In this document: positions 1-27,536 of the stretch, in pieces
Numbering within the stretch: position 1 is the stretch's first letter
How the letters are laid out: each line of letters starts with the position of its first letter
From: a virus
DNA length: 27,536 nt
IMG/VR virus record: IMGVR_UViG_3300028597_000058
Span: 1 to 27,536 of that record
Reading direction: 5' to 3' (one strand)
Notes under the pieces: model-generated
Told to the model about the DNA's origin: nothing
The model's database searches: none
The model's input: only the letters and a program-made list of their open reading frames with translations
Translations under genes and position numbers: made by a program

Positions 1-2
1 CC

Positions 3-122
3 GATGGCCACGACTGGCACCCGACGTGGACGACCGCCGCCGTCGCCCTAGAGGCCGCCGCCATCGCCGTCACCATCGACCTCGGACTGCGCGCCCGCCG
101 CCTCGGACACGGGGCGCACTGA
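3..122 (+). CDS. 3' end of an unidentified plus-strand gene (partial)
   Basis: An open frame enters from the left edge and ends at the TGA at 120-122, giving the last 39 residues of a protein. The tail contains DGHDWHP and an Ala/Ile/Val-rich helix-like stretch, and ends RRLGHGAH. Third positions are mostly G or C, as in real genes of this DNA. A strong hairpin follows within 10 bp, which supports a transcription unit ending here. No start is visible and I do not recognise the family. It is read on the strand opposite to the late genes, so it belongs to a different unit. The call is tentative because the fragment is short. Confidence 0.4.
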   Translation, partial: DGHDWHPTWTTAAVALEAAAIAVTIDLGLRARRLGHGAH

Positions 123-130
123 GACAGGTT

Positions 131-166
131 CCGCCCGGCCCGGATCCCCCTCCTTCGGCCGGGCGG
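131..166 (+). terminator. Hairpin terminator after the partial left-edge gene
   Basis: CCGCCCGGCC at 131-140 pairs perfectly with GGCCGGGCGG at 157-166, a 10-bp all-G/C stem with a 16-nt loop. There is no clear U run, which is common for actinobacterial terminators. It lies 8 bp past the stop of the plus-strand partial gene. Confidence 0.55.
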
Positions 167-379
167 GACCGCCCATACGGGCGCGGCTGCCGCGGTGTCA
201 CGCGACCTCCCGCGGCAGCCGCGCCAACCAAGGGTTGGGCCGAACAGTCCTGACGCAGAACCCGATCACGCGGTTAACTGCACGCCTGCCGGGATACCTG
301 GACCCCGTATCCCACCGCCCCCGCGCACCTTGTGGGGCGTGTTCGTGACTGGGGAGCCACGGTCCCGCCCCACCGCGAA
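167..379. other. Intergenic stretch with no supported gene
   Basis: Together with its flanking hairpins, the gap from 123 to 465 holds no convincing coding sequence. Short open frames on both strands lack a ribosome binding site and any recognisable composition. The only structure seen in this part is the inverted repeat at 291-313. The stretch separates a plus-strand unit ending at 122 from a minus-strand unit ending at 466, so it is a convergent gap. Confidence 0.5.
291..313. repeat. Short perfect inverted repeat
   Basis: GGGATAC at 291-297 and GTATCCC at 307-313 form a 7-bp perfect inverted repeat with a 9-nt spacer. It lies in non-coding DNA between two convergent units. It could be a protein-binding or recombination site, but nothing else in the sequence supports either reading. 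Confidence 0.4.
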
Positions 380-420
380 GACAGGGCCCCGGGTGAAATG
401 TGCTCACCCGGGGCCCTGTC
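380..420. terminator. Perfect 17-bp hairpin, probable bidirectional terminator
   Basis: The 17 bases at 380-396 pair perfectly with those at 404-420 around the 7-nt loop AATGTGC. The stem is mostly G/C. It lies 45 bp beyond the stop of the minus-strand zinc-ribbon gene at 466, and also faces the plus-strand unit on its left. This is the strongest hairpin in the window. Confidence 0.75.
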
Positions 421-465
421 GTTCGAGACTATGAGTTCACTGTAGGCCGATGGCGCCCATGCAGG

Positions 466-639
466 TCATGACGTCCGCCACGGCTGGCTTTGCGCGCAGC
501 CGGCGCACACGATGGGCCGCACCACGACGTTGTCGCCGAGGGTGCGGGGCAGCCGGCGCATGTCCGCCAGGTCGAGGGCCTTCCCGCAGCGGCAGGCCAG
601 GACCGTCCGGCCCGGCCGCGGTGGGTCGAACGCCCTCAC
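466..639 (-). CDS. Small zinc-ribbon-like protein (57 aa)
   Basis: The chosen start is the GTG at 639, which overlaps the TGA of the upstream gene as GTGA and has GGGAG shortly upstream. The 57-residue product has a CRCGKAL segment (Cys16, Cys18) and a CAGC segment (Cys45, Cys48), so four cysteines in two pairs spaced like a zinc ribbon. No catalytic motif is visible. It is the last gene of a three-gene minus-strand operon headed by a helix-turn-helix protein, and a strong terminator follows. The function is unknown; a regulatory or nucleic-acid-binding role is only a guess from the context. A longer frame upstream exists, but the stop-start overlap favours this start. Confidence 0.6.
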   Translation of the reverse strand: MRAFDPPRPGRTVLACRCGKALDLADMRRLPRTLGDNVVVRPIVCAGCAQSQPWRTS

Positions 640-863
640 GTCGGGTCTCCCTGGTGTCGGTGCTCGTCCGGGACGACCATCGTCCGGGACTCCATGCACT
701 TGACGATGCCGCCCTTCCGGGCGTGCGGGCCGTACACGACGTAACCCTGCTCGCGCAGCTCAGGGCTTTGTGGTGGCTCGACGTGCACCCCGTTGGCTTT
801 GCAGTACCGGCAGTGCACGTGTTCATGCTTCTCGGGCTGCAGCCCGTGCGCGCCGCCGCTCAC
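636..863 (-). CDS. Small Cys/His-rich protein (75 aa)
   Basis: Starts at the GTG at 863, which overlaps the TGA of the helix-turn-helix gene as GTGA, with an AAGG-type ribosome site upstream. The N-terminal part has HEHVHCRYC (Cys18, Cys21 with neighbouring His residues), and a further cysteine lies at 56 in GGIVKC. The spacing suggests a bound metal, though a fourth ligand would have to be a histidine. I do not recognise the family. It is the middle gene of the operon at 1069-466 and is probably co-translated with both neighbours because of the overlapping stop and start codons. Confidence 0.6.
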   Translation of the reverse strand: MSGGAHGLQPEKHEHVHCRYCKANGVHVEPPQSPELREQGYVVYGPHARKGGIVKCMESRTMVVPDEHRHQGDPT

Positions 864-1069
864 GCCTTGACCTTCCCGGCCACGATGTTGCGGATGTGCT
901 CGCGGGTCCAGTCGGTGGTCTTGGCGATCTCGACCTGGGGGACGCCGTGAGCTGCGGCGTCCCGGACGGCGGGCAGGAGGTCGGCGCGGACGGCGCGGAT
1001 CTCGGCTGTTAGTGCGGTGTGGCGGCGGGCCAGCTCATCGAGCCGGGCGCGTGCCTGGTCACGGTCCAT
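860..1069 (-). CDS. Small helix-turn-helix DNA-binding protein
   Basis: The product of the ATG at 1069 is 69 residues. Residues 1-35 form a charged helix-rich segment (RARLDELARRHTALTAEIRA), and residues 36-63 read as a helix-turn-helix of the AAHGVPQVEIAKTTDWTREH type. Small proteins like this are common regulators in actinobacterial mobile elements. A longer form from an ATG at 1105 is possible, but neither start has a clear Shine-Dalgarno sequence, and the longer start would sit inside an operator-like palindrome. It heads a three-gene operon with GTGA overlaps and diverges from the plus-strand gene at 1189. The intervening palindromes make autoregulation plausible, which is inference. Confidence 0.65.
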   Translation of the reverse strand: MDRDQARARLDELARRHTALTAEIRAVRADLLPAVRDAAAHGVPQVEIAKTTDWTREHIRNIVAGKVKA

Positions 1070-1081
1070 GCCGTTCAGGGT

Positions 1082-1175
1082 GGCACAGTGTGTGTGCCAT
1101 GCCAAGTGGCTACGCCAATCGGGTTGACCTTCTCATAGCGGTGCCACTTGGCTTGGCATAGCCAAGTCCCTTGGC
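1082..1175. promoter_or_regulatory. Divergent control region with clustered TTGGC/GCCAA half-sites
   Basis: The region separates the helix-turn-helix operon from the divergent gene at 1189. It contains GGCACA/TGTGCC (1082-1087, 1093-1098), GCCAAGTGGC (1101-1110) with its exact reverse complement GCCACTTGGC (1143-1152), and the perfect 8-bp inverted repeat ACTTGGCT/AGCCAAGT (1146-1153, 1160-1167). TTGGC or GCCAA occurs at 1101, 1116, 1148, 1153, 1161 and 1171. Such dense repeated half-sites are typical of a multi-site operator. Binding by the adjacent helix-turn-helix protein is inference. Confidence 0.6.
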
Positions 1176-1181
1176 TAGTGT
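1153..1181 (+). promoter_or_regulatory. Candidate promoter for a leaderless transcript
   Basis: TTGGCA (1153-1158) and TAGTGT (1176-1181) are separated by exactly 17 bp and resemble the actinobacterial TTGACR and TAGRRT hexamers. The -10 hexamer ends 7 nt before the ATG at 1189, so transcription would start at or next to the start codon. The downstream gene lacks a Shine-Dalgarno sequence, which fits a leaderless mRNA. Both hexamers overlap operator-like half-sites. Confidence 0.5.
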
Positions 1182-1188
1182 CCTCCCT

Positions 1189-1563
1189 ATGACGCAGTCG
1201 ACCTGGTCTGAGACCACCGCCCTCGCCCCCAAGGGCCCCAGCCTCGCCGCCCTCATGCTGGCCCGCGGCGTCGAGCTCGCCGGCCCCTCGGCCGCGGTCG
1301 CCGCCCAGGCCGAGGACGTCGCCGTGATCGAGGTCGGCGAGGTCCCCGCCGAGGCGCCCTGCTCGCACCCGTCCTGCGCGCACGCCAACCCGCATACCCC
1401 CTGCGTCTGCTACCACTGCCTGGGGGCGGGCCACGGCTGGATCACCGCCCGCCAGCAGGACGTCACCCGCGCCCGCACGCAGGCCCGCCTCGACGCCGCA
1501 GGCGGGGCCATGGAGGCCCTGCGCCGCGCCGGTGGCCTCGCCCCCGCCGACGAGCCCTGGTAG
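1189..1563 (+). CDS. Plus-strand Cys-rich small protein (124 aa)
   Basis: The ATG at 1189 gives 124 residues; a TTG at 1171 would add six but lies inside the presumed promoter. The N-terminal 60 residues are Ala/Val-rich with acidic patches. A Cys/His cluster follows: CSHPSC, then CVCYHCLGAGHGW, giving at least five cysteines and several histidines, consistent with a zinc-binding knuckle. The C-terminal third is a charged helix (QQDVTRARTQARLDAA). The gene diverges from the helix-turn-helix operon, probably has a leaderless mRNA, and ends just before a strong terminator. I do not recognise its family. It may be an early or regulatory gene rather than a virion gene, judged only from strand and position. 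Confidence 0.65.
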   Translation: MTQSTWSETTALAPKGPSLAALMLARGVELAGPSAAVAAQAEDVAVIEVGEVPAEAPCSHPSCAHANPHTPCVCYHCLGAGHGWITARQQDVTRARTQARLDAAGGAMEALRRAGGLAPADEPW

Positions 1564-1580
1564 CCCCCGGACACGACGAA

Positions 1581-1614
1581 AGACGCCCTCCCGCCCGAAG
1601 GCAGGAGGGCGTCT
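1581..1614. terminator. Bidirectional terminator between the plus-strand gene and the late operon
   Basis: AGACGCCCTCC (1581-1591) pairs with GGAGGGCGTCT (1604-1614), an 11-bp perfect stem. After one mismatch, GCC/GGC continue the stem to a CGAA tetraloop. It lies 17 bp past the plus-strand stop and 18 bp past the holin stop, so it can end transcription from both sides. Confidence 0.75.
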
Positions 1615-1632
1615 CGCGTGGGGAGCGGTGGG

Positions 1633-1911
1633 CTAGTACTCGCGGAGGGCGTGCCTGCCGGGCTCGGTGTCGACGAGCGACGGCGACCCGGGCGGGCCGA
1701 CCGTCAGCGAGGCGACCGAGGTGAGCACCGACAGCACCGCAGCACCGCCCACGGTCACGCCGGCGGCCCGCCAGTCCAGGGCGAGCAGGTCGACACCGTC
1801 CGCGGCGAGCAACGCCACAGCCGTCTGTGCGGCCGTCTTCCCGGCCCTCTCCACCACGGCGAGCCAGAAGGCCCTAGTCAGCACCGCAACCTCCCACGTC
1901 GAACCTGTCAT
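1633..1911 (-). CDS. Holin, r1t-type
   Basis: The ATG at 1911 gives a 92-residue membrane protein, 8 nt after the endolysin stop. Residues 9-30 contain the motif expected of the r1t holin family: TRAFWLAVVERAGKTAAQ, with the ERA-KT-AQ pattern. A second hydrophobic segment follows at about 45-70 (WRAAGVTVGGAAVLSVLTSV). The tail is short and polar. Holins of this kind sit in the inner membrane and set lysis timing by letting the endolysin reach peptidoglycan. The neighbouring amidase supports the assignment. It is the last late gene before the terminator at 1581-1614. The start is preceded by only a weak ribosome site. Confidence 0.8.
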   Translation of the reverse strand: MTGSTWEVAVLTRAFWLAVVERAGKTAAQTAVALLAADGVDLLALDWRAAGVTVGGAAVLSVLTSVASLTVGPPGSPSLVDTEPGRHALREY

Positions 1912-1919
1912 AACTGAGG

Positions 1920-2654
1920 TCAGCCGCGGGTGCGCAGGAGCGCCGCCCACGTCTTCTGTCCGCAAATCCCATCTGGGACGAGCCCATGCGCCCGCTGGAA
2001 CGCCGTCACCGCAGCCTCGGTGCGCGGCCCGAACAAGCCAAAGCCCGGCTCTCCCTGCTCGACCAGCCCGAGGATGCGGTGCAACTCCTCCACCGCAGGA
2101 CCCTGGTCGCGGCGGCGCAGCGTCGGGCGGGATGTCTCGCCGGCGACCGCGGCCCGGAACGTGGCCAGGTCGAAGGTGGGGTCGCTCTTCCGCCCAGCAG
2201 GCTTCGCGACCTCGCGGTGTCCGAGGATCCGGGCGTACGGCACCCCGTAGTGGTCGGCCAGCGCGCGGGCCAGCCGCACGTAGGCGTCGTACTGCACAGC
2301 CGTCCACACCACGCCCGGGGTGCCGACATGCTCGGCCTCGATGCCGATGGCGTGCGCGTTGCCCTGCCACGGCTCGTGAGTCGGCCCGGCGTGCCAGCAC
2401 AGCCCCGCGGCGACGACGTGCACCGTGCCGGACCGGGCGAGGACGATGTGCGCCAGCGGCCCCCGCAGATCCGGGCGGCCGTCACGGACCACCCGCAGCG
2501 ACGGCGCATCCCCCGTTGCCGGGCCCGCCGTGTGGTGCACGACCACGGCCTCCACGCTGCGCATCGCGCCGTGTCCGCGGGCCCTCCACCCGGTCTCCTC
2601 GACGACGGGCAGCCCGGACTTGCGGCAGGCGTCGGCCAGATCGTGCAGCTTCAC
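1920..2654 (-). CDS. Endolysin: N-acetylmuramoyl-L-alanine amidase with C-terminal peptidoglycan-binding domain
   Basis: The GTG at 2654 overlaps the upstream TGA as GTGA and gives 244 residues. Residues about 35-165 form an Amidase_2/PGRP-type domain: VVVHHTAG (His40/His41), HIVLARSGTVHVVA, a GIEAEH segment, and GHREVA (His146) followed by GRKSDP (Asp158). The zinc ligands would be His40 or His41, His146 and Asp158, where T7 lysozyme uses Cys at the last position. Residues about 180-242 match a PG_binding_1 domain (GPAVEELHRILGL, FGPRTEAAVTAFQRAHGL, GICGQKTW). There is no signal peptide, so export should depend on the holin. The enzyme cleaves the amide bond between muramic acid and the stem peptide. 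It is the best-supported gene of the lysis cassette. Confidence 0.9.
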   Translation of the reverse strand: MKLHDLADACRKSGLPVVEETGWRARGHGAMRSVEAVVVHHTAGPATGDAPSLRVVRDGRPDLRGPLAHIVLARSGTVHVVAAGLCWHAGPTHEPWQGNAHAIGIEAEHVGTPGVVWTAVQYDAYVRLARALADHYGVPYARILGHREVAKPAGRKSDPTFDLATFRAAVAGETSRPTLRRRDQGPAVEELHRILGLVEQGEPGFGLFGPRTEAAVTAFQRAHGLVPDGICGQKTWAALLRTRG

Positions 2655-3091
2655 GTCTGCGTCACCGTGACCGTGGTCGAGTGCCCACCCGCGTCGTCCA
2701 CCCCGGACCCGTCCGGCGCCGGCGGCGGCACGATCCCGGCGCGGCGGAGCGCCGAGCGGAGGTCGGCGATGTGCTCCCGCAGGATCTCGATCAGCTTCCG
2801 GTCGGCGTCCTGCCCAGCCTCCAACCCGCGGAGCCGGGCCCGCATCGACCCCAGCTCGGTCTCGCGGTGGGTGTCCCGCTCGACGAGCCGCGCCATCTCC
2901 ACCCGCAGCCCGATGCGCTCCTCCTGCAACTCGTTGACCAGCAGGGCGTAGCCCTGGGGGACGTCGGTGAGTAGCTTGCGGGTTTCGGTGCCTCGGGTGA
3001 TGTACAGGCCGAGGAGGGTCAGCCCCCCGCCGACGACCGCGGCGCCAGCGGTGAGAAGGGCAGCCGCGACGGTCGGGTCCAGCCCGGTCAC
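2651..3091 (-). CDS. Membrane-anchored coiled-coil protein of the lysis cassette
   Basis: The chosen start is the GTG at 3091: it overlaps the upstream TGA as GTGA and has GGAGGAA just upstream. The product has 146 residues. Residues 6-32 form one transmembrane helix (TVAAALLTAGAAVVGGGLTL) and residues about 45-120 are a charged, heptad-like coiled coil (NELQEERIGLRVEMARLVER). The tail is Pro/Gly/Thr-rich. One membrane span plus a long coiled coil between a membrane gene and an endolysin suggests a holin partner or spanin-like role. Similar one-span proteins occur in actinophage lysis cassettes, but I cannot name the family from sequence alone. Confidence 0.65.
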   Translation of the reverse strand: MTGLDPTVAAALLTAGAAVVGGGLTLLGLYITRGTETRKLLTDVPQGYALLVNELQEERIGLRVEMARLVERDTHRETELGSMRARLRGLEAGQDADRKLIEILREHIADLRSALRRAGIVPPPAPDGSGVDDAGGHSTTVTVTQT

Positions 3092-3390
3092 CGCTTCCTC
3101 CCACCGCACAGGCGTGCGTTGCGGACCGCGACGACGGCGCGGTGCAGGTGCCCGAGCGTCCCGACCAGCGCCAGCACCGTCACGAAGGCGAGCAGCACGG
3201 TCGTCCAACGCAGCGGCGTACCCAGGTTGTTGATCTGCCCGCCCGTGGACACGATGCCGTAGCCGAGGAGCGCGACGAACCGTAGCCTTTGGTCCCAGCC
3301 CTCGGGCGCGTAGACCAGACACGGGCCGATGGCGAGGGCGAGGCAGAGCGCGGCGACGATGATCGTGTATCGCAGCGTGTCGACGGTCAT
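3088..3390 (-). CDS. Small membrane protein, holin-like
   Basis: The 100-residue product starts at the ATG at 3390, overlapping the stop of the lyase gene as ATGA. It has three hydrophobic segments, at about 7-28 (TIIVAALCLALAIGPCLVYA), 36-52 and 62-82 (TTVLLAFVTVLALVGTLGHL), and a basic C-terminus ending GRKR. Size, topology and position upstream of the amidase fit a class I-like holin or antiholin. The better family match for the holin is the gene at 1911, so this one may modulate lysis or serve another membrane role. Confidence 0.65.
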   Translation of the reverse strand: MTVDTLRYTIIVAALCLALAIGPCLVYAPEGWDQRLRFVALLGYGIVSTGGQINNLGTPLRWTTVLLAFVTVLALVGTLGHLHRAVVAVRNARLCGGRKR

Positions 3391-4148
3391 GGCGTGTGCC
3401 GCAGGTCGATGCCGTAGACGACGACCTCACCGGCGGCGTCCGGGGCGTCTCCCTTGGCCGTGCTGCTCTGTGTGTAGCAGCCGACCTTCCAGTACCAGCC
3501 CGATCCCGTGAGCGGCAGGTCGGCCTTCTGGGCGCCGTTGTAGGCCACCCGGACGCGCTTCCCCGTGGCGTCGATGCGCACCGTGAACCGGGTGCCGAGA
3601 ACGTAGGCGTCGTCGAGCACGACGGACTTCTTCCCGTCCGCGTACCGCAGCGTCAGCCGCCGGGCGGCCAGGTGGATCTGGATAACGTCGTCGTCGCCGT
3701 CGTGGATCTGCCCGGCCACGACCTCCGGTTTCACGACGGGCGTCTCGGTGATGGCCTGGTCGATGGTGAGGGTGTGGCTGCCGGTGGCGTTGGACCAGGC
3801 GGCCTTCTCGTCGCCGTCCATCTCCCGCAGCTCGGAGCGCGGGTAGCCGCTGCCCGACGTGCTGACCCCGTCGCAGCGCGCCCGGAACACCACCCCGCCG
3901 TCACGCACCCGGAACCACTCGTCCGAGTACGTGTCGAGCTCGGGCTGCAGGATCTCGGTCGGCCTCTCCGGCCGCCCGGTCGGGAGCGTCAGCTTCCACG
4001 GGTGCAGGTCGAGCACCTGCCCGGGCACTCGCGCGGCAGGCGGTGTGTCGGGGTGTGTCGGAGTGTGTCCGAGTGCTGCGACGGTGTCCTCCACGGCCGC
4101 CCGCATGGCCTGCGCGACGGCGTCCCACTGATCAGGCATCGACGACAC
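3387..4148 (-). CDS. Polysaccharide lyase family 7-like depolymerase (alginate lyase fold)
   Basis: The 253-residue protein has a variable N-terminus (1-42) followed by a PL7-like beta-jelly-roll. All three family signatures are visible in order: RSELRE (Arg104-Glu109), QIH (Gln147, Ile148, His149) and YWKVGCYTQ (Tyr219-Gln227). WKLTLP near residue 52 is the usual start of the domain. In PL7 enzymes the Arg, Gln, His and second Tyr bind and beta-eliminate uronate polymers, here Arg104, Gln147, His149 and probably Tyr225. The substrate may be alginate or another polyuronate and cannot be told from sequence. There is no signal peptide. The gene lies between tail-fibre-type genes and the lysis cassette, so a virion or released depolymerase is likely. 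The start overlaps the upstream gene by 17 bp; an ATG at 4139 is an alternative. Confidence 0.85.
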   Translation of the reverse strand: MSSMPDQWDAVAQAMRAAVEDTVAALGHTPTHPDTPPAARVPGQVLDLHPWKLTLPTGRPERPTEILQPELDTYSDEWFRVRDGGVVFRARCDGVSTSGSGYPRSELREMDGDEKAAWSNATGSHTLTIDQAITETPVVKPEVVAGQIHDGDDDVIQIHLAARRLTLRYADGKKSVVLDDAYVLGTRFTVRIDATGKRVRVAYNGAQKADLPLTGSGWYWKVGCYTQSSTAKGDAPDAAGEVVVYGIDLRHTP

Positions 4149-4425
4149 CGCCCTTGACCTTGACGCGGCGGATCCGGGCCGGCTCGCCCTCGACGACGGT
4201 GACCGGGTCGGCCTTCTCCGGCTTCGGGCCGCGCGCCCGACCGGGCCGGGTCACGGTCTCGACGACCTGCGTGCGGGTGACCGTGTAGCCGGCCGCCTCC
4301 GCGCCGTCGGCGATGAGGTCGAGCGCGTCGTCGAGGGCGATGCCCTCGGCCTGGACGGTGAGGGTGGCGGCCTTGATCTGGTCTGTGGTGTGCACGGTGA
4401 AGCTGACCGTGCCCTGGTCGGGCAT
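4132..4425 (-). CDS. Hypothetical small protein (97 aa)
   Basis: Starts at the ATG at 4425 with GAGAGGA upstream. Residues 1-60 look like a small alpha/beta domain (TVSFTVHTTDQIKAATLTVQ, then ALDDALDLIADGAEAAGYTV), and the C-terminal part is basic with Pro and Lys (GRARGPKPEKADP). There are no cysteines and no membrane segment. It overlaps the lyase gene start, so the two are probably translated together. I do not recognise it; its position suggests a tail-fibre accessory or chaperone, which is a guess. Confidence 0.6.
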   Translation of the reverse strand: MPDQGTVSFTVHTTDQIKAATLTVQAEGIALDDALDLIADGAEAAGYTVTRTQVVETVTRPGRARGPKPEKADPVTVVEGEPARIRRVKVKGGVVDA

Positions 4426-4449
4426 GGGGGTGTCCTCTCAGGTCGGGGG

Positions 4450-4971
4450 TCAGGAGTCGAGGCGTGTGACGCGCAGCCAGGACCCTTCGCCGAGGATCGT
4501 GTCGCTCGCGTCGGAGGTGTTCTGCGCGAACTGCAGCTGCAACGTGCCCGCGGTGCTGGTGGTGATGTAGCCGCCGAGGCGGGCGGAGATGTCGATCGTG
4601 CCCGTGGACTCGTCGTCACCGGCGGCGGACAGCGCCGACGTGATCGCGACGGTGGACGTGTCGGCGTAGTTGACCCGCTCCCGGCCGCCCACCGCCGGCG
4701 ACCCGGTGACGTAGGGCCCGTTCAGGGACCACCAGCCGTCCGACGAGGCGGGCGACGACCACCCGAACTTGATGTCCGCGGTCGGGTTGCTGGTCCAGCG
4801 GAGCCAGCCGTCGATCGCATAGGTCGCGTTCGCGGACAGGGAGAACGCCATGCCCGTCGCGTTAACCAGCGTCGTCGAGGTGTTGACGGTCTGGTCGGCG
4901 GCGAGGAACACCCCGGAGATGAGGTCGTTGAGGTCTCCGGCGGTGATGACCTGCCCCGCGCTGAACGCCAT
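4450..4971 (-). CDS. Tail-fibre-type virion protein
   Basis: Starts at the ATG at 4971 with AAAGGATC upstream. The 173-residue protein opens with MAFSAGQVITAGDLNDLISG, the short N-terminal segment often found at the attachment end of actinophage fibre proteins. The rest is Ser/Thr/Ala/Gly-rich and beta-prone, with several Trp residues (DGWLRWTS, SDGWWSLNG), as in a trimeric or lectin-like head. It directly follows the large minor tail protein. The role is likely peripheral tail or receptor contact; no enzymatic motif is seen. Confidence 0.65.
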   Translation of the reverse strand: MAFSAGQVITAGDLNDLISGVFLAADQTVNTSTTLVNATGMAFSLSANATYAIDGWLRWTSNPTADIKFGWSSPASSDGWWSLNGPYVTGSPAVGGRERVNYADTSTVAITSALSAAGDDESTGTIDISARLGGYITTSTAGTLQLQFAQNTSDASDTILGEGSWLRVTRLDS

Positions 4972-4985
4972 GAGTCAAGATCCTT

Positions 4986-7900
4986 TCAGAGCCCGAGGAC
5001 GGGTGGCTGCCACACGCTCACCGGTGTCCCGGCAGGTTTAGCGGCGGGCATGGTTGCGCCAGTGACGGTGAACTCCTGCAACGTCCCCGTGTCGGCGGTC
5101 GAGGTGGCGGCGGGCAGCAGCTCGACCGCGGCCAGCGTCCAGGTTTGCCCGGCCGGGGCGGACATGCCGACCGTCACATCCCCGGCAGCGGACACGGGCT
5201 GGTAAGCGCCGTACACGCGGACGTTGCTCGTCGAGCTGGTCTGCGTCTGCACCGCGGGGGCGACGTAGGTTTGCGCACCGGCGGTGACGTCCCAGTCGGC
5301 GCACAGCCACGTGATCACCGACAGCTCGTCGGTCGCGGCCACGGTCGCGGACGGCAGGCTGTCGGTGCCCAGGTACGGGGACGCACCGGCCGGGGTGCCG
5401 GCGATCTGCGCGTCCGCCCAGCGCTCGACGATGATGCCGTGATCGTTGCTGCCGGTCTGCCAGGTCACCGACACGCTCATGGAGCCGGGGCTGGTGCCGA
5501 CCTCGGCGACGAAGATGAAGATTTCGGAGTGGCCGGTGGCCTGGATGTGGCGGTGCAGCCCGAACGTGAGGTTGCCGCCGGTGCAGGTGGCGAAGTTCGG
5601 GTCGTTGAGGTCGCCACCCCAGCCCTTGACGACGATCACCTCCCCATCCGAGGGGGTGAACGAGGTTGTGCTGGTGGTAGTGGTGCCGGTGTCGACGTCC
5701 AGATACGACGCGACCAGGTTGGGCCGCACATCGCCGGGGGTGTCGTCGGCCGGCTCGAACCCGGGCAGCGCCGACAGGACATCGTCGAGGAGCGCCCCGA
5801 ACGCCCCGTCGAGCTCGTGGCCGATCCCCGGCGGCGTGGTGAGGGTGGTGGTGAACCCTTCCGCGGCGTACAGCGCAGAGCCTTCCTGCGCGTCCGTGAG
5901 CGCGTCGTAGCCGTCGCTCACGAAGTCGCCGTTGTCGAGGTCGCCCGTCCACCAGTGCATCGGGAAGTTGGCTTTGAGTTCGGCGGAGAACGTGGGCGTG
6001 CCGACGATCGCCCCGCCACCGCCGATGATCAGCGCCCCGCCGCCGCCGGACAGCAGGGTGTTCCCGTAGGCGGGCACGAAGTAGCTGTTGATCTGCACGG
6101 CGCCGCCGGAGTAGCCGACCAGCCAGATCCGCGACGTGTCCACGTCGTACGTGGCGGTCAACTGCTGGATCAGCTCGGCCAGCCACTGCGCGTTCCGCGC
6201 GCCCGCCTCCCACCAGGTCACCGTCCCCGTGGTGTCCGGCGAGAGCGGCACGGCCAGGATGTAGCCCTTCGCCCGCGCCACATCGGGCAGCCCGCGATGC
6301 CCGCCCAGCGAGTACTCGTCGGTCGGGTTGAGGTACTCGTAGGCGCCATCCCCGTGCAGGTGCACCACCAGACCCGCACCGGAGGCCGGGGTGTCGTCGG
6401 CGTACACGTGATAGGTGCCGGTCAGCCCGTCGGAGTCGGTGAAGCTCACCCCGGTCTGATCAGTCCACGCCCCCAGGGTCGGGCCCGTGTCGGCGCACGC
6501 GGTGGCCGTGACCGGGATACCGCCCACGTCGAGCACCATCGGGTACTGCGCCGCCGCGGTCGTCCAACGCGGCCCGGCGGTGGTGGTCACCGACAGCGTC
6601 GACGCACCCGCCGCCGCCGCCGCCGCGAGCTCGCAGCCCTCGGTGTCGGCGCGGCCGACGTGGTCGCCGTCATCGTCGGTGTCGGCGGCCACCGTGGCCA
6701 CCCGATACGGCTCGTAGGGGGTCGTGTTGGCGATCACCCGCCACTGGTGCTGATTGATTGTCTCGGTGTAGCCCTGCAGCAGCAGCGACTGCGTGTCACC
6801 CGGCAGCTGCGTGCGGGCGTCCAGCAGGTTGACGACGTCGATCCGGCCGCCGATCTGCGTGGCCAGCCAGTCCTCCGCCAACTCGGGGTTCTTGGCCAGG
6901 TGGAAGGCGACCGTCGGGTACCGGTAGGTGAAGGCGCCGGCAGTACCGAGATGCAGCCGCCACTGCGCGTGCGCCAGCGCCGCATCATCGGAGTAGAGCG
7001 GCAGGGTGGCCGACTGGTCGTAGAAGCCGATCGTGGCGGTACCCAGCGGCCCGTCGACGTCCTCGGCGAGCTGGTCGGCGCCGCCGTCGCGGGACACCAC
7101 GACCCGGTTGGTGATGCCCTGGTCGTCGTCGACCGGGTCGAACGGCTCCAGCAGCTGCGATTCGGCGACGTCGATGGTGAGGTCGGCAGGGTCGCGGCTG
7201 TAGCGGTAGCGGCGGGTCGTGTAGGTGAGCCCGAAGTCGTGGCCGTCGTACAGAACCCCGCCGTCCACTGCCGCAGCCGACTCGAGCAGCGGCAGCAACT
7301 CGCCGGCGAACTGCGGCCCCATCAGGTCCGACTCCTGCGGGCGGGGGTTGTCGGGGTCGTCGGCGTCGACGACGGTCACCGACACCCCGGCCTCGTCGGC
7401 GAGCCGCTGGATGCGGGCGACGGCCTGCTCCCCATCCCATCCGGTGAGCTCGTCGAGGTGGTAGTCCTCGGTGATCGTGGAGTAGACGGCGACGTGCCCG
7501 ACCACCCAGTTCTGCGCGCCCGGCGCGATGATCTCGGCCGGGTCGATCCCGTCGTCCTCATCGTCCGGGTGCGTGTTGATCCACACCTGGGAGATCCGGC
7601 CGATACTGCCCGACCATGACCCGGTGGACACGGTCGCGGTCGGCTCCGGCCCCTCATCGACCGGCACCAGGGTCAGCGCGTAGGACACGGTGCCGCCGGA
7701 CTCGACCATCTCCAGCTGCAGCACGAAGGCGCCGCCGTCGACGGCCAGCGCGAACTCCGTGTTCTCGTCCGACCCGTCGTCGGCCTGCACCGACAGCGAG
7801 CCTGCGGTGGGGCCGTACACGACGGTGACGTTGTCGCTGCTCCCGGACACCTCCAGCGCCAGGATCTCCTGGCCGGGGACGGCGCCCGAGTCAGGGAAGC

Positions 7901-9914
7901 GGATCAGCATCCGCACCGCGCCCTGCCCGGTGCTGGTGTAGCGAGGCACATCGGCGTACAGCTCCGCCGCGTTCAGGGTCGGCAGCGGCTCCGACGCCCC
8001 GAACGACTGGTCCGCGGCCAGCTCGGGCGGCTTGTGATCCTCCCGATCCGGGTAGAGCAGCCACTCCATGCCGTGCCGGGTGCGGCCGGTGACGACCTCA
8101 CCGAACCGGGACAGGGTGCCGGCCTGCGCGGTGGTCTCGGTCATCGGCCAGTAGGCGACGACCTTCCCGGCCGCAATGTCATGCTCCAGGATCGTGCGGT
8201 AGGTGGAGGGCACCGAGGTTTGTGACTGGTTGAGGCGGCGTAGCGTCCCGGACGCCTCCAAGACGACGATCGCGTCGGTGCCGGTGAGGTCCCATCCGGG
8301 GGTCCATCCCACCGCGTGGCCCTGGAACAGGCTCACGTAGGTGCCGGTGTTGGGGTCGAGCCGCACCCGGATGGGGGTGTTGCGGCGCACGTAAGGCCAC
8401 CACTGCGACGTGCCACCGAGCCCGTAATCGCCGCTGCGGTTGTCCAGCAGGACGCTGCACCGGGACGGCTGGGCGGCGCCGGCCTCGTCGGCGCGGCCCA
8501 TCGTGATGCTGACGGTGGCGCCGTCGGACTGCCGCACGTGGTGGGTGATGTCGTGCCAGTCCCAGCCGTCGGGGTCCGCGGCCAGGTCGGCACCAAACGC
8601 GGCCTGCACCTGCAGGTAGGCGGCGGCGAAAGCGTTCCGCAGGACCTGCACGGCGACGAGCACCGTGACCTCGTCGAACGCCGGGCCCTGCGAGTTGGTG
8701 GCGGTGTAGCGCAGCACGTAGGTGCCGGGCACGGTCGGTGTCCACGACAGCGCCGCGGCGGAGGCGAGGGTGTCGCCCACCTGGTCGGGCCCGGACTCGA
8801 CCGTCCACGCCCTGCCGCTGATCGCGAACCCGTTGTCGTCCTCGGTCGCGGTCCTGCTCAGCGTGTCGCCGTAGGCGAGGGTGACGTCCGCCCCGGCGGT
8901 CACGGCCGGCTCGGCCGTGACCGTGACCGTGATCTCGTCGGACGTGTTGCCGGCCGAGTTGGTGGCCGTGTACCGCAGCGTGTAGGTGCCCGCGGTCGTC
9001 GGCGTCCACGACAGGGTGGCGGTGCTGGCCAGCACCGTGCCCGTGCCGGGGTCGGAGGCGATCATCCACTCGCGGGCGGTGATCGTGGCCCCGTTGTCGG
9101 AGTCGGTCGCGGTCCGGGCGAACACCGCGTCGACCTGGGTGGTGGCGTCCGCCCCGGCGGCGACCGTGGGCGGGGACGCGGTCGGCAGCAGCGCCAGCAG
9201 CCGGCCAGTCGCCTTGTCCGAGGTCCCGTAGGTGCCGGACACGGCGCCCGTCGAGGTCGCGGTGGCGGCGTTGCGGGTGGCCACCGCAAGACAGCCACCG
9301 TCGGCCCGCTCCGTGTACCCGCTGGGCGGGGTCCACGACTCGTAGCCGTCGAAGTTGCTGCCCGACCACACCAGCAGCCTGTTCGCGCCCTGGGTGATCA
9401 GCTCCACCGCAGGACTGTTGTCGTCCCCGGACGAGTCGGCGGCAGTGTCGGGCGCCCCAGCCCCGGCGTCGTACGGCGTGCCCGACGCAACCACGCCGGT
9501 GTAACGGACCGCGACACCCTCGTAGTAGCACGACCCGGTCCAGGTGAAGACGTAGCTACCGGCGTCCGCGCCTGACGCGCGCTTCCAGAACTGGCGGTGC
9601 ACCTGCCCGCTGGGCATGGTGCTGGGGGCGGTGGGGATCTCGGTGAACCCGGACGGCGGGGTGACGGTGGCCGTCGACTCGATGTACAGGTCGACGAGCA
9701 CCACATGCCCCGACGCCACCCCCGACGGCACGGCGATCGACGCGGAGGTGCCGTTCGAACCTGGCGCACGGTAGGCGCCGGCCGCACCGAACGCAGGCAG
9801 AGACGACGTGGATGAGGACGGGGTGCCGCCCGAGGACAGTCCGGGAGCGGACGGGCCGGGCGCCGGACCGCTCCGGAACTGCCCCCAGCCTGCCGAGAGG
9901 GCGGCAGTGCTCAT
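4986..9914 (-). CDS. Giant minor tail protein with an embedded serine-esterase-like domain
   Basis: The 1642-residue protein starts at the ATG at 9914. Residues 45-245 are a beta-rich fibre-like region. Two PKD/Ig-like repeats follow at about 247-420, each with LSWTPT-x-GTY-LRYTATNS. Residues 430-1070 match the core of actinophage minor tail proteins (ITHHVRQSDG, CSVLLDNRSGDYG), including a lectin-like beta-sandwich at about 630-750. Residues 1165-1385 look like an alpha/beta-hydrolase close to PHB-depolymerase-type esterases: VVHLHGDG, nucleophile elbow GYSGG (Ser1269), acidic TGDLDNGDF (Asp1327 the likely acid) and GIGHELD (His1366). A second fibre-like region follows to about 1600. The C-terminus EFTVTG...PAGTPVSVWQPPVLGL resembles the normal end of these tail proteins, so the esterase block appears inserted. 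It probably hydrolyses esters on the host surface; the substrate is unknown. Confidence 0.85.
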   Translation of the reverse strand: MSTAALSAGWGQFRSGPAPGPSAPGLSSGGTPSSSTSSLPAFGAAGAYRAPGSNGTSASIAVPSGVASGHVVLVDLYIESTATVTPPSGFTEIPTAPSTMPSGQVHRQFWKRASGADAGSYVFTWTGSCYYEGVAVRYTGVVASGTPYDAGAGAPDTAADSSGDDNSPAVELITQGANRLLVWSGSNFDGYESWTPPSGYTERADGGCLAVATRNAATATSTGAVSGTYGTSDKATGRLLALLPTASPPTVAAGADATTQVDAVFARTATDSDNGATITAREWMIASDPGTGTVLASTATLSWTPTTAGTYTLRYTATNSAGNTSDEITVTVTAEPAVTAGADVTLAYGDTLSRTATEDDNGFAISGRAWTVESGPDQVGDTLASAAALSWTPTVPGTYVLRYTATNSQGPAFDEVTVLVAVQVLRNAFAAAYLQVQAAFGADLAADPDGWDWHDITHHVRQSDGATVSITMGRADEAGAAQPSRCSVLLDNRSGDYGLGGTSQWWPYVRRNTPIRVRLDPNTGTYVSLFQGHAVGWTPGWDLTGTDAIVVLEASGTLRRLNQSQTSVPSTYRTILEHDIAAGKVVAYWPMTETTAQAGTLSRFGEVVTGRTRHGMEWLLYPDREDHKPPELAADQSFGASEPLPTLNAAELYADVPRYTSTGQGAVRMLIRFPDSGAVPGQEILALEVSGSSDNVTVVYGPTAGSLSVQADDGSDENTEFALAVDGGAFVLQLEMVESGGTVSYALTLVPVDEGPEPTATVSTGSWSGSIGRISQVWINTHPDDEDDGIDPAEIIAPGAQNWVVGHVAVYSTITEDYHLDELTGWDGEQAVARIQRLADEAGVSVTVVDADDPDNPRPQESDLMGPQFAGELLPLLESAAAVDGGVLYDGHDFGLTYTTRRYRYSRDPADLTIDVAESQLLEPFDPVDDDQGITNRVVVSRDGGADQLAEDVDGPLGTATIGFYDQSATLPLYSDDAALAHAQWRLHLGTAGAFTYRYPTVAFHLAKNPELAEDWLATQIGGRIDVVNLLDARTQLPGDTQSLLLQGYTETINQHQWRVIANTTPYEPYRVATVAADTDDDGDHVGRADTEGCELAAAAAAGASTLSVTTTAGPRWTTAAAQYPMVLDVGGIPVTATACADTGPTLGAWTDQTGVSFTDSDGLTGTYHVYADDTPASGAGLVVHLHGDGAYEYLNPTDEYSLGGHRGLPDVARAKGYILAVPLSPDTTGTVTWWEAGARNAQWLAELIQQLTATYDVDTSRIWLVGYSGGAVQINSYFVPAYGNTLLSGGGGALIIGGGGAIVGTPTFSAELKANFPMHWWTGDLDNGDFVSDGYDALTDAQEGSALYAAEGFTTTLTTPPGIGHELDGAFGALLDDVLSALPGFEPADDTPGDVRPNLVASYLDVDTGTTTTSTTSFTPSDGEVIVVKGWGGDLNDPNFATCTGGNLTFGLHRHIQATGHSEIFIFVAEVGTSPGSMSVSVTWQTGSNDHGIIVERWADAQIAGTPAGASPYLGTDSLPSATVAATDELSVITWLCADWDVTAGAQTYVAPAVQTQTSSTSNVRVYGAYQPVSAAGDVTVGMSAPAGQTWTLAAVELLPAATSTADTGTLQEFTVTGATMPAAKPAGTPVSVWQPPVLGL
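5086..6494 (-). repeat. 11-bp direct repeats flanking the esterase insertion
   Basis: CCCGTGTCGGC (plus strand) occurs at 5086-5096 and again at 6484-6494. The copies are 1398 bp apart, a multiple of three, and both encode Ala-Asp-Thr-Gly in the same frame (residues 1141 and 1607). They sit where the familiar terminal module of the tail protein is interrupted and where it resumes. This fits a domain insertion, or loss by deletion, through short homology. Chance is possible in G+C-rich DNA, but the match in position and frame is notable. Confidence 0.55.
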
Positions 9915-9924
9915 CGGTTAGTGC

Positions 9925-10437
9925 TCACTCGTCCCAGACGATGAAGGTGCGCATGTCCACGGCTGTGGTCGGGGTGGTCGCCCGCACCCGCAGGAACTTG
10001 GACACGGCGATGATCGGCCGCTCGTCGGGCATCCACTGCTTCACGTAAGACATGTTCGCCGTGGCCTCCGCCGAGGTCGAGGACAGCGACTGCACGTCGA
10101 ACACCCGCGTGGCGGTGGTGGAGCCCTCCGCGGACGCGGTGTAGCCGGTGTTCGCGACGCCCAGGGTGAGCAGGGAAGCGGGGGCGTTCGGGTCGAGCTG
10201 CTGCACCCCGGACGCGACATGCGCGGTCACGGTGGCAGCCACGTCGGTCTGCAGCAGCTCGATCACCCCGTCCGCGCCGGCCGGGTCGTCGATTGAGTAC
10301 CCCCAGCTGATGAGCTGGATCTGCCGGGTCGATGGGGTCGACAGTTGCAGCATCGTCTTGATCGCCGTGCCGGTCGTGACGGACTGCTGCGCGGCCGTGG
10401 TTGGCATGGGGCCGTTCCACGAGATGAAGCGGTGAAT
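9925..10437 (-). CDS. Virion structural protein, probable tail-associated, with possible AUU start
   Basis: The protein is beta-rich, with 160 residues from the ATG at 10407 or 170 from an in-frame ATT at 10437. The ATT is preferred: a full AGGAGG (10450-10445) lies exactly 7 nt upstream, while it is 37 nt from the ATG. The extra residues read HRFISWNGP. Recognisable segments are TGTAIKTMLQL, TPSTRQIQLISWGYSID and SYVKQWMPDERPIIAVSKFL, all without Cys. It lies between the tape measure and the large minor tail protein, where distal tail or baseplate proteins are encoded. I do not recognise a named family. An AUU start would be rare; the ATG start remains possible with weak initiation. Confidence 0.65.
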   Translation of the reverse strand: MHRFISWNGPMPTTAAQQSVTTGTAIKTMLQLSTPSTRQIQLISWGYSIDDPAGADGVIELLQTDVAATVTAHVASGVQQLDPNAPASLLTLGVANTGYTASAEGSTTATRVFDVQSLSSTSAEATANMSYVKQWMPDERPIIAVSKFLRVRATTPTTAVDMRTFIVWDE

Positions 10438-10444
10438 GGCGAAA

Positions 10445-10450
10445 CCTCCT
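10445..10450 (-). promoter_or_regulatory. Shine-Dalgarno AGGAGG that argues for an AUU start
   Basis: A full AGGAGG is read on the minus strand. The next seven bases TTTCGCC lead straight to ATT at 10437, which is in frame with the annotated ATG 30 bases later. No in-frame ATG, GTG or TTG lies between the site and that ATG. Confidence 0.6.
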
Positions 10451-10458
10451 GGTCAGTG

Positions 10459-10480
10459 CCGCACGATCAGGATCGTGCGG
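10459..10480 (-). terminator. Hairpin after the tape-measure gene
   Basis: CCGCACGAT (10459-10467) pairs with ATCGTGCGG (10472-10480) around a 4-nt loop, 11 bp past the tape-measure stop and 8 bp before the AGGAGG of the next gene. There is no U run, so it may be an attenuator or an RNA-processing or stability element rather than a full terminator. Confidence 0.45.
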
Positions 10481-10491
10481 TGCGGTGAGGG

Positions 10492-13400
10492 TCAGACGAC
10501 GCGGATGGCGCCGGTGCGCACCAGCTTCTGGAACGCGGTCGCGAACGCCCCGTCGACGTCGCCGACGAACTGGACCTCGCGGGTGCCGGTGTAGCGGCCG
10601 CGGCGCCACCGTCCGGTGTCCTGCTCGTCGAGCTGGTGCCCGGCGACCACGGAGGCGCCGCGGCCGCCCCACCGGTTGCGGTCCCAGCCGTGCCCCCAGC
10701 CGCGGTCCCAGCCACCCGACCTACGCCCACCGCCGTAGCCGCGGTGCCCGCTGCCGGACAGGACGCGCGGGTCACCGGCCTGGAAACCGGCCACCACCCC
10801 GGCCGCCATGACTCGCTGCTGCATCCGCTCCACCGCGCGCACCGCGTGCTGCTGGTAGCGGCGGACGCCGACCGCGATCCCGCGGGGGATCTGCTTGCCG
10901 ACCTGGTCACGGAAGTCCTTCGACGGCGACGCAATCCCGATCGCGGACTTGGCGGCGGCGAGCAGGCCTTGCGCCTTCGTCGTGACGAACGACTCCAGCG
11001 CCGCCCACCCGCCTTCGATACCGGCCCGGATGCCGTCGACGACGGCCTGCCCCAGGCCGAGCCAGTCGAGAGTCTTGACGAAGTCGTAGACGGTCTGCCA
11101 GTTCGTCTGCCAGAACGACAGGATGGCCTGCAGCCCGGTCTCGATGGCGGATTGGATCGCGGTCATCGCCGCAGTGATCGCGGCCTGGATCGCCGTCCAC
11201 ACGGTGGTCGTTTCGGCGAGGATCGCCTGCAGTCCCGCAGACACCGCGGCCTGGATTGCAGCCATCCCGGCGGTGACGGCCGCAGTCATCGCCTCCATGC
11301 TCGCCACCACCACCGCAGTGATCGCGGCCATCTGCGTGGTCACGTCGGCGAGGATGCTGGCCATCGCGGTCTGCACGGTGGCGAGCATCGTCACGTTCCA
11401 GAACGTGATCCACGCTTCGCCCATCGTGGCCAGGTTCGTGGTCATCGTCTCGGCGAACGTCGTCCAGAACGCCGTCCACCCTTCCTGCATCAGCGCCAGG
11501 TTGGTGGTCTGCGTTTCGACAAAGGTCGTCCACCAGGTCGACCAGGTTTCCTGCAGGGTGGTGAGCGCGGTGGTCGCAGCCTCGGGGAACGTGGTCGTCC
11601 AGAACGTCGTCCAGCCCTCCAGCAGGAGGGCGAGGTTGGTGGTCTGGGTTTCGATGAACGTGACCCACCAGGTCGCCCAGGCCTCCTGCACGGCGACCAG
11701 GGCGGTAGTCATGGCCTCGGTGAGGCTGGTCTGCCAGAACGTCGTCCACGCGGCCAGCAGGGTGGCGAGGGACGTATTCATGGTTTCGGTGAGGCCGGTC
11801 TCCCAGAACGTGGCCCACTGCGTTTGCAGGGCGAGAAGGGCGGCCGTGAGGCTCGCGCCCAGCCCAGTGGTCCAGAACGTGTCCCACGCGGCCTGCAGAG
11901 CGGCCAGGCTGGTGTTCATCGACTCGGTGAGCCCGGTCGCCCAGAACTCGGCCCACTGGGTTTGCAGGGCGAGCAATGCCGCGGTGAGGGACTCCCCCAG
12001 ACCGGTCGTCCAGAACGTGTCCCACTGCGTCTTGAGTACGGCCAGAGCGGCGGTCATGGCCTCGCCCAGTCCGACCGCCCAGAAGTCCGCCCAGGTCTGC
12101 TGTAGCGCGATCAGGGAGTCGGTGACCTTCTGCTGGAACTCGGCCCACTTCTCGTCCCACTTCGTACCGAGCGCGATCATCGCGTCGTCCAGCGCGGTGC
12201 CGAAGTCAAACGAGGTATCGAGCGCCTTGGTGCCCAGACTCAGGCCGTCTAGCAGCAGCTGTAGCGCGGAGATCGCCAGCCCGGCGACCCCGGCAGCGAC
12301 GGCCGCGCCGTCCATGCCGCGCTTGACCGCGTCCAGGCCGACGCCGACCGCGTCGATGGCCTCCCGCGCCCCGGTCAGCAGGAGCGCCTCTTTCAGCTCC
12401 TTGATGGTGTCGAGCGCACCCTTGGCCGCCTTGAACCCCTGATACGCCTTGATCAGGGCCTTGATGGCGACGACCGCGCCGAGGATGATCGGCGCCCATT
12501 CCTTGATCGCCTCTTTGTTGTCGACGATCCACTTGACGAACTTCTCGATGTGCGGCAGCGCCGCCTCGATCGCGCCCGCCAGCTTCTCGGCCAGCAGTCC
12601 TGCGACCTCGCCGATCACCGGCAGCAGCGGCGACAGCGCCTCCAGTAGCTTCCCGCCCGCGGCGGCGAGCTTCTCGAAGCCGGGCGTGGCGGCGGTGATG
12701 CCCTCCCCGAACTTCGACAGGAAGGTGCCCAGGTTGCCGCCGACCGCAGCGCCCATCCGGGTCAGCAGCTCGATCGTCGGGCCCAGTACGTTCCCCAGCC
12801 CGGTCAGGGTCGCCGACATGCCCTCGATGGCCTTGGAGAGGGTGCCTTCCTCGTTGTTGGCGAGCTTGTCGAACACGTCGCCGATCTGGCCGAGGATGCC
12901 GCCCAGGGCGTCACCGAACGCACCCATCGCGGGGGCTGCACCGGCGAACGCGGACAGCAGCCCCTCGGAGAACTTCTGCACGCCGGGGCCCATCCGGTCG
13001 ACCATGTCCCCAACGCCGCCGAGGCCGTCCTGAAGCTGCATGATCCCGCGCTCGGTGGTGGCCGGCATGAGGAAGCTGTTCATCAACCCGGAGACGGCCT
13101 CGGCGACCCCCTTGGCCTGCGGGGTGATCTTCGTGAGGGTGGTGCCGAGCTTGTCGAACGTGCCGGTCAGGTTCTTCTCGAACACCCCGGACACGGCCTT
13201 CTTGAACGCGTCCAGCTCCGGCTTGGCCTGACCGGCGGCCTTCTTGATGCCGTCCATCCCGGCCGCGACCACCGCACCGGCCGCGCCGAACGCGAGCAGT
13301 GCGGGGACCGCAGCCCCGGCCGCGGCGCCCAGCCCGCCCAGCACCCCTGCGCCGGCGCCGACCCCTGCGCTCTTGCCCAGCACGCCCAGCGCACTGCTCG

Positions 13401-13545
13401 CCGCCGAGGCGAACGTCTTACCCCACGAGTCCCCGGCCTTCTGGCCTTCGCTCTTCGCTGCGGCGGTGACCTTCGAGAACTCGGCCTTGACGCCATTCGC
13501 GGAGGCGGTGACCCGGATGTTGACCGTGTTCCCGCCCGCAGCCAC
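10492..13545 (-). CDS. Tail tape measure protein
   Basis: The GTG at 13545, with AAGGGGG upstream, gives 1017 residues. The tape-measure protein sets tail length and occupies the tail lumen. The N-terminal domain has a typical opening (TVNIRVTASANGVKAEFSKV), then Gly/Ala-rich membrane-prone stretches at about 50-95. Helical segments fill 100-470. Residues about 475-724 hold eleven Trp-rich repeats of 22-23 residues. Ala-rich helices follow, then the conserved GIASPSKDFRDQVGKQIPRG segment near 870. The last 130 residues include a Gly/Trp/Arg-rich low-complexity run (GYGGGRRSGGWDRGWGHGW). It lies directly after the frameshifted chaperone pair, as expected. Confidence 0.92.
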   Translation of the reverse strand: MAAGGNTVNIRVTASANGVKAEFSKVTAAAKSEGQKAGDSWGKTFASAASSALGVLGKSAGVGAGAGVLGGLGAAAGAAVPALLAFGAAGAVVAAGMDGIKKAAGQAKPELDAFKKAVSGVFEKNLTGTFDKLGTTLTKITPQAKGVAEAVSGLMNSFLMPATTERGIMQLQDGLGGVGDMVDRMGPGVQKFSEGLLSAFAGAAPAMGAFGDALGGILGQIGDVFDKLANNEEGTLSKAIEGMSATLTGLGNVLGPTIELLTRMGAAVGGNLGTFLSKFGEGITAATPGFEKLAAAGGKLLEALSPLLPVIGEVAGLLAEKLAGAIEAALPHIEKFVKWIVDNKEAIKEWAPIILGAVVAIKALIKAYQGFKAAKGALDTIKELKEALLLTGAREAIDAVGVGLDAVKRGMDGAAVAAGVAGLAISALQLLLDGLSLGTKALDTSFDFGTALDDAMIALGTKWDEKWAEFQQKVTDSLIALQQTWADFWAVGLGEAMTAALAVLKTQWDTFWTTGLGESLTAALLALQTQWAEFWATGLTESMNTSLAALQAAWDTFWTTGLGASLTAALLALQTQWATFWETGLTETMNTSLATLLAAWTTFWQTSLTEAMTTALVAVQEAWATWWVTFIETQTTNLALLLEGWTTFWTTTFPEAATTALTTLQETWSTWWTTFVETQTTNLALMQEGWTAFWTTFAETMTTNLATMGEAWITFWNVTMLATVQTAMASILADVTTQMAAITAVVVASMEAMTAAVTAGMAAIQAAVSAGLQAILAETTTVWTAIQAAITAAMTAIQSAIETGLQAILSFWQTNWQTVYDFVKTLDWLGLGQAVVDGIRAGIEGGWAALESFVTTKAQGLLAAAKSAIGIASPSKDFRDQVGKQIPRGIAVGVRRYQQHAVRAVERMQQRVMAAGVVAGFQAGDPRVLSGSGHRGYGGGRRSGGWDRGWGHGWDRNRWGGRGASVVAGHQLDEQDTGRWRRGRYTGTREVQFVGDVDGAFATAFQKLVRTGAIRVV
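11374..12122 (-). repeat. Eleven tandem Trp-rich 22-23-residue repeats in the tape measure
   Basis: About eleven consecutive units follow the pattern T-x-x-L-x-x-L-x-x-x-W-x-x-F/W-W-x-x-x-L-x-E-x-M. Examples of the core are TQWDTFWTTGLGESL, AAWDTFWTTGLGASL and TQWAEFWATGLTESM. Units alternate in pairs (units 2 and 4 are alike in the core, as are 3 and 5), which suggests duplication of two-unit blocks. Regular aromatic spacing of 22, twice 11, is known from tape-measure proteins. Confidence 0.8.
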
Positions 13546-13549
13546 CGTG

Positions 13550-14109
13550 TCAGACCCCCTTGTCCTTCTCGCGACCGAGATCCTCGATCATGATCAGTTG
13601 GAGGAACGACGAGTCCTCGGCCAACAGCTGCGACGGCAGGCAGCGGAACCGCTCACACAGGCCGAGGATCATGCGGGCGTCCGCTAGCTCGCGGGGGATC
13701 CTGACGGGAGTTCCATCGGCGGCAACTCCACCACCGACGGCACGCCACCGGATGACGGCTGACCTAAAGGGGCCGGCACCTCCCCGCCCGCAGCGGACAG
13801 CCACGCCGTGATCACGGCGAGGGCGTGGCGGGCGTCGAGCTTGCACAACTGCTCGAACGTGCACGGCACCGGTGCGCCGTGGTCGTCTTCGAGGTTCCAG
13901 CCGCGCAGCGCGTTCACCGCGAAGCCCGCGACGAGCTTCCCGAGCGCGGCGATCGACTCCTGCCCGGACCCGGACGCGGTGTTCGCCAGGTCGGACAGCT
14001 CCAGGTAGGTGCCGAACGGGACCGAGCCGGCATGCACCTCCAGGCCGTGCAACTCGTGCCCGGCGGGGAAGTCGATCGTGATCAGGGTGTTGGGGAGTCT
14101 GAATCCCAT
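13550..14109 (-). CDS. Tail assembly chaperone, -1 frameshift fusion (gpGT-like)
   Basis: This is the long chaperone product predicted from ribosome slippage. Translation starts at the ATG at 14109, runs 115 codons to the slippery CCCTTTA (13771-13765), shifts -1, and continues 71 codons to the TGA at 13550. The expected length is about 186 residues. The added tail has ADARMILGLCERFRCLPSQL and AEDSSFLQLIMIEDLG, which resembles the second chaperone of siphoviruses (a short helical domain with CLPSQL-AEDSSF). In related phages the fusion and the short form both bind the tape measure during tail assembly and are absent from the virion. The -1 frame also opens upstream without its own plausible start, supporting expression only by frameshift. 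Confidence 0.8.
13684..14109 (-). CDS. Tail assembly chaperone, short form (gpG-like)
   Basis: The ATG at 14109, with AGGAG upstream, encodes 141 residues ending at the TAG at 13684. The N-terminal 95 residues form the folded part (FPAGHELHGLEVHAGSVPFG, LELSDLANTASGSGQESIA, LARHALAVITAWLS-like helices). The last 30 residues are Gly/Pro/Ser-rich, and most of them lie after the slippery site, so only non-shifted ribosomes make them. Position just before the tape measure, length and the overlapping -1 frame match siphovirus tail assembly chaperones. Confidence 0.85.
   Translation of the reverse strand: MGFRLPNTLITIDFPAGHELHGLEVHAGSVPFGTYLELSDLANTASGSGQESIAALGKLVAGFAVNALRGWNLEDDHGAPVPCTFEQLCKLDARHALAVITAWLSAAGGEVPAPLGQPSSGGVPSVVELPPMELPSGSPAS
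13765..13771 (-). other. Programmed -1 frameshift site (C CCT TTA)
   Basis: On the minus strand the heptamer reads CCCTTTA and fits X XXY YYZ in the zero frame: codon 114 is CCT and codon 115 is TTA of the chaperone gene. After slipping, both tRNAs can pair with CCC and TTT, and the next codon is AGG. This is a canonical layout for siphovirus tail chaperones. Confidence 0.8.
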
Positions 14110-14141
14110 GCGGTACTCCTGCGGGGTTGTCTAGGGGTGGA

Positions 14142-14174
14142 GGCTCGCCCAGCACCCCTAGCACTGGGCGAGCC
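14142..14174 (-). terminator. Hairpin between the HNH gene and the chaperone gene
   Basis: GGCTCGCCCAG (14142-14152) pairs perfectly with CTGGGCGAGCC (14164-14174), an 11-bp stem with an 11-nt loop. It lies 73 bp after the HNH stop and 32 bp before the chaperone start. There is no U run. It likely ends or attenuates HNH-gene transcripts. The rest of the gap at 14110-14247 shows no gene. Confidence 0.6.
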
Positions 14175-14247
14175 GATCAGGGGCGGACATGCCAACGGCC
14201 CGCACGACAGGACGTCGCACGGGGCGCAGCAGGACTGCCAGGAGGGC

Positions 14248-15039
14248 CTAGGCGGGGACGGTGGTCAGCACGTCGCGCACGAGTTCGTCGTGCGGGCAGA
14301 TGCCGCCGTTGAGCTCGCGGCCGTGGTTGCAGTTGTGGCAGAGCACCCGGAACCCGGGAGGGAAGCCGTTGGCCCGGAGCCACGTCCAGTAGCCGCCGCC
14401 GCCCAGCTCTTTGCGCTGGCGACCGCCGCCGCCGTTGATGTGGTCGAGCGCGAGGAACATGGGCACCGACGTTCCGCAGCAGGAGCAGAACGGCACTGGG
14501 CCGCTGTACGCGCGTAGGCACTCCATGCGCAGCGCCTCCCGCGTCGCGCGGCGCTGTTCGGCGGCCTGGACGTCGCGGCACTCGTCGGAGCAGTAGCGCC
14601 GCTGGTCCATGCTGCCGACGAACTCTTTGCCGCATGTGGCACATGGCTTCGTCAGCGGCGGGCGGCAGACTCCACACAAGGTGCGGCCATCAGACCATCG
14701 GCTGAACTGCTTTCCGCAGCCCTCGCACCGAGTGGGGTGCATCGTGCCGTTCCGGCACCTCATGCACTGATTGCGATAGCCGCCCGTGTCAGCGCGGCGA
14801 GCGAACGCGGCGAGGGGCTTGACCTCGGTGCACTGACGGCAGCGCTTCAGCCCCTCGCCGACCTCGACCCCGAGGCAGGCGTCGCATGTGCCGCAGTTCC
14901 GGCACGGCCGGTCGTGCACCTTCGGCGCGGGTTTCGCCTTGCGTTGTGCGACGGCCTGCTCTGGTCGGCACACGCCACACCAGGCGTGCGCCTTCCCGCA
15001 TGACTTGACCTCGAACTTCTTGACGACGACGGCGCCCAC
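14248..15039 (-). CDS. HNH endonuclease with multiple zinc-finger-like Cys pairs
   Basis: The GTG at 15039, with GGGGGG five bases upstream, gives 263 residues. The N-terminal 170 residues are packed with Cys pairs (CGVC, CRNCGTCDAC, CRQC, CMRC, CEGCG, CATCGKEF, YCSDEC), suggesting several zinc knuckles. The HNH core follows: FLALDHINGGG (Asp199, His200), then GYWTWLRANGFPPGFRVLCH and CNHGRELNGGICPH. Phage HNH homing endonucleases use this layout; the His activates the nucleophile and the Cys cluster holds structure. It splits the tail-tube gene from the chaperone gene and is flanked by hairpins, which is typical of a mobile, independently expressed insertion. Its cut site cannot be read here. 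Confidence 0.88.
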   Translation of the reverse strand: MGAVVVKKFEVKSCGKAHAWCGVCRPEQAVAQRKAKPAPKVHDRPCRNCGTCDACLGVEVGEGLKRCRQCTEVKPLAAFARRADTGGYRNQCMRCRNGTMHPTRCEGCGKQFSRWSDGRTLCGVCRPPLTKPCATCGKEFVGSMDQRRYCSDECRDVQAAEQRRATREALRMECLRAYSGPVPFCSCCGTSVPMFLALDHINGGGGRQRKELGGGGYWTWLRANGFPPGFRVLCHNCNHGRELNGGICPHDELVRDVLTTVPA

Positions 15040-15047
15040 GCATCCCC

Positions 15048-15069
15048 CCAGGTCGAAAGATTGACCTGG
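15048..15069 (-). promoter_or_regulatory. Hairpin touching the HNH ribosome binding site
   Basis: CCAGGTC (15048-15054) and GACCTGG (15063-15069) form a 7-bp perfect stem with an 8-nt loop. On the minus strand the downstream arm ends next to the GGGG of the HNH ribosome binding site, which could restrict translation of the HNH gene. No separate promoter could be identified. Confidence 0.4.
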
Positions 15070-15097
15070 TGATCATACCGGGGACTAGTTGACGCCA

Positions 15098-15111
15098 CCC
15101 ACTTAGGTGGG
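15098..15111 (-). terminator. Small hairpin just after the tail-tube stop
   Basis: CCCAC (15098-15102) pairs with GTGGG (15107-15111) around TTAG, one base past the tail-tube stop at 15113. The stem is short, so it is a weak terminator or attenuator candidate. Confidence 0.35.
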
Positions 15112-15112
15112 C

Positions 15113-15520
15113 CTAGCTCCAAACGGGAACGCTTCCATCCCCAAGGGCACCTTCGGCCGACCACGTAGCCGAGCCATCGTCCTCACGGGTGAGCGCGTAG
15201 GAGAAAAACTTGGACTCGCAGGCGAGGACCTTCGTGGCGATGGTGAGCGTCACCATCCGCAGCACATCCGTCGACGGCACGGTGGAGAACACGGCGTGCG
15301 CGCCCGTGGTCGCGGTCGTGTCGAGCGTGCCCTCGAAGGTCACGGTGAAGTCGGCCAGGCCGAGGAGGCGTTCCCGCGCGGACTTGTCGACGCCGGTGAC
15401 GTCGAGCTCTTCGCGGGGGGTGTCCCACTCGGCCGTGGTGACGCTGTTGGAGATGGTTCGGGCGGTGCCGCTGCTGTCGTCGACAGCAATCGCCATCCCG
15501 AGGCCGGTTACCTTTGCCAT
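15113..15520 (-). CDS. Major tail tube protein
   Basis: The ATG at 15520 with AAGGGGG upstream gives 135 residues; an upstream in-frame start lacks support and the paralogue begins at the same MAKVTGLG. The sequence is beta-rich with EELDVTGVDKSARERLLGL, a central FTVTFEGTLD strand and YALTREDDGSATWSAEG near the end, a pattern of actinophage tail-tube proteins. Position two genes before the tape measure fits the tail tube, with only the HNH gene intruding. It is closely related to the gene at 16819. A strong intrinsic terminator lies immediately upstream. Confidence 0.8.
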   Translation of the reverse strand: MAKVTGLGMAIAVDDSSGTARTISNSVTTAEWDTPREELDVTGVDKSARERLLGLADFTVTFEGTLDTTATTGAHAVFSTVPSTDVLRMVTLTIATKVLACESKFFSYALTREDDGSATWSAEGALGDGSVPVWS

Positions 15521-15554
15521 AGCTAACGATCCCCCTTGAAGGGCTCTGACCAGC

Positions 15555-15580
15555 AAAAAAGCGCCGCCGGTCGGCGACGC
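15555..15580 (-). terminator. Intrinsic terminator with a U6 run, upstream of the tail-tube gene
   Basis: On the minus strand GCGTCGCC (15580-15573) pairs with GGCGGCGC (15568-15561), with one G-U pair, around a GACC tetraloop, and TTTTTT follows directly (15560-15555). It is the only U-tailed terminator seen in the window and it lies inside the structural gene run, 33 bp after the stop at 15614 and 34 bp before the next start. Confidence 0.75.
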
Positions 15581-15613
15581 TCGTGGGTACGCGGGGCGAG
15601 CCCCGGGGTAGGT

Positions 15614-16072
15614 CTAGCCGCGGGCGCGCATGGCGGCGTACTGCTCGACGTGTTCGCCGAGGGTGTCCGTCCACTGCGTCTGTCCGACCTCGCGCCGGCC
15701 CCGTCGGGGGTCACGCAGGATGTACAGCGGCTCACGCTCGACGGGGACGCGGTGGCGGATGTCGTCGGATGCGGTGCACCGCTGGCCGGGCTCGTAGGTG
15801 AACACGGTCAGCCCGAGCGGATCCCGCGACTCGACCGCGCGGCGGGTGCGGTCGGCGCGCAGGTACGCGGCCTGCGCCTGCCCCAACGGTGTGGCCTCGT
15901 CGATGCGCAGCGCGAAGCCCAACCGCCAGCCGTCGCATTCGATCTCGGCGCAGGTCGCGGCCCGCCAGAAGTCCAGCGTCGGGTCCTGCGGGCGGTGCAG
16001 GATGTGGCCGTTGCTGGCCGAGCGGGGGATCCGGGTCGGGGTGGCGCGACGTGCGCGGCGTCCTCTGCGCAT
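15614..16072 (-). CDS. Hypothetical protein between the two tail-tube-type genes (152 aa)
   Basis: Starts at the ATG at 16072, 3 nt past the stop of the upstream gene. The first 20 residues are strongly basic (MRRGRRARRATPTR). Then come ATCAEIECDGWRLGFALRID, PLGQAQAAYLRADRTRRAV and YEPGQRCTASDDIR. There are three Cys but no zinc-like spacing, and no membrane span. The family is not recognised. Tight spacing after the larger tail-tube-type gene suggests a tail role; a terminator follows it. Confidence 0.6.
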   Translation of the reverse strand: MRRGRRARRATPTRIPRSASNGHILHRPQDPTLDFWRAATCAEIECDGWRLGFALRIDEATPLGQAQAAYLRADRTRRAVESRDPLGLTVFTYEPGQRCTASDDIRHRVPVEREPLYILRDPRRGRREVGQTQWTDTLGEHVEQYAAMRARG

Positions 16073-16075
16073 GGC

Positions 16076-16819
16076 CTAAAACGCGACGGAGGTCAAGTTC
16101 TTCGCCACTGCTACGACGAAGCTGCACTCGGAGAACGTCCCGCTCGTGGTCACCCGCAGGTAGCGCTCGACCGCGAGGGCGCGGGTGGTTTGGATCCGTT
16201 CCGCGCCCGCTGCGGTGGCTGCGGTGAACGCGCCGCCGGTGACGGCGGCGTAGGTGTCGCCGGAGTTGTCCGAGGACTCTTGGATCGTGATCGTGCAGCT
16301 CGTGCCCGTGAATGAGAGGACCTGCACGTACGCCTGCAGCCCGAAGTTCGTGGTCGCGATGGACGCCCCGAAGTCCAGGGGCGACCCGTTCGTCGCGCTC
16401 GTGTCGGAGCGGATCCCGGCGGTGAGCAGGTGCCCCCACTCCAGGCCGTACGCGTTGGAGAGGAACTCGGTCTCGGCGGTGAGCGACCCGTCGTCTTCGC
16501 GGGTGGGGGCGTAGTTGGCCTGCTTGGCGACCATGCACGCGGCCGGATCCCCGATCGCGCTGCCGGCCACGTACATAACGTGCACGTCCGACGTGGGGAG
16601 CGCGGCGAACGAGGCGTGCGCACGGTCGGGGTTGAACCACGACGTCGCCGTGATCAGCCCGTCGCGGGGGCCGAGGAGACGTTCCTTCGCGGACTTGTCG
16701 ATGCCGGTGCACTCCAGCTCCTCGGCGGAGCCGGTGATCTCGTCCAGCGCGGTGATGTCGCCGGAGACGTTGACGCCACCCACGAGCAGGAGGTGCCCGA
16801 GGCCCGTTACTTTTGCCAC
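16076..16819 (-). CDS. Second tail-tube-type protein with C-terminal beta domain
   Basis: The GTG at 16819 with AAAGGG upstream gives 247 residues. Residues 1-130 are a paralogue of the 135-residue tail-tube protein: both open MAKVTGLG, both have a VTG/CTG-IDKSAKERLLG segment and APTREDDGS near residue 110. Residues about 130-247 are an added beta domain (CTITIQESSDNSGDTYAAVT, LAVERYLRVTTSGTF), similar in style to the virion protein at 26082. It could be a second tube, a neck tube or a decorated tube subunit. The close pairing suggests local duplication. Confidence 0.75.
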   Translation of the reverse strand: MAKVTGLGHLLLVGGVNVSGDITALDEITGSAEELECTGIDKSAKERLLGPRDGLITATSWFNPDRAHASFAALPTSDVHVMYVAGSAIGDPAACMVAKQANYAPTREDDGSLTAETEFLSNAYGLEWGHLLTAGIRSDTSATNGSPLDFGASIATTNFGLQAYVQVLSFTGTSCTITIQESSDNSGDTYAAVTGGAFTAATAAGAERIQTTRALAVERYLRVTTSGTFSECSFVVAVAKNLTSVAF

Positions 16820-16840
16820 GTCAGAGGCCCTTTCTTTCGG

Positions 16841-17293
16841 TCACTGGGCCTGTGCGAACAGGTCGTCGACGAGGAGTGGGAGGGTGATCACGAACACGCG
16901 ATACAGCTGGTCGTCCTGGGGGAGGTAGCCGGCTTTTCCGCGCATCCCGTCGCCGCCGGCCATGCCGAGCAGGTCGACTGCGGTGACCGTCCCGTCGAGG
17001 TCGAAGTCACCGCTGTAGGCGCGCATGAGGGCGTCGGCGGCGGCGAGCAGCTGCGGGTCGACTTCGTCGCCGCCGACCGGGGTCTGCAGCCGGATGGACA
17101 GGGTGACGAGGGCAGACGTGGAGGCGAGGCCGCCGCGGCGCTTGACAGGCAGCACCTCGTCGACCCACACCGCCGCGGTGACGCCCTGCCCCGGCCCGTT
17201 CTCCGGCTCGTGCCCGGCAGACCGCTCAAGATGACCCGTGGCCAGGGCGTGGCTTTCCACCGCCGCACGGATCGCGGCCAAGTCCAGCGCCAC
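16841..17293 (-). CDS. Probable tail terminator or tail completion protein
   Basis: The GTG at 17293 gives 150 residues, 3 nt past the previous stop. The layout has an N-terminal helix (LDLAAIRAAVESHALATGHL), a strand-rich centre with AAVWVDEVLPVKRR and ALVTLSIRLQTPV, a helix (PQLLAAADALMRAYSGDFDL) and a final strand (LYRVFVITLPLLVDDLF). This matches the small alpha/beta tail-terminator class by shape and by position just before the tail-tube genes. There is no exact family motif, so the name is from context. Confidence 0.65.
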   Translation of the reverse strand: MALDLAAIRAAVESHALATGHLERSAGHEPENGPGQGVTAAVWVDEVLPVKRRGGLASTSALVTLSIRLQTPVGGDEVDPQLLAAADALMRAYSGDFDLDGTVTAVDLLGMAGGDGMRGKAGYLPQDDQLYRVFVITLPLLVDDLFAQAQ

Positions 17294-17296
17294 CCG

Positions 17297-17677
17297 TCAG
17301 CCCATCTTCCCGATGTGGCGGGACAGGGTGCCCTGGACGATGCCGGGGACCTTGGCCTCGAGGGTGGCGGTGGCGCGCTGCGCGGAGTAGTAGCCGCGGA
17401 ACCGGGTCGGCTTGCTGCCGTGGTAACCGGTCTCCAACCACGGCCCGTACACAATGCCGCGGTCGTGCACGACCTGGTCAGCGCCGCGCTGCGTCACCGT
17501 TATCTGCGTCTCGTAGTACGGCGTGGGGTTGCGGATGGAGCGGTTGAGGTTGGTCATCCACTCGCTGTAGGCCTGGGCGGCGACGTCGCGCTTGGCGTCC
17601 TCCACGAAGGCGTCGACGGCGGCGAGGGCCCTGCCATCAAACATCGGGCCGGACAGGTTGATGTTGACCGAGGTCAC
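17297..17677 (-). CDS. HK97 gp10-like neck protein
   Basis: The GTG at 17677, with GAGGAGG eight bases upstream, gives 126 residues; the frame is open further upstream but without a ribosome site. It has an N-terminal strand (TSVNINLSGPMFDG), a helix (AVDAFVEDAKRDVAAQAYSE), and the basic segment YGPWLETGYHGSKPTRFRG followed by a helix. This Tyr-Gly-Pro-...-Glu-x-Gly pattern is usual in HK97 gp10-type head-tail joining proteins. It is followed directly by the tail-terminator-type gene, as in other siphoviruses. Confidence 0.7.
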   Translation of the reverse strand: MTSVNINLSGPMFDGRALAAVDAFVEDAKRDVAAQAYSEWMTNLNRSIRNPTPYYETQITVTQRGADQVVHDRGIVYGPWLETGYHGSKPTRFRGYYSAQRATATLEAKVPGIVQGTLSRHIGKMG

Positions 17678-17742
17678 GGGCGGGGCCTCCTCGTCATGAC
17701 GCGGGGGCAGTGAAGGTGTCACCGGCGGGATGTGTCCGCAGG

Positions 17743-18108
17743 TCAGGAGGCCAACGTCAAGGAGACGTCGATATCGCCGGAGGCCACGGTGAACGTGTCC
17801 GCTGCGGTGACCGCGCTGGCGGTGACGGTGCCGGAGAACCCGAACGTGCCCGCCGTGCTGGCGGTCCAGAACGTAGCGTGCGTGTAGTCCTCCGACCCGG
17901 CGACGTTGGTCCACTGCACCTGAGCGGAGCTCGCGACCGCGCCACCCGAGGCGCTGCCCCATGTGACCTGCTTACGGGTGGTCTCCGTCGCCGCGTTGCT
18001 GGTGCCGGCCGATCCGGGGGCTGCGGTGTGCATCTTCACCCACGGGTAGGCGGCTACCAGCGTGTCGAGTGCGCTGTTGGCGGCGGTCGGGCCCCATCCC
18101 TCAGCCAT
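17743..18108 (-). CDS. Phage virion protein, tail-fibre/neck accessory type (121 aa)
   Basis: Starts at the ATG at 18108 with a perfect AGGAGGAG upstream. It opens with LDTLVAAYPWVKMHTAAPGS and continues AATETTRKQVTWGSASGG and VQWTNVAGSEDYTHATFW, a Ser/Thr/Gly-rich beta protein of a type often seen in actinophage structural regions. It lies between a zinc-binding small protein and the gp10-like gene. A 65-bp gap follows with nothing supported in it. A virion role is likely; the exact position in the particle is not known. Confidence 0.65.
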   Translation of the reverse strand: MAEGWGPTAANSALDTLVAAYPWVKMHTAAPGSAGTSNAATETTRKQVTWGSASGGAVASSAQVQWTNVAGSEDYTHATFWTASTAGTFGFSGTVTASAVTAADTFTVASGDIDVSLTLAS

Positions 18109-18346
18109 GTGTCTCCTCCTGGGCGCGGGCCGCCCGCTGGGCGGCGAGATGGTCGATCAGGTCTTGCCCGGTTCGGCCGCCGGCCTCGCGCATCGTCTGC
18201 TGGCACAGGGCGCAGCCGGCGGCGGCGCAGCAGTCGAGGTGCTTCGGGGTGGGCGGGCCCACCCCTGGGCGGTTGAGGATGCCGACGACGTGGCGGGGGT
18301 GGGTGTCGCGCTGGCCGCACACGGCGCAGCCACGAGTGAGAGCCAT
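18101..18346 (-). CDS. Small zinc-binding-type protein (81 aa)
   Basis: Starts at the ATG at 18346, overlapping the TGA of the connector gene as TGATG. It has a CAVCG knuckle at residues 7-11, conserved-looking HPRHVVGILNRPG, then KHLDCCAAAGCALC near 36-49, so two Cys pairs plus His. The C-terminal half is helical and basic. The pattern fits a small treble-clef or zinc-ribbon fold; such small genes are frequent between connector and neck genes in actinophages. No function is known. Confidence 0.65.
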   Translation of the reverse strand: MALTRGCAVCGQRDTHPRHVVGILNRPGVGPPTPKHLDCCAAAGCALCQQTMREAGGRTGQDLIDHLAAQRAARAQEETHG

Positions 18347-19389
18347 CAGACGGCGGCCTTTCGTCCCTTGCGCCCGTGGGCGCGGTACACCTGCTTGCGC
18401 AGGTCGTTGAGGTCGCCGCCGGAGGCGTTGCGTGTGGCGTCGCCGGACCCGACGGTGCGGGCGTAGGCGGACTGCTCTCGGGCCAGCGCGACGAGGGTTT
18501 CGGCGATGGTGAGCTGCACGACCAGCGGCGGCGGCGTGTGCCGGTACACGGTGGCGGCGGTGTCGTGGGCTGCGGCGGTGGTGCCGCGCTGCCCCCGCTC
18601 GACGGTCAGCGTGCGCGGCGCGTACACGGTCGCCCCGGTGGTGTGGGCGGCCAGCACCGACCCGGACCAGGCGCGCTCCACGATCAGCGTGGTCGCGGTG
18701 AGGTCGGTGACCAGCATCCGCTCCGAGTCGACGGTGAGGACTTCGCCCGCGGTGATGCCCGAGGTGGAGGCCACGGTGACCGTGGTGCCCGCCTTGCTGC
18801 TGGCCAGGTCCGCGGAGATCGTCTTCCCGGTGGTGAGCAGGCTGCGGCGGGTGACCTGCATGTACTCGGAGTCGACGAGCAGCAGCGACCCGACCCCGAT
18901 GGTGGAGGAGTCGGTGACGTCCACCCCGGTCTCCGAGGTGTCGAGCGCCTCAGCCAGGGCGCCCGCGCTGGTGGTGTCGTTGCAGGCGCCGAAGACGCCG
19001 GTGAGGGCCACGGAGCGCTGGTGGGTGTCCCCCGCGTCGAGGGAGTCGTCGCCGGACAGGTCGATCTCCAGGCGGGTGTACGGCGGGCCCGTGGACCGCG
19101 GCTCGAGGAAGTAGTCGGTGAGCGTCGTCCCTCCGGAAGCGAACGTGGTGAGGGAGATGAGCTCCGTCGAGCCGTCGAGCCACAGCCGGTAGCTGGTGCC
19201 GTGCTGGTCGGTGGGCCAGTCCACATAGCGGGTCGTGGCGGTCGGGTAGAAGACCCTGTGCGTCAGCGACTCGACCGATCGGGACGCGGCGCCGAGCAGC
19301 CGGTCAATCTGCGCGGCCACCCGCGCGGTCTCGGCGACGTCGAGCGCGGCCATCACGTCCTCACGGCTGGCGTAGACAGGCGTGGCCAT
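18346..19389 (-). CDS. Head-tail connector (gp6-like) with an inserted repeat domain
   Basis: The ATG at 19389, with GGGAGGGGTG upstream and 4 nt past the previous stop, gives 347 residues. Residues 1-70 are the helical connector head (VYASREDVMAALDVAE, IDRLLGAASRSVESLTHRVF). Residues about 70-140 are strand-rich with WLDGSTELISLTTFASGG. An insert at about 145-282 contains two copies of a DSExMxVT unit (VDSEYMQVTR, VDSERMLVTD) and two ERGxxG...AAHxTxATVY units. The end returns to the connector fold (VQLTIAETLVALAREQSAYA). The protein links portal to neck in the capsid opening. The insert is unusual. Confidence 0.8.
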   Translation of the reverse strand: MATPVYASREDVMAALDVAETARVAAQIDRLLGAASRSVESLTHRVFYPTATTRYVDWPTDQHGTSYRLWLDGSTELISLTTFASGGTTLTDYFLEPRSTGPPYTRLEIDLSGDDSLDAGDTHQRSVALTGVFGACNDTTSAGALAEALDTSETGVDVTDSSTIGVGSLLLVDSEYMQVTRRSLLTTGKTISADLASSKAGTTVTVASTSGITAGEVLTVDSERMLVTDLTATTLIVERAWSGSVLAAHTTGATVYAPRTLTVERGQRGTTAAAHDTAATVYRHTPPPLVVQLTIAETLVALAREQSAYARTVGSGDATRNASGGDLNDLRKQVYRAHGRKGRKAAV

Positions 19390-19393
19390 GGCG

Positions 19394-20053
19394 TCACCCC
19401 TCCCAGCCGTCGTATTTGCAGTGGAGGCGGCCGCGCACCAGCTCCAGCGGCTCGCCGTCGTTCGGGCAGGCCACCGGGCGGGGTGGGGGCCGGTAGGTGC
19501 GGGCCTCGCGGACCAGGGCCAGCAGCGGCCCCCACGATCCGCTCTCCACCGCCGGCGGGGGCACGTACTGCACAAGGGTCGCCGTGAGGGCGCCCAGGTC
19601 TACGGCGATCGCGCCGGGGATGGCGCCCGCGACCGACCCGACCACGTTCGCCGACAGCGCGCCCAGCGGAGCGGCGATGCTGCCCGAGGTGGCGCGGGTA
19701 CCGGCCACAGTCGCGGTGAGCGCGCCGAGGGGCGCTGCCACTGAGCCGGGGGTGGTGCGGGTACCGGCCACAGTCGCCGACAGGCCGCCCAGGCTGGCGT
19801 TGACGGTGCCGGGAGTGGCGCGGGTACCGGCCACGGTGGCGGTGAGGCCGCCCAGGCTGGCGTTGACGGTGCCGACCTTGCCGGAAACACCCGACAGCGA
19901 CGCATCAAGCCCGCCGAGGGTGGCGGCGATGCTGCCCGAGGTGGCGCGGGTACCGGCCACAGTCGCCGACAGGCCGCCCAGGCTGGCGTTGACGGTGCCG
20001 GTGACGGCGCCGGCCTCAGGGATGTAGTAGGCGGCGTGGTAGGCGTACAGCAC
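19394..20053 (-). CDS. Tandem-repeat virion protein with C-terminal zinc ribbon
   Basis: The GTG at 20053, with GGAGGAG upstream, gives 219 residues. Residues 19-166 are seven 20-23-residue repeats, mostly 21, for example GTVNASLGGLTATVAGTRAT. Each has the form G-[TS]-[VI]-x-A-x-LG-x-L-x-A-x-[VL]. The C-terminus has a zinc ribbon: CPNDGEPLELVRGRLHCKYD (two Cys pairs incomplete, with Asp/His as other possible ligands). Repeats like these could form a beta-solenoid or fibre stalk. The gene immediately precedes the connector and follows the plus-strand gene. A virion fibre or decoration role is inferred. Confidence 0.7.
   Translation of the reverse strand: MLYAYHAAYYIPEAGAVTGTVNASLGGLSATVAGTRATSGSIAATLGGLDASLSGVSGKVGTVNASLGGLTATVAGTRATPGTVNASLGGLSATVAGTRTTPGSVAAPLGALTATVAGTRATSGSIAAPLGALSANVVGSVAGAIPGAIAVDLGALTATLVQYVPPPAVESGSWGPLLALVREARTYRPPPRPVACPNDGEPLELVRGRLHCKYDGWEG
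19556..19999 (-). repeat. Seven tandem ~63-bp coding repeats
   Basis: Units of 63 bp (one of 69, the last incomplete) encode the 21-residue repeats of the protein at 20053. Nearly identical DNA recurs, such as GCCGCCCAGGCTGGCGTTGA near 19787, 19850 and 19975 on the plus strand. The near-identity at the DNA level implies recent duplication or gene conversion, and copy number may vary between relatives. Confidence 0.8.
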
Positions 20054-20106
20054 TCCGAGGCTCCTCCGCGGTAACGCCCGGCGGGGCTGCCAGCGACAGT
20101 CACGGC

Positions 20107-20295
20107 ATGACGGAGAAGAGGCTCGACGCGCTCGTGCTCACCGCTGAGGTGGGGCTACCGCTGCCGATCCTCGCGGGCGTTTGGTGGGGCTGGCCGGTGC
20201 CGCTGCTGGCGGCGATGGTCGCCGTGTGGGTGGCGGTGGTAGTCGCGGCGCTGGTCGGCGCCCGGCGGGCCCGCCGCCGGGCGTCAGCCGACTAG
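20107..20295 (+). CDS. Lone plus-strand small membrane protein (62 aa)
   Basis: The ATG at 20107 gives 62 residues with strong G/C third-position bias. There are two hydrophobic segments (VLTAEVGLPLPILAGVWWGW at about 10-29, LLAAMVAVWVAVVVAALVGA at about 33-52) and a basic tail (RRARRRA), so a two-span membrane protein with cytoplasmic C-terminus is likely. No good Shine-Dalgarno is seen. It runs against all neighbouring late genes. Its TAG shares the palindrome CTAG with the stop of the opposing gene at 20292. It could be a moron or exclusion gene expressed separately. A chance frame is the alternative. Confidence 0.5.
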   Translation: MTEKRLDALVLTAEVGLPLPILAGVWWGWPVPLLAAMVAVWVAVVVAALVGARRARRRASAD

Positions 20296-20618
20296 TCGAG
20301 GGTGAGGACCGCCCACGGGTACGCCCGGCCCGTGCCACCGGTCTGAGTGAGGGTGATCGTCCCGCCCTGAGGCATCACCACCGGCATCGACTGGATGTGC
20401 GGTTCGGCGAGTGGGCCGGTGAACACAGCCTCGCGGATCAGCCGTTCGGTGCCCGCGGACAGCACTGCGCCCTTGAACCTCAGCGTCAGGGTTTCCCCTG
20501 CGACGAGCGCGTTTGCGTCGACCGCCAGGACCCGCGTCTTGAGCGTGGCGGGTGTGGCGAGGCTGTGCTCGGTGGTCAGCGTCGCCGTCTGCGTCCCCGA
20601 GGATTCGACGGCGGCCAT
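20292..20618 (-). CDS. Small beta-rich virion protein (108 aa)
   Basis: The ATG at 20618 overlaps the previous TGA as TGATG. The 108-residue product is strand-rich (TQTATLTTEHSLATPATLKT, LVAGETLTLRFKGAVLSA, GGTITLTQTGGTGRAYPWAV). It has no Cys. It resembles small decoration or fibre-assembly proteins but I cannot name a family. Its stop overlaps that of the plus-strand membrane gene in a CTAG palindrome. Confidence 0.6.
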   Translation of the reverse strand: MAAVESSGTQTATLTTEHSLATPATLKTRVLAVDANALVAGETLTLRFKGAVLSAGTERLIREAVFTGPLAEPHIQSMPVVMPQGGTITLTQTGGTGRAYPWAVLTLD

Positions 20619-20794
20619 CAGGCGCCGACCCCGTGCACGGTGACCGCGCCGACCAGCAGATCACCGATGAAGGTGTCCGCGAGGGCAACGCCCAGCTCGG
20701 AGTCCATGACTGCGGTCTCGTCGAGGGTGCCCTCGCCCTGGTGGAACCGGACGGTGGTGCTTCCGGCGTTGCGCTCCACATACACGTCGATCAT
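20618..20794 (-). CDS. Very small virion-region protein (58 aa)
   Basis: The ATG at 20794 with AAAAGGAG upstream opens a 58-residue frame that stops at 20618, overlapping the next ATG by one base. It reads MIDVYVERNAGSTTVRFHQG at the start, then an acidic helix (DETAVMDSELGVALADTF) and a final strand. The good ribosome site and TGATG coupling support it although it is short. Unknown function; probably a partner of its neighbours. Confidence 0.6.
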   Translation of the reverse strand: MIDVYVERNAGSTTVRFHQGEGTLDETAVMDSELGVALADTFIGDLLVGAVTVHGVGA

Positions 20795-20807
20795 GATGAT
20801 GCTCCTT

Positions 20808-21629
20808 TTAGTCGATGCCGACGATGGACATGGTCAGGGATTCGCCCGCCCCGTTGGCCTGCTGGAATCGACCGACCAAACGCGTCCCGGCGGGCAGGTT
20901 CACAGGCAGCGGCGGCAAGGCCAGGTTGGCCACGCCCTCGGAGGTGCTCACTGTGGCGGCGAGGTTCTCGATGATCGCCGACTCGGCGCCGGACCCGCCG
21001 ACGCCGATGTCCACGGCGTAGGTGTTGCCCGACCACACAGTGTCGCCCGGGTCGCCGCCGATCAGCGGGACCATCCACCGCATCGGGTTTGTCGTGGACG
21101 CGACGATCTCAGTCCAGGACGCCTTGGTGTTGTTGCTCGCCGTGTCGGTGAGCAGGACCGCGTTACTGGTCGCGGTGTTCGCGCCGTAGGTGGTGGCCCG
21201 TTGCCCGACCGGCAACCCGGGCCACCCCCCATCGCCCAACAGGGAAACCGCGACATCGGCAGCCTTGCTCACTACCGCGCTCTGCGCGCGCAGCGTGACC
21301 CGCGACCCGGCCGGGATGCGGATCGGCAGGGTGATGGTTTGGCTGGCGTCCATGTGTCCGCGTACCAGGTTCGACACAATCGCCACCTCGGACCCGGACC
21401 CGCCGATGCCGATGTCGAACAACATAGACGAGTCGGTGGCCGCCACACGGGTTGTCGGGACCCACAGGGCGATGCCGCTGGCTTCCCGCGCGGTGGATGC
21501 GATCACCTGCGCCCACGACCCCTTGGTGTGCGGGGTGGCGGATGCGGTGACGGTGAACTGCACGGCGGTTGAGGCCAGGCTGGCGGCCGATTCGACCAGG
21601 GACTGCCCGCCGCTTGGCCATAGCGCCAT
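20808..21629 (-). CDS. Virion protein with two duplicated beta domains (273 aa)
   Basis: The ATG at 21629 with GGAG upstream follows the previous stop by one base. The two halves are homologous: TKGSWAQVIAST with DIGIGGSGSEVAIVSNL and LPIRIPAGSRVTLRAQ in the first, TKASWTEIVAST with DIGVGGSGAESAIIENL and LPVNLPAGTRLVGRFQ in the second. So the protein is a tandem domain duplication of about 125 residues each. Both halves look like beta-sandwiches. It lies next to the beta-helix genes and may be part of the same fibre assembly. Confidence 0.75.
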   Translation of the reverse strand: MALWPSGGQSLVESAASLASTAVQFTVTASATPHTKGSWAQVIASTAREASGIALWVPTTRVAATDSSMLFDIGIGGSGSEVAIVSNLVRGHMDASQTITLPIRIPAGSRVTLRAQSAVVSKAADVAVSLLGDGGWPGLPVGQRATTYGANTATSNAVLLTDTASNNTKASWTEIVASTTNPMRWMVPLIGGDPGDTVWSGNTYAVDIGVGGSGAESAIIENLAATVSTSEGVANLALPPLPVNLPAGTRLVGRFQQANGAGESLTMSIVGID

Positions 21630-21630
21630 G

Positions 21631-23238
21631 TCAGATCACGCTCCAATTTGAGCCGGTAGAAATGAGCCGTAACGTCCCGTAGTTCGCGGCAACCGCCACC
21701 GAGGCGGCGCCGTCGACGGTTTGGCCGGACCCGCCGGCCACCGGCACGGTCATGTTGTGAGTGCCCGCAGCACCGGACTCGTCCTTGATGATCAGCCGGA
21801 ACCCGGCGCCCGCGGTGGCCGCGCTGGGCAAGGTCAGCGTCCGCGGAGCGGAAAGGGAGGTGACCGCGACGTAGTGGTCCGTGGCCAGGATCGTGTAGTT
21901 GGCGTCGGCGACGGTGGTGCGCTTCGACGTGGTGAACGCCCCGGACGTGGCGAGCCCGCGAACGAACGTGGACCCCGCCGAGTTGACCAGGAGCGCCGAG
22001 CCGGTGGCGTCGTAGACACGGACCATGTCGGCGGTGGTGCTGGCCGGCGCGCGGACTACGAGCCCCTTTTGCGTGGTGGAGTCGGCTTGGACGTTCAGCT
22101 TGCCTTCGTCGCCGCCGGTCAGGGCGGCTGTGGCGGCGTACAGCTTGCCTTCGGTGTAGATCCGGTCGTTGTCGCTCGCGCCGACCCCGCCGACGAGGGC
22201 GGCGTTGTTGAGTCGGTACTTGTCGTTCCCGCCGACCCACTGCGCGAGCCTCGTGGTGGTGATCGAGTAGGGGGTGGCCGCGCCGGTCACGTCGAGCATT
22301 ACGCCGCTGTGAGAGCGGGACAGGTTGCGGCAGGTGACGCCAACCCCCGAGTCGGTGATCTTGACGACCGGCCCGCCTACCCCGGTGCGGGACACAACCC
22401 CGTCGATTAGGACGTTCTGCTGCGCCCCGTCCACGATGATTGTCGGCACACCCGATTCGGTGTTCTCGTGCTTGACACCCTCGATCATTACCGCGGCCTG
22501 CGACGACGACCCCAGGTAGATCAGCGCGGAGGCGACCCCCGTGGTGGATGGGGTGTCACCCTTAATTCCGCGGATGAGGACGTTGTTGTCCAGGCTGGAC
22601 AGGTGTAGCCCGTACTGGCATAGCAGGGTCCACAGGTCATCGATGATGACGCAGTCCGAGGAGTTCCCCGACGTCGCGGTGATCTTCACGCTGGCGCCGG
22701 TGGGGAACCCGAGGATGTCCATCTCCCGGACGATCGTCTGGTTGACGACCTCCTCGAAGTAGACGCCGTTCCCGCCAGCGGGGGAGGTGCGTCGGTCGTG
22801 GATGCGGAACCCCTGCACCGCGACCCGTGACACGCTCGACCCGCCCGAGCCGATCGCCTCAACACAGTTCTCGTTGGTACCGCCGTGGAACTCGATCGCT
22901 GTGCCGCCGGAGCCTGCCCCGAACGGGGTGGTGCGCAGGAGGTCGGTGCCGACCAGTGACGTTGACTGGTACAGGGTCAGCGCGCTGGTGGTCTTGAAGC
23001 GGCCCGGGGGGAGCCGCACCTGACGGCCGACATGGACCCCGCCGAAGGTGGTGGAGTCGATCGCGGCCTGGATTGCGGCGGTGTTGTCCGTGCCTGTTCC
23101 GGTCGTGTAGTCGTAGTCGCCGACCGCGCCGTAGTCTCGGACGTCGATGTACCAGTCGGTGGAGTATTGCTGATTGAAAACCGGGGGCGAGGTCGCCGAG
23201 TCCAGGTAGAACGACTCGTGATAGTTCCACCGCGTCAC
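21631..23238 (-). CDS. Right-handed beta-helix (pectate-lyase-superfamily) virion protein, copy 2
   Basis: The GTG at 23238, one base past the previous stop, gives 535 residues. It opens with a short polar head (NYHESFYLDSATSPPV), then the classic start of a pectate-lyase-like beta-helix: YIDVRDYGAVGD, TDNTAAIQAAIDS, VRLPPGRFKT. The helix runs to about 400 with GVYFEEVVNQTIVRE, DLWTLLCQYG and SRTGVGGPVVKI. The last 100 residues are a separate cap (RTTVADANYTILATD, APRTLTLPSA, FRLIIKDESGAAGTHN). Tail spikes with this fold often cleave host polysaccharide; active-site residues cannot be assigned here. It is a close paralogue of the gene at 24898. Confidence 0.85.
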   Translation of the reverse strand: MTRWNYHESFYLDSATSPPVFNQQYSTDWYIDVRDYGAVGDYDYTTGTGTDNTAAIQAAIDSTTFGGVHVGRQVRLPPGRFKTTSALTLYQSTSLVGTDLLRTTPFGAGSGGTAIEFHGGTNENCVEAIGSGGSSVSRVAVQGFRIHDRRTSPAGGNGVYFEEVVNQTIVREMDILGFPTGASVKITATSGNSSDCVIIDDLWTLLCQYGLHLSSLDNNVLIRGIKGDTPSTTGVASALIYLGSSSQAAVMIEGVKHENTESGVPTIIVDGAQQNVLIDGVVSRTGVGGPVVKITDSGVGVTCRNLSRSHSGVMLDVTGAATPYSITTTRLAQWVGGNDKYRLNNAALVGGVGASDNDRIYTEGKLYAATAALTGGDEGKLNVQADSTTQKGLVVRAPASTTADMVRVYDATGSALLVNSAGSTFVRGLATSGAFTTSKRTTVADANYTILATDHYVAVTSLSAPRTLTLPSAATAGAGFRLIIKDESGAAGTHNMTVPVAGGSGQTVDGAASVAVAANYGTLRLISTGSNWSVI

Positions 23239-23239
23239 G

Positions 23240-24898
23240 TCAGATCACGTCCCAAACCGAGCCGTCGGAGATCAGCCGCAGCACCCCGTAGTTCGTTGAG
23301 ATCGCCACGGAGGCGGCGCCGTCGATGTTCTGCGGTGCGGTGGCCCGCTGGACGGTGATGTTGTGGGTGCCCGCAGCACCGGACTTGTCCTTGATGATCA
23401 GCCGGAAGCCGTTGCCGACGGTGCCCGCGTTGGGCAAGGTCAATGTGCGCGGCGCGGTCAGCGAGGTGACGTCGATCCGAAAATCCGTGGCCAGGATCGT
23501 GTAGTTCGCGTCGGCGACGGTGGTGCGTTTGAGGTCGATCCTTGCCCCGTTGGTTTGCAGCGCGCGCATGATGGTGTTGCCCGAGCTGTTGACCGTGAAC
23601 GCGGTGCCGGACGAGTCGAAGAACCGGACCAGGTCCACCGACGCTGACGCTCCGCCGTAGACGACGAGCGCCTTTTGCGAGGTACTGTCGCGCTGGATGA
23701 ACACCTTGCCGTCGTCGCCGCCGGCCGGGGCGGTGGCCGACCCGACGAGCTTCCCCGTCAGATAGATCCGGTCGTTGTCGCTGGCACCGGTGCCGCCGTG
23801 GAGTACGGCTGTATTGATCCGGTATCCGTCCGATCCGCCGGTCCAGTACCCCAGCCGGGTCGTGGTGATCTGGTAGGGGGTGGTGGCACCTGCGACGTCG
23901 ACCATCACCCCGCTGTGCGAGCGGGTCAGGTTCCGCAGCGTGATCCCGATCCCCGGGTCGGACACGATCTTGACGACCGGGCCACCGACGCCGGTGCGGG
24001 ACACGACACTGTCGATCTGCACGCCGCGCTGGACGCCGTCGAGGATGATCGTCGGAACGGTCGCGTCCTGGTTCTCGTGCTTGACACCCTCGATGAGGAC
24101 CGCAGCCCCGGACGACCCGCCCAGGTAGATGACACCTTGGGTGAGACCGGGGGTGCCCGAGGTGTCGGCCTTGATGTCGCGGATCAGGACGGTGTTGTCG
24201 TAGTTGCTGAGGTACACCCCGTACCCGCAACCCAGCGTCCACAGATCCTCGATGGTGATGCAGTCCGAGGAGTTCCCGGTGGTGGCGGTGACCCGCACCG
24301 CGGCGCCGGTGGGGAACCCGAAGAAGTCCATCCCGCGGATGACCGTCTGGTTGACGACCTCCTCGAAGTAGACGCCGTCCCCGGAGACCGGACTGACCCG
24401 CCGGTCGATCAGGCGGAAGCCCTGGATGAGGATCCGGGATGCGGAGGTGACCGTGCCGACCGCCTGAATGCAGTTCTCCGTCGAGTCGCCGTGGAACTCG
24501 ATCGTGGTGCCGCCGCCGCCCTGGCTCAATGCGGCGGTGCGCAGGAGATCCCCGCCGATGAGCTGCGTGGACTGGTACATGGTGATCGGGGCGGTCGTCT
24601 TGTACCGGCCCGGCGGCAGGAACACCTTCTTCCCGACGTGCTCACCGCTGGTGGTGGCGTCGATCGCCGCCTGGATCGCGCCGGTGTTGTCGGTGCCCGC
24701 GCCGGTGGCCACCACATAGTCACCGATCGCGCCATAGTCGCGGGCGTCGACATGACCGGCGGCGATGATGTCCGCTCCGGTCAAGTCGGGGGGGTCATCG
24801 GACGACCCGTACAGTTCGCGGGCGGTGTCCCCGTCGTGCGGGCACGTATCCAGGCTGAATGCGTAGAGGGTGGTGCAGCCCAGGCAGCGCCACAGCAT
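23240..24898 (-). CDS. Right-handed beta-helix virion protein, copy 1, with N-terminal zinc ribbon
   Basis: The ATG at 24898 gives 552 residues. Residues 1-22 are a zinc-ribbon-like head (LWRCLGCTTLYAFSLDTCPH) matching the start of the neighbouring 92-residue protein. Then comes the pectate-lyase-type opening (HVDARDYGAIGD, TDNTGAIQAAIDA, VFLPPGRYKT), about 350 residues of beta-helix, and the same cap as in copy 2 (TTVADANYTILATDF, APRTLTLPNA). Most of the length aligns with the 535-residue protein without large gaps, so the pair arose by tandem duplication. A role as a capsid-attached or tail-attached depolymerase fibre is likely but not shown. Confidence 0.85.
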   Translation of the reverse strand: MLWRCLGCTTLYAFSLDTCPHDGDTARELYGSSDDPPDLTGADIIAAGHVDARDYGAIGDYVVATGAGTDNTGAIQAAIDATTSGEHVGKKVFLPPGRYKTTAPITMYQSTQLIGGDLLRTAALSQGGGGTTIEFHGDSTENCIQAVGTVTSASRILIQGFRLIDRRVSPVSGDGVYFEEVVNQTVIRGMDFFGFPTGAAVRVTATTGNSSDCITIEDLWTLGCGYGVYLSNYDNTVLIRDIKADTSGTPGLTQGVIYLGGSSGAAVLIEGVKHENQDATVPTIILDGVQRGVQIDSVVSRTGVGGPVVKIVSDPGIGITLRNLTRSHSGVMVDVAGATTPYQITTTRLGYWTGGSDGYRINTAVLHGGTGASDNDRIYLTGKLVGSATAPAGGDDGKVFIQRDSTSQKALVVYGGASASVDLVRFFDSSGTAFTVNSSGNTIMRALQTNGARIDLKRTTVADANYTILATDFRIDVTSLTAPRTLTLPNAGTVGNGFRLIIKDKSGAAGTHNITVQRATAPQNIDGAASVAISTNYGVLRLISDGSVWDVI

Positions 24899-24902
24899 GG
24901 GG

Positions 24903-25181
24903 TCAGGACGCCAAGGGCTTGCGGTGCCGCTTACGCGGCGCGAGCTCGGCGACGGGCTCGGGCTCCTCGATGACCGGCTCGCCCGGCTCGAGCGCGGGCG
25001 CCCACTCGGGTGCGGCCGTGTCCGGGCTGGACACGTCGACGTGGCCTTCGTAGCTGGGCCCGCGGTGCACGTGAGACTTCGGCACGGCGTCCTCCTCTTT
25101 GCTGGTGGATCGGCAGTGCGGGCAGGCGGGGAGCCCGACCGCGTACGCGGTGCTGCACGCGGTGCAGTGCCACAGCGACAT
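24903..25181 (-). CDS. Small zinc-ribbon protein (92 aa)
   Basis: The ATG at 25181 with AGGGGAG upstream gives 92 residues. The N-terminus LWHCTACSTAYAVGLPACPH followed by Cys has two clear CxxC pairs and matches the head of the adjacent beta-helix protein. The rest is acidic and Pro-rich (EPGEPVIEEPEPVAELAP) and ends basic (RKRHRKP). It may be an adaptor that binds the same partner as the beta-helix head. No enzymatic function seen. Confidence 0.7.
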   Translation of the reverse strand: MSLWHCTACSTAYAVGLPACPHCRSTSKEEDAVPKSHVHRGPSYEGHVDVSSPDTAAPEWAPALEPGEPVIEEPEPVAELAPRKRHRKPLAS

Positions 25182-25198
25182 CGGGCTCCCCTACCTGA

Positions 25199-25654
25199 TC
25201 AGGCCGCGACGAGCGAGGCGCCGTTGGTCAGCGGCACCCACGTGACGACCCACAGGATCACGCCGTCCGTGCCCGCCGAGACGGACTCGATGACGCCGGT
25301 GTTGATCGCGATCGGCTGCTTGAGCATCGGCACCGCGCCCGGCCCCTGGAGGATCGAGTCACCGGTCAGCCCCTGGAAGCCGAGCAGCGACCCGGCGGGG
25401 GTGTCGGTGGTGCCGATGTCCGTGGCCGCGCACAGGTCCTTCGTGGTGCCCGTAGTGGGGTTGGCCTGCAGCTTGTAGCTGTTCGCGACGGTGATCGCCG
25501 TGGTGACCTCGCCGTACAGCGACGTGATCGCGACCGTGCCGCCCGCGATGGTGAACAGGCTGATCGTCGTCGCGGCGAGGGTGCCGGTCGACTTCTCCGC
25601 CCGCATCCCCAGCGTGAGGGTACGAAGATCGTTCCCCTGAATAATTGTCGACAT
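25199..25654 (-). CDS. Beta-rich virion protein (151 aa)
   Basis: The ATG at 25654 overlaps the previous TGA as TGATG. The sequence has DLRTLTLGMRAEKSTGTLAA, TTISLFTIAGGTVAITSL and VTTAITVANSYKLQANPTTG, then GVIESVSAGTDGVILWVVTW. Ser/Thr/Gly-rich strands dominate and there is no signal peptide. It follows the capsid gene closely, where decoration or head-stabilising proteins are commonly encoded. The family was not recognised. Confidence 0.65.
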   Translation of the reverse strand: MSTIIQGNDLRTLTLGMRAEKSTGTLAATTISLFTIAGGTVAITSLYGEVTTAITVANSYKLQANPTTGTTKDLCAATDIGTTDTPAGSLLGFQGLTGDSILQGPGAVPMLKQPIAINTGVIESVSAGTDGVILWVVTWVPLTNGASLVAA

Positions 25655-26082
25655 CAGACGTCCACCGAGGTAGCCAGGTTCGCCGGGTCACGCTGCACGT
25701 TGAGGTCGTGGATGATCGCCACGCACGTGCCCGAGGACTGGGTGACCTCGACGCAGTTGAACCCCGCCGACAGCTGCTCGGCGCCGACCGTGAACACGAA
25801 GCAGTCGTTCGTGGCGTCCGTGGTCAGGTCGAACGTGGCCGCGGCGGTCTGAGTGACCAGCGTCCACGTCCCGCCGACACCAGGCCCCTTGTAGAGCCGG
25901 TCGATGACGGCGAGGTTCGCCTCGCTGGCCCCGTCAACCGACTCCTTGAGCGTGATGCTCTGGGTGCCTGCGTCCAGGAAGCAGACGAACGACACGGCCC
26001 GGGCGTTGGTGAGCGGGATGTGGACCCCGGTCGCGGCTGCAACCACGTTGAACACGCGGCCGAGCCCTTCCTTGTACGGCAT
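25654..26082 (-). CDS. Capsid-proximal beta-sandwich virion protein (142 aa)
   Basis: The ATG at 26082 with AAGGAAA upstream gives 142 residues, 30 bp past the capsid gene. The pattern VSFVCFLDAGTQSITLKESV, FDLTTDATNDCFVFTVGAEQ and VEVTQSSGTCVAIIHDLNVQ is a beta-sandwich with three Cys. Its ITLKESVDG strand resembles the added C-terminal domain of the 247-residue tail-tube-type protein (TITIQESSDN). A decoration or fibre-anchoring role is plausible from position. Confidence 0.65.
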   Translation of the reverse strand: MPYKEGLGRVFNVVAAATGVHIPLTNARAVSFVCFLDAGTQSITLKESVDGASEANLAVIDRLYKGPGVGGTWTLVTQTAAATFDLTTDATNDCFVFTVGAEQLSAGFNCVEVTQSSGTCVAIIHDLNVQRDPANLATSVDV

Positions 26083-26112
26083 GTCTGGGTTTCCTTGTCT
26101 GCTGGTCTCGGA

Positions 26113-27453
26113 TCAGGCCCGCGCGGCGATTTTGACTACCGGCGAGAGCGTGTTGCTGCCCTTGTTGGGCGTGATCGCGCTCTTGAGCCACGGGCGGCCG
26201 TCGACGCGCTGGATGATCCGGTAGGCCGTGGTGTCGGTGGAGAACTTGAAGTGCTCCGACGTCTGCGCCGACAGCTGCTGGCGGTCGCCGATGAGGTAGT
26301 AGCCGAAGTCGATCAGGCTGATGTCGCCCGCGTCGCCGAGGGTTTCCGCCTTCTCGGTGAAGATGACGGGGCGGCCGAGGATGGTCATGGGGGCGGCGCT
26401 GTCGCCGTCCTTGAGCCAGATCGGGCCGCCACCGGTGCCGACCGAGAGCGCCATGGTGGCCAGCTCGGGGAAGGTGTCGATGTGGGCGAGCCACACGGCG
26501 CGGCTGAGGCTCTGCGGGAGCATCCGCGAGAAGGCCTTGACCAGGTTCTCCCACACGATCGTGTCGGCGGCCTGGCCGGTCTCCTTGGTGACCGACACGG
26601 CGCAGGTGTTGCCGGCGTTGAGGATGCCCAGGGGCTCACCCACGCCGGTGCCCCTCAAAAACGCAACGTCCTCGAACCAGCTGAGGGCCTCGGGGAACGT
26701 CTGGTCGATGAACGCGCTGACCGACACTGCGGAGTCGGCGAGGAGTTCGTTGGGCACCTCCGCGTACCCGGTGAGCTTCTGCGCGTCGAGGGTGATGCTG
26801 GAGAACTTCGCCGAGCTGGCGGTGAGGGTGGCGCCCTCCTCCGACCAGTAGCCGATGATCCCGCCGTACACCGAGGAGGCGTTCGACGTGGAGTCGATGG
26901 CGGGGAACTTGATCCGCGGCGTCCCCATGGGGATGACCCGCGAGCGGGGCCGCACGATGGCGGACTCCAGGGCGACACGGAGCAGTTCGGCCCGGAACTC
27001 TTCGGGGACGAGGAAGCCGCCCTCGCTGGGCACCGTGGAGCTGTAGGCGTTGCGGAGCTCGCCCATCCGCTCGACGTGCGCCCGCGCGCCGTTCCGCTCA
27101 CCCCACAGGGCCTGGAGCAGGTCACCGGTGCCGTCGAACACCCCGTCGAGCTTCGCGCCGAGCGCGTGCCGGTTGTGGAGCTGGCCGCGGTTGCGGCCGC
27201 CGTTGTCCGGGCGCACATCGGGGCGGCCCTCAGCGGCGGCGCCGGTCTCGCGCATGAAGTCGGCGAGGGTGGCCTGCACCTGCTCCTCGACCTGCGTGCG
27301 GATGCTCTTGTCGCGGTCGTTGACGTTCTTGACGTAGCCGGCGATGAGCCCGCGGAACTTCTCGGGGTCGGTGGCCAGCATGTTCTGGATCTTGTCGTGG
27401 TCACCGAGCAGCTCCTCGAGCTGCGCCGGCGCCTCGGGGGCTGCGGTGGTCAC
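26113..27453 (-). CDS. HK97-fold major capsid protein
   Basis: The GTG at 27453, with GAGAAGGGG upstream and overlapping the previous TGA as GTGA, gives 446 residues. The N-terminal ~120 residues form a charged helical scaffold-like delta domain (DHDKIQNMLATDPEKFRGLI, RTQVEEQVQATLADFMRETG). The shell begins near AYSSTVPSEGGFLVPEEFRA, a hallmark of this family, and continues with TLDAQKLTGYAEVPNELLAD, DVAFLRGTGVGEPLGILNAG and GRPVIFTEKAETLGDAGDIS. The end reads RVDGRPWLKSAITPNKGS. It is the most abundant head protein and a reliable anchor for direction of the late operon. Confidence 0.93.
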   Translation of the reverse strand: MTTAAPEAPAQLEELLGDHDKIQNMLATDPEKFRGLIAGYVKNVNDRDKSIRTQVEEQVQATLADFMRETGAAAEGRPDVRPDNGGRNRGQLHNRHALGAKLDGVFDGTGDLLQALWGERNGARAHVERMGELRNAYSSTVPSEGGFLVPEEFRAELLRVALESAIVRPRSRVIPMGTPRIKFPAIDSTSNASSVYGGIIGYWSEEGATLTASSAKFSSITLDAQKLTGYAEVPNELLADSAVSVSAFIDQTFPEALSWFEDVAFLRGTGVGEPLGILNAGNTCAVSVTKETGQAADTIVWENLVKAFSRMLPQSLSRAVWLAHIDTFPELATMALSVGTGGGPIWLKDGDSAAPMTILGRPVIFTEKAETLGDAGDISLIDFGYYLIGDRQQLSAQTSEHFKFSTDTTAYRIIQRVDGRPWLKSAITPNKGSNTLSPVVKIAARA

Positions 27454-27536
27454 AGGGTGACCCCTTCTCGAACGGCCGAGCAGATCAGCTCGGACAGGTT
27501 GACCACGGCCGTGGGGAGCTCGGTCGCGGGTGGTGC
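27450..27536 (-). CDS. C-terminal end of the gene before the capsid (partial)
   Basis: The frame is open from the right edge to a TGA at 27450-27452, giving the last 28 residues (including VVNLSELICSAVREGVTL). The stop overlaps the capsid GTG as GTGA, which supports a real upstream gene. Prohead protease or another head gene is usual at this place, but the fragment is too short to identify. Confidence 0.55.
   Translation of the reverse strand, partial: APPATELPTAVVNLSELICSAVREGVTL

Follow-up and report, generated by a model that had tools for sequence, protein, structure and literature searches.

The window analysed here, the whole 27,536 bases of an IMG/VR virus record, encodes a large tail protein downstream of a tape-measure gene, and the C-terminal module of this protein is split by a block that includes an esterase-like domain. 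The tail protein and the genes that bear on its reading are the following.

3387-4148, minus strand: PL7-type alginate lyase of 253 aa, a possible partner enzyme (PF08787, E = 7.4e-36)
4986-9914, minus strand: tail protein of 1642 aa, PHROG 5313 family
4989-5078, minus strand: second half of the terminal module, residues 1613-1642, QEFTV...WQPPVLGL
5097-6494, minus strand: inserted block of 1398 bp (466 aa), residues 1141-1606, splitting the conserved C-terminal module
6495-6632, minus strand: first half of the terminal module, residues ~1095-1140 (HMM of the N-terminal half, E = 5.3e-10)
6675-8567, minus strand: hub-like core, residues ~450-1080, common to Streptomyces phage tail proteins
8640-9185, minus strand: two PKD-like repeats, residues ~244-425, a 70% identical DNA self-match
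9186-9800, minus strand: N-terminal domain, residues ~39-243 (phrog_6813, E = 3.6e-25)
10492-13545: tape-measure gene (phrog_305, E = 7e-47)
21631-23238 and 23240-24898, minus strand: two tandem, similar, pectate-lyase-like and tailspike-like proteins (PF12708)

The tail protein was assigned to PHROG 5313 by a profile match over its hub-like core (phrog_5313, E = 1.6e-120, best stretch residues 526-1145). This core shares about 25-34% identity with tail proteins of the Streptomyces phages Cumberbatch, phiSASD1, Dubu, Dagobah, Chymera and ShakeNBake, and the tail protein of the Thermobifida phage P1312 matches part of it in the same identity range. The N-terminal domain resembles the C-terminal part of mycobacteriophage Bobby gp44. 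Residues 1-425 (8640-9914, minus strand), which comprise this domain and the two PKD-like repeats, are missing from the sister protein on viral contig L104; that protein starts with the hub, which marks another gain or loss in the same protein. A Dit gene might be read at 9911-10672, but this ORF is probably a shadow frame, and the 160-aa ORF at 9925-10407 reads better. A second IMG/VR contig with a different metagenome id (L003) is 99.986% identical over 7367 bp and carries the same structure with both junctions confirmed, which makes an assembly chimera unlikely.

Unbroken homologues have a C-terminal module of the form ...SLSVATTAGPRWTT... that ends in L. In the window protein, the first half of this module could be traced to Cys1140 and the second half begins at Gln1613, the sequence past the insert reading ADTGTL-QEFTV. 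The first half is 56-57% identical to L104 and the second half alone is divergent (HMM of the C-terminal half, E = 0.63); joined, the two flanks are 49-53% identical to L104 and also match Chymera (E = 8e-3). Six residues separate 'TAI/TAC' from 'QTFTV' in 59 of the 66 distinct unbroken modules used as seeds, and deletion of the insert together with one copy of the ADTG that stands at both junctions leaves, in silico, a turn of just this length. In an AlphaFold model of an unbroken module, that of L046 (mean pLDDT 88, core about 96), the insertion point is the turn between strands 58-66 and 72-77. Structurally, the module comes closest to phage components: the JBD30 baseplate and the GP4 portal-tail complex (both Z 9.7) and the Chi tail tip (Z 9.2). 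This is a modest signal, a little higher than the 7-8 usual for models that lack a clear match. The first-pass annotation of this DNA had described a hydrolase inserted in the terminal module, and comparison with homologues bears this out: residues 1141-1606 are missing from the sister phage L104, whose module is unbroken, and the only tail-protein homologue found to carry the block is the near-identical L003.

Within the block, the following parts were distinguished.

5760-6470, minus strand: alpha/beta-hydrolase (esterase-like) domain, residues ~1149-1385, half of the block
6108-6110, minus strand: codon of Ser1269, predicted nucleophile in GYSGG, at the elbow between strand E179-184 and helix H186-203 of the model
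5934-5936, minus strand: codon of Asp1327, predicted triad acid, in the loop after strand E235-238 of the model
5817-5819, minus strand: codon of His1366, predicted triad histidine, in the loop after strand E272-275 of the model
5109-5747, minus strand: beta-rich fibre-like domain, residues ~1390-1602, with low-confidence strand predictions

The motifs from which the hydrolase was first recognised (HLHGDG, GYSGG with Ser1269, TGDLDNGDF with Asp1327 and GIGHELD with His1366) all stand at the positions reported for them in the ORF translation, and the three residues are invariant in 13 sequences, namely the window protein and 12 actinobacterial relatives. Because MAFFT failed to place the second module half beside the long insert, structure prediction was built on the alignment rows of the first half and the esterase only. 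The parts folded in this analysis were the terminal module and the insert. In the resulting AF2 model the second module half is largely below pLDDT 50, and the hydrolase domain has block-mean pLDDT values of about 79-97 over model residues 71-300, with Ser1269, Asp1327 and His1366 in the canonical positions of such a triad. Its best structural match (VIA) is carboxylesterase 1auo (Z 21.3, rmsd 2.3, 196 aligned residues), feruloyl esterases and the PHB depolymerase 8daj score 19-20 (VIA), the three enzyme classes together span Z 18-21, and the top Foldseek matches, from E = 5e-8 onward, are hydrolases with the alpha/beta-hydrolase fold. These scores, which peak at Z 21.3 for some 200 aligned residues, place the modelled domain in this fold, in agreement with the initial reading of the block; it is a GxSxG alpha/beta-hydrolase and not an SGNH fold with a GDSL-type motif. 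Lysin B is not among the structural matches listed, an absence that carries no weight.

Profile searches pointed in the same direction at lower scores. Two NCBIfam models of PHB-depolymerase-type esterases matched weakly (E = 1.5e-10 for e_dPHAscl_type1, and 2.7e-5), far below their curated cut-offs (TIGR01840 / NF050058, 23.8 vs 107.85 bits; 41 vs 150 bits). A Pfam search of the esterase domain gave only a sub-threshold match to DUF915, and a search of PDB sequences returned noise with the single esterase sequence and only weak esterase matches with a profile. On the model, the domain is an esterase-like serine alpha/beta-hydrolase of predicted activity and substrate. The fibre-like domain was poorly modelled (largely pLDDT under 50); no relatives were found in Pfam, phage records or viral contigs except in L003, and no CBM family matched it. 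The idea that it duplicates the N-terminal domain was dropped (blastp E = 1.9, hhalign probability 0.3%), and the self-match in the window DNA that might have signalled such a duplication is the PKD pair.

The turn is a site of recurrent insertion. Two sets of viral contigs together with phage records contained 82 ORFs with an unbroken module and 83 other ORFs split at the same turn, numbers that do not represent a frequency and come from phage loci that are partly non-independent, since each set was fetched with queries favouring one state. The inserts of the 83 split ORFs are about 205-230 aa or about 362 aa long, and similarity links all of them into one group with a common domain of ~205 aa, for which no Pfam family matched the member tested; the longer inserts tested consist of this domain plus CBM_4_9 (E = 1.4e-7, above its cut-off). 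Among phage isolates matching a consensus-like module, coverage reaches at least 80% in Chymera and phiSASD1 only, and the rest match in part, many from the turn onward or others only from further upstream. Thus, the premise of the first-pass annotation that this module is normally unbroken in actinophages did not survive, whereas its reading of an inserted hydrolase with residues at the canonical triad positions did, the module being unbroken in the sister; its interpretation is thus partly supported. In Cumberbatch and Dubu (L005, 2095-5358; L010, 2083-5904), another domain lies between 'GPxWVTA' and 'EFPF/EFPI', and the module therefore has at least two insertion points. ORF 22 of P1312 (L007, 4338-7628) is annotated, like phrog_24476, as a 'phosphodiesterase'; it reads as a tail protein of PHROG 5313 type with an insert at the same turn, and that label looks doubtful.

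A tree of the hub from 118 sequences, with the insert excluded, requires at least 26 changes of the unbroken state, 15 of them forced by well-supported branches, and hub pairs that are 81-83% identical can differ in module state. The window protein and L104, its nearest relative phage, are sisters (support 100/99) in a clade of 11, of which 9 are unbroken. Since the sister and most of this clade are unbroken, a gain in the window lineage is the most economical history and, judged from the tree, the most likely one; the L104 hub is only 36% identical to that of the window, which leaves room for further states in between. The unusual element is an enzyme-like domain at a recurrent insertion site. 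In the literature searched, neither this hotspot nor an actinophage tail bearing such an esterase is described, although descriptions may exist elsewhere.

Both junctions of the block carry a short direct repeat.

6484-6495, minus strand: left copy, 12 bp, ADTG, residues 1141-1144
5086-5097, minus strand: right copy, 12 bp, ADTG, residues 1607-1610

The sequence CCCGTGTCGGC is found exactly at 5086-5096 and 6484-6494, in frame and at a spacing of 1398 bp, and both copies read GCC GAC ACG GG., that is, Ala-Asp-Thr-Gly. Coordinates, spacing, frame and encoded residues are as first described; the length is not, the exact match being 12 bp, one base beyond the 11-bp form. As a motif in the window, CCCGTGTCGGC is unremarkable (4 sites with up to 1 mismatch vs 4.1 expected). 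We scored exact matches between two 60-bp segments, i.e. within 30 bases of either junction, in a test devised after the repeat was noticed, so that its frequencies are post hoc: matches of at least 11 bp occurred in 32 of 3000 random position pairs in the tail gene (about 1%) and in about 0.4% of those drawn from the 83 related split genes. Junction repeats do not mark insertions in general: in the 83 other split genes they never exceed 10 bp.

The hydrolase is close to esterase-like proteins that soil actinobacteria carry. The esterase domain is ~50% identical to proteins on the Rhodococcus plasmids pLRE138, pN9T4-1 and pR8L1, and the 12 relatives, at 39-53% identity, come from Rhodococcus plasmids and chromosomes, Georgenia, Propioniciclava, Nigerium, Arthrobacter and two Actinomycetales MAGs. 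Those of Rhodococcus have signal-like N-terminal segments, and extra domains are found in others (FG-GAP repeats in L016, DUF4082 in L023); several proteins of the family are, by their sequences, apparently secreted. The loci L015-L023 (match at 8001 onward) represent an uncharacterised actinobacterial hydrolase family with the motifs HGDGAYE, TWWE and GYSGG, for which Pfam has no family of its own. A tblastn search of 50,697 phage records with the esterase and fibre-like domains gave no match, and among IMG/VR viral contigs only the near-identical L003 carried the block. The esterase-family tree has one well-supported branch only, and base composition gave no trace of transfer, GC3 being 0.94 in esterase and hub alike. 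The hydrolase was most likely acquired from a host-type gene.

The window also encodes polysaccharide enzymes. Close downstream of the tail protein lies the PL7 gene, whose product has AlgAT5 (5zqi) as its best solved relative (E = 6e-60) and contains the motifs RSELR, QIH and YWKVGCYTQ; it gave no tblastn match in the 50,697 phage records and only the near-identical L003 in IMG/VR. The pectate-lyase-like pair is flanked by the major head protein on one side and the tail genes on the other. Alginate lyases are hindered by O-acetylation, and a deacylase followed by the lyase, the two acting in turn, would therefore be a reasonable reading of this gene content.

Taken together, the reading we favour, at a probability of about two in three, is that the 6-residue hairpin turn of a small terminal beta domain serves as a recurrent domain-insertion site, and that a 466-residue cassette with a host-type serine alpha/beta-hydrolase and a fibre-like domain entered that turn. 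Anchored in the tail tip, the enzyme would work on the host envelope during adsorption. Its predicted targets there are esters, most likely O-acyl substituents, of a polysaccharide on the host surface or of a wall polymer, and their cleavage would clear or modify the receptor layer before DNA injection, perhaps in concert with the PL7 lyase and the pectate-lyase-like proteins. Because relatives place other domains in the same turn, it looks like a natural docking site for host-surface tools. A more far-reaching form of this proposal, in which the turn is a general docking site for swapped domains and the predicted esterase deacylates an acidic polysaccharide for cutting by the PL7 and pectate-lyase-like enzymes, seems to us rather doubtful.

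How the cassette arrived can be read in other ways. Instead of entering an empty turn, the esterase block may have taken the place of an earlier insert (the ~205-aa domain, for instance) through recombination in the conserved flanks. Other inserts lie flush between the conserved strands, the flanks are similar enough to act as recombination handles and changes of module state are frequent; however, L104 and 9 of the 11 clade members are unbroken, and the window protein keeps both halves of the turn (ADTG ... ADTGTL), with the usual 6 residues once one copy is removed, so that we consider replacement unlikely. The gain of the block in the window lineage may itself have been linked to the 12-bp repeat. 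Together with the restored 6-residue turn, the repeat favours such a link, for which the sequence suggests about even odds. That the repeat is a coincidence with no part in the insertion is a serious alternative, a little short of an even chance: matches of 11 bp or more fall at 0.4-1% of random junction pairs in these GC-rich genes by a test made after the fact, the region holds further repeats of 10-12 bp at various places, and junction repeats over 10 bp are missing from all other split genes. Coincidence would nonetheless have to account for a repeat that is in frame and whose removal with the insert yields the turn length of 59/66 unbroken homologues.

The role of the domain on the virion is likewise open to other readings. 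It could be non-catalytic and serve as an adhesin for the polymer that was the substrate of its ancestor, as some other inserts at the same turn are of binding type (CBM_4_9). The nucleophile elbow, the HGDG motif, the Asp and the His are conserved with the cellular family, however, and the hydrolase fold is confidently complete in the model, which makes loss of catalysis quite improbable. If the enzyme is active, it might be directed to wall or lipid esters (e.g. towards mycolates, like lysin B) and not be a polysaccharide deacylase. Rhodococcus, which has mycolic acids, is among the close relatives, and in structural comparison the scores of carboxylesterases and thioesterases are close to those of carbohydrate esterases. 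Relatives also occur in Georgenia, Propioniciclava and Nigerium, which to our knowledge lack mycolates, and polysaccharide lyases are encoded in the window; a wall- or lipid-directed esterase thus appears improbable beside the proposed cleavage of ester groups on a surface polymer.

Insertion into tail-tip loops is already known for sugar-binding modules of dairy phages, and in actinophages a comparable site can now be placed at a single hairpin turn whose state has changed many times across the family and one of whose passengers is an enzyme-like domain, from a family found here otherwise in cellular actinobacteria only. This pins down where in these tails large inserts are tolerated, and the phage's host may reveal the substrate of an uncharacterised hydrolase family.

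Of the known systems, Streptomyces phage Chymera gp18 and phiSASD1 gp38 share the tail protein family and terminal module of the window, but their module is unbroken and without a hydrolase. The hydrolases of Rhodococcus plasmids, Georgenia and Propioniciclava share its catalytic domain, at 39-53% identity with identical catalytic positions, but are cellular proteins with other C- or N-terminal parts, those of Rhodococcus with a signal-like N-terminus. PHB depolymerases and feruloyl esterases (NF050058, TIGR01840, LpqC 3d0k) have the same fold, GxSxG nucleophile and triad order, and the window hydrolase matches the N-terminal half of their profile, whereas it scores below the curated cut-offs and is located in a phage tail. 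Tail esterases of another fold have proved active, one of which is reported to deacetylate lipopolysaccharide (PMC13123978). The SGNH esterase tail fibres to which the window protein can be likened as a tail-borne serine esterase, E. coli phage G7C gp63.1 and the Klebsiella prophage RBPs (PMC13123978), are expected to strip acyl groups, but belong to a different fold family and a different tail protein. In the evolved Dit and evolved Tal of Gram-positive siphophages, accessory domains are inserted in loops of the tail-tip core (PMC7291167, PMC10688798), and adsorption has been shown to benefit from inserts in a tail-tip protein (PMC10688798). The window protein resembles these in that the insert lies in a loop of a conserved tail-tip core whose flanks align with insertion-free homologues, and in that some relatives carry CBM_4_9 at the same site. 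It differs from them in that its own insert is enzyme-like and does not qualify as a carbohydrate-binding module, that its core is an actinophage PHROG 5313 protein and that the site of insertion is the turn of a C-terminal beta module.
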